Source: Thermosyntropha sp. (GTDB lineage Bacteria; Bacillota; Syntrophomonadia; Syntrophomonadales; Syntrophomonadaceae). From it: DNA of 64,000 bases. Made by a program: the position numbers and the translations under genes. Under the pieces are notes generated by a model. It searched no databases. It was not told where the DNA came from and saw only the letters and a program-made list of their open reading frames with translations. Of the stretch, positions 1-64,000 are shown one piece after another. The stretch is from assembly GCF_017656155.1 (NCBI RefSeq), contig NZ_JACDOH010000002.1, positions 248,001 to 312,000 of the forward strand. Direction: 5' to 3'. Position 1 is the first letter of the stretch. Each line of letters starts with the position of its first letter.

Positions 1-422
1 ATAAGATACATACCAGAGGCAGTGCCTTTATAGTTTTTTAAGCGTACAGCCCCTTTAGGAAACATAGCCTGTTTTTTATTACATTCCGGCATTTCACGAT
101 TCCGGCGGGCAAAAAATTCTTTAAGCCTTTCTAATTCTTCATCTATAAGTTCCATTTTCACATCCATAACTTCACAGGCTACTTCTTTAGTCAAATCATC
201 TGTAGTTGGCCCCAAACCACCTGTGGAAACAACTATATCAGCCTGTTCCAAAGCATCAACAAAAGCATTATATATAAATTCCCTGGTGTCACCTACTGTA
301 CTTTTGCCTATAACCTTTATCCCTAAATCAGTAAGCTTCTCTGATATGTACACCGAATTAGTATCTAATGTCTCTCCGGTAATAAGTTCGGTTCCAGTAG
401 ATATAACGTAAGCCTTTTTCAC
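1..422 (-). CDS. cinA: CinA family protein, N-terminal part (3' end outside the window)
   Basis: The frame opens at a GTG at 422 with an AGGGG ribosome site about 8 bases upstream and runs off the left edge, so about 140 residues are visible. The start reads VKKAYVISTGTELITGE, followed by STGGLGPTTDDLTKEVA. This is the MoaB/MogA-like molybdopterin-binding fold that forms the N-terminal half of CinA. Proteins of this family are linked to competence and to NAD-precursor salvage: the N-terminal domain acts as an ADP-ribose pyrophosphatase and the C-terminal domain, not visible here, as nicotinamide-nucleotide amidase. In many Firmicutes cinA directly follows pgsA. Here about 7.6 kb separates them. 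The family call is secure; the exact activity cannot be judged from half the protein. Confidence 0.9.
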   Translation of the reverse strand, partial: MKKAYVISTGTELITGETLDTNSVYISEKLTDLGIKVIGKSTVGDTREFIYNAFVDALEQADIVVSTGGLGPTTDDLTKEVACEVMDVKMELIDEELERLKEFFARRNREMPECNKKQAMFPKGAVRLKNYKGTASGMYL

Positions 423-548
423 TATTTCATCCCCTTAAAGCAGCAAATATTGTTAAATTCACCTAATAAGTGTATGCTGTCAGCTATTTTTTTAATATAC
501 ATATATATAATAAATTCTTTTAAAATTAATATTTCCCTGCTAAAAATA

Positions 549-578
549 AAAAACCCGACTTATGTCAGGCTTTTTTCC
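549..578 (-). terminator. Rho-independent terminator after the M41 protease
   Basis: Read on the minus strand, a CCTGAC/GTCGGG stem with an ATAA loop is followed by a run of six T. The hairpin overlaps the TGA stop codon of the M41 frame. It probably ends the whole stressosome operon transcript and separates it from cinA. Confidence 0.75.
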
Positions 579-1093
579 CAGATATAAAATCAATAAAACG
601 CTCTCTTGTAAAAAATTCTTCCTCTCTTGTTCGTTCAGCCATAATATAGAGTAAATCCTTGTTTGCATTTAAAATATCCCGGGTTTTATCCTCCAACTCT
701 CGAACTATTCTTTTGCTCTCATCATATACCAGCTTATCCGGCACATCTTCCATATTTATTACTCCTAAAGAAGATAATCCAGAAGCGATTATTTCCTTAG
801 CCGTATCCCAGGCGCTGGCAAAATCTCCTTTGGCTCCTGTACTGCGATTTTCATATTTTAGTTCTTCAGCGACAGCACCTGCCAGGGCAATCATAATCTG
901 CTTTTCCAGCTCCTCACGGGTATATAAATATTTGTCATTCCCCGGCGATTTTCTCATATACCCTAAAGACTTACCCCGGGGAACAATAGTAACTGAAGCA
1001 ACTGAACCGGGTTCAACCAGTTCACTCACCAGGGCATGTCCTATCTCATGAATGCTTACCCTTTCAACTTAATTCAAGTGCTGCCTCTTTCAT
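565..1093 (-). pseudogene. Stand-alone FtsH-type M41 peptidase, frameshifted near its 5' end
   Basis: The body matches the C-terminal protease domain of FtsH: HEIGHAL gives the HExxH zinc site, then VTIVPRGKSLGY, and AGAVAEEL with GAKGDFASA for the second half of the site. There is no AAA ATPase domain. The frame carrying HEIGH has no ATG, GTG or TTG upstream of that motif before a TAA stop. A well-placed ATG at 1093 behind GGGAGAG encodes MKEAALELS and then meets TGA at about 1064-1066. Removing one T at about 1066-1067 joins the frames into MKEAALELSERVSIHEIGHAL. I infer one gene of about 176 residues with a +1 frameshift, or a sequencing error. A GTG at 1029 could start a shorter product, but that would lose the zinc-binding histidines. 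It lies 43 bp after the HD-GYP gene and shares its transcript. Confidence 0.7.
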
Positions 1094-1136
1094 TATACTC
1101 TCCCTTTTAAACAAAAGGCAAAATCTGAATAAAATA

Positions 1137-2783
1137 TTAGTTATTGAGTACTTTTCGCAAACTTATTTCCTTTCTAAAAATTTGACGAAAAACTTCGTCT
1201 TTATGATTTTCCTTTAACCCTACAAAAGAAAACTTATAATGTATTTTTTGCCCAACTTTTAACTTTTCAATTATCCTACCCGGCAGGGGGACTCTAGTTC
1301 CATCATCGAAATAAGGTACAACAATATATATCTTATTCATGTCTAATTTATATTCTTTTTCTGGAAAACAAAAAACTAAACCTTCACCTGATATGCGGGT
1401 AATAGTTATTTCGTGGGCTTCTTTAATGTCAGAAAAAACGATGTGCCCTGGCAAGAGCCAGAGTAAACCAAAGGAAGACTTAGTCTCATAAGGGGATATA
1501 TACTGGAATACGATCTTATTTTTTTCAACCTTTTTACCTTGGGCAACATATTCAAAAATCATATTAAACTTTTCCAACACTAAATTAAATTCATATAATT
1601 TATCGTTTTCTAACCCCTCTATAAGATAAGCTGAATTAAAAACAAGTTCATTGTCAATTTTAGTTATAATTCCTTCATAAGAGTAAAATTCCTTGCTATT
1701 TTTAACAACTACAGTAGCAGGTAAAACTACATCTTCAAAAATATCATAAGTATAATAATTGAGCTTTTTACCTAATATTTCTATCGCTACATCAGCTATT
1801 TCTGGATCAAAATCGGTTCCCCGGCATCTTTTAATTTCAGCTATTGCCTCATCCAACCTCATAGATTTTTTATAACTTCTATCTGAAAGAATAGCATCAA
1901 GTGCATCAGCTATTTTTAAAATCCTAGCTTCTCTAAAAATATCTGCCCCTTTTATTCCTTTCGGATAGCCTGTTCCATCCCATTTTTCATGATGCTGATA
2001 TATCCAAAGGGGAATAGGAGAATTTTGATCAAATAAAAACATTTCTCTAGCTAACATGTAACCTATATCAACATGTTTCTTTACTTCTTCAAATTCCTTT
2101 TCTGTCAATTTACCTTTCTTATTTATTATATCCATGTTCACAAAAATCTTACCGATATCATGCATCAAAGCTGCCAAATAAATCTCAGTAAGCTCTTCGT
2201 CAGAATAACCTAGTTTTCTAGCAATTTGTACTGCCCAAGCAGCTACATTATAAATATGAGTTACCATAAAAGGAGATTTTTCCGAAAATATTTCATGAAT
2301 AAGTATAATAATATCAATTAAACCTTTATAGCCAAATTTCTTATAACTAAGCATCAGCAAAAGATAAATATTATTATTAACAATCTCTTGCAGCTTTCTA
2401 ATATCTACATTTAAATCTTTCTCTTCAAAAGTCCCTATACAAATAACCCCTATAACCTTGTCCCTAAAAACTAAAGGAAAATACCATTCTTTACTAGCCC
2501 CTTTTACCAAAGTGTCCGAGCTTAATATAGTATTTTCTAATGTCCTTCCTGTGGTATAAACTTCATATAAAATGTTATGAGTTAAGTCAAAATCAATAAA
2601 TTCAGAAAAATTATAATTCAAATGTTTATCTACTGCTATTGCCAATAACCTTACTGCCAGGTTCCCATTAAAAAAATATAAAATACAAAAATCAGCCTCC
2701 GAATATTTAAGAAACCGGCTGATTTCATCCTTTATATCATCTTTAGCAAAATAAATTTCAATTGGCTTATATTCTGCCTTCAT
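1137..2783 (-). CDS. GAF / HD-GYP phosphodiesterase with PilZ-like C-terminal region
   Basis: This 548-residue protein probably hydrolyses c-di-GMP. Residues 1-150 look like a GAF sensor domain. Residues about 165-340 hold the HD-GYP domain, with the metal-binding pair in MHDIGK (residues 207-212) and the signature HHEKWDGTGYP (264-274) intact. The C-terminal 190 residues resemble YcgR/PilZ-type beta-rich c-di-GMP-binding modules, but I see no clear RxxxR motif, so that part is tentative. No membrane segments are evident. The ATG at 2783 has GGAGG 7 bases upstream. It lies 48 bp after the GGDEF gene in the stressosome operon, so synthesis and breakdown of the messenger would be encoded together. 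Confidence 0.88.
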   Translation of the reverse strand: MKAEYKPIEIYFAKDDIKDEISRFLKYSEADFCILYFFNGNLAVRLLAIAVDKHLNYNFSEFIDFDLTHNILYEVYTTGRTLENTILSSDTLVKGASKEWYFPLVFRDKVIGVICIGTFEEKDLNVDIRKLQEIVNNNIYLLLMLSYKKFGYKGLIDIIILIHEIFSEKSPFMVTHIYNVAAWAVQIARKLGYSDEELTEIYLAALMHDIGKIFVNMDIINKKGKLTEKEFEEVKKHVDIGYMLAREMFLFDQNSPIPLWIYQHHEKWDGTGYPKGIKGADIFREARILKIADALDAILSDRSYKKSMRLDEAIAEIKRCRGTDFDPEIADVAIEILGKKLNYYTYDIFEDVVLPATVVVKNSKEFYSYEGIITKIDNELVFNSAYLIEGLENDKLYEFNLVLEKFNMIFEYVAQGKKVEKNKIVFQYISPYETKSSFGLLWLLPGHIVFSDIKEAHEITITRISGEGLVFCFPEKEYKLDMNKIYIVVPYFDDGTRVPLPGRIIEKLKVGQKIHYKFSFVGLKENHKDEVFRQIFRKEISLRKVLNN

Positions 2784-2831
2784 GCAAATCCTCCATTAAA
2801 ATGTATATAAAATAGTTTATTTACTAATATT

Positions 2832-3617
2832 TTACTTTATATTGCGATACATTTCTATTCTGTTTTTACCTTTACGCTTTGCTTCATACATAGCCAAATC
2901 AGCAAATCTTATAAGTTCATCCGCACTTTCAGGTTTATCTTCTGAATAAGAAGATAGTCCTATACTCACAGTAACTTTTATATTAAAATCACTTACAATC
3001 AAATTTTCAATCTTTTCTCTTATCCTCCCCGCTGGAATAATTGCCTGTTCATAATCTGAATTATTAAAAAGCAAAATAAATTCTTCGCCTCCAAAACGAA
3101 AAACCATATCATTTCCTCTGACATCCCTGCGCAAAACATCGGCAACTGTTTTTAACACTTCATCACCAATTCCATGTCCATAAACATCATTTATATTTTT
3201 AAAATTATCAAGGTCAAGCATGCCAACAGTAAAATTTTTACCTTTTTTAAGAGCATCTAGCCATAATAAAGAAAGCACCCTAGATAAAGCTAAACGATTG
3301 TAAAGCCCTGTTAATACATCTCTTTCCAATTGTTCACGCAAATTAAACATTATATTGTCTACTGACATAAAAATCTGGGCCAAAAATTCATTAGCCCTTT
3401 CTATATAAAGCCACTGTACCTGGTCGTTATCTTTTTCTACCCCTAAAACATCTTTCAAAGCATTAATATGTACATCTAAAATATTTACCGCTTCAGAAAA
3501 ATATGAATCATTAGGATCAATTAAATCTTCAAATGCTTCTACCAATACTCTTTCTTCTCCTCCATTTAACATATATTCCTTTAAATATTCTTTATATTTA
3601 TTAATATAGTCTTTCAA
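2832..3617 (-). CDS. GGDEF diguanylate cyclase of the stressosome operon
   Basis: The protein has 261 residues. Residues about 95-258 form a GGDEF domain with the active site written GGEEF (176-180). An RGND inhibitory site (167-170) lies exactly five residues before it, so product inhibition by c-di-GMP is likely. The first 90 residues are helical and resemble the N-terminal RsbT-binding domain of the phosphatase RsbU. I therefore infer that released RsbT binds here and switches the cyclase, as proposed for the Moorella stressosome. The start is a TTG behind AGGGGG and lies two bases after the stop of the preceding gene, so translation is coupled. Confidence 0.9.
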   Translation of the reverse strand: MKDYINKYKEYLKEYMLNGGEERVLVEAFEDLIDPNDSYFSEAVNILDVHINALKDVLGVEKDNDQVQWLYIERANEFLAQIFMSVDNIMFNLREQLERDVLTGLYNRLALSRVLSLLWLDALKKGKNFTVGMLDLDNFKNINDVYGHGIGDEVLKTVADVLRRDVRGNDMVFRFGGEEFILLFNNSDYEQAIIPAGRIREKIENLIVSDFNIKVTVSIGLSSYSEDKPESADELIRFADLAMYEAKRKGKNRIEMYRNIK

Positions 3618-3619
3618 CC

Positions 3620-4585
3620 TTAATCCCCCTTTAAAACCAATACTGAAACATCATCATTTTTTACCCCAAACCTTTCAGCAATGTCTTCTGCCAAAACCTG
3701 GATATCATAAACATTGTTTAGATCTAAAAGAGCAGGAGAAAATCGAGAAGAAACCCCATCTGAACAAGAAATAAGTAAAACTCTATGCAACATAAGATTT
3801 TCCCGGAATATTTTATATCTATTTATATTTCTGCCTACTATTCCCGGCATTTCCACTAATCTTCTAATTTTGCCATCCATTATAATCCAAACCCTTATAT
3901 TGCCTATATTAATATATTCCAGCCCATATTCAGACACTAAAGCAAGAAATAAAGCACATCCCCGACTATCATAGATAAAATGTTGCAAATCTAAAAAAAA
4001 TCTTTCTAAATTAGTAAATGGCTGTTCGTCAAAGAAAACTCCTATTTTTTCTGCTAACTTATTGGCTTCTAAGCCATGCCCTAAAACATCTGCATGTAAA
4101 ACTAAAAATTCTCCCTTTCCTACTTCTTTTATAGATATCAAATCCCCACTCTTTTCTTCCAAAAGATGAGGTCTTCCAGCTACTCCCCAGTTAATATAAA
4201 AGGACTTCCTAGATTTACTGTTTAAACATATAACTGCTTTAACCGTAATTCCGCCATATTCATTAGGCATAAAGCTAAATTCATCACTATTTTTTCGTAC
4301 AATTTTAAGTCCCAATCCTAAACTTTTATTTTTTTCATCAAAATAACGAGTATCATCTTTTTTTATCCCATAATCTACAGCAGTAATCGTTATCTTATCC
4401 GAATGTAAATCTATTTCAATATAACCTTTAGTTCCATATTTCAATATATTGGTAGCCAGTTCTTTGGCTACTAAAAAAACTTCCGGAACATTGGTAAAAT
4501 TTTTTTCCAACATTTTTTTTATGCGGTATTCTAAGATAGTTATATCTAAAACACTATCAATATTTACCTTTAAAAAATCAATCAA
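3620..4585 (-). CDS. Two-domain GHKL ATPase-like / SpoIIE-RsbX-type PP2C phosphatase
   Basis: The protein has 321 residues. Residues 1-115 resemble an RsbT/RsbW GHKL domain, with an N-box (ELATNILKY) and a glycine-rich G2 box (SLGLGLKIV). The G1 box reads DYGIKK instead of DxGxG, so ATP binding may be weakened. Residues about 125-320 form a SpoIIE/RsbX-like PP2C phosphatase with the metal-binding aspartates in SGDLISI, ADVLGHGLEA, SCSDGV and NDDVSVLVLK. In stressosome systems RsbX removes phosphate from RsbR and RsbS to reset the complex, which is the likely role here. The TTG start overlaps the RsbT stop by four bases (TTGA) with GGAGG eight bases upstream, so the two are translationally coupled. 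Confidence 0.85.
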   Translation of the reverse strand: MIDFLKVNIDSVLDITILEYRIKKMLEKNFTNVPEVFLVAKELATNILKYGTKGYIEIDLHSDKITITAVDYGIKKDDTRYFDEKNKSLGLGLKIVRKNSDEFSFMPNEYGGITVKAVICLNSKSRKSFYINWGVAGRPHLLEEKSGDLISIKEVGKGEFLVLHADVLGHGLEANKLAEKIGVFFDEQPFTNLERFFLDLQHFIYDSRGCALFLALVSEYGLEYINIGNIRVWIIMDGKIRRLVEMPGIVGRNINRYKIFRENLMLHRVLLISCSDGVSSRFSPALLDLNNVYDIQVLAEDIAERFGVKNDDVSVLVLKGD

Positions 4586-5013
4586 AAACTGCGCCTCCTC
4601 TTGGCAACAATTACTAAGGTTCCCTTTCCTACCTCTGATTTTATAGAAAATTCATCCATAAGCCTTCTAACTCCTGACAAACCTAATCCCAAGCTTCCTT
4701 TTGTCGTAGTAAACCCTCCAGTAATAGCCAAATCAATATCTTCAATTCCTGGTCCTCTGTCATAAGCCACCAGCTCTATATAAACATCTTTTCCCTCTTT
4801 TCTTTCTCTGATATATATAAAACCTTCACCTACATATCTGTAAATATTACGTGCAAGCTCAGAAACTACCGTAGATATCTTAGTTATATCGGCCAGGCTG
4901 AAGCCTAGTTTCTTAGCAATATCTTTTACCATCTGCCTGGCTATAACTATATCTTTTTCTTCATTTATCCTTACGAAAAAATCGTACTCTTCGGGCTTAA
5001 TAGAAATCAACAT
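4582..5013 (-). CDS. rsbT: Serine/threonine kinase RsbT (stressosome switch kinase)
   Basis: This is a GHKL kinase of 143 residues starting MLISIKPEEYDFFVR. It carries the N-box (SELARNIYRY), the G1 box (DRGPGI) and the G2 box (GLGLGLSG), all intact. RsbT phosphorylates RsbS and RsbR in the stressosome and then leaves to activate an output protein. I chose the ATG at 5013 because it follows the RsbS stop by 11 bases and has GGGG five bases upstream; a GTG at 5019 is an alternative. An ATG in the same frame at 5160 would extend the protein into rsbS and is rejected. The likely output is the GGDEF protein two genes downstream. Confidence 0.93.
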   Translation of the reverse strand: MLISIKPEEYDFFVRINEEKDIVIARQMVKDIAKKLGFSLADITKISTVVSELARNIYRYVGEGFIYIRERKEGKDVYIELVAYDRGPGIEDIDLAITGGFTTTKGSLGLGLSGVRRLMDEFSIKSEVGKGTLVIVAKRRRSF

Positions 5014-5024
5014 ACTCACCCCAA

Positions 5025-5387
5025 CTACTCTTCTATTCCAGCAAGTATTTCCAAGGCATTTTCTAAATTCATAGCATAATATATGCCTTTTATATTTACC
5101 CCCATCTGAGCCAAAGTCAAAGCTACCTGAGGCTGAATACCACATAATACCGTATAACATCCCATCATCCTTGCCATAGTGGCTGTTTCAGACAAGGTAT
5201 AGGAAATATAACTATCTATAATATCTACCATACTTACATCAATAATTACGCCTTTGACATCATTATTTTCAATTTCACTCAGTATCTGTTTCTGGATTTT
5301 TTCAACAGTAGTATCATCCAATTCTATCTGTATGGGAACTACAAGACAATCATAAATCTTTATAATAGGTACTACCCGCTCTTGCAT
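5025..5387 (-). CDS. rsbS: Stressosome scaffold protein RsbS (STAS domain)
   Basis: This is a single STAS domain of about 120 residues. It contains VDIIDSYIS, where the serine corresponds to the RsbS phosphorylation site, and GIQPQVALTLAQMG, typical of the family. RsbS builds the core of the stressosome together with RsbR and holds RsbT until it is phosphorylated. I prefer the ATG at 5387, which has GAGGT about 10 bases upstream. A TTG at 5417 in the same frame would overlap rsbR by 14 bases and add ten residues. The gene lies between rsbR and rsbT, the order found in stressosome operons generally. Confidence 0.93.
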   Translation of the reverse strand: MQERVVPIIKIYDCLVVPIQIELDDTTVEKIQKQILSEIENNDVKGVIIDVSMVDIIDSYISYTLSETATMARMMGCYTVLCGIQPQVALTLAQMGVNIKGIYYAMNLENALEILAGIEE

Positions 5388-5403
5388 ACTTTTTCTACCT
5401 CGC

Positions 5404-6093
5404 TTATCTTTTTTCAATAAGATTAATCACATACTTTAAAGCTGTTTCTAAATCTCTCTTTACGATTATATTATTAAAATCTACCCCTAGCTTAACTAAA
5501 GTATGAGCAATATCAGGCTTTATTCCTGTAATTACTACATCTGCGCCTAAAAATCTAACTGCCTTTATCATTTCCATTAAAAACCCGCCAACCACTGTAT
5601 CAATATAAGGTACTCCAGTAACATCTAATATGACATATTTAGCTTTATTAGCATCTATAAAAAGCAACAACTTTTCTGCCATAGCCTGGGCCCGCTCACT
5701 ATCCAGAGTACCAATAAGAGGAGTTAAAACTATATCATGCCAAATTCTAATAATAGGGGTAGCAAGTTCAGTCAATGCTTCCTTAACTTCTCGCAAATTA
5801 TTTTCTTTTTCCAAACAATATTCATTTTTAATATATATTATATACTTGAGCAGATCTTCTTTTGGAAAACCTTCTATCTTATCGGTTATAATATCTAAAG
5901 CACATAAAACCTCATCTATTTTCATAACTTCCAAAATTTTTTCTAAACTTTCTTTTATAGAGTTATGATATATATCACTATCTCCATATTCAGCTACTGA
6001 AATCAAAAGTTCTTCCCATATTTTTTCATGTCCAAATCTTTCTTGTAATAATTCCAAATAATTTGATAGATTTTTCAGAATCTGCTCTTTCAT
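5404..6093 (-). CDS. rsbR: Stressosome sensor protein RsbR
   Basis: The protein has 229 residues. The N-terminal 110 residues are helical and correspond to the variable sensory half of RsbR proteins, which is globin-like in Bacillus subtilis RsbRA. The C-terminal half is a STAS domain. The threonines in PYIDTVVGG and in ITGIKPD match the two phosphorylation sites of the family. The signal sensed cannot be told from sequence. It is the first gene of the operon and starts at an ATG behind AAGGGGG. A TATAAT-like box lies about 50 bases upstream without a convincing -35 element. Only one RsbR is present here, so any other sensor paralogues would have to be encoded elsewhere. Confidence 0.9.
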   Translation of the reverse strand: MKEQILKNLSNYLELLQERFGHEKIWEELLISVAEYGDSDIYHNSIKESLEKILEVMKIDEVLCALDIITDKIEGFPKEDLLKYIIYIKNEYCLEKENNLREVKEALTELATPIIRIWHDIVLTPLIGTLDSERAQAMAEKLLLFIDANKAKYVILDVTGVPYIDTVVGGFLMEMIKAVRFLGADVVITGIKPDIAHTLVKLGVDFNNIIVKRDLETALKYVINLIEKR

Positions 6094-6567
6094 TAAAATA
6101 AATCCCCCTTGTTTTAAAAATCATATTTTATTCTTAATTATATAGCTATTTTAGCATAAATTCGACAAGGATTATATTTTTTCCTTCGGGATGCTTTAAA
6201 AATTGAACCTTGTTCCAGGTTAAAGATAATCCTTGATACCTATCTGTTCTGCTGAACATCGCATATGGTATACTGGGAAACAAGTAATTACACAAACAAG
6301 TTTCGTTGTTCCCATGTACTCGGCAAATGTGATTACCCATTTGGTTCTTCGTGGTGTTCCAGCAGTAATTATGAACTAGTAGTTAAGACAAAGGCAAAAG
6401 ATGATCCACGATTGTTCAGTACCACCTTATTGAAGTATTAGCACTCTCAACCGTAGTTGTATCCACCCTTAAAGACCATGAAGACAAATTCCTTCCTAAT
6501 TTGATGCAAAAAGCTGAATAAAAAATATCCTGCTCCTGGGGAAGTTTTACTAGGAGCAGGACAAGCC
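6094..6567. other. 474-bp intergenic stretch with decayed coding traces
   Basis: No convincing gene. Short plus-strand fragments read like protein pieces broken by stops: MYSANVITHLVLRGVPAVI from 6313, and STLKDHEDKFLPNLMQKAE ending at about 6522. A 64-residue minus-strand frame at 6146-6340 resembles nothing I know. The stretch may be the remains of a lost gene or element between the CoA-transferase and the stressosome operon. The terminator of the CoA-transferase gene occupies its last part. Confidence 0.4.
6521..6561 (-). terminator. Rho-independent terminator after the CoA-transferase
   Basis: A perfect ten-base inverted repeat, TCCTGCTCCT and AGGAGCAGGA, encloses a 14-base loop and is followed on the minus strand by TATTTTTTATT. 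It lies just after the stop codon of the CoA-transferase gene. Confidence 0.85.
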
Positions 6568-7911
6568 TTATTTTATTTTAGATGTTCTCCGCCATATCTT
6601 CATTTTTTCCGCCTCTTTAATCAATTCATCCCTGAAGTCAGGATGAGCAATATTTATCAACGCTTCAGCCCTTTCCCAGGTGCTCTTTCCTTTCATATCA
6701 GCTATTCCAAATTCAGTAACTATTTTATGGGTGGCAGTCCGCGGCGAAGTGACTATCGCTCCCGGAGTTAAAATCGGCTTAATCCTAGAAATAGTATTTC
6801 CTTCTTTATCAGTCCAAGTTGAATGCATACAGATAAAACTCTGTCCATTTCTAGATTTATAAGCCCCCTCCACAAAATCAAGCTGCCCTCCAGTTCCGCT
6901 TATATGCCTGGTTCCTACACTTTCCGAACATACCTGGCCAAACAAATCGATTTCCAAACATGCATTTATTGAAATAACATTATCATTTAAAGCTATAACT
7001 GCAGGATTATTAGTATAATCCACTGAATAGGCTGCCACTCCCGGATTATCGTCGATAAAGTCATAAAGCTCTTGGCTGCCTAAAGCAAAAGAAAATACCT
7101 GTTTATAGCGGTCAATATTTTTATGTTTTCCGGTTATTTTCCCTGCTTTAGTCATTTCCAGAAAAGCATCCACATACATTTCAGTATGAACCCCTAAATC
7201 TTTTAGATCAGAATCAGCCACAAGAGTTCCAACCGCATTGGGTATACCTCCTATTCCCAGCTGGATGCAGGCTCCATCTGGAATTAAAGGTATAATATAC
7301 TCTGCAATCTTAACATCTGTTTCACTTGGGAGAGTCGGTTTTAATGTAGGAAGAGGCGGATTGCTGCTTTCTACCACAAAGCTAACTTGACTTATATGAA
7401 TACATTCTTGATTTCCACCTAAAACCCTCGGCATATTTTCGTTAACTTCTAAAATTATATATTCCGCATTTTCAATAGCTGCCATAGCTGAAGGAGCACC
7501 TGCACCAAAATTGAAATATCCATGTTTATCCATAGGTGCTACTGTTCCCATATATATCCGATTCTTAGCGGCATCCTTGCGGGTCATAATCGGACATTCA
7601 TGAAATTTCATGGGTATGTAATAAATATTGGCCTTTTCATAATACTTGCGTTCAAGCCCTCCAAAATGCCAGGAATGCCAGCAAAAATGCTCTCCTGAAG
7701 GATCAGCATCCAAAGTATAATGGGGCCATACTCCCAGATCAACTCTAATTTTTACATCTCTGAGCTCATCTTTCCTCTTTGCTAAAGCCTTATCCAGCTC
7801 ATTAGGAGAAGCCAATCCAAAACCGTAATCAATCCAGTCACCAGACTCAACTACCTTAACAGCTTCTTCAGCAGTAACCAGCTTGCGCTTATATTCATTT
7901 ATCCAGTCCAC
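6568..7911 (-). CDS. Acetyl-CoA hydrolase/transferase family CoA-transferase (butyrate/acetate type)
   Basis: This 447-residue protein belongs to the family of butyryl-CoA:acetate and 4-hydroxybutyrate CoA-transferases, which move CoA between acids through a glutamyl-CoA intermediate. The likely catalytic glutamate is E244 in GVHTEMYVD. The CoA-binding glycine loop GIGGIPNAVG (219-228) and the SVGTRHISGTGGQLDF segment are present. Length equals that of known butyryl-CoA:acetate CoA-transferases. In syntrophic butyrate oxidisers such enzymes activate the fatty acid, which fits the organism suggested. The GTG start has GGAGG seven bases upstream. The gene stands alone between two terminators. 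The acyl specificity is inferred from the family only. Confidence 0.88.
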   Translation of the reverse strand: MDWINEYKRKLVTAEEAVKVVESGDWIDYGFGLASPNELDKALAKRKDELRDVKIRVDLGVWPHYTLDADPSGEHFCWHSWHFGGLERKYYEKANIYYIPMKFHECPIMTRKDAAKNRIYMGTVAPMDKHGYFNFGAGAPSAMAAIENAEYIILEVNENMPRVLGGNQECIHISQVSFVVESSNPPLPTLKPTLPSETDVKIAEYIIPLIPDGACIQLGIGGIPNAVGTLVADSDLKDLGVHTEMYVDAFLEMTKAGKITGKHKNIDRYKQVFSFALGSQELYDFIDDNPGVAAYSVDYTNNPAVIALNDNVISINACLEIDLFGQVCSESVGTRHISGTGGQLDFVEGAYKSRNGQSFICMHSTWTDKEGNTISRIKPILTPGAIVTSPRTATHKIVTEFGIADMKGKSTWERAEALINIAHPDFRDELIKEAEKMKIWRRTSKIK

Positions 7912-8000
7912 TATTTATCCTCCTTCACATATGTTTCAAAAGCTAAATTTATTAGACAAAATTTTAACCTATTTATTATTTTTTTAAAATACTTTTTCAC

Positions 8001-8028
8001 AAAAATAAAAATGGCAGATAAACTGCCA
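8001..8028 (-). terminator. Rho-independent terminator after pgsA
   Basis: On the minus strand a TGGCAG/CTGCCA stem with a TTTAT loop is followed by TTTTTATTTTT. It closes the ftsK-rodZ-rimO-pgsA transcript. Confidence 0.85.
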
Positions 8029-8051
8029 ATCTAATAAAGCCTTAATAGAAG

Positions 8052-8588
8052 TTAAGACTGCTGGACATAAAATCGATAAAAATACTCTGCTCCAGAAAAT
8101 ATTGTTATTGCAACCGCCAGATACATAGCCCACATACCTACAGGCCATATAATATAAGGTATATACAGGGGTTCCATAATTATGAGCAGTACTGCTAAAA
8201 CCTGACTTACAGTTTTTGCTTTTCCCCATTTGCTGGCAGGTATTATAACTCCTTCTTCAGCCTTTACTGCTCTAAGGCCGGAAACCGCAAATTCTCTGCC
8301 TAATATAACTATAGCAATCCACCCGGGCAACCTTCCTAATTGAACTAAACTTATCAAAGCAGCAGTAATTAAAAGTTTATCCGCTAGAGGATCCAAAATT
8401 ATTCCCAGTTTAGTAATCTGTTTTAATCTGCGGGCGAGATAACCATCAAGACTATCAGTCAACGCTGCTATAATAAAAATAAAAGCAGCTATATAATCTC
8501 CGTACGGAATCTTTAAAAGCAAAACTATTACAAATAATGGAATGAGAATAATGCGCACCAAAGTCAATATATTTGGAATATTCATCAT
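8052..8588 (-). CDS. pgsA: CDP-diacylglycerol--glycerol-3-phosphate 3-phosphatidyltransferase
   Basis: PgsA makes phosphatidylglycerol phosphate, the first committed step of acidic phospholipid synthesis, in the cytoplasmic membrane. The CDP-alcohol phosphotransferase signature is complete: DG, then AR two residues later, then G and two aspartates, within DGYLARRL and LGIILDPLADK. Several hydrophobic membrane segments surround it. The length of 178 residues is usual. Three start codons follow one another (GTG 8591, ATG 8588, ATG 8585); I chose 8588, eight bases from AGGAG. It follows rimO by 15 bases and is the last gene before a terminator. Confidence 0.95.
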   Translation of the reverse strand: MMNIPNILTLVRIILIPLFVIVLLLKIPYGDYIAAFIFIIAALTDSLDGYLARRLKQITKLGIILDPLADKLLITAALISLVQLGRLPGWIAIVILGREFAVSGLRAVKAEEGVIIPASKWGKAKTVSQVLAVLLIIMEPLYIPYIIWPVGMWAMYLAVAITIFSGAEYFYRFYVQQS

Positions 8589-8603
8589 CACAAATTCTCC
8601 TGC

Positions 8604-9950
8604 CTAACTTATATACTGATCTTCTTCTGCAACAACTACCCCTATAATATCATATTCCCTTACTCCTTTTAATAAGACTTTTGTAAATTCACCTTTAGAC
8701 AAAGGTTTCTCACTTCTTACCAGAGTCACTCCATCAACTTCTGGAGCTTGAAAATACCCGCGGCCTAGATACAGGTTTTTATCTATCTGTGAAGATATTA
8801 ATATATTCTCGACTTTATTAAGACGACCTATATTCTTTCTCCGCGTAATCTTTTTTTGCAGCTTCATTAGCTCGGACAATCTTTCCTGTTTTGTTTCATC
8901 ATCAATTTGACCTGACATGTTATAAGCTGCAGTTCCTTCTTCTGGATTAAACGCAAAACAACCAAGCCAATCAAATTCAGTTTCTTCTATAAAATTATAA
9001 AGTTTTTTAAAATCTTCTTCCGTTTCTCCTGGAAATCCTACCATCACAGTAGTTCTCAAAACCAAATTATATTTGGCTTCCCGCAGCCTGGTTATGACTT
9101 TTTTTAAATGTTCTCCATTATGCTTTCGATTCATTCTTTTTAATACATCATCAGCAAAATGTTGAATCGGAATATCAAGGTAAGGAACGACCTTTTCAAG
9201 CAAAGCAACTTTCTCAATAATTTCATCACTTATATGGTTAGGATGAAGATACATAATCCTTATCCACTCTAAACAGTCGATTTCAGATAAAATCTGCAAA
9301 ACATCAGGCAACATACTCTTACCATATAAATCCATACCATATGCAGCTGTATCCTGCCCTACTAAAACTAATTCTTTTATTTTTTCTTTTTCTACCAAAA
9401 AAGAAGCTTCTTTTGCAATATCATCCAAGCTCTTGCTGCGCAGGTTTCCTCTGATAAGAGGTATAGCACAATATGAACAACGATTGTTGCAACCTTCTGT
9501 TATCTTAAGATAAGCTGAACCTGGTGGAGTCGTTAAAATCCTTTCACCTTTTTCAACAAAAAACATAGGAGGTGGAGGAGTTTCAGCTAATCTTTCGCCC
9601 TTTACAACCATCTCAACAATTCGGTCTATGTTCATAAAAGATGAGATGCCAACAACTGCATCAAGTTCCGGCATCTCTTCTAAAAGCTCCTTTCCATATC
9701 TTTGAGCCAAACAACCGGTGGCAATTATATAATTGACTATTCCTGCTTCTTTTAAATGTCCAATTTCAATAATAGTATCAATTGCTTCTTCTTTAGCATC
9801 ATTTATAAAACCACATGTATTTATTATTACCAGCTCTGCTTTTTCGATTCTGTTTACTATCTTGTATCCTGCCCTCTTCAAAATTGCCATCATAATTTCA
9901 GTATCAACCCGATTTTTAGAACATCCCAAGCTTATGAAACCTATATTCAT
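8604..9950 (-). CDS. rimO: Ribosomal protein S12 methylthiotransferase RimO
   Basis: This radical SAM methylthiotransferase modifies an aspartate of ribosomal protein S12. The N-terminal UPF0004 domain starts MNIGFISLGCSKNRVD with further cysteines in NTCGF and TGCLA for one iron-sulfur cluster. The radical SAM motif is EGCNNRCSYCAIP (CxxxCxxC). A TRAM-like domain closes the protein. I chose the ATG at 9950, ten bases after AGGAG, giving 448 residues. The upstream ATG at 9974 lies inside rodZ and would add eight basic residues. The order rodZ-rimO-pgsA is common in Firmicutes. Confidence 0.95.
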   Translation of the reverse strand: MNIGFISLGCSKNRVDTEIMMAILKRAGYKIVNRIEKAELVIINTCGFINDAKEEAIDTIIEIGHLKEAGIVNYIIATGCLAQRYGKELLEEMPELDAVVGISSFMNIDRIVEMVVKGERLAETPPPPMFFVEKGERILTTPPGSAYLKITEGCNNRCSYCAIPLIRGNLRSKSLDDIAKEASFLVEKEKIKELVLVGQDTAAYGMDLYGKSMLPDVLQILSEIDCLEWIRIMYLHPNHISDEIIEKVALLEKVVPYLDIPIQHFADDVLKRMNRKHNGEHLKKVITRLREAKYNLVLRTTVMVGFPGETEEDFKKLYNFIEETEFDWLGCFAFNPEEGTAAYNMSGQIDDETKQERLSELMKLQKKITRRKNIGRLNKVENILISSQIDKNLYLGRGYFQAPEVDGVTLVRSEKPLSKGEFTKVLLKGVREYDIIGVVVAEEDQYIS

Positions 9951-9957
9951 CCTGCTT

Positions 9958-10710
9958 CTACTCCTGTTCTTCAATGTTACCTTTTGTAAATTTCTTTTCT
10001 ATAACTTGTCCTGTTTTTCCTAAAGAGCCTAATTTTTCACCATTAAATGTTATATCAATACCGCCAGCATTACCTGCCTTTATATATATTTCCTCATTTC
10101 CTTTAAAACTTTTGCTCTCTCCAGCCGGAAGTACAGCTCTAAATACCTCGTTTCCGTCTACTTTTACATTAAGCCAGCAATTTTGATTTGCTTTAATAAC
10201 CAGATTAACTCCTGTATAAACAGGTTTAGGTTGTTCCTTTATTTGTTCTTTTTCTTTGACAGGATTTTCTCTTTCAACAACAGGCGGAGGTGAGATGTTT
10301 TTATTGCCTTCTTGCGCTTTACCGGCAAAATAATCTGCAATATAATTTCCAATCCATATAGCTATTATCAAAAAAATAATTCCAGCCAAAATGTTTTTAA
10401 CAGAAAATTGCGTTACATCAAACTTTGAGATTTTCACCTTTTCCACTTTCTCATAATCCAGTTCTTCATTTTCTTCCCCAGAATAAGCTAAAGATTTAAA
10501 TTCTTTTATCATTTCTTCTTCAGCTAAACCAAGGGTTCTGGCATAACGGCGCAAAAATCCCACTGCATAAACCTTGGGAGGTAAAACATCAAACTGTTCT
10601 TCTTCTAAAGCCTCCAGGTACAGCTTACGAATCTTAGTTTCTTCCTCAAGATCTTCTAAAGTTAAGCCTTTTTCTTCCCGTGCCTTTTTTAACTTTTCGC
10701 CTATACCCAT
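9958..10710 (-). CDS. rodZ: RodZ-like cell-shape protein (HTH, one membrane segment, DUF4115)
   Basis: The 250-residue protein has an Xre-type helix-turn-helix of the RodZ class at residues 1-70 (MGIGEKLKKAREEKGLTLED). A single membrane span follows at about 142-165 (AGIIFLIIAIWIGNYIADYF). A proline-rich linker leads to an extracellular beta-rich C-terminal domain at about 185-245. RodZ links the MreB cytoskeleton to the wall-elongation machinery. It follows ftsK by 24 bases and its end lies just before the rimO start, in the usual ftsK-rodZ-rimO-pgsA order. Confidence 0.9.
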   Translation of the reverse strand: MGIGEKLKKAREEKGLTLEDLEEETKIRKLYLEALEEEQFDVLPPKVYAVGFLRRYARTLGLAEEEMIKEFKSLAYSGEENEELDYEKVEKVKISKFDVTQFSVKNILAGIIFLIIAIWIGNYIADYFAGKAQEGNKNISPPPVVERENPVKEKEQIKEQPKPVYTGVNLVIKANQNCWLNVKVDGNEVFRAVLPAGESKSFKGNEEIYIKAGNAGGIDITFNGEKLGSLGKTGQVIEKKFTKGNIEEQE

Positions 10711-10734
10711 TCATCTCACCCCTGCGCTCTTCAT

Positions 10735-13050
10735 TTATCCTATTTTATGTTTGCTAGAGCGGGCAACCAGCTCATTGAACTGCTCGCTGTCTATTAAAAC
10801 TTCCCGTCTTTTATTATTATCAGGTTCTGAAACTATTCCCCTTTCTTCCATAATATCTACCAAACGCGCTGCCCTCGAATACCCAATTCTGAGCTTTCTT
10901 TGCAATAAAGAAACTGAAGCCTTTTTGGTCTCAACGAAAATCTTTACTGCGTCCCAGAATAATTCATCATCATAACTTTCTGTTTCATCTAATAAAGAGA
11001 ACTCCAGTTCCTGCAGTTCTTCTGCCGAATCTTCAAATTGATTATATTTTTTTATAAAATCTACGGTTTTTTCAATATCACGATCTGATACATAAGCACC
11101 TTGAACTCGCATCGGTTTATTAGCACCTATAGGCAAAAACAGCATATCACCCTTACCTAAAAGCTTTTCTGCCCCACTGCAATCAAGAATAGTGCGCGAA
11201 TCAGCCTGCGAAGAAACTGCAAAAGCAATGCGTGAAGGTATATTGGCCTTAATAACTCCTGTTACTACATCAACTGAAGGGCGCTGAGTTGCTACGATCA
11301 AATGCATACCTGCCGCTCTGGCCATCTGAGCCAGCCTACAAATAGCATCTTCAACTTCAACCGGAGAAACCATCATTAAATCTGCCAGTTCATCTATTAT
11401 TATAACAATAAAAGGCAGTTTATTTTCTGCTATCTGATTATATCTGTTTATATCTCTTGCTCCATATTCAGCAAAAAGGCGGTATCTTTTTTCCATTTCC
11501 GTAACCATCCAGCGCAAAATAAGGGCAGCTTTTTTGGGATCAGTTACCACCGGTGTGAGCAGATGAGGAATCCCGTTATAAATAGTTAACTCTACCATTT
11601 TAGGATCAATAAAAACTAACTTTAGTTCATCAGGAGAAGCATTATATAAAAAACTCATAATTATACAATTCAAACAAACACTTTTGCCCGAACCAGTAGA
11701 ACCTGCAATTAAGAGATGCGGCATATCATCAAGCCTTGCTATCATAGTATTCCCCGCAACGTCTTCTCCCAAAGCAAAAGCTAAAGGACTATTAAGTTTT
11801 TTAAAATCATGGGATAACAGCAAACTTTTAAGTCCTACCCTTAGTATCTTATTATTTGGTACCTCTATACCAATTGCAGACTTCCCAGGTATAGGTGCTT
11901 CTATTCGTATGCCCGGAGCTGCCAGATTAAGCTGCAGATCATCAGTAAGGCCTAATATCTTGCTTACTTTAACACCTGGCGCAGGAGTAACTTCGTAACG
12001 GGTAACTGTTGGTCCGCAGCTTACCTGATTAACCTTTACCTTTATGCCAAAATTGGCAAAGGTTTCTTCCAAGACAGCAATACTGTTTTTTATATTTTTC
12101 TTGTCAATGGTTCTTTCCTGAACAATGTCACTCAATAAACTTAATGGAGGCTTCTGATAAGAATTTTCTCCATGACATTCTTCCTGAACAGCAACATCTG
12201 TTTCCTTTGTATTACCAACCTCTTCATTTAAAGGAACTGTATCAGTTACTTCTTTCTTAGTTTCCAAAGGAGAAAGTATCTTAACTGATTGGTTGAAATT
12301 TTTTTCATCTTCCTCATCTTCTTTTTTCTTATCAATCTGTTCTACAACCACAGGTTCGCTTTTTTTATCTTTAACGGCTACTTTGTTTTTCTTGCCAGTT
12401 TTCTTAAATTCAGTTTCCTCTACTTCCTCAAACAATAACGGTTCTATCTTATCTTTCACTTTTTTACATATATCTTTTAAAGTTTTTATAATCACGGCTA
12501 AAGGACGATTTATAACCATAATTAACCCACTTAGCAAGCCTACCACCAAAAAAATTACTATACCCATTCTGCCTACCAATTTTAAAAACAAATAAGCTAA
12601 AGCTCCTCCTGCATAGCCTCCTCCCATACCTCTAGCCCCTGCATCTAGAGGATCCAGCCCGATAGGTATATCATAGACAGCAATCCCGATCAGCAGAGAT
12701 ATGAAAATAAGGCTTATGCCCCACATGCGAACTGACCATTTCTTTTGAAAAACACCCATATGTATAGACCATGCCAGCAAATAAAAAGAAGTCAGAACAG
12801 CTCCTTCACCAAAAGCTTTTTCTAATCCTTTAGCCAGATAAGTCCCTATTATTCCAATAACCTGAGTATCTTCCGGCAGACCTTTAGCCTTGTTTAAACA
12901 TATATAGACAAATACTGACAGCATGAAAATAAGAACCGAAAATATCTCATTATTTATCTTATCTAAATAACTGTTTTTTTTACTATAATCCGCTGTCTTT
13001 AACTTATTTTTTTTTTCTTGTTTACTCTTCGCCTTGTTTTTAGCAACCAT
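10735..13050 (-). CDS. ftsK: DNA translocase FtsK/SpoIIIE
   Basis: This membrane-anchored ATPase pumps DNA through the closing septum and, in spore formers, into the forespore. Four to five membrane segments occupy the first 190 residues. A charged linker rich in lysine and glutamate follows to about residue 300. The motor has Walker A GSTGSGKS near residue 450, Walker B VIIIDELADLMM, and the FtsK signature MARAAGMHLIVATQRPS. The C-terminal 65 residues form the winged-helix gamma domain that reads orienting DNA sites. The ATG at 13050 has GGAG eight bases upstream; the GTG at 13059 is less likely. Whether the role is division, sporulation or both cannot be told. Confidence 0.95.
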   Translation of the reverse strand: MVAKNKAKSKQEKKNKLKTADYSKKNSYLDKINNEIFSVLIFMLSVFVYICLNKAKGLPEDTQVIGIIGTYLAKGLEKAFGEGAVLTSFYLLAWSIHMGVFQKKWSVRMWGISLIFISLLIGIAVYDIPIGLDPLDAGARGMGGGYAGGALAYLFLKLVGRMGIVIFLVVGLLSGLIMVINRPLAVIIKTLKDICKKVKDKIEPLLFEEVEETEFKKTGKKNKVAVKDKKSEPVVVEQIDKKKEDEEDEKNFNQSVKILSPLETKKEVTDTVPLNEEVGNTKETDVAVQEECHGENSYQKPPLSLLSDIVQERTIDKKNIKNSIAVLEETFANFGIKVKVNQVSCGPTVTRYEVTPAPGVKVSKILGLTDDLQLNLAAPGIRIEAPIPGKSAIGIEVPNNKILRVGLKSLLLSHDFKKLNSPLAFALGEDVAGNTMIARLDDMPHLLIAGSTGSGKSVCLNCIIMSFLYNASPDELKLVFIDPKMVELTIYNGIPHLLTPVVTDPKKAALILRWMVTEMEKRYRLFAEYGARDINRYNQIAENKLPFIVIIIDELADLMMVSPVEVEDAICRLAQMARAAGMHLIVATQRPSVDVVTGVIKANIPSRIAFAVSSQADSRTILDCSGAEKLLGKGDMLFLPIGANKPMRVQGAYVSDRDIEKTVDFIKKYNQFEDSAEELQELEFSLLDETESYDDELFWDAVKIFVETKKASVSLLQRKLRIGYSRAARLVDIMEERGIVSEPDNNKRREVLIDSEQFNELVARSSKHKIG

Positions 13051-13167
13051 ATCGTTCACTCCAGCTTTATGCCTAATAGATAAAAAATTTTATATCTCGC
13101 CTATAAATTCTCCTAACGTTTTTTTATTCCTTCTTAAGTTAACCACTTTTAAAATAAAAACATAATA

Positions 13168-13953
13168 TTATTTTCCTACAAAATACATAGCCAGAGAAAA
13201 AACTGCCACTATCCAGCAGTAATACGAAAATACCGCCAGTCGTCCCCTTTTAACCAGCCTTAAAACTACTTTTATGGCAAAATAACCAAATAAAGCTGCT
13301 GAAAGCATGCCAACCACATAAGGAGCAATATCTGCAGCTTCCACTACTGCAAAACTCAAATCTTTAAGTTGAAATATTCCCGCTCCTAGTATAACCGGTA
13401 TAGAAAGCAGAAAAGAAAATCTAGCTGCAAAATCCCGATCTAATCCTGCAAAAAGTCCTGCTGCAATAGTAGAACCTGAACGGGAAATACCTGGCAATAT
13501 AGCAAAAGCCTGTAATATCCCAATAAAAAGAGCATCTTTATATGAAATCTCTTCCGCTTTTTTTAATAAAATGTTATTATTGGCATAATTTTCTGAAATT
13601 TTAAGTATAGCTCCGGTAAAAATAAGCCCTAAACCTACAACCAGTAAAGATTCAAAAGCCATAGACACATAATCCTCTAAAAAATATCCCGCTAATCCGG
13701 CAGGAATAATCCCTACCAGTATGAGAAAAGTTAATTTATCAAAAGGCTTTTTAAGAATAGCGACTATATCCCTCCAAAAAGCTATAAAAACTGCAACCAA
13801 TGTGCCCATATGAAGGAGTACATCAAAAGTAAGCGGAGCTTCTTCTAAACCAAATAAATGTTGAAATATTACTAAATGACCAGAACTGCTGATGGGCAAA
13901 AATTCAGTCAAGCCCTGTACCATACCTAAAATAAAGGCCTGTAAAGTTGTCAA
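13168..13953 (-). CDS. uppP: Undecaprenyl-diphosphatase UppP (BacA family)
   Basis: UppP recycles the lipid carrier of wall synthesis by removing a phosphate from undecaprenyl diphosphate in the membrane. Both conserved regions are present: [14 protein letters not shown] near the N-terminus and [14 protein letters not shown] in the middle, carrying the catalytic glutamate and arginine. The protein has 261 residues and about eight hydrophobic segments, as usual. The start is a TTG behind GGAGG. It sits between ylzJ and ftsK, a position where B. subtilis has no uppP, and more than 100 bases separate it from each neighbour. Confidence 0.95.
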
Positions 13954-14028
13954 TTTTGTTCCTCCTCCTCTTTACCGCATACCTTTAAAAGTATAACACA
14001 AAGATGATTAAAAATTATGCAAAAAATG

Positions 14029-14051
14029 AAAAAGCACGCTCAGGCGTGCAC
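14029..14051 (-). terminator. Rho-independent terminator after ylzJ
   Basis: GCACGC and GCGTGC form a six-base stem with a CTGA loop, followed on the minus strand by TTTTTC. It ends the tepA-ylzJ transcript. Confidence 0.8.
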
Positions 14052-14081
14052 AAATTAATACTCATAATAGCTTTTAAAATA

Positions 14082-14297
14082 CTATAAACTTATCTTCATT
14101 TCTATAATACTACCCGGCCGATATTTCTCATTCATATAATCCATGGGATCAGTGCTGTTTAGGCTTAAAATCCTGATTTTATCATTCCCATAACGCTCAG
14201 CAGTTATAAAACCTCCTGAAGCAAGTTTTAAAGTAATCAATTCAGGAGCTTCTTTATTATATAAAAGTTCCATAGGTTCAGGAATATATATTATCAC
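14082..14297 (-). CDS. YlzJ-like small protein
   Basis: This 71-residue protein resembles B. subtilis YlzJ in length and in its opening [13 protein letters not shown]. YlzJ has no established function. It overlaps the end of tepA by four bases, and tepA-ylzJ-ftsK is the order in Bacillus, which supports the call. It has no membrane segment or signal peptide. Confidence 0.8.
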
Positions 14298-15022
14298 TGT
14301 AATATCGCTCCTTTTTTGTTCTTAAGCTCTTTCAGCTTTCGAATGGCATCATAAATACCTCCAACCTCATCAATAAGACCACATTCTACCGCGTCCTTAC
14401 CTACAAGAACTGTACCTATATCCCGTGCCAGTTCACCTGTTCTAAACATAAGTTCCCTGAGTTTTTTTTCGGTAATACTGGAATGTTCAACAATAAATCG
14501 TATAACTCTATCCTGCATTTTATCCAAATATTCATAGGTCTGTGGAACTCCTATAACCAGTCCTGTTAATCTTATCGGATGGATAGTCATAGTAGCAGAA
14601 GGTGCAATAAAAGAATAATCAGCACTAACTGCTATACTTGACCCAATTGAATGTCCTCCTCCCAAAACTATGGAAACGCTAGGTTTAGAAAGGCTTGCTA
14701 TCATTTCAGACAAAGCCAGACCTGCTTCTACATCTCCTCCAACAGTGTTTAAAACTATAAGAAGCCCTTTAATATTGGGGTTTTCTTCCACTGCAACCAG
14801 TTGAGGAATAACATGCTCATACTTGGTAGTCTTATTCTGCGGCGGCAAAACCATGTGTCCCTCAATCTGTCCACTTATAGTAAGACAATGAATGTCACTT
14901 CTAAAATCAGGAATTTGGGTTTGCCCTAGTTCCTTGATGTTATCAAGTTTTTGTTCATTTCTATTTTCCGAATTTCTATTTTCATGTTCCTCATTTTCCA
15001 ACCCGGATAAAAAATGTTGCAA
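14294..15022 (-). CDS. tepA: ClpP-like translocation-enhancing protein TepA
   Basis: This is a serine protease-like protein of the ClpP/crotonase fold. It has the oxyanion segment [11 protein letters not shown], the nucleophile region [11 protein letters not shown] with a serine at the ClpP position, and TMTIHP with the histidine. In B. subtilis TepA was linked to protein secretion and is active around sporulation. I chose a TTG at 15022, eight bases after GGAG, because it gives 243 residues, close to the 245 of B. subtilis TepA. An upstream start at 15103 would add a hydrophobic 27-residue leader lacking a good ribosome site. A hydrophilic segment rich in E, N and K at residues 10-35 looks variable. 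Confidence 0.87.
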
Positions 15023-15141
15023 GTTAACAGCTCCTTTCACTCGTTTACTGCTTACATTTATAATTACCCCGAAACCAAATAATATACCAAAAAACAAAAG
15101 CAAACTCTTATAACCTCTTATAAAACCTCAAAGCTTTCCAA

Positions 15142-15166
15142 TAAAAAAACTTGACCTTTTGGTCAG
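15142..15166 (-). terminator. Rho-independent terminator downstream of the CRISPR array
   Basis: On the minus strand a CTGACC AAAA GGTCAAG hairpin is followed by TTTTTTT. It would stop leftward transcripts coming from the array before they reach tepA. Confidence 0.7.
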
Positions 15167-15342
15167 GCGAGAGTTTGGACTAAATTTTCGAGGCCTTCTC
15201 TTTTATTCTGTATAGAAAAAACTTTTCCTAATAGCCTTCCTTAAAATATCATTGCCCCAGTGGACTTATTTGGCAATGTCTATTTCAATTATTAAACTAT
15301 TGGGATTAATTTAGTCAATTTTCTTTTTTTATTTTGATTAAC

Positions 15343-15424
15343 TCCTGGTATTTAGAATTAGCAAGCCCGTACTAGTATCTAAAGATACTTCAGGTCGCTA
15401 TATTCCTTATACCAGGTTTTTTAT
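15343..15424 (+). ncRNA. Candidate structured RNA or long terminator hairpin
   Basis: CCTGGTAT at 15343-15350 and ATACCAGG at 15409-15416 are perfect complements, and TTTTTTATTT follows directly on the plus strand. Inside lie a second hairpin GTATC TAAA GATAC and further pairing potential (AGC with GCT). No plus-strand gene lies upstream that needs a terminator, so this could be a small RNA of about 80 nt with its own terminator. No promoter was identified. Confidence 0.35.
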
Positions 15425-15472
15425 TTCCTCTCAAAGCTTTTATTCTTTATTACAGAAATGCTTTTTACTTTT

Positions 15473-18400
15473 ACTTCAATTCCTCTTAGGTAGGCTAAAA
15501 ACGATGAGCTGATGGCCTTTATCAAAAAAGCGAAGTGAGTTTCAATTCCTCTTAGGTAGGCTAAAAACCAACTAGCCTTACAAGCGCAAGAAGAGCATCG
15601 AGGTTTCAATTCCTCTTAGGTAGGCTAAAAACCAGATACAGTTCTTCGTCAAAACTGTATGCCTCTTCGTTTCAATTCCTCTTAGGTAGGCTAAAAACCA
15701 CTCAGCGTCACCCCCCATCTGTTTGGGTGGCCCTAGTTTCAATTCCTCTTAGGTAGGCTAAAAACATATGTTTCAATGGGTTTTTTCAACCCCCTAGAAG
15801 GTTTCAATTCCTCTTAGGTAGGCTAAAAACCAAAAAGGTTTTGAACAAGCTGAAAGCGAGATTGAGTTTCAATTCCTCTTAGGTAGGCTAAAAACTCGTG
15901 GTTACGAAAATTTGATAATAAAAAAGAATTGTTTCAATTCCTCTTAGGTAGGCTAAAAACGAATATTTAAAGACTCTCCATAATTATTTAATGCTTGGTT
16001 TCAATTCCTCTTAGGTAGGCTAAAAACGAATATTTAAAGACTCTCCATAATTATTTAATGCTTGGTTTCAATTCCTCTTAGGTAGGCTAAAAACTACGTT
16101 AATGCCAAAGCTGGCATGATGGAAAATATGTTTCAATTCCTCTTAGGTAGGCTAAAAACTATTATCAATCCTTGGATTGTTCACAATCCAAGAATGGTTT
16201 CAATTCCTCTTAGGTAGGCTAAAAACGCTTCGCTTTAGCTGCGTATTGGGAATACCTAAACAGTTTCAATTCCTCTTAGGTAGGCTAAAAACCAAAATAA
16301 GCCATCCCTAAAAGTTTAACTAAATTCTCGTTTCAATTCCTCTTAGGTAGGCTAAAAACTTTCAATTTACTCCCTCCTTACTGCTCTTCAGAAGCATGTT
16401 TCAATTCCTCTTAGGTAGGCTAAAAACGTAGCATGCTAAAACTAATCCTGGAAAACCAGTATGTTTCAATTCCTCTTAGGTAGGCTAAAAACAATATGGC
16501 CTCCTTATGTCGTCATTGCCGACTTCATAGTTTCAATTCCTCTTAGGTAGGCTAAAAACTTTTCTTCGGGGTTCCATCTGCATCCCATCTGCTTGTTTCA
16601 ATTCCTCTTAGGTAGGCTAAAAACGTTCTTTGTCCAGCATTCTGAATATCTGGAAACCTTGTTTCAATTCCTCTTAGGTAGGCTAAAAACGGGAAAAGTT
16701 AATCTCAACGATCTGGAACGTGCAGTGTTTCAATTCCTCTTAGGTAGGCTAAAAACTGAAAAAATTAGGTTTGCCTGAAACGGATTTAATTTGTTTCAAT
16801 TCCTCTTAGGTAGGCTAAAAACTTGAATCAGGGGATAATTTTCAAGTATTGTTAGGTAAGTTTCAATTCCTCTTAGGTAGGCTAAAAACCCTCTATGCCA
16901 CCCATTTGCCACCTGTAAGGGGTCGGGTTTCAATTCCTCTTAGGTAGGCTAAAAACACCTGCGCCAGCTTTTCACCTTCGCCACCAAATTTAGTTTCAAT
17001 TCCTCTTAGGTAGGCTAAAAACTGCTGAGAAAATCGTTATGATGATGGGATTATCCAGGTTTCAATTCCTCTTAGGTAGGCTAAAAACCAGAAGAAGAGC
17101 GACTATTAGCGAACCCTGGTTATCAGGGTTTCAATTCCTCTTAGGTAGGCTAAAAACAAATCAGAAACCCAGAAAGAAGCGTCAGGAGAAAAAGTTTCAA
17201 TTCCTCTTAGGTAGGCTAAAAACTTTCCTCCCTTCCAATATCGGACGTATGCAAAAAGCGGTTTCAATTCCTCTTAGGTAGGCTAAAAACATGCTGATGA
17301 ATTCTATGTAAAAGAGAAAGGGGAAGTTTCAATTCCTCTTAGGTAGGCTAAAAACGTAGCCTGATACCGTCGTGCCCAGTAATTGGCTACGTTTCAATTC
17401 CTCTTAGGTAGGCTAAAAACTAAAAGAAAGGATATTATATGATGATGTTTTTAGACAGTTTCAATTCCTCTTAGGTAGGCTAAAAACATAGTTATATAAA
17501 CAGTAAAAAATCTGATAAAAATAGGTTTCAATTCCTCTTAGGTAGGCTAAAAACTAATTTCGCTGTTATATGCTCTTACATATATAGTATGTTTCAATTC
17601 CTCTTAGGTAGGCTAAAAACCAGAAAAAAAATGTATAAAAAAAAACAGAAACGCGAGTTTCAATTCCTCTTAGGTAGGCTAAAAACGAAATTCTACCACC
17701 CATACTAGCTGCAACTGTACCAGTTTCAATTCCTCTTAGGTAGGCTAAAAACTACAAAAACAGAAAAACCTATTGTTCTACCAGTTATGTTTCAATTCCT
17801 CTTAGGTAGGCTAAAAACCCTGCACGCCCGCTAGGATTTACAGTTTGTCCTACGTTTCAATTCCTCTTAGGTAGGCTAAAAACGTAGCGATTTTGGCATA
17901 CAGAACGGCAGCATAACAGGTTTCAATTCCTCTTAGGTAGGCTAAAAACTGGTCATAGTTCTCAATCCACATATATAAGTACGATGAAGTTTCAATTCCT
18001 CTTAGGTAGGCTAAAAACTGAGAGTATCCTTAAATTTAATAGCCGCTCCGTAGTTTCAATTCCTCTTAGGTAGGCTAAAAACTGTGGCCGCATTGAAAAT
18101 GAATTAGTTTTCGAATGGGGTTTCAATTCCTCTTAGGTAGGCTAAAAACATTCTTCCGGTATTTCATCAATGGAAAATATTTTCAGTTTCAATTCCTCTT
18201 AGGTAGGCTAAAAACTCTGTCCGGCATTTTTTATTTTGCTTGCTTTTTTGGGTTTCAATTCCTCTTAGGTAGGCTAAAAACATATATGTCTCCACTCTCT
18301 TAAATTAGCAGTAACTAGTTTCAATTCCTCTTAGGTAGGCTAAAAACAATACTAATAAACCTGAAATTAGTCTAGAAGATTAGTTTCAATTCCTCTTAGG

Positions 18401-21400
18401 TAGGCTAAAAACAACGTATCATGTCAAGTATTGCCAGAAAAAAAAAGTAGTTTCAATTCCTCTTAGGTAGGCTAAAAACACAATCCCGACAGAAACAAAT
18501 ACTGGAGAAAGAGAGTTTCAATTCCTCTTAGGTAGGCTAAAAACTTAAATGAAATTCATACTATTTTAACTAAAGGAGGGTTTCAATTCCTCTTAGGTAG
18601 GCTAAAAACAAGTTCCCGGTGCGGGAAATGGCAGACCGGGGGTTAAGTTTCAATTCCTCTTAGGTAGGCTAAAAACGAGCTCGTTATAGTCTTTGTATTT
18701 TTCTCTTTCACGCTTGTTTCAATTCCTCTTAGGTAGGCTAAAAACAAAACCCGCTCACGCCGCCGAACAGCGCGATAAACATGTTTCAATTCCTCTTAGG
18801 TAGGCTAAAAACTATTCGTCCTGCATCCGAATATATTCCTGTAGATGGTTTCAATTCCTCTTAGGTAGGCTAAAAACGAAAGAGCATTAGATAGGCTGCC
18901 GGAAACACACCGGGTTTCAATTCCTCTTAGGTAGGCTAAAAACTAGATACAGACAATGGTAATCTATATGCCTCCCCTCGTTTCAATTCCTCTTAGGTAG
19001 GCTAAAAACAAAAACCTTTTTGAACAGAATCTGCTCCGCTGGAAAGTTTCAATTCCTCTTAGGTAGGCTAAAAACATATATGTCTCCACTCTCTTAAATT
19101 AGCAGTAACTAGTTTCAATTCCTCTTAGGTAGGCTAAAAACAATACTAATAAACCTGAAATTAGTCTAGAAGATTAGTTTCAATTCCTCTTAGGTAGGCT
19201 AAAAACGAAGATAGTGTAGAAGATAAGGGTTTTTGAGAAAAGTTTCAATTCCTCTTAGGTAGGCTAAAAACCACCGAAACCTCACTCTCAGGAGAAACCT
19301 CCTGAGAAGGTTTCAATTCCTCTTAGGTAGGCTAAAAACCTGGATGAAATGCAGGAACACTGGCGTTCTTTCTAGTTTCAATTCCTCTTAGGTAGGCTAA
19401 AAACCCACTTAGTGGAATCATATTCATTCTGAATTTCATGTTTCAATTCCTCTTAGGTAGGCTAAAAACCAGGTATTTTCCTGAAAATCCAGTTCGCCAA
19501 AGATAGTTTCAATTCCTCTTAGGTAGGCTAAAAACTCATGTCCATATTGGCATAAGATTTACGGTTATGCAGGTTTCAATTCCTCTTAGGTAGGCTAAAA
19601 ACACTTATATCCAGTATAACCTGAATAATGCTAAAAAAGTTTCAATTCCTCTTAGGTAGGCTAAAAACGAGTTTTCCGTTAAATACGGTATAAGTATTAA
19701 TTGTTTCAATTCCTCTTAGGTAGGCTAAAAACATATACATTATTAAGTATCCATTCCGCCCGCACAGCGTTTCAATTCCTCTTAGGTAGGCTAAAAACTT
19801 GGCTAAAATTACAACATATATCCCATACACATCATTGTTTCAATTCCTCTTAGGTAGGCTAAAAACAAGGTAGTGAAATATGAACATTGCTTTTGATATA
19901 GCGTTTCAATTCCTCTTAGGTAGGCTAAAAACCAAGAACCATCCACATCATAAACAGGAGTTCCATCCGAGTTTCAATTCCTCTTAGGTAGGCTAAAAAC
20001 CAGTGCTTTCACAGTATTGGGGTGCAGCTTGTGCCATCGCGTTTCAATTCCTCTTAGGTAGGCTAAAAACGGAGATTTCAAAGTCCTAATTACTTCCCCA
20101 TTTTCTGGTTTCAATTCCTCTTAGGTAGGCTAAAAACAGCCTCCCTTCTCTTTCGGTTAAAAGCAGCCAAACCCAGTTTCAATTCCTCTTAGGTAGGCTA
20201 AAAACCATTTCTTTTTTGTTTTGCCTAGTATCTGTTATACGTTTCAATTCCTCTTAGGTAGGCTAAAAACTTATTACATTGAAACTGTTAATGCGACAGA
20301 GGCTTAGTTTCAATTCCTCTTAGGTAGGCTAAAAACTTTATAGATTCACCTGTAAAACAAAATACTTTATCCACGTTTCAATTCCTCTTAGGTAGGCTAA
20401 AAACAGGATTGTCAACTATGAGGATGCCGTTGTCATCGGTGTTTCAATTCCTCTTAGGTAGGCTAAAAACTCGAGCTGTACGTGCCAAGTTTTCTTTTAT
20501 CTGTTCGTTTCAATTCCTCTTAGGTAGGCTAAAAACTAATAAGGTTAATGCCTGGGTTAATGAGGAAATATGTTTCAATTCCTCTTAGGTAGGCTAAAAA
20601 CCACTAGAATTATTCAACGATTGCGAAAGGTAATTGCGTTTCAATTCCTCTTAGGTAGGCTAAAAACCATATCTGTTCCTACCCAAACTATAGAAGGTGC
20701 TCCGTTTCAATTCCTCTTAGGTAGGCTAAAAACGAAGGAATTAGAATAACCTCATCCCCCGGCTTAAGCTGTTTCAATTCCTCTTAGGTAGGCTAAAAAC
20801 TATATGATGGAGATACTGGTGCTGTTGATGAGATTCTAGTTTCAATTCCTCTTAGGTAGGCTAAAAACCCAGAACATATTATTGGACAATTTCCGTTTTC
20901 TTGACGTTTCAATTCCTCTTAGGTAGGCTAAAAACCTATAATGATAATTCCTTTATTCAGGTATAAAGAAAAGTTTCAATTCCTCTTAGGTAGGCTAAAA
21001 ACAAAAGGAGGAATTTAAATGGCCTTTTCTCATGGTTCGTTTCAATTCCTCTTAGGTAGGCTAAAAACGGGATTGGAGAACAATATACCGAAATTTGAGG
21101 CAGCATGTTTCAATTCCTCTTAGGTAGGCTAAAAACTCATATGTTTCTTTTTCTTATCACAATATTTTCTAGTTTCAATTCCTCTTAGGTAGGCTAAAAA
21201 CCAGGAATGGCGGATTTGAGACAGCATTCCAACCCGCAGGGTTTCAATTCCTCTTAGGTAGGCTAAAAACAAACCGGTATTAAAAAACGGTTCTCGAAAT
21301 TCTTCCAGTTTCAATTCCTCTTAGGTAGGCTAAAAACTATTCGTCCTGCATCCGAATATATTCCTGTAGATGGTTTCAATTCCTCTTAGGTAGGCTAAAA

Positions 21401-22205
21401 ACGAAAGAGCATTAGATAGGCTGCCGGAAACACACCGGGTTTCAATTCCTCTTAGGTAGGCTAAAAACTAGATACAGACAATGGTAATCTATATGCCTCC
21501 CCTCGTTTCAATTCCTCTTAGGTAGGCTAAAAACAAAAACCTTTTTGAACAGAATCTGCTCCGCTGGAAAGTTTCAATTCCTCTTAGGTAGGCTAAAAAC
21601 CATCTTCTGAAACTTCTTTGGCAACAGGCATCGGAATGTTTCAATTCCTCTTAGGTAGGCTAAAAACTGAGGATTTGCCGGATTATCAACCAGGTCTATT
21701 TTTTTGTTTCAATTCCTCTTAGGTAGGCTAAAAACTAGCCTAGGGACGCCTTTTCTTATTGATTTTCACAGTTTCAATTCCTCTTAGGTAGGCTAAAAAC
21801 CCAAAGCTGCAAGAGAACGGCTCACAAAGCAAGCAACTGGTTTCAATTCCTCTTAGGTAGGCTAAAAACAGGAAAGAGACCAAAAAAGAGGAGAGGGGAA
21901 TAAATGAGTTTCAATTCCTCTTAGGTAGGCTAAAAACCGAATTGGAGCGAATATCAACAGGAAAATGGACTAAGTTTCAATTCCTCTTAGGTAGGCTAAA
22001 AACATCAATCCCATCCCCTTTTTCTTGGAACGAATGAAAAGTTTCAATTCCTCTTAGGTAGGCTAAAAACTCGCCGCCAAAAACAAATTCATAGTTTTTG
22101 AAACCAAAGTTTCAATTCCTCTTAGGTAGGCTAAAAACTCTAAGTCTTCTTCGTCAATCATGTCGCCGTGTTTATGTTTCAATTCCTCTTAGGTAGGCTA
22201 AAAAC
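15473..22205 (-). CRISPR. Type I-B CRISPR array: 102 repeats, 101 spacers
   Basis: The 30-base repeat reads, on the plus strand, GTTTCAATTCC, then TCTTAGGTA, then GGCTAAAAAC. Counting every copy gives 102 repeats. Start-to-start distances are 64-70 bases, so spacers are 34-40 bases. On the minus strand the repeat ends ATTGAAAC, the usual 5' handle of type I-B crRNAs. A leader promoter right of 22205 also points leftward, so the array reads from high to low coordinates and the oldest spacers are at the left. The leftmost repeat starts AC instead of GT, the terminal decay expected at the distal end; the other copies I checked look identical. Seven spacers are second copies of others, leaving 94 distinct. 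Several spacers include a ribosome site plus ATG (for example near 21002-21038 and 21870-21907), as expected of DNA taken from phage genes. Confidence 0.98.
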
Positions 22206-22266
22206 CAATTAAACATCCCATAAATTCAAGCTTTTACCCTTAACCATATTCACCTATTTTAGTCTA

Positions 22267-22295
22267 ATTTTAATAACAAAATCCCTGTATGTCAA
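22267..22295 (-). promoter_or_regulatory. CRISPR leader promoter
   Basis: On the minus strand TTGACA (22295-22290) and TAAAAT (22272-22267) are separated by exactly 17 bases. Transcription would start near 22260 and enter the first repeat after about 55 bases. This fixes the direction of pre-crRNA synthesis. Confidence 0.8.
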
Positions 22296-22310
22296 GGTTT
22301 TTAGGCAAAT

Positions 22311-22366
22311 AAAATTGTCGTCGACCCCCAGGGGTTTTTACATTATTGGAGGTCGACGACAATTTT
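22311..22366. repeat. Perfect 16-bp inverted repeat in the CRISPR leader / cas2 tail
   Basis: AAAATTGTCGTCGACC at 22311-22326 and GGTCGACGACAATTTT at 22351-22366 are exact complements around a 24-base loop. The right arm lies in the 3' end of the cas2 remnant and the left arm lies 15 bases upstream of the leader -35 box. On the minus strand the stem is followed by a short T-rich stretch (TTTTATTT counting its last bases), so it may terminate the cas operon. It may also be a leader element for protein binding. Confidence 0.75.
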
Positions 22367-22652
22367 AATGTCCATATTCCTTTTATAAAAATATAAAAAA
22401 GTTTTCTGCTCCGCCTTTTTTACTCTCATCATCTCACACTGGTAATAATTGGTGCTACAAAATATATAAAATATTATCGAATCATGTTCTTCATCTATGA
22501 CTTTTTTTAATTCATATTTTCGTTTACATAAATTGCTTTCGCTCGTTTATCCTTTCAGAATAGAACTTCATCCCAGCAAAGATATTTTCAGGAAAATTTA
22601 AGGCTTTTCCTACTCTTTTTTCTTCCACATCATAGACCATTATGACAAACAT
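22343..22652 (-). pseudogene. cas2: Degenerate cas2
   Basis: The start at ATG 22652 reads MFVIMVYDVEEKRVGKAL, an excellent Cas2 N-terminus carrying the conserved aspartate. The frame then diverges and stops after 42 residues at TAA. A second frame contains KYLCWDEVLF, resembling the Cas2 KYLxWVQNSVFEG segment. A third frame, from about 22523 to 22343, reads RKYELKKVIDEEHDSIIFY and then IFCSTNYYQ, the normal Cas2 C-terminal half. At least two or three small indels are needed to restore one frame. The total span of 310 bp is about the length of a Cas2 gene. It follows cas1 by 19 bases, the expected place. I infer loss of function; sequencing error at several places seems less likely. Confidence 0.85.
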
Positions 22653-22671
22653 CTATAAATCATTTCCTATC

Positions 22672-23664
22672 CTACCAGCGTGAAACAAAAGGTTCATACT
22701 CTTTTTCTCCCATCAGATGTTTTTCCAGTTTATAAAGTTCCAGCCTTATAAGCCGCCTATAAGATACTTCGCGTCCCAGTTCTCTATGTTTTATAGTAGT
22801 TTTTATTTTTTCTTCCCATTCCTGTAAAAATAACTTGCGACCGTTATCGTTGAGCAAAATGCTGTCCAGTTTGCTATCAAAATGGGATGCCTTAAGCATA
22901 TTACGGCCTAATAAACTAAAGATAATCCTATCTACCAGTATAGGTTTAAAAACTTCTGCCACATCAAGATTAAGAGTAAATCTCCTGAAATTGGTAGTAT
23001 GTAAATATCCTATACGCGGGTCAAGATGTGTTTTATAGATTTCGCTTAAAACTGCGGTATAAAGTATAGTATTACCAAAGCTGATCAGTGCATTTATCCG
23101 GTCTCTGGGAGGTCTGCGATTGCGCCCATTAAATGTAAACTCAGGTTTGTCAATTATTACATTGAAAGCTTCGTAATAGGTTTCCCTTATATTCCCTTCT
23201 ATAGCCATCAATTCTTCATTAGTAAAAGACCTGTCGATACTTTTTTCAAGTTCCTTTATATGTTCTATTACGTTTTCTAAATCTTTTCCCCGGTTTTGAT
23301 AATACCGCAAGACAGCCAGCATATTATAGACTGCCCCCCGGACAAATTCCCGGGCCAATTTTATCCTTCTTTCTGCATCCAGATAAAATTCAGCCTGTTT
23401 TAATATCATAAAACCAGAATTAAGGTGTTCACGCGGATAATAGCTTCCGGCATAATAGCCGTAATTGTTAAAAAAATGAAGTATTATTTCTTTTTGGGTT
23501 ATAAATTCCAGAAACCTTTTATTAAGTGTTACCTCCCCAAATATATAAATTTCTTTTAAATCTTCCACCGGCAGGTATTTTTTGTCTCCCTTAGTTTCAA
23601 AATAAACTGTATTGTCTTTGCGCTTAAATTCTCCATCATTAAAAACATAAATAGTTTTTTTCAT
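22672..23664 (-). CDS. cas1: CRISPR-associated endonuclease Cas1 (type I-B)
   Basis: Cas1 is the integrase that inserts new spacers, normally as a complex with Cas2. The protein starts MKKTIYVFNDGEFKRKDNTV at ATG 23664, with AGGTGATGGG just upstream; an earlier in-frame ATG at 23763 would reach into cas4 and is rejected. The metal-binding residues look intact: the glutamate in AIEGNIRETYY, the histidine in GYLHTTNFRRF and the aspartate in NLDVAEVFKP. At 330 residues it has the usual I-B length. Because cas2 is broken, this Cas1 may lack its local partner. Confidence 0.95.
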   Translation of the reverse strand: MKKTIYVFNDGEFKRKDNTVYFETKGDKKYLPVEDLKEIYIFGEVTLNKRFLEFITQKEIILHFFNNYGYYAGSYYPREHLNSGFMILKQAEFYLDAERRIKLAREFVRGAVYNMLAVLRYYQNRGKDLENVIEHIKELEKSIDRSFTNEELMAIEGNIRETYYEAFNVIIDKPEFTFNGRNRRPPRDRINALISFGNTILYTAVLSEIYKTHLDPRIGYLHTTNFRRFTLNLDVAEVFKPILVDRIIFSLLGRNMLKASHFDSKLDSILLNDNGRKLFLQEWEEKIKTTIKHRELGREVSYRRLIRLELYKLEKHLMGEKEYEPFVSRW

Positions 23665-23683
23665 CCCATCACCTGCTTTTATT

Positions 23684-24181
23684 TTAAGCCCAACAAAATT
23701 CAGTATAAGCACATTTCCTACAATATTTATTTTTCTCCGGAGGTGGTGGCAGGGGGTTAGCAATAATTTTTTCTATTTGCTTGACTGCATTTTTTATTTC
23801 TTTTTCATTTTCTTCATCTAGAATAAACTCTATCTTTTTCCTCTCTTCCGGAATTAAAAGCTCACCTCTGGCTTCTATTCCCATTTCCTTAAGTTGCCAT
23901 AAATAGAACAGCAGCTGTTTCTCTGCACTTTCCACAAAGCGGGAAGATTTTTTTATCTCCCCTACCACCAGATTTTCTCCTTCTCTTCGCATTACATCAA
24001 ATTTCCCGGTAGTTATATCTACCTCTTTCCTTTCCCTTTCATAGCTGGTTTCCCCAATAAGCCTTCCAATCCTTATATTTTCATCTTCCTGATCCGGCTC
24101 CAGGCCATGTGCCAACAGCCAAACCTGCCTCTTACATATATAATAGTACCATATAAGGGTTCCGGTTACATAAAAATCCAT
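23684..24181 (-). CDS. cas4: CRISPR-associated exonuclease Cas4
   Basis: This 165-residue RecB-like nuclease trims prespacers and selects the PAM end during adaptation. It starts MDFYVTGTLIWYYYICKRQ, which holds the first iron-sulfur cysteine. The nuclease core has a conserved aspartate in TGKFDVMRREG and the GEIKKSSRF motif. Three more cysteines close the protein in KYCRKCAYTEFCWA. All four cluster cysteines are present. It lies between cas3 and cas1 with about 20 bases on either side, so one transcript is likely. Confidence 0.95.
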   Translation of the reverse strand: MDFYVTGTLIWYYYICKRQVWLLAHGLEPDQEDENIRIGRLIGETSYERERKEVDITTGKFDVMRREGENLVVGEIKKSSRFVESAEKQLLFYLWQLKEMGIEARGELLIPEERKKIEFILDEENEKEIKNAVKQIEKIIANPLPPPPEKNKYCRKCAYTEFCWA

Positions 24182-24203
24182 ACCATCATCTCATTTCTCA
24201 ATG

Positions 24204-26537
24204 TTAATACTCCAAAAATGTTTTCTCTAACTCTGAATAATCTAATCCAGTTTCAGTAGAATATTTTATATTAACTATAGGCAGCCTGTACTTATTTTCA
24301 CAAATCCTCCCATTTTTCTGTAATTTCTTGTATTTTCCTAAATTTATCGGAATTTCATATAAACTAATTTTATAAAACTCATTCTTCTCATAAAATTCTT
24401 CCACTAAATCCAAAAACTTAATAGGTATCACACTAACCTTAACAGTTTCAAAATTTCTTGTTTTTTCCTCAGATATAGGCACATCATAAAATAATTCAGC
24501 AATTGCTACCCTTTCATAAACTTTTTCCCCATCTTTATATTCAGAGTCATATATATCATAATCTTTGTAAATTTCATCCATTATATCCAATAAATCTTTT
24601 TCTGTTAATCTTCCCTGCTTTTCTTTAATAATTTCTTTGGTTCGCTCTAGAATATCCTTGCTATTTTTATAGACATAGTTTATTGATACATCAGAAAAAT
24701 CAAAAATTATAAATTCAGAATCATTTTTTTTATAACTTCGATTACATCTACCTGCTCTTTGAATCAAAGAATCTATGGGGGCACACTCACTAAACATAAT
24801 ATCAAAATCTATATCTAATGAAACTTCTACAGCCTGGGTAGCAATGAGTAAATCACAATTTTTTAAATTTTCTTCTGAACCATCTTCCTTTTTTCCTGTC
24901 AATATATCTTCTTTCTTTTTTCGGTCTTTAAGAGTAAATTCAGAATGATAACACATCAATTCTTTATTATCATTTACCAATCTATCTTTCCATTTTTTAT
25001 AGGTTTTCTTGGCAGTTTCAATATCATTTACAATTATTGCTACTCGCTTATTTTTCTTTAAATATGTTTCTACATATTCATCTAATTCTTCAATTTTAAC
25101 ATCAATATACTTCCAATTATTTCTGACCAGACTTAACCTTTCTTCAGCCATAACTATTTGAGGATTTCCTAGTACATTACTAAAGTGTTCGCGTACCGCT
25201 TGGGGGAAGGTTGCGCTCATAATCATTACTCTTCCCCCCAATTTTTTTATCTTTTCCACAGTTTTGGTTATAAGAGCTAGAGTATAGGTATCATAAGCTT
25301 GTATTTCATCAATAACAACGGAAGCGCCTATTAAAGAAAATTCTTTTTGAGTCCAAAAACCTGTATTAAACCCTGTCGAAAGTATCTGATCAATTGTAGA
25401 TATCATAACTGGAAACATAAAAGCTTTTCCACGCAATAACTGTTCCCTTATTAAATCAATTTTTATTTCATTTTCCTCATTTTCTAAAAACAAAAATGAC
25501 TGAACTCCAGAATGCGATATACCACAGGGGGAATCATAAAAATATTCCTCACTTATACGCTTATACAAATTATTAGAAGTAATCATGGTAGGCATTAAAA
25601 AAATTAATTTTCTAAAATCACTGTTAAGAGACCACAAAACAGCAGCCTCCGTTTTTCCAGAACCAGTAGGCGCAACAGCCAAAAGGTCCCCTTTTACTTG
25701 CGAACAAGCTTTTTGAAAAGGTCTTTCTTCATAATTTTTATTCTCTTTTTCAACCTTCTGTCTTATCCTTAAACGCATAGTATCTAAGTCATGATACAAC
25801 CAATAGTTATTTCTCTTTTGCAAATTGGAAGAAGCAGTCCAATCACAATAATGCAATATTCCTTTTAAAATTGAATAAATTTGTCTCCGCTGATTATAAT
25901 TAAACTTATCAGTTATATTAGAAGCTTTAGAGGCTGTTTCTTCCATTACTTTAAAAAAATTCTTTTTATACAAATTAATATCAAAATTAGTATTTTTTAA
26001 GACTTCAACACAAATACCTTCTCTTTTTAAGATGGGCTCTACTATCGAAAAAGCATAGATAATCTTTTCCTGCTCAAATTTAGGCCAAACCTCTCTTAAT
26101 CTTTCACGTAAAAAACTATCCCATTGTTTATCAAGTGTTTTATGGTGTCCGAGTACAGCCCATACTTCATAAGGTAAATATTCTTCCTCACCATTTTTTA
26201 TACGTTTAAGCCACCAATGAAACAAAAGACAAGATGATATAATCTCATGCCTAAAGTTATTTTTATAATCTGGTCTTTCTCCCTTTTCAATCTTTTCCAT
26301 ATTTTCCTGAAAAATATCTAACAATTTACCTGTATCATGAAACAACACACTAATCAGGCTCTTTTGTCTCATAATCTCATAAGGAATATTTATCTCATCA
26401 GCCCAAATTTTTATCAATTTATGGCATGAATCCCATATATCACTCCATATCCTATAGCAATCATTTACATGTTCCTCATAAGACACAAAAGGCTTTGCTC
26501 TATACATGTCATACACCTGCCAAAACTCTTTTTTCAA
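24204..26537 (-). CDS. cas3: CRISPR-associated HD nuclease-helicase Cas3
   Basis: Cas3 is recruited by Cascade and shreds target DNA. The 777-residue protein has both parts. The N-terminal HD nuclease shows VLFHDTGK near residue 67 with further histidines in RHEIISS and VLGHHKT. The superfamily 2 helicase shows Walker A VAPTGSGKTEAA, motif II DEIQ (in VVIDEIQAYD), motif III MSATFP and motif VI QRAGRCNR. All catalytic motifs look intact, so interference is plausible. Its start overlaps the end of cas5 by four bases (ATGA). Confidence 0.95.
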   Translation of the reverse strand: MKKEFWQVYDMYRAKPFVSYEEHVNDCYRIWSDIWDSCHKLIKIWADEINIPYEIMRQKSLISVLFHDTGKLLDIFQENMEKIEKGERPDYKNNFRHEIISSCLLFHWWLKRIKNGEEEYLPYEVWAVLGHHKTLDKQWDSFLRERLREVWPKFEQEKIIYAFSIVEPILKREGICVEVLKNTNFDINLYKKNFFKVMEETASKASNITDKFNYNQRRQIYSILKGILHYCDWTASSNLQKRNNYWLYHDLDTMRLRIRQKVEKENKNYEERPFQKACSQVKGDLLAVAPTGSGKTEAAVLWSLNSDFRKLIFLMPTMITSNNLYKRISEEYFYDSPCGISHSGVQSFLFLENEENEIKIDLIREQLLRGKAFMFPVMISTIDQILSTGFNTGFWTQKEFSLIGASVVIDEIQAYDTYTLALITKTVEKIKKLGGRVMIMSATFPQAVREHFSNVLGNPQIVMAEERLSLVRNNWKYIDVKIEELDEYVETYLKKNKRVAIIVNDIETAKKTYKKWKDRLVNDNKELMCYHSEFTLKDRKKKEDILTGKKEDGSEENLKNCDLLIATQAVEVSLDIDFDIMFSECAPIDSLIQRAGRCNRSYKKNDSEFIIFDFSDVSINYVYKNSKDILERTKEIIKEKQGRLTEKDLLDIMDEIYKDYDIYDSEYKDGEKVYERVAIAELFYDVPISEEKTRNFETVKVSVIPIKFLDLVEEFYEKNEFYKISLYEIPINLGKYKKLQKNGRICENKYRLPIVNIKYSTETGLDYSELEKTFLEY

Positions 26538-27277
26538 GCCAAAGAAAATAAAGGAATTTTAAACTTTTCAAAACAATAAACTTCAGTTTCTTCTTTCAGA
26601 TTTACCCAGCCAGGTAAAAAACTAAAAACCTCATACCTTTCCCCTTTACGCACCTCACCATCAAAGCTATAGTCTACCGGCAGTTTTTTGACAACAGGTG
26701 TACTTAAAATAACATCTAACCTACTCTGCTTTATTTCATCCCAATCTAACCTATAATTATCTTCAATATCCCCCGGAAATAAAACAAAGCCTTCCAACCC
26801 CATACCAGTACTAAACTGTGAAGAATTTAACTTTTCAATCATAAAACATGGACTTACTTCCAATATCTTTACCAAATCATCGCTTGTGCCTATAGTTAAA
26901 CAAAAAACCGGATTCTGAAAAGCCTCTTGTAACTGTTCCAAAACACTTTTATCTTCATTTGCATAAAATACCCACAGACTTATAAATGTTAAAAATTCCC
27001 TGTTAACAATATCTTTTTCTATTTTGTTGCCGCTTTTTATTTTAGAATAATTCCACAAATCAATTCCTTTTCCCCAATGCATACCTGCTGCCCCGGTTTT
27101 TATATTATTCTCCTTAAAAAACTGCAGAACTTCTTTGAAATTTTTTCCTAAGGCAGCTCCAGCCAACCCTACTAAGGTAGAAAAGGGAGGCAAAGGGAGA
27201 CAAGAATGATAAAGCTGTCCCCCTGGGTCTCTAAACGAAGCAAAATCTGCCTTTAAATGTACATAAAAACCGTACAT
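26534..27277 (-). CDS. cas5: Cascade subunit Cas5 (type I-B, Cas5t-like)
   Basis: Cas5 caps the 5' handle of the crRNA in Cascade. The 247-residue protein begins MYGFYVHLKADFASFRDPG and continues into a PPFSTLVGLAGAALGK segment, typical of the RAMP-fold Cas5 of the Tneap/I-B group. The start at 27277 has AGGAG nine bases upstream. It overlaps cas3 by four bases and follows cas7 by 39 bases. Confidence 0.9.
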   Translation of the reverse strand: MYGFYVHLKADFASFRDPGGQLYHSCLPLPPFSTLVGLAGAALGKNFKEVLQFFKENNIKTGAAGMHWGKGIDLWNYSKIKSGNKIEKDIVNREFLTFISLWVFYANEDKSVLEQLQEAFQNPVFCLTIGTSDDLVKILEVSPCFMIEKLNSSQFSTGMGLEGFVLFPGDIEDNYRLDWDEIKQSRLDVILSTPVVKKLPVDYSFDGEVRKGERYEVFSFLPGWVNLKEETEVYCFEKFKIPLFSLA

Positions 27278-27316
27278 AAAGGTTTCTCCTTTCCTGTAAC
27301 CTATTAAGAATAAACC

Positions 27317-28237
27317 TTACTCAGTTTTTTCTCCAAAAATATCATCTATCCACTGTCTCATCTTATCAAAAGCTTGTCCCAAAGTAGCAAACTGTTCATT
27401 ATCTTCCGGGAAAAATCCTTTGCGTTCTCCTATAACATGGTCAATAATTACATATGCAAAATCACTAATTGTTTGATTAATTAAATTAATATCAGGCTTT
27501 CCTTTTTCAATCCTAATACTTTCCATAAAAATAGGATTTTTGACTTTCATCAAGGCTGCACAGACAAATTTGGGAGAAATATCAGTTAAAAATCTGCTCT
27601 GTCTGCCTACTGTCCAAAGATTTTGGACAGCTGTCAACAAAGCTTTTACTCTTTCTGCTTTTTGTTTTGCTTCCAATTCTAATTTATAAAGATCACCTGC
27701 TGTTTTTTCCCCTACTCTGTCTAATTCAATAAGTATAGTCCCTTTATAAAACCCAGAATGAATTTCTGTTTCAAAAATATTGGGATCTCCTCCTGCTTTA
27801 ACAGCCATATAATTAGTTCCGTAATCTAAATCTCCTCTATAAGGTTCTAAAGCAATCAATGGAGAGACTCTTACCGGACTAATTCTTTTAACAGTAGCAG
27901 TATCTGCCTTCATAAAACCAAATAAATCATCATCAATATATTCCTGAGGGTTACACATAGTGGTAGCAGCACCTTTTTTCTGAACCGCAGTGACTCCCTC
28001 AGATAATTTACAGCCTAAAACTGCCAACTGTTCTCTTAAGGCCCTTCTTACTGCCTGTGAAGAACAGTACGGATATTCTTTCCCATCATTCATCTGTATT
28101 TTTTTCAAATTAGTTATATTATCAGCCTCTTTATCTCCTGCATTCAAGGAAGTATAAGATGCCCATGTAAGATAGGATATGGTTAAACATTTGGCATCTT
28201 TCATTTTATTCTCATTATTTTTCATTTCATTTTTCAT
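27317..28237 (-). CDS. cas7: Cascade backbone subunit Cas7 (Cst2/DevR family)
   Basis: Cas7 forms the filament that binds the spacer part of the crRNA. The 306-residue protein has the family opening CLTISYLTWASYTSLNAGD and the YPYCSSQAVRRALREQL segment of the Cst2/DevR branch, which defines the I-B Tneap subtype together with Cst1-like Cas8. The N-terminus is rich in K, N and E. The ATG at 28237 overlaps the cas8 stop by four bases. No truncation is seen. Confidence 0.92.
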   Translation of the reverse strand: MKNEMKNNENKMKDAKCLTISYLTWASYTSLNAGDKEADNITNLKKIQMNDGKEYPYCSSQAVRRALREQLAVLGCKLSEGVTAVQKKGAATTMCNPQEYIDDDLFGFMKADTATVKRISPVRVSPLIALEPYRGDLDYGTNYMAVKAGGDPNIFETEIHSGFYKGTILIELDRVGEKTAGDLYKLELEAKQKAERVKALLTAVQNLWTVGRQSRFLTDISPKFVCAALMKVKNPIFMESIRIEKGKPDINLINQTISDFAYVIIDHVIGERKGFFPEDNEQFATLGQAFDKMRQWIDDIFGEKTE

Positions 28238-29934
28238 TTCTGTATGCCCCCTTCTTCTTTATCAGATTTATCAGATTTAGGTAATAAAGAATTATAAACA
28301 TTTAAAGCGCCTAAAACACAATAAGCCTTAAATTCTTCAAAAGGAACCTCTTCAAGAAGACCTCCTTCTATATCTTTGGAAGTAATAAGCCCATATCTCA
28401 TCTGCAAATTATTAATTTGATTCAAAAAATCTTCCTTGGTTCGGCTTTTACGTAAAGCATACAAATCTCCTTTTATTCTCTTTATATCCGTTTCAAGCTT
28501 TACTGTTCCTTCTTCTAACAACTTTTCTTTTGCACGCATCACGATCGATTTGCCTAAATTTACAGCTTTTTGTACCTGCTCACTGTTCATTTTTACACCT
28601 CCTATTTCCATTTCGTAAAGCATTAAAAAATCTAACAAAGCCTTTAAGTACCCCCCTTCCCGCATAGATACATAAAAAGCAAAATCCTCCGCATCTAATA
28701 AAACACTTTTTTTATACAGAACTCTTCTAAAAAAATAATCGCGGAAATAAGAATATCTGGTATTCTTTAATCCCCCTATATATAAGCTATCAAATAGTAA
28801 TTTGGGAAAATTATAATCATTCTTATCTACCAGCAAATGTAACAACCTAAAAATATAGGCAGTATCATTGTAAAAAATTACATTATTAGTTTTAAAAGTA
28901 TCTCTTTTACTTTCAACAAAAAGCAAAACTATTTGTACAGGAGCATTTGATAACGAAAAAGCAAGTAGTTCATCTAATGAAAATTCATTTTCTTTCCTTA
29001 AAATTTTGTATGCCTGATAATAAAAAGCCCATAAAAATTCATAAGGATATTGGGAATAAAGCAAAGGTGAATTATCGTCCATCCTCAAATTAGTCCAAAA
29101 AGTTTCTTCATTCATTAATCTCATATGAGAAGTAAATCCAATTTTTTCATTTACTTGAAATAATTTTTTTAAATTTGAAGAACTAACCTGTACTATAAAT
29201 AAAGAATCAGATGTTTTTTTATAAGTTGCCGCCTCTACAGCAAAATGTCCCAACAAATCGCACTCCCAACATATCTGTGCAGGATTCTTTCCTTGGGAAT
29301 TAAATGACCTGGTAGCAGTTCCACTGGCAAATAGAAGAAAAGAAGGCTGGCTTACCTCATAACACTTAAAACTTTTTTGTCCACACACAGAACAAACTTT
29401 TAATCTTTCTCTCCCTGTTCTTACAGGTAAAATGTCGATTTTTCTGTGACAAAAAGGTTCTTCAAATAAAACCTTTTTTTGTTTGCCCCAAAGTTCTGCT
29501 TTATCGTTTTCCTTCAAAAAGTCTTCCACTCTTTTTCGCAACTTGGAATCAGATATTTCTTCAATAGGAACAGCATGAGTTTTACCCCAACTACTACCTT
29601 TGATAAACAATGCAGGTATCGGGGTAGGATTCTTTTTTGGTTTCAACAAAATTTGATCCTTATCCAAATCATAGAAAACCAACACTGGATTTTCTTTTTG
29701 CTTTTTATCAGATACATTCCAATATCGGCTAGCCAATTCTTCATAACTTTCACTCAATAAATTCCTTAATTTATCTTCATTATCGTACTCAAACTCTAAT
29801 CCATCATTCACCAATTTAACCCCTATACCATACTTTGCTTCTAGCTGTAATTCCTTAATTATGTTGTATAAACCGGCTATACCTGCATCAAACCACCAAT
29901 GCTTGCGAACATAAATCTTGTACAATTTTGACAT
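28234..29934 (-). CDS. cas8b: Cascade large subunit Cas8b (Cst1-like)
   Basis: This 566-residue protein sits in the large-subunit position between cas6 and cas7. It starts MSKLYKIYVRKHWWFDAGIAG, as do Cst1-type Cas8b proteins. A zinc-finger pair, CSVCG and CWEC, lies in its middle third. Cas8b recognises the PAM and recruits Cas3. A charged, low-complexity C-terminus ends with KSDKSDKEEGG. The start has AGGAGG upstream, 23 bases after cas6. Confidence 0.88.
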   Translation of the reverse strand: MSKLYKIYVRKHWWFDAGIAGLYNIIKELQLEAKYGIGVKLVNDGLEFEYDNEDKLRNLLSESYEELASRYWNVSDKKQKENPVLVFYDLDKDQILLKPKKNPTPIPALFIKGSSWGKTHAVPIEEISDSKLRKRVEDFLKENDKAELWGKQKKVLFEEPFCHRKIDILPVRTGRERLKVCSVCGQKSFKCYEVSQPSFLLFASGTATRSFNSQGKNPAQICWECDLLGHFAVEAATYKKTSDSLFIVQVSSSNLKKLFQVNEKIGFTSHMRLMNEETFWTNLRMDDNSPLLYSQYPYEFLWAFYYQAYKILRKENEFSLDELLAFSLSNAPVQIVLLFVESKRDTFKTNNVIFYNDTAYIFRLLHLLVDKNDYNFPKLLFDSLYIGGLKNTRYSYFRDYFFRRVLYKKSVLLDAEDFAFYVSMREGGYLKALLDFLMLYEMEIGGVKMNSEQVQKAVNLGKSIVMRAKEKLLEEGTVKLETDIKRIKGDLYALRKSRTKEDFLNQINNLQMRYGLITSKDIEGGLLEEVPFEEFKAYCVLGALNVYNSLLPKSDKSDKEEGGIQK

Positions 29935-29957
29935 GACCCCAACACCTCCTTTTCCTC

Positions 29958-30698
29958 TTAATCCTCTACCTCAAAACACCCAAACCCCTGCGAATTCTTG
30001 GAGCCCAGGCCTGTATAATAAGCTATTTCCATCAGTTCCGGATCCCCTACCAGCCAGTAAATTCCGCTATAACCTTTGATGATAAAATCCTTATATTTTA
30101 TGATTTTCAGGAATTTATCCTTGCGGTTGTCACAAGGTATAACCTTTAATTCACCCTTGGAATATTCCCCTTTTAACACCCAGTATTTCTTTTGTAAATT
30201 GCCGAGAATAAGGCTGTCGAAAGGAGTATCCCAGGGTGAAAAATAGGTAGTCCTTTTTTTTCCCTGCACTTCTTCAGTAGTATGTGCTACCACCGGGGAC
30301 AGCATTTTTATGCGCACTTTTTCAGAGAAAACTACCGCCTTAGGTACATTTATCGACTTTAATTCCACACGGTTGCTGCCCAGATGGAGCTCTTCCGCTT
30401 TCATCAAGGTTTCCGCCAGGTCGGTAATAAACGGTTCTAGAGGTGAAGAAACCGTAAGGGCCACCGGTGATTTGAAAATTATATCTCCTTTCTCCTTGTT
30501 TAATCTGAATTCTCCTCTTAAACTAGAATAAGTAAAAAGTTTGAAACGCCTTTTCTGGTAGCTGAACCCCTCTTGATGCAAAAATTCCCGGTAATCACTG
30601 TCTGATATGTTTTTGTAAAGAAAACCCTGTAAAATATGATGATAGTGGACAGGTAAAACTATGTCCTGGTCAGAACCCATAGTAATGGTAATACGCAT
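29958..30698 (-). CDS. cas6: CRISPR RNA endoribonuclease Cas6
   Basis: Cas6 cuts the repeat RNA of the array to yield crRNAs with the ATTGAAAC handle. The 247-residue protein begins MRITITMGSDQDIVLPVHYH; a histidine in YHHILQGFLY is at the usual catalytic place. It ends with the glycine-rich GLGSKNSQGFGCFEV motif. I chose the ATG at 30698, about ten bases after GAGAGG, over upstream ATGs at 30746 and 30716, because family members start with MRI or similar. It is the first gene of the cas operon. Confidence 0.92.
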   Translation of the reverse strand: MRITITMGSDQDIVLPVHYHHILQGFLYKNISDSDYREFLHQEGFSYQKRRFKLFTYSSLRGEFRLNKEKGDIIFKSPVALTVSSPLEPFITDLAETLMKAEELHLGSNRVELKSINVPKAVVFSEKVRIKMLSPVVAHTTEEVQGKKRTTYFSPWDTPFDSLILGNLQKKYWVLKGEYSKGELKVIPCDNRKDKFLKIIKYKDFIIKGYSGIYWLVGDPELMEIAYYTGLGSKNSQGFGCFEVED

Positions 30699-30747
30699 TA
30701 TCTGCCATCCTCTCATCTTAACATCATAATTTCCCTTAAATAGCAAT

Positions 30748-30776
30748 ATTATACTAAATTCTTCTTAAATCTTCCA
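30748..30776 (-). promoter_or_regulatory. Possible promoter of the cas operon
   Basis: A perfect TATAAT lies at 30753-30748 on the minus strand, 50 bases before the chosen cas6 start. The -35 region at the right spacing (TGGAAG) is poor. Confidence 0.4.
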
Positions 30777-30816
30777 TAATCCTGCTTTAATTTTTATGAA
30801 CAGTATAACTAAATAA

Positions 30817-30836
30817 GGTGACATCTTTTTGTCACC
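30817..30836. other. Hairpin between cas6 and the MATE gene
   Basis: GGTGACA and TGTCACC pair around a six-base loop, followed on the plus strand by A7T7. It sits between two divergent genes, so it is not needed as a terminator. It may be an operator or a remnant. Confidence 0.35.
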
Positions 30837-30944
30837 CTAAAAAAATTTTTTTGTTTTATTACTGGCTTTTAATTTTTATAAAAGCTATACTTATTAACCG
30901 ATAGGTCTGATTATATTTAAAACTGCTGAGTTGAGGTAATAGAT

Positions 30945-32309
30945 ATGCTCGTATTAAAAAATCAAAAGCTTCGCACAGAAATCTGGCAAATTTCCTGGCC
31001 GGCTATGGTAGAAATGATTATGTATATGATAGTAGGAATTGTAGATGTAGCCATAGTAGGACGCTTAGGTGCTGCACCCCTTGCCGCGGTAGGTTTGGGA
31101 GCAGAAATATTTTTTTCAATTGTCCTTCTTTTCGAAGCCCTATCAACAGGCTCTTCTGTTTTAATAGCCCAGGCCAGAGGAGCTAAAAACTATGAGCAAA
31201 TTGCCAGCATTATTTTACATACAGTAATTATGGCAATAATCACAGGCACAATAACCGGTATAATCGGTCTAAATCTGGCTACCCAGATAATAGAACTCTT
31301 TTCAGTAGAAAAGTCAGTTCATGACCAAGCTTTGCATTATCTTCTCATAACCTTTAAAATTACTCCTTTTGCAGTTACTTTGTATATGCTGCATTCAATC
31401 TTCCGGGGATTGGGTCGAACCGACATTCCCATGAAAATATCTCTTGTAATGAATATTTTTAACGCCATAGGTGATTATATATTGGTTTATGGTAAATTAG
31501 GACTACCTGCTCTAGGAGTAGCAGGTGCTGCTTATGCTACATCATTTTCGCATATTTTGGGAGTAATTCTGGCTTTCTACTTCTTTAAGATTAACCGTAA
31601 AAGTTTTTTCCCTTATAAAGAAACCAAAAAAACAATTAAAATCACTGTTTTTCGGGATATATTAACTCTAGGAATCCCCAGCTTGGGAGAAAACTTTTTC
31701 TGGTCTTTGAGCAATATAATTTCAATCTTTTTAATTGTCCATGCGGGAACATTAGCTTATGCATCCCACCAACTAGCAGTAGTCATAGAATCAATTTCTT
31801 TTATGCCCGGTTTTGGGATTGCTGTTGCTGCCAGTGTGCTGGTAGGTCATAGTATAGGAGCAAAAGACCGAAACATGACAAAAAAATACGCCCGTGGAAC
31901 TATAGAATTTGCTGTCATTATAATGGGTTTTTTCGGCCTTTTGTTCGCACTTCTCCCTCACCAGATCGTTTCTCTTTTTACCAATGATCAGGAAATAATT
32001 GGAGTAGCTGGAACCCTTATCCGCATTGCTTCCCTGGAACAGATCACCATGGCTTCCAGTATGGTTATGGGAGGTATTTTAAGAGGCTCCGGCAATACCC
32101 GAACTCCCATGCTTATAATCACTTTATTTACATGGGGATTTCGTCTGCCACTAACCTATTTTTTAATAATAGTCCTGCATAAACCTGTAACTTATGTATG
32201 GATAGCTTTTGTAATCGACTGGACTTTGCGAACCCTGGTATATTCTGCAATCATTCTCCGTCAGAATTGGCTTAACAAAGCTTTAGAAAAACAGGCAAAC
32301 AAAATTTAA
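30945..32309 (+). CDS. MATE family efflux transporter
   Basis: The 454-residue protein has about twelve hydrophobic segments and the two-fold MATE repeat. It starts with a short cytoplasmic LRTEIWQISWPAMVEMIMYM segment, and the second half begins near GIPSLGENFFWSLSNI. MATE proteins export drugs and other organic cations in exchange for sodium or protons; the substrate here is unknown. The ATG has GAGGT seven bases upstream. It is a single-gene unit reading away from the cas operon and ends in a bidirectional terminator. Confidence 0.92.
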   Translation: MLVLKNQKLRTEIWQISWPAMVEMIMYMIVGIVDVAIVGRLGAAPLAAVGLGAEIFFSIVLLFEALSTGSSVLIAQARGAKNYEQIASIILHTVIMAIITGTITGIIGLNLATQIIELFSVEKSVHDQALHYLLITFKITPFAVTLYMLHSIFRGLGRTDIPMKISLVMNIFNAIGDYILVYGKLGLPALGVAGAAYATSFSHILGVILAFYFFKINRKSFFPYKETKKTIKITVFRDILTLGIPSLGENFFWSLSNIISIFLIVHAGTLAYASHQLAVVIESISFMPGFGIAVAASVLVGHSIGAKDRNMTKKYARGTIEFAVIIMGFFGLLFALLPHQIVSLFTNDQEIIGVAGTLIRIASLEQITMASSMVMGGILRGSGNTRTPMLIITLFTWGFRLPLTYFLIIVLHKPVTYVWIAFVIDWTLRTLVYSAIILRQNWLNKALEKQANKI

Positions 32310-32321
32310 TATTGAACATAA

Positions 32322-32350
32322 AAGCCTCAGAGTTCTTTTCTCTGAGGCTT
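32322..32350. terminator. Bidirectional terminator between the MATE gene and gatD
   Basis: AAGCCTCAGAG and CTCTGAGGCTT form a perfect 11-base stem with a seven-base loop, lying between two converging genes. Confidence 0.8.
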
Positions 32351-33084
32351 TAACCTGCAAGTATCATCTTTTTTACCTGTTCATGTGCAAAATTTTCAAT
32401 AGTATTATCAAGTTTTTTATCTAATTTTATCCCTTTTCGCATTAAGATAACTTTAATGAAAAAATCAGCAATATCCGGATTCTTAGGTAAAAGAGGTCCA
32501 TGCAAATAGGTTCCTATAAGATTTTTATAAAATATTCCTTCTGTTTTATCATATCCATTATTCCCATATCCTTTTATAACTTTTCCAAAAGGCTCTATAG
32601 CTGAATCATTCAAATAAGTTCTGCCTCCATGGTTCTCAAATCCAACTACTGTGACTTTTTCCCCTGTCACCTCAGCTTCCAGGATTATATTGCCTATAAG
32701 CCTCTTTTCTTCCCCTTCAGTATAAAAATCGAAAAAACTAAGCCCTTGCATAATTTTACCATCAAGCGCCTGATAATATTTACCTAAAAGCTGATAAGCT
32801 CCACATATCGCCAGCATAGGCATGCCTTCCTCAATTTCTATCCACAGACGGTCTGCTCTCTTCCATAAATCCCGGTAAATCAAATCCTGTTCCCGGTCTG
32901 ACCCGCCCCCCATAAAAATAAAATCTATATCATTAAAGTCCAAATCCTCTCCTAAACTAACCGGTGTTATCTTACAATTAAAACCATACCACTTTAACCT
33001 CTGGCTAAGACAGATAAGATTTCCCCTGTCACCATATAGATTCATTAAATCCGGATACATATGAGCTATTTTAATTTCTCCCAT
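32350..33084 (-). CDS. gatD: Lipid II isoglutaminyl synthase, glutaminase subunit GatD
   Basis: GatD supplies ammonia to MurT for amidating the D-glutamate of lipid II in Gram-positive walls. The 244-residue class I glutamine amidotransferase shows the nucleophile cysteine in LAICGAYQLLG and the histidine in GTYLHGPLLPKNP, plus the N-terminal HMYPDLMNLYGDRGN segment typical of GatD. It follows murT by 30 bases, and the pair is always co-transcribed in this family. Confidence 0.93.
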   Translation of the reverse strand: MGEIKIAHMYPDLMNLYGDRGNLICLSQRLKWYGFNCKITPVSLGEDLDFNDIDFIFMGGGSDREQDLIYRDLWKRADRLWIEIEEGMPMLAICGAYQLLGKYYQALDGKIMQGLSFFDFYTEGEEKRLIGNIILEAEVTGEKVTVVGFENHGGRTYLNDSAIEPFGKVIKGYGNNGYDKTEGIFYKNLIGTYLHGPLLPKNPDIADFFIKVILMRKGIKLDKKLDNTIENFAHEQVKKMILAG

Positions 33085-33114
33085 GTTTTCCCCTCATCTC
33101 AGTTTATCATAATT

Positions 33115-34497
33115 TTATTCTGTCAAGCGAAAGACCTCTCCCTCTTTACTTGCCTTTTTATGGTGCATTCTCCTTAAAATCTTCCGGCAGGGAAAAAGTG
33201 CAGTATAAGTAGAAAGAATATAAGTAGTTTCGCCTTCTCCACTGCAGGCAGCTTCTATTCCTTCTTTAAGAGGAGTTTTAATAAGTATGGTATTTTCACT
33301 TACTCCGCTGTACTTTATACGAACTGCAATATCCCCGCTTCTTTTGCCTGAACAAACTATTCTTTCATAATTTGTTTCATTTATAATCTCTACATCTGCA
33401 TCCCATATCCAGGAAACATCACGCCCATCAGCTGCATTATCATTCAAAGCCAAAAATATGTTTTTCCTCCTCTTATCATGTTTCATAGCAGTTAAAGTCT
33501 GGTTTAAACCGGCAGGATTTTTTACTAAAATAAGTATCGTTTCTTTTCCGTTGATATTAAAAACCTCCATGCGCCCCGCACGCGGTATATAAGATTTGAT
33601 TGCCTTCCTTATTGTTTCATTCTCCACTCCTAAAAGTTTGGCTGCCGAAACTGCAGCTAATATATTATAAGCATTATAAAAGCCCTGATAATAACTTTCT
33701 ATTTCTATATTGTTTATTTTAAACCGTAAATGCGGATTCATCACTAAATCTCTGGCTAAAAAATTGGGCTCTGGATTATGGTTTCCACATTTGTTACAGT
33801 AAAAACTGCCCAGCTGTGCATAATGATAACGGCGATAGCTGATTTCATTTCCACAAAAAACACAGTATCTGCCTTCCCTGCTTTCACTGCTTACCAAAGT
33901 ATCATAATCAGTATCATCAAAACCGTAATACCAGACACAAAGCCCAGTATAACGCTCAAAATCTGCCATCAAAGGGTCATCAGCATTTAATACCAGTTCT
34001 ATACTGCTTTCCCGGACTGCATCTTTTATCATCTTTACGGTATAATCAAGCTCTCCATACCTGTCCAGTTGATCACGAAAAAAATTAGTGATGAGCAGCA
34101 ATCTGGGTTTCACTTCCCTCAAAAGCAGAGGAACATTAGCCTCATCCGTCTCCAAAACCGCATAATGATATCTGCGCCTGCCTGTAAAATCGCTTCCGGC
34201 AATAAAAGCAGTAGTAATACCTGTCAGCATATTAGCCCCTGCTCGGTTGTGTATAATAGAATACCCCTCTTCCGTGAGTATCTGGGCAATCATGTTGGAT
34301 GTAGTAGTTTTGCCATTGGTGCCTGTTACTACAATTATTTCTTCAGTTATGTTTTTAGCCAGTTTTTTTAAAATGTCCGGATCAATTCGGCGGGCAATTT
34401 TACCAGGCAAAACAGTTCCCTGTCTTCCCAAGACTTTCATTAAAAGGAGCAATATTTTTCCTGTTAACATAGCCGTTATTTTACGCAAGCCTCTCAT
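33115..34497 (-). CDS. murT: Lipid II isoglutaminyl synthase, ATPase subunit MurT
   Basis: MurT is a Mur ligase-like protein that activates and amidates the peptide stem glutamate with ammonia from GatD. The 460-residue protein has the ATP loop VVTGTNGKTTT, the Mur ligase central domain, a four-cysteine zinc ribbon (CVFCG and CNKCG) that marks MurT, and the C-terminal DUF1727 domain. It has the family's usual length. The ATG has GAGGT upstream. Confidence 0.95.
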   Translation of the reverse strand: MRGLRKITAMLTGKILLLLMKVLGRQGTVLPGKIARRIDPDILKKLAKNITEEIIVVTGTNGKTTTSNMIAQILTEEGYSIIHNRAGANMLTGITTAFIAGSDFTGRRRYHYAVLETDEANVPLLLREVKPRLLLITNFFRDQLDRYGELDYTVKMIKDAVRESSIELVLNADDPLMADFERYTGLCVWYYGFDDTDYDTLVSSESREGRYCVFCGNEISYRRYHYAQLGSFYCNKCGNHNPEPNFLARDLVMNPHLRFKINNIEIESYYQGFYNAYNILAAVSAAKLLGVENETIRKAIKSYIPRAGRMEVFNINGKETILILVKNPAGLNQTLTAMKHDKRRKNIFLALNDNAADGRDVSWIWDADVEIINETNYERIVCSGKRSGDIAVRIKYSGVSENTILIKTPLKEGIEAACSGEGETTYILSTYTALFPCRKILRRMHHKKASKEGEVFRLTE

Positions 34498-34597
34498 AGT
34501 TTTAACCTCATTTACAGAATTAAAAGGTATGCTTTAAAAATTAAATCCGCATACCTTTTGTAAATTATAGTTTTTATCTATAAACGAAAATTTTTCA

Positions 34598-35806
34598 TCA
34601 TGACCCTAAACGGTAAATCCAATCTATGACATGGTATTTGCGCATCCTTTTAGGCCTTGACTTCTCATAAAGCTCAAGATACACATTTTCCAGTTTTTTT
34701 GCCATATTGGCTGAAGAAAGAAGGTCAGCCTTTTTATAAGCATTATCCTTAAAAGAAGCATAAGTTTCTTCATCAACCAGTATTCGTTTTATAGCACTCA
34801 CGAATTCCTCCATATCACATCCGGTAAGATAACCGTTTACTCCATCATCTACCATATCTATTACCCCGTTGGCTTTTACCGCAACTACCGGTAAGCCTGC
34901 TGCCATAGCCTCAATCAGAACCAACCCCTGAGTTTCAGTCAGGGACGCAAATACAAAAAGGTCAGCCGAAAAATATACATTTACCAAGGTATCAAAAGGC
35001 AAAGCACCGGTAAATATAACATCTTTTTCCAAAGACAATCCTAATGAAACTGCCAGTTTCTTGAGCTCATGCTCCAAAGGTCCTTGAGCAGTTAAAACCA
35101 ATGTAGTATCCGGTCGTTCTTTCTTTAGAAGATTAAAAGCATTTATCAGAAATCCCAGATTTTTTTCTTTAGTAAGGCGGCCTACAAAAAGAAGTATTTT
35201 GTTATCCTTTGGTATAGATGGATACTGTTTTCTAAGATATTCTTTATCACCATTCTGGAATTTGTGTAAAGGAACCCCGGTAGGAATTACCGATACTGGA
35301 GCCTTTACTTTAAGCTCCTTTAATTTTGCTTCTACTTCTGTGCTGGGAACTATTACATGATCACATTGATTGCAGAAATTGGTGCTGTATTTTATAGTTA
35401 TCTCCCGGGCCAAATCTTGGGCAATTGGTACATAATGCACATATTGATCATACAAAGTATGATAAGTAAAAACGAGGGGGATACCCTGCCTTTTTGCATT
35501 ATGAAGACCAACCCTTCCCATAGTAAAGGGGGAATGAACATGAATTATATCTAAATCCAGCCTCTTTATGAGCATGCTAAGTCCCGGATGAACTGGGACA
35601 GCCAAGGTATAATCAGGATTAGTAGGAGCAGGTAGAGAAAAAAACCTGTAAACCTTCTCTTCCTCATCTTCATAATCGGGATAACTGGGAGCAAATATAT
35701 ATATATCATGACCTAATTTATTAAGTTCATATTTAAAAGTAGTTATAGATGTTACTACACCGCTGGTATAAGGCTTATAGCTGTCGGTAAAAACTCCTAT
35801 TTTCAA
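34598..35806 (-). CDS. GT4-family glycosyltransferase
   Basis: The 402-residue protein has two Rossmann halves. The N-terminal one starts MKIGVFTDSYKPYTSGVVTS. The C-terminal one carries the EX7E motif in ETQGLVLIEAMAAGLPVVA. It is closest in pattern to diacylglycerol glucosyltransferases that make membrane glycolipids, but acceptor specificity cannot be read from sequence. The start is a TTG about nine bases after a GGGGGG stretch. It stands between the DksA-like gene and murT on the same strand. Confidence 0.88.
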   Translation of the reverse strand: MKIGVFTDSYKPYTSGVVTSITTFKYELNKLGHDIYIFAPSYPDYEDEEEKVYRFFSLPAPTNPDYTLAVPVHPGLSMLIKRLDLDIIHVHSPFTMGRVGLHNAKRQGIPLVFTYHTLYDQYVHYVPIAQDLAREITIKYSTNFCNQCDHVIVPSTEVEAKLKELKVKAPVSVIPTGVPLHKFQNGDKEYLRKQYPSIPKDNKILLFVGRLTKEKNLGFLINAFNLLKKERPDTTLVLTAQGPLEHELKKLAVSLGLSLEKDVIFTGALPFDTLVNVYFSADLFVFASLTETQGLVLIEAMAAGLPVVAVKANGVIDMVDDGVNGYLTGCDMEEFVSAIKRILVDEETYASFKDNAYKKADLLSSANMAKKLENVYLELYEKSRPKRMRKYHVIDWIYRLGS

Positions 35807-35890
35807 AACTGAATCCCCCCTTCACCTTTCTCAAAATAAATATTATATTGTGGATCAAATTCTGGCAAGTATTTTAACCTCCATTTTACA

Positions 35891-36337
35891 TTATTCTTCA
35901 TAAAATTCATAACCGGCAATTTGAAAAGTTTCCCCTTTATCAGCCATACTTCCAGTTGAAGTAATATCTTCTTCTGCCGGCCTGGTAAACTTATCCTGAA
36001 TCTCGGCAGCACATTTCGCACAAAGGGTAGTATTAACCAATCTTTTAAGCCTTTGTGGTTCAATCTCTTTTCCGCAATTTTCACATATCCCATACTGTCC
36101 CGTATTATATCGTTCGATAGCATCATTTACCTTTTCCAACTCGAATTCCAGCATTTCGAGAAGTCCGGCATCTTTTTCTCTTTCATACAGATCAGATGCC
36201 GCATCTGCCGGATGTTGATCATACAGGGAAAGCTCATCTGTAGACTCTGCCTGCGGCATCATAAGCTGCTTTCTTTTCTGTCCGATTATACTTTCGATTT
36301 CCTTTTTTTTGGCCATTAAACTTTCTAAATTATTCAA
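35891..36337 (-). CDS. TraR/DksA C4 zinc-finger protein (YteA/YlyA-like)
   Basis: This 148-residue protein has a helical N-terminal part with the YDQHPADAASDLYEREKD segment and a four-cysteine zinc finger, CENCGKEI and CAKCAAE. Bacillus relatives are called YteA and YlyA; YlyA follows ileS there, and this gene likewise lies downstream of ileS. A role at RNA polymerase is known for DksA but not established for this branch. I chose a TTG at 36337, eight bases after GAGG; a GTG at 36346 is the alternative. Confidence 0.85.
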   Translation of the reverse strand: MNNLESLMAKKKEIESIIGQKRKQLMMPQAESTDELSLYDQHPADAASDLYEREKDAGLLEMLEFELEKVNDAIERYNTGQYGICENCGKEIEPQRLKRLVNTTLCAKCAAEIQDKFTRPAEEDITSTGSMADKGETFQIAGYEFYEE

Positions 36338-36355
36338 ACTTAACACCTCGGTTCA

Positions 36356-36652
36356 TTAAAAATAAATAATGAACCCTCCCACCTTAAGCTGAGCCTGAAC
36401 AATAGCTACTATATCAGCAATAAAGCTGCCGATAACAGGAATGTTCAAAACAATCATCTGCTGCAAAAAATAAAGAACCAAAGCTGCCAAAACGGTAAAT
36501 CCGATAGCAGTTCCGAAGCCACGGGATACCCCAATAAGAAAATTAAGAAACAGCAGACGGCGAGGATTTTCAAGCAACTCAACATACTCAGCCAGCCGCA
36601 TTTTTTCCATATTTACCGCCAGCTCATCTAATTTATCCGACAGTTTTTGCAA
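36356..36652 (-). CDS. DUF5665-like membrane protein with an uncertain start
   Basis: The visible 98-residue frame contains MRLAEYVELLENPRRLLFLN and one or two membrane segments at about residues 38-68. This matches DUF5665 proteins found near division and envelope genes of Firmicutes, whose function is unknown. The start is unclear. A TTG at 36652 has no ribosome site. The same frame stays open upstream to a very strong GGAGGGGGGG at 36719-36710, but only ATT (36709), ATC and CTG codons lie at the right distance. A non-AUG start would add about 17-20 residues. Confidence 0.7.
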   Translation of the reverse strand: MQKLSDKLDELAVNMEKMRLAEYVELLENPRRLLFLNFLIGVSRGFGTAIGFTVLAALVLYFLQQMIVLNIPVIGSFIADIVAIVQAQLKVGGFIIYF

Positions 36653-36719
36653 TACCAGATTAGTATTTTCATTATCTCCCGATTTACCATCTTTAAACGA
36701 CAGGATAATCCCCCCCTCC

Positions 36720-37038
36720 AGTCTACTTATTAGTATGCCTTTAAACTACATTATCATACCTTTATCTATTATTTAATGTTTGTGGATTTTCCCGCCGATT
36801 TATAAACCTTTCAGAACTAAAATTATTAACTGCCATAACCGACGCTTTCCCTAAAAGTTCTGCAAACTCTACCTAATCACCTTTTTTGCCTAGAACAGAA
36901 ATAGGCCTTTTAAAGTTTACTATAAGATTTAAGGGAAGAGTCTCCTCTTCCCCACTTTCAAAATACATAAATTTGAAAAATTCTTCATACTAAAGGGTTA
37001 TTTAAAACTTATGCTCTCTGCTTTTCTAGTGTACGTTA
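36720..37038. other. Non-coding region between the DUF5665 gene and ileS
   Basis: About 320 bp with no gene I can support. It contains CAGAACT/AGTTCTG as a distant inverted repeat (from about 36812) and the likely ileS terminator at 36933-36953. Confidence 0.5.
36933..36953 (-). terminator. Probable terminator after ileS
   Basis: GGGAAGAG and CTCTTCCC form an eight-base stem with a short loop; on the minus strand it is followed by TTAAATCTTAT, a weak T-tract. Confidence 0.5.
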
Positions 37039-39816
37039 TTATTTGAGTTTTTCAACTACCCCGGCACAGCGTGAACAAAGGGTAGGATATTCACTATTCT
37101 GACCTACCGAAGGAGATATTATCCAGCAACGTTCACATTTTTCTCCTTCCGCTTTTTTAACTTCAACCCAGACCCCTTCAATTTCAGGAAGAGAGCGGGT
37201 ATCTTCCGGCCTTTCTCCCGCCGGTTTTATATCTACCCGGGAAGAAATAAAAATCTTATCCAAGAAAGAAACTTCATTTAAAACCTTAAGCCAATCTTCT
37301 TCAGCATAAATGGTTACCCATGCCCCTAATGAATGTCCTATAATCTTATTTGCCCGGGCCTCTTCCATAGCTTTAGTAACTACTTCCCGAACTTTAAGTA
37401 TTTTTTCCATTCTGTCTTCAATATCATGATCTTCGTATCCTTTAACTTCAGGCCATTCTAAAAGCTGGACACTTATAGGCTGTCCTTCTCTTCTCAGATA
37501 ACTCCAGATTTCTTCCGTAGTAAAAGCTAAAATAGGAGTTAAAAGCACAACCAGAGCATTAATAAGCTCATATAAAACGGTTTGCACTCCTCTTCTTCCT
37601 ATATCGTCAGGATGCGAACAGTAAAGTATATCTTTACAGATATCGAAATAAATGTTGCTTAAATCAACTGTACAGAAATTATGGATAGAATGGAAGACCA
37701 CATGAAACTCATAATTTTCATAAGCCCTTGTAACCCGCTCAATCAGTTTATCTAGCTTTATAAGTATCCATTTATCCATTTCAGACAATTTTTCATATTC
37801 TACCTTATGTTTATCCGGATCATAATCAAAAAGATTTCCTAATATAAAACGGCAGGTATTTCTTATTTTACGATAAGCTTCTGCACTCTGCCTTATTATA
37901 TTTTCTGATACTGCTACATCAGATCGATAATCAGCCGAAGAAACCCAAAGCCTTAAAATATCTGCCCCCATCTCTTCAATCATCTGCAAGGGATCAACCA
38001 CATTGCCTAAAGACTTTGACATCTTGCGTCCTTGTTCATCCACTACAAAACCATGGGTCAAGACGCTGCGATAAGGTGCCCTGCCTTTAACTGCCACTGC
38101 CGTAGACAATGATGAGTTGAACCATCCGCGATGCTGGTCGCTTCCCTCCAGATAAAGAGCTGCCGGCCACACTAAATCAGGATGAGTTTCCAAAACTGCC
38201 ATATGGCTGGAACCTGAATCAAACCACACATCCATAATGTCAGTTTCCTTACGGAAACTTAAGCTCCCGCATTTTTCGCATTTATATCCTTCAGGTAATA
38301 AATATTTCGCATCTTTTTCGAACCATATATCTGAACCAAATTCGGCAAAAAGCTGACTTACTCTCTCAATGGTGGCATCATTAATTACAGTTTCACCACA
38401 TTCTGTGCAGTAGAATATGGGTATAGGCACACCCCAAGTGCGCTGCCTTGAGATACACCAGTCTCCGCGGTCTCTGACCATATTATAAATTCTATCGCGT
38501 CCCCAGGCCGGAATCCAAGTTACCTCATCAATAGCCTCTAATGCTTCCTTACGGAAGTTTTCAATAGAGGCAAACCACTGTTCAGTAGCTCTGTAAATTA
38601 TAGGATTTTTACATCTCCAGCAATATGGATACTGATGCTCAATCTTTGAAGACTTTAAAAGCATACCTAAAGCTTCGAGCTCAGCAATAACATCCTTATT
38701 GGCATCATGTACAAAAAGCCCTTTAAACTTTCCAGCTTCTTCAGTAAAGTGTCCGCTGTTATCCACCGGTGATATAACTTCAAGACCGTATTGCCTGCCA
38801 ACATAGAAGTCATCTTCCCCATGTCCGGGAGCAGTATGAACACATCCGGTACCAGCTTCTAAAGTAACATGAGTGCCCAATATCACCAGAGAATCCCTTT
38901 CAAAAATAGGATGCCTGCATACAATCCTTTCCAGGTCTTTCCCTTTATATTCGTTTAAGATAACATAAGCATTCCAGCCTATTTCGCCGGCAACCTTTTC
39001 TAACAGTCCTCTTGCCAACACATATTTTTCTTTATTTACCTCTATAAGGACATAATCAAAATCAGGATGAACAGCTATCCCTGTATTGGCAGGAATAGTC
39101 CATGGAGTAGTTGTCCATATGATTACATAAGAATCTTCCGGAAGTACTCCCCGTCCGTCTTTTACCGGGAATTTTACATATATTGAAGGTGAAATTTTGC
39201 TGCTATATTCAATTTCAGCTTCAGCTAAAGCAGTTTCACAATCTGCACACCAGTAAACCGGCTTAAGCCCTTTATATATATATCCCTTTTTAGCCATTTC
39301 CCCAAAAACTTTTATTTGAATGGCTTCAAAATAAGGCTCCAGAGTAAGATAAGGCTTCTCCCAATCCCCTCTTACTCCCAATCTTTTAAACTGTTCTCTC
39401 TGGATATCTACATAACTTAATGCGTAATCCCTGCACTGACGCCGGAATTCCACCACATCAGTCTTATGCCGGTCTATACCCATCTTCTTGATAGCTTGCT
39501 GTTCAATGGGAAGGCCATGCGTATCCCAGCCGGGAACATAAGGAGCATCAAATCCGCTCATCGAACGATATTTCACAATTATATCCTTGAGGACTTTATT
39601 CAAAGTATGGCCTAGATGTATATTACCGTTGGCATAAGGAGGTCCATCATGCAAAATAAATTTAGGTTTTCCTACGTTTTTCTCCTGAACTTTATGATAT
39701 ATATCATTTTCTTCCCAAAACTTCAAAAATTCAGGCTCCCTCTTAGGCAAATTAGCCTTCATAGGAAATTGAGTTTGCGGTAAATTTAAAGTGCTGTCAT
39801 ACTTGCCTTTACCCAT
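37039..39816 (-). CDS. ileS: Isoleucyl-tRNA synthetase
   Basis: This class I synthetase charges tRNA-Ile. It has the HIGH signature as HLGH in PPYANGNIHLGHTLNK, the CP1 editing domain with TTTPWTIPANTGIAV, and the KMSKS loop in [12 protein letters not shown]-terminal zinc finger holds CERCW and CSRCAG. At 925 residues it has normal bacterial length. I prefer the ATG at 39816 (MGKGKYDSTLNLPQTQFP) to the one at 39849 because it has GAGGTGG about ten bases upstream and matches the family. A T-box leader precedes it. Confidence 0.96.
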   Translation of the reverse strand: MGKGKYDSTLNLPQTQFPMKANLPKREPEFLKFWEENDIYHKVQEKNVGKPKFILHDGPPYANGNIHLGHTLNKVLKDIIVKYRSMSGFDAPYVPGWDTHGLPIEQQAIKKMGIDRHKTDVVEFRRQCRDYALSYVDIQREQFKRLGVRGDWEKPYLTLEPYFEAIQIKVFGEMAKKGYIYKGLKPVYWCADCETALAEAEIEYSSKISPSIYVKFPVKDGRGVLPEDSYVIIWTTTPWTIPANTGIAVHPDFDYVLIEVNKEKYVLARGLLEKVAGEIGWNAYVILNEYKGKDLERIVCRHPIFERDSLVILGTHVTLEAGTGCVHTAPGHGEDDFYVGRQYGLEVISPVDNSGHFTEEAGKFKGLFVHDANKDVIAELEALGMLLKSSKIEHQYPYCWRCKNPIIYRATEQWFASIENFRKEALEAIDEVTWIPAWGRDRIYNMVRDRGDWCISRQRTWGVPIPIFYCTECGETVINDATIERVSQLFAEFGSDIWFEKDAKYLLPEGYKCEKCGSLSFRKETDIMDVWFDSGSSHMAVLETHPDLVWPAALYLEGSDQHRGWFNSSLSTAVAVKGRAPYRSVLTHGFVVDEQGRKMSKSLGNVVDPLQMIEEMGADILRLWVSSADYRSDVAVSENIIRQSAEAYRKIRNTCRFILGNLFDYDPDKHKVEYEKLSEMDKWILIKLDKLIERVTRAYENYEFHVVFHSIHNFCTVDLSNIYFDICKDILYCSHPDDIGRRGVQTVLYELINALVVLLTPILAFTTEEIWSYLRREGQPISVQLLEWPEVKGYEDHDIEDRMEKILKVREVVTKAMEEARANKIIGHSLGAWVTIYAEEDWLKVLNEVSFLDKIFISSRVDIKPAGERPEDTRSLPEIEGVWVEVKKAEGEKCERCWIISPSVGQNSEYPTLCSRCAGVVEKLK

Positions 39817-39854
39817 TTTCCTCTTACCACCTCGCCAGATTATTTTCATTTAAA

Positions 39855-40115
39855 TCAACAAAAACCTTTCATCCTCCAGGGACGAAAGGTTTGCTTCCGC
39901 GGTACCACCCTTATAGTGTTTTTAAAAACACCACTCTCATGCTCCATAACGCGAGCAGCGTTCAAACCTACTCGTCAATCTCAACTTTCGGCTTGAAAGC
40001 TCACGGGTGATCTTCAGCCAGAAATCAGCTATCCGGCTTCCACCATCCCGGACTCGCTTAAAGCTGAAAAATCCGCCTACTCTCCCGCTCATCGCCATGA
40101 ATATTCATTTTACCT
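39855..40115 (-). promoter_or_regulatory. T-box riboswitch controlling ileS
   Basis: On the minus strand the leader carries the T-box sequence AGGGTGGTACCGCG at 39911-39898, the part that pairs with the acceptor end of uncharged tRNA. The terminator AACCTTTC/GAAAGGTT follows at about 39860-39892, with T residues after it. Stem I features are visible upstream (GAGAGTA and GGTGGAAGCC). An ATC isoleucine codon at 40011-40009, in the context GAAGATCACC, is the likely specifier. Uncharged tRNA-Ile should stabilise the antiterminator and turn ileS on. Confidence 0.93.
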
Positions 40116-40184
40116 GAAAATCGTATTTATTGTAGCATATACCACCTTACAAGGCAACTATTACCGCTTTTTAAGCACAAAAAA

Positions 40185-40811
40185 TCAAAAATTTTTACAG
40201 CACAAATCATTTATTATGCATTTTATACACTCCGGCCGGCGGGCCTTGCACACCCGGCGTCCATGAAAAATAAAAAGGTGATGAGCCCTGCCCCACAATT
40301 CAACTGAAATCAAATCCTTAAGCTCATATTCAGTTTTGATTGGATTATCTGTTTGGACTAAACCCAGGCGGTTGACTACCCTGTGCACATGAGTATCTAC
40401 ACCTAACCCCGGTTTGCCAAAACCTACTGATAAAACTACATTGGCCGTTTTTCGTCCCACCCCGGGCAGTTTCATAAGCTCTTCAAAATCATCCGGCACC
40501 TTGCCGTCATAAAAATCAATCAGAAACCTGGCCATATTCTTTAAATTTTTAGCCTTGCTCCTGTAAAGCCCCACTTTTTTTATCTTTTCCTCCAACTCTT
40601 TTAAATCTGCTTTTGCCATAGCTTCCGGAGTATTATAAACAGCAAAAAGCTCCGGGGTAACTTTATTCACCTGTTTATCAGTAGTTTGAGCCGACAATAT
40701 AACTGCCACCAAAAGCTCAAAAAAAGAATTATATTTAAGCATAGTCCCCGCATCAGGGTATTCCAAGAAAAGCCTTTCAAGTATAAGGCTGCACCTATCT
40801 TTTTTATCCAC
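40185..40811 (-). CDS. nth: Endonuclease III
   Basis: Nth removes oxidised pyrimidines from DNA and nicks the abasic site. The 208-residue protein has the helix-hairpin-helix LPGVGRKTANVVL, the catalytic lysine in TTDKQVNKV, the aspartate in GVDTHVHRV, and a [4Fe-4S] loop with spacing C-x6-C-x2-C-x5-C (CKARRPECIKC and on). The start is a GTG behind AGGGGG. It stands alone between the amino-acid transporter terminator and the ileS T-box. Confidence 0.95.
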   Translation of the reverse strand: MDKKDRCSLILERLFLEYPDAGTMLKYNSFFELLVAVILSAQTTDKQVNKVTPELFAVYNTPEAMAKADLKELEEKIKKVGLYRSKAKNLKNMARFLIDFYDGKVPDDFEELMKLPGVGRKTANVVLSVGFGKPGLGVDTHVHRVVNRLGLVQTDNPIKTEYELKDLISVELWGRAHHLFIFHGRRVCKARRPECIKCIINDLCCKNF

Positions 40812-40824
40812 CTCAAATCCCCCT

Positions 40825-40858
40825 AAAGCAAAAGCCTACCTTTTATATAAAGGCAGGC
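40825..40858 (-). terminator. Terminator between the ABC transporter operon and nth
   Basis: GCCTGCCTTTATATAAAAGGTAGGC forms a long stem on the minus strand (written here as one palindrome in two halves: GCCTGCCTTT and AAAGGTAGGC), followed by TTTTGCTTT. Confidence 0.75.
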
Positions 40859-40878
40859 AGAACCATTAATTTTGAAAT

Positions 40879-41601
40879 TTATAAAACTTTGCTTAAAAAA
40901 GACTGGGTTCGCGGATTTTTAGGATCAGTAAAAATCTGTTCAGGAAGTCCTTCTTCTACAATCTGTCCTTCATCCATAAATATAACCCTGTCTCCAACTT
41001 CCCGGGCAAAACCCATTTCATGAGTCACCACTACCATAGTCATTCCTTCTAAGGCTAAATCTTTCATTACCGACAAAACCTCGCCTACCATTTCTGGATC
41101 TAAAGCAGAAGTAGGCTCATCAAAGAGCATAACTTTAGGCTGCATAGCTAACGCTCTGGCAATTGCAACCCTCTGTTTCTGGCCTCCAGACAAATTAGCC
41201 GGATAAACATGGGCTTTATCTTCCAGTCCTACTTTTCTTAAAAGCTCCATGGCTAAATCATCTGCTTCATTCTTAGGCATGCCTTTTATCTTTATAGGCG
41301 CAATAGTTATATTTTCCAAAGTAGTTTTATGAGGAAAAAGGTTGAAATGTTGAAAAACCATGCCCATTTTTTGGCGCACTTTATTTATATCTGTTTTAGG
41401 ATCAGTTACTTCTTCTCCATCAACATAAATATGTCCTTTATTTACCTTTTCCAGCTGATTTATACACCTGAGCAAAGTGCTTTTGCCCGAACCTGAAGGT
41501 CCTATAACACATACTACCTCACGTGGCTTTATGTGAAGGTTAATACCCTTTAATACTTCTAATTTGCCAAAGCTTTTATATACACCAACTATATCTATCA
41601 C
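40879..41601 (-). CDS. glnQ: Polar amino-acid ABC transporter, ATP-binding protein
   Basis: The 240-residue ATPase has Walker [10 protein letters not shown], the signature [15 protein letters not shown], Walker [14 protein letters not shown] and the H-loop VTHEMGF. It belongs to the GlnQ/HisP family that powers uptake of glutamine and other polar amino acids. The GTG start overlaps the permease stop by four bases. Last gene of a three-gene operon. The exact amino acid is not determined by sequence. Confidence 0.93.
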
Positions 41602-42287
41602 CCGGTAGCTAACCTCCTTTCCACATAATCACCCAGAAGACCCAAACTCTTAGTTATAACAAAATAGATAATAGCCACTGCACCCCATACCCATGCTGCC
41701 TGATAGGTATTGGCATAAACTAAATTCCCCCGGTAGGTTAGCTCTGCCACCGCAATAGTTGATACCAAAGAAGTATCTTTCAAAAGAGCAATAAATTCGT
41801 TTATAAGAGGAGGTATAACAATCTTATAAGCCTGGGGCAGTATAATATAGGTCATGGCTTGTCTCTCATTCATTCCCAACGAACGGGCAGCTTCCATCTG
41901 ACCTTTGTCAACTGCCTGAATACCAGCTCGGACTATCTCTCCTATATAAGCTCCGCTGTTCAAACCACAGGCAATAATAGCCGAAGTAAAAGCCTCATCT
42001 ACACCAAAATAAGGTAAAACTCCGAAATGCAGGAGCAGTATCTGCACAAAAAGAGGTGTTCCCCGGAAAAAATCAATATAAGCAACAGAAATTGACCGCA
42101 AAATCCGATTCTTCGAAAGCCTGAACAAACCAGCAAACAAACCTAAAACCATACCCATTGCCACTGATAAAGCCGTAACCTCAATTGTTATCCAGGCTCC
42201 TTCCAAAAAATACGGCATATTTTCATATACAACCTGAAATCCTCTGATTTCAAAAAGACTGTCTATTATGCCATAAAATCCCGACAA
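41598..42287 (-). CDS. glnP: Polar amino-acid ABC transporter, permease
   Basis: The 229-residue membrane protein has about five hydrophobic segments and the HisM-type permease loop [21 protein letters not shown], which contacts the ATPase. The [17 protein letters not shown] segment is also typical. The TTG start has AGGAGG nine bases upstream. Only one permease gene is present, so it probably works as a homodimer. Confidence 0.93.
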
Positions 42288-42314
42288 CGGTTATTCCTCC
42301 TATCAAACAAACTG

Positions 42315-42340
42315 AAAGCGCGAGTCCGCTCTCGCGCTTT
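42315..42340 (-). other. Intercistronic hairpin between binding-protein and permease genes
   Basis: AAAGCGCGAG and CTCGCGCTTT form a perfect ten-base stem with a six-base loop inside the operon, with a short A/T tail. Such hairpins usually raise the amount of binding protein over the membrane parts by protecting the first message or by partial termination. Confidence 0.7.
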
Positions 42341-42372
42341 TAGTATTATACCTGATAACTGATTATTAATCA

Positions 42373-43158
42373 TTATTTCTCAAAATATTTTTTATAAATC
42401 TTATCATAAGTGCCATTTTCTTTCACTTTGGCCAAACCTTCATTAAGCATGTTCAAAAGCTCGGTGTTTCCTTTCTTTACAGCTATACCGTATTTGTCAT
42501 CAGCAGAAAATACTTCTCCTACCATCTTTATATTAGCATCTTCAGTGGTTAATATATAGTTCAAGGTAACCGGATGATCGTTAATAACCGCATCAACACC
42601 GCCTTTTTTAAGCTCCATAAAAGCCTCTCCTACATCTTTAAACAGCTTTACTTCAGTAGAAGGATCTTTTTCCTTAACTTTATCACAGTAAGCTGCCCCT
42701 ATTGTTCCAGTCTGAGCTGCCAACCTTTTGCCTTTTAAATCTTCAGTTCCATTAATATCAGTGTTATCGTTTCGAACTGCAACAATTAATCCGGCATCAA
42801 AATAAGGTTCAGTAAAATCTACCACTTCCAGCCTATCAGGGGTAATAGACATGCCGGATATTGCAGCATCAATTTTGCCCTGCTGAACGGCAGGAACTAA
42901 AGCTTCAAACGCCATATGTTTCACTTCTACTTCATATCCTTGAACTTCGCCAATAGCCTTAATCAGATCAATATCAAACCCAACTAATTCCCCTTTTTCC
43001 TGAGACTCGAACGGCGGGAAGGTAGCATTAGTCCCCACTATAATCTTCTTAGCCTTTTCTTCGGAATTATCAGCTGCTTCCCCTCCACAGCCAATAACAG
43101 TAAACATAAGGCCTAAAATTAATAAACTGCTTAACAATAGACGCCATTTACTTTTCAA
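42373..43158 (-). CDS. glnH: Polar amino-acid ABC transporter, substrate-binding lipoprotein
   Basis: The 261-residue protein has a lipoprotein signal: basic start MKSKWRLLLSSLL, hydrophobic core, and a lipobox ending VIGC with the modified cysteine at about residue 24. The mature part is a family 3 binding protein (VGFDIDLIKAIGE; FTEPYFDAGLIVAVR; ISGMSITPDRLEVVDF). It delivers amino acids such as glutamine to the permease. The start is a TTG nine bases after AGGAG. Confidence 0.93.
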   Translation of the reverse strand: MKSKWRLLLSSLLILGLMFTVIGCGGEAADNSEEKAKKIIVGTNATFPPFESQEKGELVGFDIDLIKAIGEVQGYEVEVKHMAFEALVPAVQQGKIDAAISGMSITPDRLEVVDFTEPYFDAGLIVAVRNDNTDINGTEDLKGKRLAAQTGTIGAAYCDKVKEKDPSTEVKLFKDVGEAFMELKKGGVDAVINDHPVTLNYILTTEDANIKMVGEVFSADDKYGIAVKKGNTELLNMLNEGLAKVKENGTYDKIYKKYFEK

Positions 43159-43195
43159 TTTTTATCACTCCTGTCACTTTATCTTAACAATCATA

Positions 43196-43224
43196 ATTAT
43201 ACAATTAGATGTATTATTCGACAA
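43196..43224 (-). promoter_or_regulatory. Promoter of the amino-acid transporter operon
   Basis: On the minus strand TTGTCG (43224-43219) and TATAAT (43201-43196) are 17 bases apart, about 40 bases before the glnH start. Confidence 0.7.
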
Positions 43225-43418
43225 TAGTTTATCATTAAATGCTTATATTTATTTGCTTCTCCTATTTTTTTATGTATATTTTTTCAAAATATCCTTAATT
43301 TGAATAATTATTATCATTTAAAAATTTTTATACATTTTCTGCGTCAAAATATGTTATTATATGTAGGCAGTTGTAACTTCATCAGGAGTAAATCTTTTAT
43401 AGAAACGAGGTAAACAAT

Positions 43419-44324
43419 ATGCAGCTTTTTACCAGCAACAAACAACTTAAAGCTGAAACAAGTATGCTTTTTGTCGCTTTTATATGGGGAGCTACTTTCG
43501 TAGTGGTTAAAAATGCTTTAGCCGATATAAGTCCGTTCTGGTTTTTAGCCCTTCGCTTTATAATTGCATTTATAGTTTTAGCCTTTCTGGCATTTGATAG
43601 TATAAAATCCATAAATTCTTCTACCATATTTTACGGCTCTGTTATCGGCTTCTTTCTTTTTATAGGCTTTGCTTTTCAAACTGTCGGTCTTAAATATACT
43701 ACCTCTTCCAATGCAGGCTTTATTACTGGATTAAGCGTAGTTTTAGTACCGGTTATATATTCTTTAATGTACAAAAAAATCCCGGAATTTAAAACTTGCC
43801 TGGCCTCCTTGCTGGCCTTAATTGGTTTGTTTCTGCTTTCATTCTATACTAACAGCTTTAACTTAAACTACGGAGATTTTTTAGTTCTTATATGTTCATT
43901 GGGTTTTGCCCTGCATATTATTTTAGTAGACAGATATTCTCATAAGCATAATCCAGTGGCTATAACCGGAGTGCAAATTTTATTTGTAGGCATTTTTTCG
44001 CTTTTAATCGCAGTATTCGTCGAACCTTTTCCTCATTCTCTTACTTACAATGCAGTAAGTGCTATTCTTATAACTTCAATTTTAGCTACTGATTTAGCTT
44101 TTCTTTTACAAAACAGTATGCAAAAACACAGCACTCCAACCAGGTTCGCCATAATCCTTACCACTGAGCCGGTATTTGCTGCTTTAACTGCATATCTGTG
44201 GGCAGGAGAAATCTTATCTACCCGCGGCATAATCGGTGCTTTATTTATCTTGATTTCAATGTTTATATCAGTCCTTTTCCCAACCCATTCAAAAAAAGAA
44301 GAGGTTTTAGACGAATCTGCCTGA
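43419..44324 (+). CDS. EamA/DMT family transporter
   Basis: The 301-residue protein has ten hydrophobic segments in two EamA halves; the first starts ETSMLFVAFIWGATFVVVKN and the second LVLICSLGFALHIILVDRYS. Members export metabolites such as amino acids; the substrate is unknown. The ATG has GAGGT seven bases upstream. It is a single gene divergent from the glnH operon and converges on yggU at a shared terminator. Confidence 0.9.
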   Translation: MQLFTSNKQLKAETSMLFVAFIWGATFVVVKNALADISPFWFLALRFIIAFIVLAFLAFDSIKSINSSTIFYGSVIGFFLFIGFAFQTVGLKYTTSSNAGFITGLSVVLVPVIYSLMYKKIPEFKTCLASLLALIGLFLLSFYTNSFNLNYGDFLVLICSLGFALHIILVDRYSHKHNPVAITGVQILFVGIFSLLIAVFVEPFPHSLTYNAVSAILITSILATDLAFLLQNSMQKHSTPTRFAIILTTEPVFAALTAYLWAGEILSTRGIIGALFILISMFISVLFPTHSKKEEVLDESA

Positions 44325-44340
44325 AACCTCTTCTGAATTT
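44291..44340. terminator. Bidirectional terminator between the EamA gene and yggU
   Basis: AGAAGAGGTTT (44297-44307) and AAACCTCTTCT (44324-44334) form an 11-base stem that includes the stop of the EamA gene. On the minus strand it is followed by TTTTTTTG, on the plus strand by GAATTTTT. Confidence 0.8.
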
Positions 44341-44341
44341 T

Positions 44342-44629
44342 TCAACATTTTATCTTTTCCCGAAAATACTGCTCATTTATACCTCTTACTTCAATAACCT
44401 TACGGCGTGAATTTTCACCTTTTAATATAAGGACATTGCTCTTTGCAATCCTCAGCACATCAGCAAGAAATGAGATTAAAGCCTTATTAGCCTCTCCTTC
44501 AACCGGTGGTGCATTAAGTTTTATTTTCAAGATTCCGGCTTCATCTCCCACAATCTGATTGCGAGAAGAGCGCGGAATTACTTTAACATTAAAACGTACT
44601 CCATCATCAGTGTTAACTATTTCAATCAT
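44342..44629 (-). CDS. yggU: DUF167 (YggU-like) protein
   Basis: A 95-residue protein of the YggU family, recognisable from VKVIPRSSRNQIVG and KIKLNAPPVEGEANKALI. Its function is unknown, and it often lies near the ylm/divIVA division cluster, as here. Its ATG overlaps the end of divIVA by eight bases. It is the last gene of a long minus-strand run. Confidence 0.9.
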   Translation of the reverse strand: MIEIVNTDDGVRFNVKVIPRSSRNQIVGDEAGILKIKLNAPPVEGEANKALISFLADVLRIAKSNVLILKGENSRRKVIEVRGINEQYFREKIKC

Positions 44630-45131
44630 TTGCCTCTTCCTTCTTCAAAGTTAATTTATCAAGCTTTTCCATAATATCTTTTACATCTTTGCTGTAAAAA
44701 AACTCAGACATCTCATCAATCTTACGCTGATTTTTCTCTAAAAGCTCAAGTTCACTGGTAATCTGGGCTTTCATTTCCGCCCCGAAAATATTTAATCTTT
44801 TTATAATCTCTTGATATATAAAAAGCATTTCCGCTATTTTCTGTTTAGCATTCTCCAAGATAAATTCTGCCTCTTTGCGTGCATTATTCTTATATTCCTC
44901 GGCTGCCTGCTGGGCTAAAAGCAGGCTGTTATTCATGGTCTCCTCTAATTTACGATACTTTGCAAGCTCATATTCTAATTGCTGAATATTTTCTTTCAAA
45001 CGCGCATTTTCGCTGTATAATGATTCATAATTCTGTGCAATATGATATAAAAAATTCTTTACTTCTTCCTCCTTAAATCCTCTCATTGCCCGGCTGAATT
45101 GCTGGTTCCTTATTTCCATAGGTGTAATCAT
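44622..45131 (-). CDS. divIVA: DivIVA-domain cell-division protein
   Basis: The protein has about 169 residues. It starts MITPMEIRNQQFSRAMRGF, the lipid-binding DivIVA N-terminus, followed by a long coiled coil. DivIVA marks curved membrane at the septum and poles. I chose the ATG at 45131, eight bases after GGAGG; an in-frame start at 45152 would run into the ribosome site. It lies at the end of the ylm-type cluster, as in other Firmicutes. Confidence 0.9.
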   Translation of the reverse strand: MITPMEIRNQQFSRAMRGFKEEEVKNFLYHIAQNYESLYSENARLKENIQQLEYELAKYRKLEETMNNSLLLAQQAAEEYKNNARKEAEFILENAKQKIAEMLFIYQEIIKRLNIFGAEMKAQITSELELLEKNQRKIDEMSEFFYSKDVKDIMEKLDKLTLKKEEAND

Positions 45132-45152
45132 ATATGCTGCCTCCCCTTTCAA

Positions 45153-47063
45153 TTAAATTAAAAACAACGGATGTGAAGTTAACCCTTGCGGGAACAACTC
45201 TAAAAGCTTCATAAATCCCGGCTTTAAATTTAAAACCCCATTTTTAATCTGATATACTGCATCTTTATAAATCCTCAAAACTTTAGAGAGCTTTTCATCA
45301 TCATAAAACTGTCCGTCTATCCTGATATATTTGAGTCCGGCAGCAGCCAACCGGGGAAGATAAGGAAACAAACACAACTCGTGGGGATAAAAAATATAAT
45401 TGCGGCACCTGTCATCTGTTTTTATCGGATATTTTTGCCCTATCTCATCATAAAAAGCATAAGTGTTATGATAACACAATCCGCATTTCAATTCAGATTT
45501 AATTTTAGATTCACCTTTAGGAACACAAAAGTCAGTTATCATACCGCAAAGAGGTCCCTGCACCATAAACTCAATATTATTATTTTCTTTAAGCAACAAA
45601 CTTAAATTTGAAAAATTAAGCTCCTGAGAAGCATATATACGTTTTATCCCCATCTTATTAAGGAATTCCGCTGCCTTATGGTTACAGATGTTAAATCCCC
45701 ATCCTCCTCTTATCTCTTTACCCGTCTTTTGTAATAACCTTAAACTTCCCCAGTCATGAACTATGAAACCATCTAAAAAAGGCATGTTCTTAAGCTCAAG
45801 CAATTCTTCAAATATTGATAAGTCCTGTTCGGTCATAATACGGGGAAGTTCTAAAAATACCCGGGAAGTATGAGAACGCGCCAAACTTAAAGCCTCATCT
45901 ATATTTTCATTCTTCCATCCACAATCATCTGGAAATAAATGACCATATTCTACTATCAGATTATCTGCTCCAATATTAAGGGCAATTTCAAAAGCAGAAA
46001 GGCTTCCTACCTTAACACTAATCTCTTCAATACTGCATTCAGCTAAAATCTTAATATCCTCATCCACATAATTATCTTCATTCAACTTTTTTAAGATTCG
46101 GGGGGCAGTAGGAAAAAAAGGTTCTCTTTCCCCAGTAATCCCTATTGATTCTATATCCAGCCTTTTAAATAGACTGCCTACAGTAAAATCCCTTACCCTT
46201 TTTTCGTAAAGCTTCTCATATTCTTTCTTATCGAATTCTTCTTCGTCACATGATGCTTCCAATTTATCTAAAGCCTGCCGATATATCCTGACCAGATGCG
46301 ACAAATAATCGGCACTGCGCATTCTTCCTTCAATCTTGAAAGAAAGGACTCCAGCTTCTATAAGTTTTTTAAGATAAGGATAAAGACACAAATCCTTATG
46401 AGCTAAATAATATAACTTTTCAGCTCCTTTTTGCCCATTCTTCTCTACATAATAAGGCCACCGGCAAGGTTTTATACACCTTCCGCGGTTTCCGCTTTCT
46501 CCAGCAATGAAGCTGCTCATATAGCACTGACCTGTATGTGAAATACATATATCCCCATGAACAAAAAATTCAATACCAATAGATGTTTCCTGACTAATCT
46601 TTTTTATCTCCTGAAGAGATAAATTTTTAGAAAGTATCACCCGACTGAAACCTAAATTCTGCATAAACCTGGCAGATTCACTGCTGCCAACGCCCATCTG
46701 CACACTGGCATGAAGCGGAATGTCAAGCCCTAGTTCTTCACAAAGAGGAATTAAGGCTACATCCTGAATGATAACTGCATCTGCTCCTATTTCCTGCAGA
46801 AATAAAAGATGATCTTTTATTTCTGTGAGTTCATTCTCATAATACAAATTGTTAACCGTAACATACATCTTTTTGCCCTGATCATGCAGATATTTGGCTA
46901 TATCTGAAAGCTCATTATCTGTAAAATTGAAATCGGCCATGAGAAGACGCATATTAAACTTTTTGCTTCCAACATACACAGCATCTGCTCCTGCTTCAGC
47001 TACCGCTTTTACTACCTCCCACTTACCAGCTGGAGCAAGCAATTCAACTTCTTTATGACTCAT
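45153..47063 (-). CDS. U32 family peptidase-like protein (RlhA/TrhP family)
   Basis: The 636-residue protein starts VELLAPAGKWEVVKAVAEAG and has the U32 signature in EFFVHGDICISHTGQCYMSS with GNRGRCIKPCR; these cysteines probably bind an iron-sulfur cluster. A second half repeats a TIM-barrel-like region with a C-terminal CGLCYHNTY motif. U32 proteins are annotated as collagenases, but the characterised E. coli members hydroxylate tRNA or 23S rRNA uridines or cytidines. Its target is unknown. It lies in the division cluster between yggT and divIVA, where B. subtilis has ylmH. Confidence 0.88.
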   Translation of the reverse strand: MSHKEVELLAPAGKWEVVKAVAEAGADAVYVGSKKFNMRLLMADFNFTDNELSDIAKYLHDQGKKMYVTVNNLYYENELTEIKDHLLFLQEIGADAVIIQDVALIPLCEELGLDIPLHASVQMGVGSSESARFMQNLGFSRVILSKNLSLQEIKKISQETSIGIEFFVHGDICISHTGQCYMSSFIAGESGNRGRCIKPCRWPYYVEKNGQKGAEKLYYLAHKDLCLYPYLKKLIEAGVLSFKIEGRMRSADYLSHLVRIYRQALDKLEASCDEEEFDKKEYEKLYEKRVRDFTVGSLFKRLDIESIGITGEREPFFPTAPRILKKLNEDNYVDEDIKILAECSIEEISVKVGSLSAFEIALNIGADNLIVEYGHLFPDDCGWKNENIDEALSLARSHTSRVFLELPRIMTEQDLSIFEELLELKNMPFLDGFIVHDWGSLRLLQKTGKEIRGGWGFNICNHKAAEFLNKMGIKRIYASQELNFSNLSLLLKENNNIEFMVQGPLCGMITDFCVPKGESKIKSELKCGLCYHNTYAFYDEIGQKYPIKTDDRCRNYIFYPHELCLFPYLPRLAAAGLKYIRIDGQFYDDEKLSKVLRIYKDAVYQIKNGVLNLKPGFMKLLELFPQGLTSHPLFLI

Positions 47064-47078
47064 ATCCCTATTTACTCC

Positions 47079-47342
47079 TTATAAAAACATCATAAAAAGG
47101 TCATACACCAATCTCTGAACAAGGTAAACAGCCAAAATAGCCAAAATAGGAGAAAAATCAATTCCTCCCGCCGGAGGCAGAAGTCTGCGAAATGGTGCCA
47201 TAACCGGTTCAGTTACATCGTAAATAAACTTTATAATCGGCTGATAAGGATTATGCCTTATAAAAGATAATACACAACGCGCAATAATAAGCCACGCTAA
47301 AACAGAAAACGCAATATCTATAAGATCAGCTATAAGAAGCAC
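47079..47342 (-). CDS. ylmG: YggT family membrane protein (YlmG)
   Basis: The 87-residue protein has two membrane segments and the conserved FRRLLPPAGGIDFSPILA stretch between them. YlmG proteins are part of the sepF/divIVA cluster and affect division or membrane organisation; the mechanism is unclear. It starts with GTG behind AGGAGG. Confidence 0.9.
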   Translation of the reverse strand: MLLIADLIDIAFSVLAWLIIARCVLSFIRHNPYQPIIKFIYDVTEPVMAPFRRLLPPAGGIDFSPILAILAVYLVQRLVYDLFMMFL

Positions 47343-47368
47343 CTTAAAATTCCTCCTTTATAAGCATA

Positions 47369-48175
47369 TCATCTGCTGTCCAGTTCCAGAGATCTTTTAT
47401 AAGCACTCTCTACTGCCTCAAAAAACGCTTTGCGCAATCCGCTTTCTTCCAATTTTCGCACGGCAGCTATGGTAGTCCCGCCAGGAGAACATACTGCTTC
47501 CCGCAAAACAGCCGGATGTTCTCCGGTCTCAATAAGCATCGCAGAAGATCCTTTAATTGTATTCAAAACTAAAAAACGTGCAGTATCAATATCCAGTCCT
47601 ATCTGAACAGCAGCATTTATCATGGCTTCAGCTATCAAATAAATATAAGCAGGTCCACTTCCGGAAACAGCCGTTACTGCATCCATCATTTTTTCTTGGA
47701 CTACAACAACAGTTCCCAAAGTAGAGAAAATTCGATAAACCAAATCTATATGTTCATCTTTAGCAAATTTTCCTTTTGCTATAGCTGCTACTCCTTGACC
47801 TACTAAAGCAGGAGTATTAGGCATTACCCGAACTACCGGCATATTAATACCACAAATCTCTTCAAGAGATGAAGTTTTTATTCCTGCCGCTACCGACACT
47901 AAAAGCTTATCTTCAGACCATAAATCGCACCCTGATAAGAGCACTTCCCCCACCTTGTCCGGTTTTACCGCTAAAATAATAACATCGCTTTCCTTTATAA
48001 GCATAGCAAGTGAAACCGGAACACTGCCAAATTCCAGCCTAAATTTTTCAGTTTTTTCCACATCTATATCATATACCAGCTGCTCAGTCCAAGAAAAAGA
48101 AGAAGCGGAAAAAAGCCCCTTAGCTATGGCATAAGCCATTTTTCCGCAACCTATTATACCTAATTTTTTTGCCAC
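47369..48175 (-). CDS. proC: Pyrroline-5-carboxylate reductase
   Basis: ProC catalyses the last step of proline synthesis with NAD(P)H. The 268-residue protein has the Rossmann start LGIIGCGKMAYAIAKGL and the C-terminal proC signature (AVSGSGPAYIYLIAEAM; SPGGTTIAAVRKLEE). The GTG start directly follows the sepF stop codon. proC is not a usual part of the ylm cluster but sits here between sepF and ylmG on the same transcript. Confidence 0.96.
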   Translation of the reverse strand: MAKKLGIIGCGKMAYAIAKGLFSASSFSWTEQLVYDIDVEKTEKFRLEFGSVPVSLAMLIKESDVIILAVKPDKVGEVLLSGCDLWSEDKLLVSVAAGIKTSSLEEICGINMPVVRVMPNTPALVGQGVAAIAKGKFAKDEHIDLVYRIFSTLGTVVVVQEKMMDAVTAVSGSGPAYIYLIAEAMINAAVQIGLDIDTARFLVLNTIKGSSAMLIETGEHPAVLREAVCSPGGTTIAAVRKLEESGLRKAFFEAVESAYKRSLELDSR

Positions 48176-48607
48176 TTATTTATTGCCTCCCCACGAAGAA
48201 CCTAATCCATGTTTCCTAATTATGGTGCGGTGATCGGTAGAAATCTCCACATTACTCGGAGTAAAGATAAAAATATGGGGCCCTAATTGCTGGCTGTGTC
48301 CATCTAAAGAATAAGTCGTTCCGCTCAAGAAATCAATTATTCTCTGAGCAACTTCAGGGCTGGTATTTTCAAAATTTAAAATAACCTGTCTCCTGCTCTT
48401 AAGGTGATCAGCTAAAACTTGCACTTCTTCAAAACTTTCCGGTTCACATACTACAACCTTTAAAGTCTTATTGCTATGGAGGCTTACTACATTTTTATTC
48501 GCTTTGCCTGTTTCAGGAGCAGAAGTGCTTTCTGGCAAAGCCAATTTTTCTTCTTTTAGCTCTTCTTCTACTCCCAGCCATCTCCAAAATTTGTCGGTTA
48601 TTGCCAT
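48176..48607 (-). CDS. sepF: Cell-division protein SepF
   Basis: SepF links FtsZ filaments to the membrane and shapes the septum. The 143-residue protein starts with a membrane-binding amphipathic segment (MAITDKFWRWLGV), then has a variable linker and the SepF core (VVCEPESFEEVQVLADHLKS; RIIDFLSGTTYSLDGH). It has GGAGG seven bases upstream. Neighbours yggS and ylmG are its usual partners. Confidence 0.95.
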   Translation of the reverse strand: MAITDKFWRWLGVEEELKEEKLALPESTSAPETGKANKNVVSLHSNKTLKVVVCEPESFEEVQVLADHLKSRRQVILNFENTSPEVAQRIIDFLSGTTYSLDGHSQQLGPHIFIFTPSNVEISTDHRTIIRKHGLGSSWGGNK

Positions 48608-48626
48608 TTTTTTAACCTCCTAAATA

Positions 48627-49310
48627 TTATTCTTCACTAAAAATGGAACTCCCAATTCGAACAATATTAGCCCCTTCTTCGATTGCTATTTCAAAATCCT
48701 GCGACATACCCATGGAAAGATATTTTAAATCTACATTAGGATAACTGCGGGCAGAGAATTTATTCTTCATATTGGCAAGCTCTCGAAAAATCGGTCGCGC
48801 TTTTTCAGGATTTTCTAAAAGCGGAGCCATAGTCATAAAGCCTAAAATACGAATATTTGACAGAGCTCCTGCTGATTCTAGAAAATATTCTACATCATCA
48901 GGTGATAATCCTGCCTTTTGTTCTTCTCCAGATATATTTATTTGCAAAAGGGTTGCCACATTTATTCCTATAGCTTTAGCCCTTTTGTTAATTTCTTCCG
49001 CCAAGTTCCAGCGATCTAATGAGTGAATTAAAACTACTTTTCCAACTATATCCTTCACCTTGTTAGTCTGTAACCGCCCAATCATATGCCAGTTGGCCTC
49101 AGGTAAAAGAGGTATTTTATTTTTCAGTTCCTGCACCCGATTTTCTCCAAAATCAGTTACTCCAAGAGAATAAGCTTTCTTTACTGTTTCTATATCTACT
49201 GTCTTGCTCACTGCAACCAGAGTAATATCGGCTGGATTTCTTCCACTCCGTTCACAAGCCTTTTTTATTCTACCATAAACCTTTTCCAGATTATCCTTTA
49301 GATATTCCAA
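48627..49310 (-). CDS. yggS: PLP homeostasis protein YggS/YlmE
   Basis: The 227-residue protein is a pyridoxal phosphate-binding TIM barrel of the alanine racemase fold, showing ITLVAVSKT with the PLP lysine, FGENRVQEL, WHMIGRLQTNK and LSMGMSQDFEIAIEEG. It balances PLP supply rather than catalysing a known reaction. The TTG start has AGGTGAT upstream. It lies in front of sepF as ylmE does in Bacillus. Confidence 0.95.
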   Translation of the reverse strand: MEYLKDNLEKVYGRIKKACERSGRNPADITLVAVSKTVDIETVKKAYSLGVTDFGENRVQELKNKIPLLPEANWHMIGRLQTNKVKDIVGKVVLIHSLDRWNLAEEINKRAKAIGINVATLLQINISGEEQKAGLSPDDVEYFLESAGALSNIRILGFMTMAPLLENPEKARPIFRELANMKNKFSARSYPNVDLKYLSMGMSQDFEIAIEEGANIVRIGSSIFSEE

Positions 49311-49334
49311 ACTTTATCACCTGCCCTTTAAAAG

Positions 49335-50378
49335 TTATACAGCAAGGAAACTTACTCCAAAAGTCGACCCTTTTCCTACCTGACTGTCAACAAAAACCTC
49401 TCCCCCATGCGACTCTACTATATGTTTTACAATAGCAAGTCCCAGTCCGGTCCCACCCCGGTTACGGCTGCGGGCTTTATCCACCCGATAAAACCTTTCA
49501 AATACCCTGGGTATACTTTCCTGCGGTATACCCATTCCGGTATCAGTAACTGTAATTACCACCCGGCTGTCGCGCTGCCGGCATCTTATAGTTATGGTTC
49601 CTCCTTTAGGTGTATACTTTATGGCATTATCTAAAAGGTTAATCATAACCTGTCCAAAAAGATCCTCATCTGCAAAAATCCGCGGCAAATCATGAGTATA
49701 AACCAGCTTAACACACAGGTTTTTTTCAGTAATCTGTGGTCCTAATATGTTCATTACACTGCGAATAGCACGTTGAACACAGACAGGCTTAGGCCTTATT
49801 ATCCTTTCCCTTGATTCAAGCGCCGATAGATTAAGCAAATCATCAATAAGTCTAGTTAATCTCTGGGTTTCAGCCTCAATGATGGTGAGAAAACGTCGAC
49901 ATGTATCGCTGTTTTCCATAGCCCCATCCAGCAAAGTCTCTACAAAACCTTTAATTGAGGTTAAAGGGGTTCTCAATTCATGAGAAACATTCCCTACAAA
50001 TTCCGATCTCATCTGATCAAAATTTCGCGCATCAGTAACATCATGAAAAACAGCCACTGCTGCTTCTATATTGCCATCATCATCCTTTATTGGAACTACA
50101 TGAACTCTATATATATAAGTTCCAGGCACAATTTCTGTTTCTGTAAATACCTCTTTTCCGGTTCTTATTACTTCTCCAATCATACAAGATATTTTATGAT
50201 TGTTGCTTATTTCTTTTATTTTTTTACCTAAAAGGCCTCCTTCTTTTACTAAAAAAAGGCTTTCTGCCGCCTTGTTAGCCAAAATTATACATTCATTTAC
50301 ATCAAAAACTACAACTGCATCAATCATGCTGTCTATTATAGTCTGCATTTTTCGGCCGCTGTTCATCAAATTAAACAT
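49335..50378 (-). CDS. phoR: PAS-domain histidine kinase (PhoR-like, soluble)
   Basis: The 347-residue kinase has a PAS domain (about residues 10-120), a HisKA domain with the phosphorylated histidine in VGNVSHELRTPLTSIKGF, and an ATPase domain with N-box LLDNAIKYT, G1 DTGMGI and G2 GTGLGLAIVKHI. It pairs with the PhoP-like regulator just upstream, the usual phosphate-starvation pair. Most PhoR kinases have N-terminal membrane spans, but none is present here, so it may be cytosolic or bound through partners. The ATG has AAGGGG eight bases upstream. Confidence 0.9.
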   Translation of the reverse strand: MFNLMNSGRKMQTIIDSMIDAVVVFDVNECIILANKAAESLFLVKEGGLLGKKIKEISNNHKISCMIGEVIRTGKEVFTETEIVPGTYIYRVHVVPIKDDDGNIEAAVAVFHDVTDARNFDQMRSEFVGNVSHELRTPLTSIKGFVETLLDGAMENSDTCRRFLTIIEAETQRLTRLIDDLLNLSALESRERIIRPKPVCVQRAIRSVMNILGPQITEKNLCVKLVYTHDLPRIFADEDLFGQVMINLLDNAIKYTPKGGTITIRCRQRDSRVVITVTDTGMGIPQESIPRVFERFYRVDKARSRNRGGTGLGLAIVKHIVESHGGEVFVDSQVGKGSTFGVSFLAV

Positions 50379-50410
50379 TTCAAAAACCCCTTCTCCCCGG
50401 AATCTTCAAA

Positions 50411-51118
50411 CTATGAATCTACAAATTTATATCCTACCCCTCGGACAGTTTCAATATACTGGGGATAGTTGGAATCATCCTTAAGCTTTTGGCGCAAATG
50501 GCGAATATGAACATCAACTGTTCGCGTATCTCCGGAAAACTCATAACCCCATACCTTTTCTAAAAGAACCTCCCGAGTGAAAACCTTTCCCTGGTTAGAT
50601 GCCATCAAAGTCAAAAGCTCAAATTCTTTTGGAGTAAGATCCAGCTTTTCTTCTCCTAAAAAAGCTTCATATTTTTCAGGAACAACAGTTAAATCCTTAA
50701 AAACATACGCCTTTTTGCCCATAGCTTTTTCAGCCTGCAGTATTTTAAGCGCTCTAAGCCTTGCTTTTACCCGGGCCACCATTTCCCGGGGGCTAAAAGG
50801 TTTTTTGATATAATCATCTGCTCCCATTTCCAAACCTAAAACTGTATCAATTTCTTCTCCTTTTGCTGTCAACATTATAATAGGTATAGTGCAGTATTCC
50901 AGCTTTTGTTTCAAAGTCCGGCAAACTTCAAGTCCATCCATATTAGGCAGCATAATATCAAGTATGATAAGGTCGGGCAAATATTTTTCAACCATCTCCA
51001 CCGCTGTTAAACCATCATAAGCTTCTAAAACCTTATACCCTTCTTTTTCCAAATTAAACTTAACCAGCTCAACTATATGAGCTTCATCATCTACAACCAG
51101 AATTTTAGGAGCAGACAC
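50411..51118 (-). CDS. phoP: PhoB/PhoP-type response regulator
   Basis: The 236-residue protein has a receiver domain (KILVVDDEAHIVELVKFNL, phosphoaspartate in LIILDIMLPNMDG, switch threonine in IIMLTAKG) and an OmpR-type winged helix that ends GDTRTVDVHIRHLRQKL. I chose the GTG at 51118, six bases after GAGGTGAT, over the one at 51145, which overlaps ylmD. It is followed by its kinase after 32 bases. Phosphate control is inferred from sequence type only. Confidence 0.93.
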   Translation of the reverse strand: MSAPKILVVDDEAHIVELVKFNLEKEGYKVLEAYDGLTAVEMVEKYLPDLIILDIMLPNMDGLEVCRTLKQKLEYCTIPIIMLTAKGEEIDTVLGLEMGADDYIKKPFSPREMVARVKARLRALKILQAEKAMGKKAYVFKDLTVVPEKYEAFLGEEKLDLTPKEFELLTLMASNQGKVFTREVLLEKVWGYEFSGDTRTVDVHIRHLRQKLKDDSNYPQYIETVRGVGYKFVDS

Positions 51119-51128
51119 AGATATCACC

Positions 51129-51944
51129 TCATTCCTTAAGTCCAATCACCGCTGCCATTCTCCCGGTAATTCCATTATCACGACGATAAGAAAAAAACTT
51201 ATTCTCATTGCATAAAGTACACAGGTCGCATATAACAATATTTTCCGGTTTTATACCATATTCAACTAATAGCCTTCTGTTAGTTTCGGTCAGATCCCAG
51301 TAAATAGAACCTTCTTTATCGGTTATAATATTATCAAAATCATCAAATTCCTGCTTCATCTGTTTCGCCAGTTCAGGGCTTATTTTAAAACAACACTCCT
51401 TGATTCCGGGACCTATAAAAACTTCGATATCAGAAGGATTACTTTTAAAAACATCTGCCATTTTATCCACCGTTTTACAGGCAATACGCAGTGCAGTACC
51501 TTTCCATCCGCTATGGGCAAGTCCCACTACATATTTTACCGGATCAAAAAAATAAATACTGTAACAATCAGCATAAAAAGCCATAAGAAAAATATCCGAG
51601 ACATTGGTAATCATAGCATCATATCCGGGCAGAGCAGTTTTGAGGCTAAAAGCTCCACACCCTTTATGGTCTTTTCCTATAACTGCTATTCTATCGCCAT
51701 GAACCTGCTCACAGCAGACTACATTATCGAGCTTTGCACCCAGTAAATTTAAAATCTTTCTGCGGTTTTCAAGGACATAAACTTCTTCATCACCTACATG
51801 AAGCCCCACATTTAGTGAAGAAAAAGGCCCTTTACTCACTCCTCCTTTTCGGGTAGAAAATAAAGCTTTAACTCCCTTTTTCTCCCACTCAGGTAAAGTA
51901 ATATAAGAAAGTTCACCTTCATTATGCCATATCCATTTTTTCAT
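51129..51944 (-). CDS. ylmD: Laccase-domain protein YlmD/YfiH (purine nucleoside phosphorylase-like)
   Basis: The 271-residue protein has the YfiH fold with metal-binding residues in EQVHGDRI, FYADCYSIYFFDP and AHSGWKGTALRI, and the LCNENKFFSYRRD C-terminus. Relatives act on adenosine and other purine nucleosides and were earlier called polyphenol oxidases. It belongs to the ylm cluster. The ATG at 51944 has AGGA seven bases upstream. Confidence 0.92.
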   Translation of the reverse strand: MKKWIWHNEGELSYITLPEWEKKGVKALFSTRKGGVSKGPFSSLNVGLHVGDEEVYVLENRRKILNLLGAKLDNVVCCEQVHGDRIAVIGKDHKGCGAFSLKTALPGYDAMITNVSDIFLMAFYADCYSIYFFDPVKYVVGLAHSGWKGTALRIACKTVDKMADVFKSNPSDIEVFIGPGIKECCFKISPELAKQMKQEFDDFDNIITDKEGSIYWDLTETNRRLLVEYGIKPENIVICDLCTLCNENKFFSYRRDNGITGRMAAVIGLKE

Positions 51945-51961
51945 CAAAACATCCTTTCCTG

Positions 51962-52414
51962 CTATTTTCCCTTCATCTGTTCAATAGTTTTTATAAAACT
52001 GTCCAAATCCGCAAATTTGCGATAAACTGAAGCAAATCTAACATAAGCTACTTCATCAATTTCCTTAAGCCTGTCCATCACCATTTCACCTATTATCTTG
52101 CTGCTTACTTCCCGATCATAATGATCACGCAGCTCCCTTTCAATATCGGCAACAATATTTTCAATTTCTTCCATGCTTATAGAACGCTTTTCGCATGCTT
52201 TAGTAATACCGTTTAAAAGTTTTTCTCTATTAAACTGTTCACGGTTTCCTCCATTTTTTATAACCAGAAGCGGTCTTTCCTCAATCCGCTCATAAGTTGT
52301 AAATCTTCTTTTGCAGGAATTACACTCGCGCCTTCTCCTTATGCAGGAGCCATCTTCACTGGCCCTCGAATCTACTACCCGGCTTTCATATTCATTACAA
52401 TAAGGGCAGCGCAT
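51962..52414 (-). CDS. nrdR: Ribonucleotide reductase repressor NrdR
   Basis: NrdR shuts off ribonucleotide reductase genes when dATP is high. The 150-residue protein has the N-terminal zinc ribbon [17 protein letters not shown] with [12 protein letters not shown], followed by the ATP-cone that binds nucleotides. Length is typical. It lies between ylmC and ylmD. Confidence 0.96.
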
Positions 52415-52491
52415 CTTACCACCCCCAAAACATATTCTTTAGCTTATTATGCAAAAATTAGCCCTTCAGTTCAACCGATAGTCCTAAAAAT

Positions 52492-52782
52492 TTAGAGGTT
52501 CTCCTCATCTAAAAGATAATCTCTGCGGTAAGCATCTATTTCCGTAGCAGACGGAACTTCTACTAAAACTACATCCCGTCCGATGCGAATAATCTTCTCC
52601 CAGGGGATTACCAGTTCCTCTCTTTTAGAAAAAATGCCCAGACCACGGTTGCGCCCCGGAAGTATAAGAGCTGTAACCCGTCCGTTTTCTAAATCAAGGT
52701 CAATATCTATGATGTTCCCTAATTTTCTTCCATCTAAAATATTTACTACATCCCGGGTTTTAAGATCAGATATTTTTATCAT
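52492..52782 (-). CDS. ylmC: PRC-barrel protein YlmC/YmxH
   Basis: A 96-residue PRC-barrel protein, recognisable from DLKTRDVVNILDGRKLGNI and IPWEKIIRIGRDVVLVE. Homologues in Bacillus (YlmC, YmxH) are small proteins tied to sporulation or division clusters without a clear function. The ATG is preceded by AAAGGGG. It is the first gene of the long minus-strand division run. Confidence 0.88.
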   Translation of the reverse strand: MIKISDLKTRDVVNILDGRKLGNIIDIDLDLENGRVTALILPGRNRGLGIFSKREELVIPWEKIIRIGRDVVLVEVPSATEIDAYRRDYLLDEENL

Positions 52783-52911
52783 TAGCCTTTTCCCCTTTCT
52801 TTTATTATTTAAAACAGTTTTGCAGGTAGGTATTTTTAATATATGAAAAAAAAAACCAAAAGTTGCCCTTCATTAATCTTCAAGAGTTCTTAAATAAAAA
52901 TAAAAATTCAC

Positions 52912-52938
52912 TAAACACATTTCCTTTTTATGCGATAA
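52912..52938 (+). promoter_or_regulatory. Sigma-28 (SigD/FliA)-like promoter before flgG
   Basis: TAAA at 52912-52915, then exactly 15 bases, then TGCGATAA at 52931-52938. The flagellar consensus is TAAA-N15-GCCGATAA, so six of eight -10 bases agree. The position ahead of flagellar genes supports it. Confidence 0.65.
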
Positions 52939-53049
52939 TATATTATGATGTACATTAAAATGAGGGCTGGACTCTTAATGAGGGGCCCTGCAATGCTGAA
53001 CGACTGAAGCATTGTATTATTAACAATCCTTAAAGGAGGAAGCACTTTT

Positions 53050-53835
53050 ATGATGAGGGCTCTTTACACGGCAAGCACAGGCATGTATACACAGCAGCTT
53101 AATGTTGACACACTAGCTCACAACATGTCCAATGTAAATACAGCAGGCTACAAAAGACAAAGGGTTGAATTTCAGGATCTTCTCTATCAAACATTAAAAA
53201 GACCGGCTGCCAACGAAGATACCAATCAGCCGGTAGGGATGGAAGTAGGTCTAGGAGTAAGGCCATCTGCAATCACTACCATCTTTGCTCAAGGAAACCC
53301 GCAGCCCACTGATAATCCTCTTGATGTTGCCATCGTTGGACCAGGATTTTTTAAAGTGGAAATCCCGGGGCGCGATGAACCTTTATATACCCGCAATGGA
53401 GCCTTTAAAATCGATTCTGAAGGCAACCTGGTAACATCTGACGGATATATTGTAGTTGGGGTTGACCCATTTGAAGAAGGAGCTTATGATATAGTAATTG
53501 ATAAAAACGGAAATGTCACTTATATGTTACCGGGAGAGGAAGAGCCGGTAGAAGCTGGACAGATCGAGCTGGTTAAATTTATAAACCCTGCTGGACTTCA
53601 AAGAATCGGCTCTGGTCTTTTTGTTCCCACAGTTAATTCCGGCGAGCCTGTTGACTGGGATCCAGAAGAAGACCATACTATTCGTTTAGAGGCAGGCTAT
53701 TTAGAAATGTCCAATGTACAGATTGTTGAAGAAATGGTAAATCTCATAACTGCTCAAAGGGCTTATGAAATTAATTCCAAAGTAATACAATCAGCAGATG
53801 AAATGCTGCAGACAGCCGGTAATCTGCGCCGTTAA
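53050..53835 (+). CDS. flgG: Flagellar distal-rod protein FlgG
   Basis: FlgG forms the outer part of the flagellar rod. The 261-residue protein has the conserved rod/hook N-terminus MRALYTASTGMYTQQLNVD with LAHNMSNVNTAGYKR, and the C-terminal coiled helix MVNLITAQRAYEINSKVIQS with ADEMLQTAGNLRR, which are FlgG-type rather than FlgF-type. AAAGGAGG lies before the ATG pair at 53050/53053. It forms a two-gene unit with flgJ, away from any larger flagellar cluster in view. Confidence 0.93.
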   Translation: MMRALYTASTGMYTQQLNVDTLAHNMSNVNTAGYKRQRVEFQDLLYQTLKRPAANEDTNQPVGMEVGLGVRPSAITTIFAQGNPQPTDNPLDVAIVGPGFFKVEIPGRDEPLYTRNGAFKIDSEGNLVTSDGYIVVGVDPFEEGAYDIVIDKNGNVTYMLPGEEEPVEAGQIELVKFINPAGLQRIGSGLFVPTVNSGEPVDWDPEEDHTIRLEAGYLEMSNVQIVEEMVNLITAQRAYEINSKVIQSADEMLQTAGNLRR

Positions 53836-53861
53836 TTCTGAAGAACAGGCAGGGATAAAAT

Positions 53862-54203
53862 ATGAAAATAAATCCCCTTAATAATTACTCAAGCTTCTCA
53901 ACCCTTAAAGATGAAGCAGTTAAAACAACTGAAGAAAATGAATTTCTCAGGCAGTTAGAGAAAGCAGTCAAAGAAAAAGACGACAAAAAATTATATGCTG
54001 CCTGCCAGGAATTAGAAAGCGTTTTTTTAAGCAAGGTTTTGCAGGCTATGCGGGCTACGATAGTTCACAGCGATCTTATTGAACACAGCTTTGCCATGGA
54101 TACCTTTGAAAGCATGCTTTATGATGAATATGCCGAAAAAATAAGCCAAACCTCAGCTACAGGCATTGCAGATATAATATATAAACAGCTTAAAAACAAA
54201 TAA
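53862..54203 (+). CDS. flgJ: Rod-binding protein FlgJ, N-terminal domain only
   Basis: The 113-residue protein matches the rod-binding domain of FlgJ (LYAACQELESVFLSKVLQAM; MDTFESMLYDEYAEKIS). It lacks the C-terminal muramidase domain of enterobacterial FlgJ, as is common in Firmicutes. It would help rod assembly, with the wall-cutting step done by another enzyme. It follows flgG by 26 bases. Confidence 0.88.
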   Translation: MKINPLNNYSSFSTLKDEAVKTTEENEFLRQLEKAVKEKDDKKLYAACQELESVFLSKVLQAMRATIVHSDLIEHSFAMDTFESMLYDEYAEKISQTSATGIADIIYKQLKNK

Positions 54204-54226
54204 AACTTAATAACTACATCTCGATA

Positions 54227-54272
54227 TTAAGCGTTAGCTGCTTTTTATCAAAACAGGAGCACTAACGCTTAA
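54227..54272 (+). terminator. Long hairpin after flgJ
   Basis: TTAAGCGTTAG and CTAACGCTTAA are perfect complements around a 24-base loop, followed by TTATTGTCTTTC. It is a probable terminator with a modest T-tract. Confidence 0.55.
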
Positions 54273-54417
54273 TTATTGTCTTTCAGCATCATCATTTACA
54301 AAAATTTTTTTAATTTTTAGTTTTGCATATATGGTATCGTAAGTACATAAGACTAAAATAGATGCTTATTCAATATAAATTTATGGAAATAAAAAATAAA
54401 CAGAATGAGGTGAAAAT

Positions 54418-54669
54418 ATGCGCACATTAGTCGCTACTGTACTTTATAATTCAAAAGGTCGCGAAATCTACTGCACCATTCCCAAAGTAAATGACGACCA
54501 GCTCAAAACCTTGCGCACCTTATCCCGTGAACAGCTGGAAGATGCGGGATTTACCGTTATAAATCTTATATCTCCCGAATTTAAAAATATAAAAGGATAT
54601 GCCATTTTCTTTGAAGGACATTTAGATGAAATGGGAAAAGTCCTCAGAAACCTTAAACGCGGATGCTAA
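54418..54669 (+). CDS. Conserved-looking small protein of unknown function
   Basis: I do not recognise this 83-residue protein. It has a good GAGGTGA ribosome site 6 bases before the ATG, coding-like composition, and its own hairpin terminator. It reads MRTLVATVLYNSKGREIYCT at the start and ends NLKRGC, with cysteines at positions 19 and 83. No membrane segment or signal is seen. Predicted alternation of strands and helices suggests a compact soluble fold. It lies 215 bases after flgJ and is not clearly linked to it. Confidence 0.75.
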   Translation: MRTLVATVLYNSKGREIYCTIPKVNDDQLKTLRTLSREQLEDAGFTVINLISPEFKNIKGYAIFFEGHLDEMGKVLRNLKRGC

Positions 54670-54673
54670 ATCT

Positions 54674-54697
54674 AAGCGCCGGTTATAACCGGCGCTT
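54674..54697. terminator. Terminator between the 83-aa gene and tyrS
   Basis: AAGCGCCGGT TATA ACCGGCGCTT forms a perfect ten-base stem. On the plus strand a pyrimidine-rich stretch with seven T follows nearby; on the minus strand the T-tract is poor. Confidence 0.75.
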
Positions 54698-54705
54698 ATC
54701 TTCTT

Positions 54706-55923
54706 CTATTTTTTTGTCACGCGCACAAATTTTCTTTTGCCTACTTGAATCACCAGCGAGCGATCTATAACCAAATTTTCGTTTTCATATTTTTCTCCAT
54801 CCACTCTTACTGCTCCCTGGCTTATCATCCGCTTGCCTTCACTGGTAGAAGACACCATCTTATTTTCATACAAGAATTTAGGCAGCCATATTTCACTTTC
54901 TTCGAGCTCAACTTCCGGAATGTCATCAGGTATGTCCCGTTTTGAAAATACCAGTCTGAACCTTTCTTCTGCTTTTTCCGCTTCTTCAGCATTATGATAC
55001 ATGGTAATAATTTCCTTGGCCAGTTTAATTTTAACATCTCGTGGATTTAATTCGCCCTTTTCCATCCCTTCGCGATAGTCGTTTATAACTTCCATAGGTA
55101 CCTGGGTTAAAAGTTCAAAATATCTGATAATCAATTCATCAGGAATAGACATAATCTTGCCAAACATTTCGTAAGGTTCTTCATATACGCCAATATAATT
55201 GCCCAGGCTCTTGCTCATCTTTTGCACTCCATCAGTACCTTCTAGGATTGGCATCATTAAAGCAATCTGCGGCTCATATCCGTACTCTTTCTGCAGATGC
55301 CTGCCTACCAGAAGGTTAAATTTTTGATCAGTCCCTCCCAGTTCAACATCTGCCTTCAAAACAACCGAGTCATATCCCTGCATCAGGGGATACATAAATT
55401 CATGAATGGAGATGGGCATATTTGATGTATATCTTTTATGGAAATCGTCACGTTCAAGCATACGGGCAACCGTATATTTGCTGGCTAAGGTCAGAACATC
55501 AGCCAAATTTAACGGCATAAGCCACTCGCTGTTGTAATATACGGTAGTTTTTTCAGGATTGAGAACTTTAAAAATCTGCTCCTGATAAGTAGCTGCATTG
55601 GCTTTAACCTGTTCTTCCGTAAGCTGTTTCCGGGTTTCCGATTTTCCTGAAGGGTCACCTATACGGGCAGTAAAGTCACCGATTATAAGATGAACCTCAT
55701 GTCCTAAATCCTGAAACTGGCGCAGTTTGTTTAAAACCACGGTATGCCCCAAATGTATATCAGGTGCAGTAGGGTCAAGCCCTAATTTTACTCGTAAAGG
55801 CCTGTTTTCTTTTATAGAACGATACAGCTTGCTTTTAAGTTCATCTTCCGGCACAATTTCGGCTACTCCACGTGAAATAATTCTCATCTGTTCTTCTACC
55901 TGTTTTTTTATATTTTCTTCCAT
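54706..55923 (-). CDS. tyrS: Tyrosyl-tRNA synthetase
   Basis: The 405-residue class I synthetase has HLGH in [14 protein letters not shown], the [18 protein letters not shown] segment of the longer TyrZ-like branch, the KMSKS loop in [13 protein letters not shown], and a C-terminal S4 RNA-binding domain. The ATG has AAGGAGG upstream. No T-box leader is visible in the 100 bases upstream, unlike ileS. Confidence 0.95.
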
Positions 55924-56082
55924 AAAATTACCTCCTTACTAAAAAAAAATGATAGCATAACGAGCTAGATATATGCAATAATTAGGAGGATAAGGTTAAT
56001 TTTTGTCTTTTTAATACTGATTTAAAATCATATTATACATTTGTTTACATCAAAAAATAAATTCAGGAGGCTTAAATCTAAA

Positions 56083-58482
56083 ATGGCAAAACCAAAAAAG
56101 AAAACTAAACCACATAATATCTTAAAAGCCTTTTTATTTATTTTCTTAATAGGGCTGGGGATTTTAGCTGGGGTTTTTGTGTATGCAGTTCATGATCTGC
56201 CGGCATTTAATCCCGAGCAGCTTACCGGTGCAGAATCAACCCTGGTCTATGATGACAAAGGGAATCTGGTAAGCAGACTTCATGCCGCAGAAAATCGAAC
56301 TGAAGTAACCTTAGATAAAATCCCATCTGACCTCATAAATGCATTTATAGCTACAGAAGATCAGGACTTTTATGAACATCATGGCGTAAACTTTAAAGGC
56401 ATAATAAGAGCTATTGTTGTAAACATCACATCCGGCGACCTTACCAGCCAAGGGGCAAGCACTATAACCCAGCAGCTGGCGCGAAACGCTTTTCTGTCTT
56501 TTGATAAAAAATGGGAAAGAAAAGTAAAAGAAATAGTCCTGGCTTTCAAAATTGAATCCAAATACAGTAAAGATGAAATACTCTGCATGTATTTAAACAA
56601 AATATATTTCGGAGCCGGGGCTTACGGTGTTCAAGCAGCTGCCAACACTTATTTCGGCAAAGATGTAAGTGAACTTTCCCTGGCAGAATCATCACTTTTA
56701 GCAGGTCTGCCGCAAAGTCCAAACTACTACAACCCATTACAGAATTTAGAAGCGGCTAAAGCCAGACAAAAAATTGTCCTCAACAATATGGTAAAATGCG
56801 GATATATAGACGCTGATACTGCCGACAAGGCCTATGAAGAGCCTTTAGTCTTCAAGTCTATTCAGAACAATAATATAAAATACGGCTATTTCATTGACGC
56901 AGTAATTGAAGAAGCCATTGATATTCTAGGTAAACTTCAGATATACGACGACCCCAATAATGCCATATACAAAGCAGGCTTAAAAATATATACAACCATG
57001 AATAAAGATTTACAAAGCTATGCCGAACAGGTATATGCTAATCCGGCTAATTTCCCCAGCCAAAGTAAAAACGGGGAACAAATTCAATCTGCCATGGCTG
57101 TGATAGACCACCACAATGGAGAAGTAAAAGCAGTAATCGGGGGCAGAAAATATGAACAAAGGCGCGGATTCAATCGGGCAACTTCAGCCTACCGCCAGCC
57201 GGGTTCGTCCATTAAGCCTATAACTGTTTATTCCCCGGCTTTAGAAGCAGGTTATATGCCTTTTTATGTCTTAGATGATTCACCTGTTTCATTTAAACTC
57301 AGCAACGGCAGCATATGGTCGCCAAAAAATTATGATGGCAAATACCGCGGACTTATAACAATGCGAACAGCCGTTCAGTGGTCAATCAATACCTATGCTG
57401 TTCAGCTTTTAGATAAAGTAGGAATCCGAACTGCCTTTGACTTTGGGAAAGCTATGGGGCTCCTTCTGGTAGACTCTCCCGGCACCAATGACTTGGGTTT
57501 GGCTCCCCTCTCCTTAGGAGGGCTTACTAAAGGGGTTACTCCTGTTCAGATGGCTGCTGCCTATGCAGCTATTGCCAACGATGGAGTTTATAATCCGCCT
57601 CACTTCATAAGAAAAATAATTGACGACAATGGAGTAGAAATATACAGTTATAAACCAGCAGCCAAAAGGGTGATGTCTTCACAAACTTCATGGCTAATGG
57701 GCAATATGTTAGAGACCGTAGTCAATGCGGGAACCGGCACCAGAGCAAAGGTTCCCGGAGTAGTAACCGCCGGCAAAACAGGGACTTCCGAAGAATATAA
57801 AGATTCCTGGTTCTGCGGATTCACTCCTGGATATGCCTGTGCTGTATGGATGGGATATGACAAGCATTATACTATGAATAAGGTGTACGGAGGCGGCTAT
57901 CCTGCCGGAATATTCAGGCAGGTTTTAACAAAGGCACATGAAAATTATAAGCCTAAACCGCGCGCCATACCTCCTGGTATAGTCCGGGTTTCAATCTGCA
58001 AAAAATCAGGGAAATTACCTTCTGATATATGTCCTGATAACCAGGTAATTAGCGAATATGCACGCAAAGATGCTGTGCCGACTGAGATATGTGATATCCA
58101 TGAAGCAGTGTATATATGCCCAGAGTCAGGAAAACTGGCAGGAAAATACTGTCCAAATCCGGAACTCAAGGTTTTAGTCCGGGCTCCGGAGGGAAGCGCC
58201 GAACCAGATAAAATTCCGACTGAAAAATGCGACATCCACAATGAACCTAATATATCAGGGATATTTAAAGATGAAGTTTATATCTGCACTGATCCCAGAC
58301 ATGAAGGTAAACTTTACCGGGCTAATATACCAGGGCCTCTTCAGGAAGGAGGATGTCCTAAAGAATATATTGAGAAAATAATACTTCCTCCCGGACAGGA
58401 TATTCCCTACTGTCCTTTAGAAGACCATCAGGTTAAAAAGCGCAAAGTCAAAGATATAATAGATAATTTTAATGGAAGATAA
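56083..58482 (+). CDS. Class A penicillin-binding protein with cysteine-rich tail
   Basis: The 799-residue membrane protein makes and crosslinks peptidoglycan. A basic tail and one membrane span (about residues 11-35) come first. The glycosyltransferase domain has the catalytic glutamate in ATEDQDFYEHHG near residue 91 and GASTITQQLARN. The transpeptidase has the serine in PGSSIKP near residue 375, SIN, and KTGTSEE near 563. The last 150 residues contain a repeated ICxxSGKLxxxxCP...PTExCDIH motif (two copies and a partial third) with about ten cysteines. I chose the ATG at 56083 after AGGAGG, though its 12-base spacing is long. Confidence 0.93.
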   Translation: MAKPKKKTKPHNILKAFLFIFLIGLGILAGVFVYAVHDLPAFNPEQLTGAESTLVYDDKGNLVSRLHAAENRTEVTLDKIPSDLINAFIATEDQDFYEHHGVNFKGIIRAIVVNITSGDLTSQGASTITQQLARNAFLSFDKKWERKVKEIVLAFKIESKYSKDEILCMYLNKIYFGAGAYGVQAAANTYFGKDVSELSLAESSLLAGLPQSPNYYNPLQNLEAAKARQKIVLNNMVKCGYIDADTADKAYEEPLVFKSIQNNNIKYGYFIDAVIEEAIDILGKLQIYDDPNNAIYKAGLKIYTTMNKDLQSYAEQVYANPANFPSQSKNGEQIQSAMAVIDHHNGEVKAVIGGRKYEQRRGFNRATSAYRQPGSSIKPITVYSPALEAGYMPFYVLDDSPVSFKLSNGSIWSPKNYDGKYRGLITMRTAVQWSINTYAVQLLDKVGIRTAFDFGKAMGLLLVDSPGTNDLGLAPLSLGGLTKGVTPVQMAAAYAAIANDGVYNPPHFIRKIIDDNGVEIYSYKPAAKRVMSSQTSWLMGNMLETVVNAGTGTRAKVPGVVTAGKTGTSEEYKDSWFCGFTPGYACAVWMGYDKHYTMNKVYGGGYPAGIFRQVLTKAHENYKPKPRAIPPGIVRVSICKKSGKLPSDICPDNQVISEYARKDAVPTEICDIHEAVYICPESGKLAGKYCPNPELKVLVRAPEGSAEPDKIPTEKCDIHNEPNISGIFKDEVYICTDPRHEGKLYRANIPGPLQEGGCPKEYIEKIILPPGQDIPYCPLEDHQVKKRKVKDIIDNFNGR

Positions 58483-58488
58483 AATAAA

Positions 58489-58524
58489 CAGCGGGTAGAA
58501 AACTGCGATTGTTCTCTACCCGCT
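58489..58524. terminator. Bidirectional terminator between the PBP gene and mutS2
   Basis: CAGCGGGTAGA and TCTACCCGCTG pair perfectly around a 14-base loop, followed on the plus strand by CTTTTTATTT, between two converging genes. Confidence 0.85.
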
Positions 58525-58529
58525 GCTTT

Positions 58530-60872
58530 TTATTTCAGCTCAACTACCGTAACCCCAAAACCGCCTTCATTAAGCATTCCATCACGGAAACTTCGCACAT
58601 ATCTGTGATTTTTCAGATATTCCCGGACTGCCTTGCGCAGGGCTCCAGTTCCCTTTCCATGGATTATGCGGACAGGACTAAGTCCAATCAGATTAGCATC
58701 TTCTAAATATTTTTCAATTTCCAGTATAGCCTCTTCGGCAACTTTTCCTCTCACATCTATTTCAGCTGATATATGCTGGGCTTTTTTAAGAAAAGTATTA
58801 TTTTTAAGCCTACTTTCCCTTTCTTCCGGAGATTCACACAGGCTTATATCCTTGTCTTTTACAGTAAGTTTCATTATACCTATTTGTACAATCAATTCTC
58901 CCTGCTTGTTGGGAGGCTCTACTACATACCCTTTTTGTCCCAAGCTTTTTATATAAATATAATCCCCTGCTTTTACTCCTTCTGCCGGTTTAAACCGGAT
59001 TTCTTCCTTAACCCGCAGTTTGTCAAAATCGATTTCTTTCAATTTATGCCGGCTTCTTTCAATCTCATGCCATTTAGGCGGCTCTTCCTTTCTCTTTAAG
59101 AGCTTTTTTAATTCCTGAACGGCCTCTTCAGCTTCCCTCCTTATCTGGCGGACATAATCTTCCGCCTCTTTTCTAGCCTTTGCCAAAATTTCAGCTTTTT
59201 CTTCCATAAGCTTCTCTTTTTCTCTGGCAATATTTTCTTTTTCTTCCTTAAGTTTCCTTTGCTCTGTTTCCATCTCTTTCAGCATATTCTGGTAATAATT
59301 TCTGGTATCTTTTAATTTTTTTATAACATAGCTTATTTCAGCCTCATTCTCGGGAACCATCCCGCGGGCCTTTTCTACCAGCTCTGCATCAAGGCCTAAA
59401 CGTGCTGCAATCTCAAAAGCATTACTCTGCCCCGGCATACCAATAGTAAGCTCATAAGTAGGTCTTAATGTAACCGGATCAAACTCGACACATGCATTTT
59501 CTACCCTCTCGCGCTGATAAGCAAAATTCTTAAGCTCACTCTGATGAGTAGAAACTATAACCTTAGCCTTCTTTTCCAACAGCTCTTCCAATATGACCCG
59601 GGCTAAAGCGGCACCCTCGGTAGGATCAGTGCCTGCTCCCAGTTCATCTAATAAAACCAGCGAATTTTCATCTGCTCTTTCCAAAATAGAAATAATATTA
59701 GTCATATGGGACGAAAAAGTGCTGAGTGACTGTTCAATACTCTGTTCATCACCAATGTCAACATATATAGACTTAAACAATGATATACAGCTTTTTTCCC
59801 GGGCAGGAATAAAAAGTCCGCACATAGTCATAAGGCACAACAGCCCCACCGTTTTTAAGGTGACTGTTTTGCCTCCTGTATTAGGCCCGGTGATAACCAA
59901 AATGTCAAAATCGCGTCCCAGCCTTATATTAAGAGGAACCGCCTCTTTTCCCAAAAGCGGGTGTCTGCCTTTTTCGATTTCAATAATTCCCTCTTCGTTT
60001 ATTAAAGGCCTGTAAGAATCAGTATTATAAGCCATATAAGCCCTGGCAAAAATAAAATCCAGGCGGCTTAAAATTTCCAAATTTAATTTTAATTCTTCGG
60101 CATATACGGCTACTTTATCGCTGAGATCCCTCAATATTCTTTCTACTTCCCGCTTTTCTTCCAGCCTTAAAATCCGTATTTTATTATTCTGCTCTACAAC
60201 TGCTAAAGGTTCAATGAAAACAGTAGCTCCACTGGCTGATTCATCATGGACTATTCCTTTTACCTCATGGCGGTATTCTTGTTTAACCGGCACTACATAC
60301 CTTCCGTCCCTTTCTGTAACCAAAGTATCCTGCAGGAGCTTTTGATTATGTTCGGCACGGATAAAATTCTGCAGGTATTCCCTTATTCTCAAACGATTAA
60401 CATTTATCTGCTGCCTTATATCTTTAAGCTTTAAAGAAGCATCATCCTTAATATTTCCTTCTTCATCTATTGCTTTATCTATTGCTTCTTCTAAATCCTT
60501 CATTTCAGCTATATTTGAAACCAGATTTTTTAAGCGAGGATAATTTTCATTCAATAAATATTTTCTGGCAAGATGTGAGTTTCTTATTAAAAGATAAATT
60601 TCATAAAGCTCGCCTGAGTTAAGTAAAGCCTTAACTCCAGCCCTGTTGAGACAATCTTTAACCCATTTCAAACCGCTTAAAAATGACGGCTCATGAAAGC
60701 GAAGCATCTCCATGGCTTCAGCAGTTTCATCAAGCCACTGATTAACCTGTTCACAATCCGATGACGGTCTGATTTCAGCCACCTTGAGCCTGCCGCCTTC
60801 GAAGTGAGTATATCTCATAAGCATATCTTGAATTTTATCAAATTCCAATCTCTCCATCATCTTTCTGTCCAT
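58530..60872 (-). CDS. mutS2: MutS2 endonuclease
   Basis: MutS2 acts on recombination intermediates and on collided ribosomes rather than in mismatch repair. The 780-residue protein has the core helices, Walker A GPNTGGKTVTLK near residue 330, DELGAGTDP, a long charged coiled coil, and a C-terminal Smr nuclease domain (EIDVRGKVAEEAI and IHGKGTGALRKAV). It lacks the mismatch-binding domain, as expected. The ATG at 60872 lies one base after the stop of the U32 gene; ATGs at 60860 and 60857 are possible alternatives. Confidence 0.95.
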   Translation of the reverse strand: MDRKMMERLEFDKIQDMLMRYTHFEGGRLKVAEIRPSSDCEQVNQWLDETAEAMEMLRFHEPSFLSGLKWVKDCLNRAGVKALLNSGELYEIYLLIRNSHLARKYLLNENYPRLKNLVSNIAEMKDLEEAIDKAIDEEGNIKDDASLKLKDIRQQINVNRLRIREYLQNFIRAEHNQKLLQDTLVTERDGRYVVPVKQEYRHEVKGIVHDESASGATVFIEPLAVVEQNNKIRILRLEEKREVERILRDLSDKVAVYAEELKLNLEILSRLDFIFARAYMAYNTDSYRPLINEEGIIEIEKGRHPLLGKEAVPLNIRLGRDFDILVITGPNTGGKTVTLKTVGLLCLMTMCGLFIPAREKSCISLFKSIYVDIGDEQSIEQSLSTFSSHMTNIISILERADENSLVLLDELGAGTDPTEGAALARVILEELLEKKAKVIVSTHQSELKNFAYQRERVENACVEFDPVTLRPTYELTIGMPGQSNAFEIAARLGLDAELVEKARGMVPENEAEISYVIKKLKDTRNYYQNMLKEMETEQRKLKEEKENIAREKEKLMEEKAEILAKARKEAEDYVRQIRREAEEAVQELKKLLKRKEEPPKWHEIERSRHKLKEIDFDKLRVKEEIRFKPAEGVKAGDYIYIKSLGQKGYVVEPPNKQGELIVQIGIMKLTVKDKDISLCESPEERESRLKNNTFLKKAQHISAEIDVRGKVAEEAILEIEKYLEDANLIGLSPVRIIHGKGTGALRKAVREYLKNHRYVRSFRDGMLNEGGFGVTVVELK

Positions 60873-60873
60873 A

Positions 60874-63354
60874 TCACAAAACCCCACGATAATAATGACA
60901 TTTGGTAAACTGTGAGTTGCTCAATTCTTTAAGCCTTTCCTTATATTTTACCCCTTCAAATCCCTGTCCTTCTTCCCATTTATCTAAAGCATTCCGGTAT
61001 ATTCTGACTGTTTCTTCAACTTGATGGGCATTCATTCTGCGTCCTTCTATACGTATACCTTCTGGAAAAAGCCTCTTAATCCTGGGCAGATCTTCTATAA
61101 GGCAAAGGGTACGCGAATTAAAAACATAGTAGTTGCAATAAGCATCAGTCATTACCGGAAATTCGTAGCCTTTGGCATCTTTTATATAATAATCATCCTT
61201 GAGGCAGTGGCGCGGACATTTATCCCGGCTTCCTCCCAGCAAATAAGGAAGGTGACAATATCTTGAAAGCATTATAACAAGTTCACCATGAACTAAAAGC
61301 TCAGCCTTGCTCAAATCCTCAAAATCTTCAAGCTGTTTAAAGCTCAGTTCAGGCGATAAACATACCCCTTTTGCTCCTTTTTGGACAAAGTAATCTAAAG
61401 TATGCTGATTAAAAACATTGAGGCTGTAATCCAACCTGACCTTTGTCCCTTGGTCTAAACACCATTTCATCGTTCCCAGGTTGCCGGCCAAAACCTCTTC
61501 AAAACCGTGAAGTATTTCCCGGACAAAATCCCCTGTCCTTTGTATACGCGGGAGAGCAGGAATAATGATAGGATATTCTTTATTAAGCTTCAACAGTTTT
61601 TGATTAATTTTTTTATAATCAATCTGTCTCGGCTTTGCAATTTTCTCCAAAGCCAAATATATCCGATCAGCTCCTGCTCTTGCTGCAGCATACGCCTCGG
61701 AAATCCCGCTCACTGTTATACTTAAACAGGGTATTTTTCTCTCCTTTTTATTTTTGTCTTTAACAGCATATTCTTTAAAATATCTTTGTTTACTATCATT
61801 ATATTCCAATTCACTTAATCGACCAGAAACACCGGCATAAATCCGGCACAAGTCCTTACAAGCTCTGCGCCTGGTTTCGTTAATATCACTGAAAGGGACA
61901 ATAAGACTGTTTTCAAGACCAATAAAATCAAACTTTTTTAGGTAAAAAGGGGTATTCCCCAATCGGTCAATTTTTTCCCGCAAGGTTTCCCTGTTAAGTC
62001 CGTGCTTATCTGCCTTCTCAAGCAACGTCCGAGTCTCTTTTATAACATTATGTCCATTCTCATCAGTAAACTCGAGAATTAAAGGTTTTCCTTCCTCTAG
62101 ATAGGCTTTTACTTCAAGCCCAATTCTGGCAGTTTGATCAGGCTTTATAGTCGATAAAGCTGAAGAAATAAGTTTTTCATCATGGGTCTTAAAAACCCGA
62201 TCACCTTGAAATACCCGAGCATCCAGCCTTATTGTTATTATATCTCCCTTACCTGCAACAGCTTTTTGGACACCATCTACTTTCATTTCTTTTACAATAA
62301 AAGCCGGATTTGGACCTTTACTTACCCATATTTCCAATCCATCACCCAGACGGACTTCATCAGTAAGCTTTATATAAGTAGTAAAATCTTTATCCTGTTT
62401 TAAGACCCGTCCTACATTTACTCCGCGGTTATTGGGACGCATTGCGCTTAAAAAATTGTCATCCAAAAATAAATACCCGGTAGATAAATTGCGGTTAAAT
62501 ATTTTTAAAAGATCCTTTTTTAACTCCGAGGTTATCGTATAATCTTTCCCTTCTTTTAAAATATCCAATGCTCTGCGGTAAGTCCTGGTAACTACCGCTA
62601 CATATTCCGGTCTTTTCATGCGCCCTTCAATCTTAAGCGAAGTAACACCGGCTTCTTTTAACTGTGGAAGATAATCAATCAAGCACAAGTCAGCCGGACT
62701 TAAAATATACCTTCCTTTATCCTGAGCCAAAGGTTTTTTATCTCTACCGGAATAAAGCTCATAGCTTAAACGGCACGGTTGGGCACATCTTCCTCTATTT
62801 CCGCTTCTTCCTCCTACCATGCTGCTGAACAAACACTGTCCAGAATAAGAATAGCAAAGGGCACCATGAACAAAAACCTCCAGCTCCAATTCAGGAACCT
62901 TTTCATGAACCGACTTTATCTCAGGCAAGGTCATTTCCCTTGCCAAAACCGCCCGCTTAACCCCTTCATTATAAAGTAATTCTGCTCCCTTTTCATTATG
63001 AACCGTCATTTGAGTGCTGGCATGAACCCTCATATCAGGCAGTATTTTTAAAATTGCCTTCATAAATCCTAAATCCTGAACTATCACTGCGTCTATCCCC
63101 AAACAGTAAAGTTTATAAAGATAATCAAGGGCAGGTTCAAACTCCTTATTATCAATCAGGGTATTAATAGTAATATAAATCTTTTTATCGCGGATATGCG
63201 CATAGTGGACAGCCTCTTTTATCTCATTCTCACTAAAGTTTTCTGCTCCCTGACGGGCATTCAAGATCTTTCCGCCCAGATATACAGCATCTGCTCCATT
63301 TTCTATCCCGGCAACAAAAGAGTCAAAATTTCCTGCCGGAGCCAACAATTCCAT
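60874..63354 (-). CDS. U32 family peptidase-like protein, long form (DUF3656-containing)
   Basis: The 826-residue protein starts MELLAPAGNFDSFVAGIENG and has the U32 signature (VFVHGALCYSYSGQCLFSS, then GNRGRCAQPCR). A central DUF3656-like region and a second barrel with CPRHCLKDDYYI follow. Relatives such as RlhA and TrhP hydroxylate RNA bases; protease activity is doubtful. It is longer than the other U32 protein in this window (636 residues). It is coupled to mutS2 downstream and has AGGAGG before its start. Confidence 0.88.
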   Translation of the reverse strand: MELLAPAGNFDSFVAGIENGADAVYLGGKILNARQGAENFSENEIKEAVHYAHIRDKKIYITINTLIDNKEFEPALDYLYKLYCLGIDAVIVQDLGFMKAILKILPDMRVHASTQMTVHNEKGAELLYNEGVKRAVLAREMTLPEIKSVHEKVPELELEVFVHGALCYSYSGQCLFSSMVGGRSGNRGRCAQPCRLSYELYSGRDKKPLAQDKGRYILSPADLCLIDYLPQLKEAGVTSLKIEGRMKRPEYVAVVTRTYRRALDILKEGKDYTITSELKKDLLKIFNRNLSTGYLFLDDNFLSAMRPNNRGVNVGRVLKQDKDFTTYIKLTDEVRLGDGLEIWVSKGPNPAFIVKEMKVDGVQKAVAGKGDIITIRLDARVFQGDRVFKTHDEKLISSALSTIKPDQTARIGLEVKAYLEEGKPLILEFTDENGHNVIKETRTLLEKADKHGLNRETLREKIDRLGNTPFYLKKFDFIGLENSLIVPFSDINETRRRACKDLCRIYAGVSGRLSELEYNDSKQRYFKEYAVKDKNKKERKIPCLSITVSGISEAYAAARAGADRIYLALEKIAKPRQIDYKKINQKLLKLNKEYPIIIPALPRIQRTGDFVREILHGFEEVLAGNLGTMKWCLDQGTKVRLDYSLNVFNQHTLDYFVQKGAKGVCLSPELSFKQLEDFEDLSKAELLVHGELVIMLSRYCHLPYLLGGSRDKCPRHCLKDDYYIKDAKGYEFPVMTDAYCNYYVFNSRTLCLIEDLPRIKRLFPEGIRIEGRRMNAHQVEETVRIYRNALDKWEEGQGFEGVKYKERLKELSNSQFTKCHYYRGVL

Positions 63355-63380
63355 TATGTGTTCCTTCCTCCTGTTTCTTA

Positions 63381-64000
63381 TTAGTGCAAATCAGTTTCAG
63401 TAAACCGCTTAACTCTTATAAGGCCAGAACAAGGAATAACATTCAACCCTTCTTTTTCCAATTCATCCAAGAAAAGATTCATACCCAAAGAATCACTTGC
63501 CATATGTCCGGCTATAACAACATTTATATTATTTTCTTTGGCAGCCTGCCTGTGCTTATCAGGCATATGCATACATATAACAGTACCTACCCCGGCTTGA
63601 GCCAGCTTTTCATAAGATTGAACTGCCCCTGATGTTCCGCCGGTCATTTTGACTAAAATTTTACCGGCTCTTCTCTTCTTTTCTCCCACTATAATTTTAG
63701 GCCCGGCTTTCATTTCTTTAGCCTTTTTATATTCAGGAATATCAAGAAGAATATCTAAAATATCATTTAATGTATAAGGCTTTTTTCGCTCAAAAATTTC
63801 GCCTAAATAATTATTGACCAGGTTGTCAGCAGGAGAATGTACGCACATAAAAGGGAAATCCAAAAGCCTTGCCGCATCTACCGCTCTTTGATGATTAACC
63901 GGCATAATATTCCTTTCCACTTCGGCAATGCGGGCTGCCATTATCCCTTCAGCTACATTTATCGGCACTCCGAATCGATGCAACATATCCTCCTGTAAGT
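63381..64000 (-). CDS. NIF3-like protein, C-terminal part (5' end outside the window)
   Basis: At least 205 residues are visible. The frame stays open to the right edge, and the ATG at 63986 has its AGGAGG only two bases away, so I think the gene continues beyond the window. FPFMCVHSPADNLVNNYL, GTVICMHMPDKHRQAA and VVIAGHMASDSLGMN hold histidines that fit metal binding in the NIF3/DUF34 fold. The biological function of this family is not settled. It is followed by the U32 gene after 26 bases. Confidence 0.75.
   Translation of the reverse strand, partial: LQEDMLHRFGVPINVAEGIMAARIAEVERNIMPVNHQRAVDAARLLDFPFMCVHSPADNLVNNYLGEIFERKKPYTLNDILDILLDIPEYKKAKEMKAGPKIIVGEKKRRAGKILVKMTGGTSGAVQSYEKLAQAGVGTVICMHMPDKHRQAAKENNINVVIAGHMASDSLGMNLFLDELEKEGLNVIPCSGLIRVKRFTETDLH

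Follow-up and report, generated by a model that had tools for sequence, protein, structure and literature searches.

Which output does a stressosome serve when its operon encodes enzymes for both the synthesis and the breakdown of c-di-GMP? Studies of stressosomes have mostly been conducted via SigB, and the question is raised here by a locus of the thermophilic bacterium Thermosyntropha sp., located in a window (the whole stretch of DNA analysed) of 64,000 nucleotides of contig NZ_JACDOH010000002.1. The features of this locus, all on the minus strand, are as follows:

6171–6200, minus strand: possible sigma-A-type promoter 5' of rsbR (TTTAAA-18-TATAAT)
5404–6093, minus strand: RsbR-like subunit of the stressosome (229 aa), with about 110 aa of helical N-terminal domain before STAS (1.5e-16)
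5025–5417, minus strand: RsbS-like STAS scaffold, 120–130 aa; STAS 1.3e-14, preferred start ATG 5387
4582–5013, minus strand: RsbT switch kinase; HATPase_c 8e-11; open reading frame (ORF) from 5160, translation probably starting at ATG 5013 or GTG 5019
3620–4585, minus strand: X, putative feedback phosphatase in the RsbX position; degenerate HATPase (about 1–125), then PP2C (126–321)
2832–3617, minus strand: diguanylate cyclase (DGC), 261 aa; RsbU_N-like helical domain (about 1–90), helical linker, GGDEF (6.8e-43)
2784–2831, minus strand: 48-bp gap between the DGC and HD-GYP genes, containing a GGAGG ribosome-binding site
1137–2783, minus strand: predicted HD-GYP phosphodiesterase, 548 aa; GAF-like domain, HD-GYP (HD_5 4.6e-36), PilZ-like C-terminal domain

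A stressosome operon with c-di-GMP enzymes

Six ORFs occupy positions 1137–6093 in the order RsbR-RsbS-RsbT-X (degenerate HATPase and PP2C)-DGC (GGEEF)-HD-GYP. Their positions and their Pfam domains (STAS, STAS, HATPase_c, HATPase_c(_2) with a weak SpoIIE, GGDEF and HD_5/HD, respectively) agree with the original prediction, made from the sequence without database searches, of an rsbR-rsbS-rsbT series followed by a kinase/PP2C protein, a GGDEF cyclase and an HD-GYP phosphodiesterase. The overlaps and tiny gaps that it described were also retrieved: the RsbT and X genes share 4 bp, only 2 bp separate X from DGC, and DGC is followed by the 48-bp gap. Upstream of these junctions, the RsbR stop (5404) meets an RsbS start at ATG 5387 or TTG 5417, and the RsbS stop (5025) precedes the RsbT start at ATG 5013. 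Matches to sigma-A-type promoters in the region, including the one 5' of rsbR, do not exceed their count in shuffles.

The STAS domain of RsbR displays IDT and TGIKP motifs at phosphosite-type positions. RsbR is conserved in 12 relatives, and its ELATP linker and STAS domain match solved RsbR chains (1e-32 to 1e-35); in this PDB search with the RsbR alignment, the N-terminal domain had no match by sequence, a kinetochore helix match being judged spurious. RsbS retains an intact IDSY motif and shares 66% identity with its T. lipolytica orthologue. RsbT is 54–69% identical to 17 stressosome RsbTs, with invariant N-box and G boxes, and falls in a 25-row clade with a support of 100/100. Judging from their sequences, then, these genes encode together an RsbRST set, with RsbR and RsbS carrying the phosphosite positions. 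The fourth protein, X, sits in the slot held by a single-domain PP2C in relatives. Its PP2C half, with intact metal-binding aspartates (SGD, ADVLGHG, SDG, NDD) beside RST, is predicted to be an RsbX-type phosphatase, but the kinase half expected from the original prediction is degenerate in its G1 box and has lost its ATP lid.

Absence of a SigB module

A search of the genome by family detected no SigB, RsbV or RsbW. Only three STAS proteins are encoded, namely RsbR, RsbS and SpoIIAA. The sole SpoIIAB/RsbW-type kinase adjoins SigF, SpoIIAA/AB-SigF being the only partner-switching sigma module, and two additional sigma factors were classified as SigD/FliA and SigG. The lack of sigB, rsbV and rsbW first noted around the operon thus extends to the whole genome, where a sigB/rsbVW module acting as the real output from elsewhere was looked for and is absent. 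This absence rules out SigB as a hidden output. The best explanation of the operon is a stressosome with c-di-GMP, and not SigB, as its output. More precisely, we consider it moderately probable that RsbT would gate a c-di-GMP source accompanied by a co-transcribed phosphodiesterase sink, with motility as the likely readout via YcgR.

Recurrent recruitment of phosphodiesterases

The order and spacing of RsbR-S-T-X-DGC are conserved in about 20 Bacillota genomes, whereas the HD-GYP gene is absent from the locus of T. lipolytica, a member of the same genus, and from most relatives. The sixth gene is therefore rejected as a conserved operon member. It could then be argued that the HD-GYP gene came along as a passenger in this lineage only, issued from a paralogue family and without functional link to the stressosome, RST-X-DGC alone forming the system. 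Indeed, full-length relatives of this gene lie away from stressosomes in T. lipolytica (C87) and in Thermoanaerobacter-type genomes, contig C1 of this genome carries a frameshifted paralogue, at about 37–48% identity, and the 48-bp gap contrasts with the 2 bp or overlap at the X-DGC and T-X junctions. However, no terminator-like site was detected in this gap, which offers a good ribosome-binding site, and chance adjacency can be roughly estimated at 1% because the genome holds only about 19 HD-GYP candidates. Moreover, phosphodiesterase genes of differing families hold the same position in other lineages, and we regard the passenger interpretation as rather unlikely.

Several arrangements illustrate these other recruitments. 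GGDEF-EAL proteins are encoded directly behind DGC in about eight related loci, and three loci (L107, L113 and L117) encode RsbU_N-GAF-HD-GYP proteins with a true RsbU_N. L113 associates RsbU_N-HD-GYP and RsbU_N-GGDEF proteins with two RsbT-like kinases (the phylum sample used for the RsbU_N search around it being largely the same as the main sample). A GGDEF-HD-GYP fusion was also found among stressosome loci, and in M. thermoacetica an HD-GYP ORF, possibly truncated, lies 218 bp behind the cyclase gene MtG. A phosphodiesterase has thus been added behind the stressosome cyclase on several independent occasions, a situation that seems little described so far. The idea of a stressosome coupled to both a cyclase and a phosphodiesterase gains support from this repeated recruitment of different phosphodiesterases to the same position, even though the HD-GYP gene of the window is not itself conserved.

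The phosphodiesterase and its PilZ-like tail

With its intact active-site motifs (HDIGK...HHEKWDGTGYP), the last protein of the operon is a predicted HD-GYP phosphodiesterase. Its GAF_2 and PilZ matches are sub-threshold (17.3 bits against a cut-off of 22.5 for Pfam PilZ). The original prediction granted it a possible c-di-GMP sensor of its own, and a closed circuit can be imagined in which the stressosome would drive both enzymes in opposite directions while the phosphodiesterase senses c-di-GMP via its PilZ-like domain. The two enzymes do share one operon, and the RsbU_N-HD-GYP proteins of L107, L113 and L117 make RsbT-gated phosphodiesterases plausible in principle. Yet no RsbU_N domain was found in the HD-GYP protein of the window, and alignment of its C-terminal domain with the genome's own YcgR revealed neither RxxxR nor the D/NxSxxG aspartate (TKSSFG and TRISGEG, versus RSYVR and DISAGG in YcgR). 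Both are likewise missing from the HD-GYP paralogue and from the T. lipolytica relative. Given these motifs, a PilZ feedback sensor is rejected. Because the HD-GYP gene is not conserved, lacks the RsbT-docking domain and ends in a PilZ-like tail without the c-di-GMP-binding arginines, the dedicated, self-sensing on/off circuit initially proposed is unsupported, and we hold it to be improbable.

A probable divergent RsbU_N on the cyclase

The signature motifs of DGC are intact (GGEEF and an RGND I-site). Its N-terminal domain matches RsbU_N profiles with hhalign scores of 31–33 (E 2e-5), compared with maxima of 18.1 over 150 column-shuffled profiles and 10.3 for reversed ones, the comparison relying on a held-out model built without the DGC domains. 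In a PDB search with the profile of this domain, RsbU chains 1w53/2j6z/2j70 ranked 3–5 in the same register, a result that is not significant. As for the residues of RsbU implicated in RsbT binding, E24 is kept and Y28 is not conserved, the window DGC having V26. Pfam RsbU_N (PF08673) remained below its cut-off on all short cyclases scanned, with no score for the window DGC and 13.7 bits, against a cut-off of 25.5, for that of L099. The AlphaFold model of DGC displays helices at 2–17, 22–32, 40–58 and 66–96, the last running into GGDEF. Foldseek retrieved no RsbU_N match at E <= 0.001 with the model of the N-terminal domain (pLDDT 77), and its top matches with the full model were GGDEF structures only. 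The profile match suggests that this N-terminal part represents a divergent form of RsbU_N, to which RsbT binds, and for this reason the cyclase is most likely gated by RsbT. Together with the conserved operon and the absence of a SigB output, this supports the stressosome-to-cyclase wiring first proposed. That RsbT's true target would be an unlinked kinase or phosphatase, with the cyclase as a bystander, appears very improbable: the RsbU_N homology is remote and no interaction of V. vulnificus RsbT with the downstream protein was found (PMC9237108), but the genome encodes no other Pfam RsbU_N protein and no SigB module, the RST-X-DGC order is conserved and the RsbT clade is co-inherited.

Comparison with known systems

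The stressosome-to-cyclase part (RsbR-S-T-X-DGC) is already known and matches the MtR-MtS-MtT-MtX-MtG system of Moorella thermoacetica (Quin et al. 2012, cited in PMC12143880 and PMC7647112), whose locus corresponds to L079 in our sample, its sequences being 100% identical to PDB 2vy9 and 3zta. In this species the stressosome is coupled to a GGDEF protein, as the original prediction stated: MtT binds MtG and attenuates the cyclase (PMC7647112), and MtG carries RsbU_N (PMC12143880). Both systems share gene order and a cyclase with an RsbU_N-type N-terminal domain, which is, in the window, a putative assignment from a divergent profile match below the Pfam cut-off. However, MtG comprises RsbU_N, GAF and GGDEF (439 aa), whereas the 261-aa DGC lacks GAF, and X has an additional degenerate HATPase domain. 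The rsbRST-rsbU-rsbVW-sigB-rsbX system of Bacillus subtilis shares RsbR/S/T and the principle of RsbU_N docking, but its output is a PP2C releasing SigB, whereas the present genome lacks rsbV, rsbW and sigB. In Vibrio vulnificus and other globin-sensor stressosomes, RSTX is also followed by c-di-GMP enzymes; GGDEF, EAL and HDc domains are among the architectures listed downstream, and a c-di-GMP-degrading output was hypothesised (PMC9237108, PMC10014275). These differ in their globin RsbR and, in Vibrio, in a two-component output, and the text of these two papers contains no pair of short RsbU_N-GGDEF and GAF-HD-GYP proteins. Finally, Pseudomonas SiaABCD/HsbRAD also place a GGDEF enzyme under partner switching via an N-terminal stalk, but with SiaC/HsbA instead of RsbT as partner and no stressosome shell.

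Proposed mechanism

In the gated source and sink that we favour, RsbR and RsbS would form a sensing shell holding RsbT. Upon a signal, RsbT would phosphorylate RsbR/RsbS, leave the shell and dock on the divergent RsbU_N of DGC, encoded two genes downstream, altering cyclase activity via the helical linker, while X would dephosphorylate RsbS/RsbR and thereby reset the shell. The sign of the RsbT effect is uncertain; attenuation would be expected from Moorella, where the RsbT homologue MtT attenuates MtG (PMC7647112). The HD-GYP protein, presumably co-transcribed, would act as a sink adjusted through its GAF-like domain and not through RsbT, allowing the c-di-GMP pool to respond rapidly when the source is gated. 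Motility would be the likely readout, through the single canonical YcgR/PilZ protein of the genome, encoded in a flagellar-chemotaxis cluster beside FlhG-like and CheB genes. A search for c-di-GMP-I riboswitches returned no match in the genome, control genomes being equally silent.

On a wider scale, stressosomes may be general two-sided controllers of c-di-GMP, one or two released kinases setting source and sink together, a view that we put forward as a tentative possibility. It would be consistent with the predicted fusion of RsbU_N both to phosphodiesterases (L107, L113, L117) and to cyclases, and with the apparent addition to the operon, in the lineage of the window and in relatives carrying EAL, of a phosphodiesterase without a docking domain. 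The proteins of L107, L113 and L117 make RsbT gating of a phosphodiesterase directly testable. A clade of stressosomes with a short RsbU_N-like cyclase, beside which different phosphodiesterases (EAL, HD-GYP, RsbU_N-HD-GYP) were repeatedly recruited, would make c-di-GMP a principal stressosome output in thermophilic Bacillota, and RsbU_N would then serve as an interchangeable receiver module for PP2C, kinase, cyclase or phosphodiesterase.

Organization of the operon

The original prediction of a six-gene stressosome/c-di-GMP operon was confirmed by ORF calls, Pfam matches and intact signature motifs in the encoded proteins:

1137-6093, minus strand: RsbR-RsbS-RsbT-X-DGC-HD-GYP, six ORFs (DGC, diguanylate cyclase)

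Pfam detected STAS in both RsbR and RsbS, HATPase in RsbT, HATPase and a weak SpoIIE/PP2C match in X, GGDEF in the cyclase (6.8e-43) and HD_5 in the phosphodiesterase (4.6e-36). The likely start codon of RsbT is ATG 5013 (alternatively GTG 5019) rather than position 5160. The proposed overlaps or tiny gaps hold for the other junctions (overlaps or 2-16 bp), but not ahead of the HD-GYP gene, where the gap is 48 bp; a GGAGG site lies in this gap, whereas nothing resembling a terminator was seen there. Other features of the window are:

565-1075, minus strand: peptidase M41 (FtsH-type) fragment, no ATPase domain
15471-22205: CRISPR array, ~102 repeats (GTTTCAATTCCTCTTAGGTAGGCTAAAAAC); cas genes from ~22672
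39875-40101, minus strand: T-box leader upstream of an isoleucyl-tRNA synthetase-like gene (37039-39849)

The M41 fragment looks truncated or frameshifted, as it has no upstream start in frame. Within the array, 161-bp and 293-bp stretches each occur twice with 100% identity (18252/19046; 18783/21308), and are internal duplications.

Output of the stressosome

The reported lack of sigB, rsbV or rsbW nearby extends to the whole 2.1 Mb genome, where a sigB/rsbVW module was sought and is absent. Indeed, the STAS proteins number three (RsbR, RsbS and SpoIIAA), the only SpoIIAB/RsbW-type kinase adjoins SigF, and the four region-3 sigma factors comprise SigF and three that we take, from sequence recognition or rank, to be the primary, a SigD/FliA-like and a SigG-like factor. 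Since this set leaves no SigB, the gene content indicates that the output here is not SigB. The genome also encodes 12 GGDEF domains and a single canonical PilZ protein, YcgR, adjoining FlhG-like and CheB genes.

The first ~95 residues of the cyclase form a helical domain common to ~20 stressosome cyclases. Compared with profiles of RsbU_N, the N-terminal domain of RsbU, drawn from RsbU, MtG-type and other proteins, this domain scored 31-33 (E 2e-5), versus a maximum of 18.1 for 150 column-shuffled profiles and 10.3 for a reversed profile, and aligned in the RsbU register (Y..L..Y, E24, A30, IxxIHxxAL). RsbU chains ranked third to fifth, in the same register, in a PDB profile search (E 0.36-0.6). 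The AlphaFold model has four helices, the last continuing into the GGDEF domain; Foldseek with the N-domain model did not recover RsbU_N. The domain is very probably a divergent RsbU_N.

RsbT docks on the RsbU_N and linker of RsbU, and the Moorella thermoacetica cyclase MtG has been modelled with RsbU_N (PMC12143880). MtG is described as bound and attenuated by the RsbT homologue MtT (PMC7647112), whereas the effect is elsewhere given as phosphorylation of the cyclase (PMC4976288), so that different mechanisms are stated in secondary sources. The wiring of stressosome to cyclase is already known from Moorella. Of the original interpretation, this wiring is supported (divergent RsbU_N, no SigB), whereas the c-di-GMP sensor placed on the phosphodiesterase is not.

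X and the HD-GYP protein

In the window's clade, X combines an intact PP2C domain with an N-terminal HATPase whose G1 box is degenerate and whose ATP lid is missing; other clade members have PP2C alone in this slot. X is best read as a putative feedback phosphatase of the RsbX type, in which the kinase-like half may serve only in shell binding.

The HD-GYP protein comprises GAF-like, HD-GYP and PilZ-like parts; no RsbU_N was found in it. RxxxR and the DxSxxG aspartate, both present in the genome's own YcgR, are missing from its PilZ-like part, which makes c-di-GMP sensing unlikely. Full-length relatives (~37-48% identical) lie away from the stressosome locus; one, in the same-genus relative Thermosyntropha lipolytica DSM 11003 (contig C87), has a glycosyltransferase gene and a GGDEF gene in its vicinity, and further ones occur in Thermoanaerobacter-type genomes. 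The source genome has a paralogue:

G000 C1:217675-219299 (L193:4673-6303): HD-GYP paralogue, split into two ORFs by a frameshift

No phosphodiesterase follows the cyclase in the T. lipolytica stressosome locus. The stretch just upstream of that operon (L043:2662-6057) encodes a CheW-like protein, a fragment of an HD-GYP protein and a response regulator; none of these precedes the window operon.

Phosphodiesterases in other stressosome operons

Proteins of two types were found in compared loci:

L059:10348-12069, L103:9857-11581, L102:9812-11500, others: GGDEF-EAL directly behind the stressosome cyclase
L107:3881-5317, L113:10865-12277, L117:9062-10861: HD-GYP with N-terminal RsbU_N in stressosome operons

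GGDEF-EAL proteins follow the cyclase in Desulfovirgula thermocuniculi (L102), Desulforamulus putei (L103), L049, L058, L059, L061 and L088, and a cyclase remnant in Moorella stamsii (L101), with spacings of roughly -35 to +101 bp across these eight loci. The EAL catalytic motifs are retained in most of them, whereas the GGDEF motif is degenerate in several. Their N-terminal domain drew no family assignment, apart from a weak Protoglobin match in one member. At L052, it is X that precedes the EAL protein, with no intact short cyclase found.

The RsbU_N-HD-GYP proteins belong to Peptococcaceae bacterium BRH_c4a (L107), L113 and Ca. Bipolaricaulota (L117), with RsbU_N scores of 57-73 bits (Pfam cut-off 25.5). 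L113 also encodes an RsbU_N-GGDEF protein and two RsbT-like kinases, with transposase-like ORFs between cyclase and phosphodiesterase; it is labelled Deltaproteobacteria, but a phylum sample taken around it largely coincides with the main sample. A stand-alone RsbU_N of 103 aa (L107:3507-3818), lying between X and the RsbU_N-HD-GYP gene, could be an RsbT decoy or what is left of a cyclase since lost.

In L082, from the window's own family, a GGDEF-HD-GYP fusion lies behind RsbR-RsbS-RsbT-X. L079, in which RsbS and the N-domain of RsbR match PDB 2vy9 and 3zta at 100% identity, is the locus of M. thermoacetica; it has a possibly truncated HD-GYP ORF 218 bp behind MtG.

Globin-type stressosome clusters with downstream GGDEF, EAL or HD domains are already catalogued (PMC9237108), and a c-di-GMP-degrading output was hypothesized for Vibrio vulnificus (PMC10014275). 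A literature search that covered few subscription papers yielded no description of RsbU_N on an HD-GYP protein or of a Bacillota RsbR-RsbS-RsbT-X-DGC-phosphodiesterase operon, an absence that is weak evidence.

On strongly supported branches of the RsbT tree, a minimum of four changes is needed to explain HD-GYP linkage and a minimum of three to explain EAL linkage; some of these changes may be losses. The best argument that the window's cyclase and phosphodiesterase form a functional pair is that different phosphodiesterases have been recruited to one position.

What the first reader, a model, noticed from the sequence alone, without database searches (positions are those of the whole stretch)
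22343..22652. cas2 is a pseudogene next to an intact cas1 and a 101-spacer array
The N-terminal 18 residues and the C-terminal half of Cas2 are clearly readable but lie in different frames with stops between. Interference genes cas3 to cas8 and processing gene cas6 look intact. Spacer acquisition is therefore probably frozen at this locus unless another Cas2 acts in trans. This tells how a large array can persist as a fixed memory.
Basis: seen in the sequence. Interest (0 to 1): 0.65.

Follow-up and report, generated by a model that had tools for sequence, protein, structure and literature searches.

The report
Broken cas2, but array still renewing
A heat-loving bacterium has lost the cas2 gene beside one of its CRISPR memory banks, but the flawless 101-spacer bank and the well-kept cas1 suggest that it went on recording new viruses with a Cas2 made from another place in the genome.

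Summary
In detail: cas2 at 22394-22652 (minus strand) is a real pseudogene, with two single-base deletions, two nonsense codons, a lost stop and many replacements. It lies beside intact cas1 and cas4, an intact I-B interference cassette and a 101-spacer array. The sister species Thermosyntropha lipolytica has the same gene intact.

The reading "frozen memory" is contradicted. (1) Since it broke, cas2 has gathered about 0.13 extra substitutions per site (0.07-0.20), yet 101 full repeats (3030 bases) show none. (2) Cas1 stayed constrained over that period (22 changes seen, about 91 expected if relaxed). (3) The genome holds a second I-B locus with intact cas1 (78%) and an intact cas2 that is 75/87 identical to the sister's. 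(4) Among 76 evaluable related loci, five more lack cas2 beside intact cas1, and in four the genome holds a cas2 elsewhere. In Tepidanaerobacter sp. GT38 the only cas1 and the only cas2 found are unlinked.

Best explanation: Cas2 acts in trans and acquisition continued. Sharing of adaptation proteins is known. The variant here is that Cas2 alone is outsourced while Cas1, leader and array stay. Trans supply is inferred, not shown.

The parts
22394..22652 (-). cas2 pseudogene (start codon kept; two single-base deletions, two nonsense codons, stop lost)
   Evidence: 196 of 259 bases identical to the intact T. lipolytica gene
22317..22360 (-). 44-bp inverted repeat (GTCGTCGACC-N24-GGTCGACGAC) at the outer end of the leader; hairpin extends over about 22310-22367
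   Evidence: RNA fold -32.8 kcal/mol, z -8.4; covariation counts
22206..22316 (-). leader, exactly 111 bp between inverted repeat and first CRISPR repeat, as in the C7 locus and in T. lipolytica
22267..22295 (-). sigma-70-like promoter in the leader: TTGACA-17-TAAAAT, reading into the array
   Evidence: read in the sequence; no expression data
15539..22205 (-). CRISPR array: 101 identical repeats, 100 spacers of 34-40 nt; block duplications of spacers 10-13 = 48-51, 46-47 = 58-59, 93 = 94
15473..15502 (-). degenerate terminal repeat (28 of 30) at the trailer end, giving spacer 101
22672..23763 (-). cas1, intact (I-B type); likely true start at the MKKTIY methionine, about 23667
23684..24181 (-). 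cas4, intact
24204..26537 (-). cas3 (HD nuclease-helicase), intact
26534..27277 (-). cas5 (I-B Tneap type), intact
27317..28237 (-). cas7 (Cst2/DevR), intact
28234..29934 (-). cas8b, intact frame, seen only by PADLOC models
29958..30746 (-). cas6, intact

Best explanation
The window's I-B locus lost its own cas2 well after the split from T. lipolytica, but its adaptation did not stop. Its still-constrained Cas1 (with Cas4) works with a Cas2 supplied in trans, most likely that of the second I-B locus on contig C7. That complex kept inserting spacers behind this locus's leader, so the 101-spacer array is younger than the broken gene. Shown: the pseudogene, intact cas2 copies elsewhere in the genome, no mutation in 101 repeats against heavy decay in cas2, constraint on Cas1, and recurrence in related genomes. 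Inferred: that C7 Cas2 is the partner and that the hybrid complex integrates spacers here.
For: Clock: on the window branch cas2 has 25 changes in 157 first/second codon positions against 22 in 559 for cas1 (Fisher p 1.1e-6); on the sister branch 4 of 136 against 18 of 555 (p = 1). Excess 0.130 substitutions per site (bootstrap 0.067-0.195) predicts 393 (at least 203) changes in 3030 repeat bases if neutral, and still about 20 (at least 10) if only 5% of mutations were tolerated; none is seen. The array is as uniform as arrays beside intact cas2, most of which show 0-3 variants. Partner: C7 Cas2 is 75/87 identical to the sister's intact Cas2, C7 Cas1 78% identical to this Cas1; both leaders are 111 bp with the same inverted repeat (38/44) although otherwise only 46/111 alike. 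Repeats differ at 4 of 30. Recurrence: of 80 related loci, 4 end too near cas1, 70 have an open cas2 next to cas1 (two of them cut by a contig end), 1 has cas2 displaced 3.9 kb, 5 lack it; 4 of those 5 genomes hold a cas2 elsewhere. In G062 (isolate, draft) the search found 1 cas1 and 1 cas2, on different contigs; the array beside that cas1 has 62 of 65 repeats identical. In G065 (MAG) a lone cas2 sits beside an array with the same repeat as the cas2-less cas1 locus. Weak: spacer length falls from the leader end to the far end (Spearman p 0.023, 93 distinct); the leader-proximal 33 match C7 lengths (p 0.93), the rest differ (p 0.042).
Against: No test of the protein complex. C7 repeats differ at 4 of 30 positions and leader cores are unlike, so C7 Cas1-Cas2 as a whole may not accept this array; only the Cas2 subunit need be shared, which is untested. 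No exact spacer is shared between the two arrays. Repeats are functional, so the neutral expectation overstates their decay. The spacer-length trend was found by looking and is marginal; other cut points (20, 25, 50 spacers) gave p 0.066, 0.084 and 0.179. Array renewal could also come by recombination from strains with an intact cas2. G004 (closed genome) has one cas2 match with one internal stop and five uniform arrays, so uniform repeats alone do not prove acquisition after the break where a lesion is young.
Confidence: 0.68

Rival explanations
1. Frozen memory: since cas2 broke, no spacer has been added and the array persists unchanged, used only for interference.
For: cas2 is truly broken in cis; interference genes are intact and the leader has a promoter-like site. 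Parts of two leader-end spacers found no viral match, which is no evidence either way.
Against: No change in 3030 repeat bases against about 0.13 substitutions per site in cas2; Cas1 still constrained; two intact cas2 genes in the genome.
Confidence: 0.08
2. The array, with or without its leader, was renewed by homologous recombination from conspecific cells that still have an intact cas2, so this cell line itself does not acquire.
For: The locus is a mosaic: its cas8-7-5-3 cassette differs from that of T. lipolytica while the flanking cas6 and cas4-cas1 are orthologous. Array blocks are duplicated, so recombination occurs.
Against: Does not explain constraint on Cas1 over the decay period nor the unlinked sole cas1 and cas2 of G062.
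Confidence: 0.15
3. Cas1 is kept for another task (for example DNA repair, or processing with Cas4), and array uniformity comes from strong selection on, or recombination between, repeats.
For: Cas1 constraint alone does not prove adaptation.
Against: More than 95% of repeat mutations would have to be purged in each of 101 copies; the far terminal repeat is degenerate, as expected at the old end. The leader keeps its inverted repeat and exact length.
Confidence: 0.08

Closest known systems
Spacer acquisition in trans by shared Cas1-Cas2 among co-occurring CRISPR systems (PMC12814883; passages read)
   Same: A locus without full adaptation genes is served by those of another locus in the genome with a similar repeat.
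   Different: The passages tell of systems lacking both cas1 and cas2; here only cas2 is lost, beside a constrained cas1.
Type I-B CRISPR-Cas, Tneap branch (Cst2/DevR Cas7)
   Same: Gene order cas6-cas8b-cas7-cas5-cas3-cas4-cas1-(cas2)-array, repeat ending ATTGAAAC.
   Different: cas2 is a pseudogene.
CRISPR leader motifs and their phasing (Santiago-Frangos 2021, Buyukyoruk 2025: seen only as references in PMC12259127; texts not held)
   Same: Conserved motifs upstream of the first repeat (judged from the titles and one citing passage).
   Different: Whether the 44-bp inverted repeat of this family is already listed there could not be checked.

Membership tests
cas2 pseudogene | Homology to Cas2 with disrupted frame and relaxed constraint | tested here: met
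Type I-B CRISPR-Cas (Tneap) | Cst2/DevR Cas7, Cas5, Cas8b, Cas3, Cas6 and Cas4-Cas1 of I-B type | tested here: met
   Cas5t below its NCBIfam cut-off, Cas8b only by PADLOC
Type I-B CRISPR-Cas (Tneap) | Own working cas2 beside cas1 | tested here: not met
Acquisition in trans | A second intact adaptation gene set in the same genome with a similar repeat and leader | tested here: met
   repeats 26/30 alike, leader length and hairpin alike, leader core 46/111
Acquisition in trans | Spacer gain after loss of the gene in cis | tested here: inconclusive
   inferred from repeat and Cas1 clocks; no strains compared
Acquisition in trans | Physical Cas1-Cas2 hybrid complex active on this leader | not testable with these tools
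   needs protein work; a solved entry (7ei1) holds both a related Cas1 and a related Cas2

The most novel reading that the evidence does not exclude
In this I-B lineage Cas2 is an exchangeable subunit shared across the genome: a locus can drop cas2 again and again and still grow its array, because Cas1 plus a leader with a phased hairpin site decide where spacers go. In the window the handover from own to borrowed Cas2 left a trace as a change in spacer length along the array.
Probability: 0.3. Interest if true: 0.7.

Novelty: new variant of a known kind. Interest (0 to 1): 0.5.

Why it matters
A broken adaptation gene next to an array is easily annotated as a dead or frozen system. Here decay of the gene against decay of the repeats, both in one genome, gives a way to ask whether an array outlived its own adaptation gene. 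If right, it says Cas1 and Cas2 need not come from one operon, which bears on how the integrase finds its array, and it names natural genomes (Tepidanaerobacter sp. GT38, the window's species) in which to test it.

Tried and rejected
Sequencing error as the cause of the broken frame: rejected, too many substitutions and lesions. Phage and plasmid collections searched with the whole array: only one phage with a weak hit (E 0.6, two records of it), and 8 plasmid records, most with many pieces as expected of other CRISPR arrays. Viral contigs: no hit for the consensus of the similar pair C2_97/C7_12, nor for parts of C2_1, C2_2 and C7_2; spacer C2_53 did hit. 'The hairpin is a terminator of cas2': judged unlikely, because it also stands before arrays without cas genes next to them and is kept where cas2 is gone, and it lacks a clean T run. 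dN/dS by a standard program failed (a domain error, which I take for saturation); codon-position counts were used instead. Helical phasing of the hairpin (about 11 bp) is suggestive only: rows are related; L087 and L093 (poor hairpin match) were dropped and L131 (hairpin reversed); many arrays show no such hairpin. In the uniformity table L067 and L076 look variable, apparently because the walk was out of register; they were not used.

Papers: the searches listed no paper whose title or abstract start tells of a cas2 pseudogene beside an intact cas1 served in trans; the library lacks most subscription journals, so this is not proof of absence. Read: passages of PMC12259127 and PMC12814883; of the rest only listings.

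Full report
What is there. The window is contig C2 (248001-312000) of a 2.1-Mb draft genome in 15 contigs. Its nearest relative held is the genome G001, whose contig of 98,715 bases with the matching locus is Thermosyntropha lipolytica DSM 11003; the window is in the same genus. On the minus strand run cas6, cas8b, cas7, cas5, cas3, cas4, cas1, a cas2 pseudogene, a hairpin, a 111-bp leader and an array of 101 spacers.

The pseudogene. Aligned with five intact relatives, cas2 has two single-base deletions, two nonsense codons and no stop, and is 196/259 identical to the intact T. lipolytica gene.

Other adaptation genes. The genome has three cas1 genes and three cas2 matches: the broken one, an intact one on C7 in a second I-B locus (Csh2 type) with 22 spacers, and an intact one on C9 in what I read from the gene set as a type III locus with its own unlike repeat. 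C7 Cas1 is 78% identical to the window's Cas1, and C7 Cas2 is 75/87 identical to the T. lipolytica Cas2 that stands for the lost one.

Is the array frozen? Changes were assigned to the window branch where T. lipolytica and C7 agree. At first and second codon positions cas2 has 25 of 157, cas1 22 of 559; on the sister branch the figures are 4 of 136 and 18 of 555. So cas2, and not cas1, was released from selection, for long enough to add about 0.13 substitutions per site (0.067-0.195). Over the same time 101 repeats of 30 bases gained none; 203 to 393 changes are expected under neutrality and 10 to 20 even if 95% were removed. Had Cas1 been released too, about 91 changes would be expected against 22 seen. 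Alignment near the two deletions is uncertain and may inflate the cas2 count a little. Sister arrays seen (C56, C84, C89 of G001) and a small cas-less array on C4 of the own genome carry CTATGAGG in the repeat (one copy at the end of the C89 stretch differs at another base), the window array CTAAGAGG in all 101 copies and in the degenerate last one: the whole array arose after that change. Arrays beside intact cas2 genes look alike in uniformity.

Recurrence. Of the 80 nearest Cas1 loci in named genomes, 4 end too close to cas1 (L044, L053, L097, L111), 70 have an open cas2 directly after cas1 (L062 and L095 cut by the contig end), L075 has it 3.9 kb on, and 5 lack it: L058 Caloranaerobacter azorensis, L063 Tepidanaerobacter sp. 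GT38, L065 Fervidicola ferrireducens, L077 a Tepidanaerobacteraceae MAG, L087 a WOR-3 MAG. The first four keep the hairpin and leader before the array (the L058 array is masked after its first repeat) and their genomes hold another cas2; in the genomes of L087 and of L053 no cas2 was found. In GT38 one cas1 and one cas2 were found, on different contigs, the cas2 between what look like a CO dehydrogenase and another metabolic gene (labels from my reading of the translations). In the L077 MAG a lone cas2 stands beside a 43-repeat array with the same repeat as the cas2-less locus, with the usual caution for MAGs. In 61 genomes of the order, 38 cas2 matches include two with stops inside: the window's and G004's. 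G004, a one-contig genome whose only cas2 match has one internal stop, is a contrast: a recently broken gene with no second copy, where 'frozen' may really hold.

The leader. A 44-bp inverted repeat stands 111 bp before the first repeat in the window, in C7 and in T. lipolytica, 110-111 bp before each of five arrays in G004, one of them beside cas1, and at about 98-101, 108-112, 120-124, 129-136 and 143-146 bp elsewhere, with single cases at 45 and 200. A period near 11 bp fits better than jittered distances (p 0.0002, the floor of the test; 27 values, not independent). In 36 aligned rows 83.5% of cells pair, 8 of 17 pairs show changes on both sides, and the true register beats all slid ones on the covariation score; 37 of 500 shuffles reach the count of doubly changed pairs, so the covariation is modest. 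Rows were chosen by a pattern that allows two mismatches per arm. I take it as part of the array's leader, not of cas2, and its retention after cas2 is lost fits a leader still in use.

Spacers. Spacer C2_53 matches a gene that looks like a phage scaffold protein (my reading of its translation and neighbours) in a relative's prophage-like region and in four viral contigs, at best 36 of 39, so the array does hold phage memory. C2_97 and C7_12 are 91% alike over 35 bases with the same first base, as if both arrays took the same site of related elements. Spacer length declines from leader to far end (p 0.023), a weak exploratory sign of changed machinery.

Verdict. A true cas2 pseudogene beside an array that was renewed after the gene broke, most likely by this locus's Cas1 with a borrowed Cas2. 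Sharing of adaptation proteins is known; the outsourcing of Cas2 alone, several times over among related loci, is the new variant.

Noticed in passing
window 24204-29934, compared with L040 (T. lipolytica): Interference cassette swap: cas6 (77%), cas4 (85%) and cas1 (86%) are orthologous, but cas3 is only 24% alike and cas5, cas7, cas8 of the window have no match there; T. lipolytica has a C7-like cassette in the same place.
   Followed up: partly
window 22317-22360 and leaders of about 30 related arrays: A conserved 44-bp inverted repeat upstream of I-B arrays, with some paired changes in its arms and distances to the first repeat that cluster about 11 bp apart.
   Followed up: partly
L159 4947-5213 (G004): A one-contig related genome whose only cas2 match has one internal stop, with five arrays: a candidate for a truly frozen system.
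   Followed up: partly
L065 and L136 (Fervidicola ferrireducens): The array beside a lost cas2 has 24 leader-end repeats of one variant and older repeats of another; a second array nearby with its own hairpin has 104 repeats of the leader-end variant.
   Followed up: partly
L163 about 5460-6143 (own genome, contig C4): A fourth, cas-less array of 8 repeats with its own hairpin (gap 136), next to a RAMP-like gene (label from my reading).
   Followed up: no
window 39875-40101: T-box leader on the minus strand.
   Followed up: no
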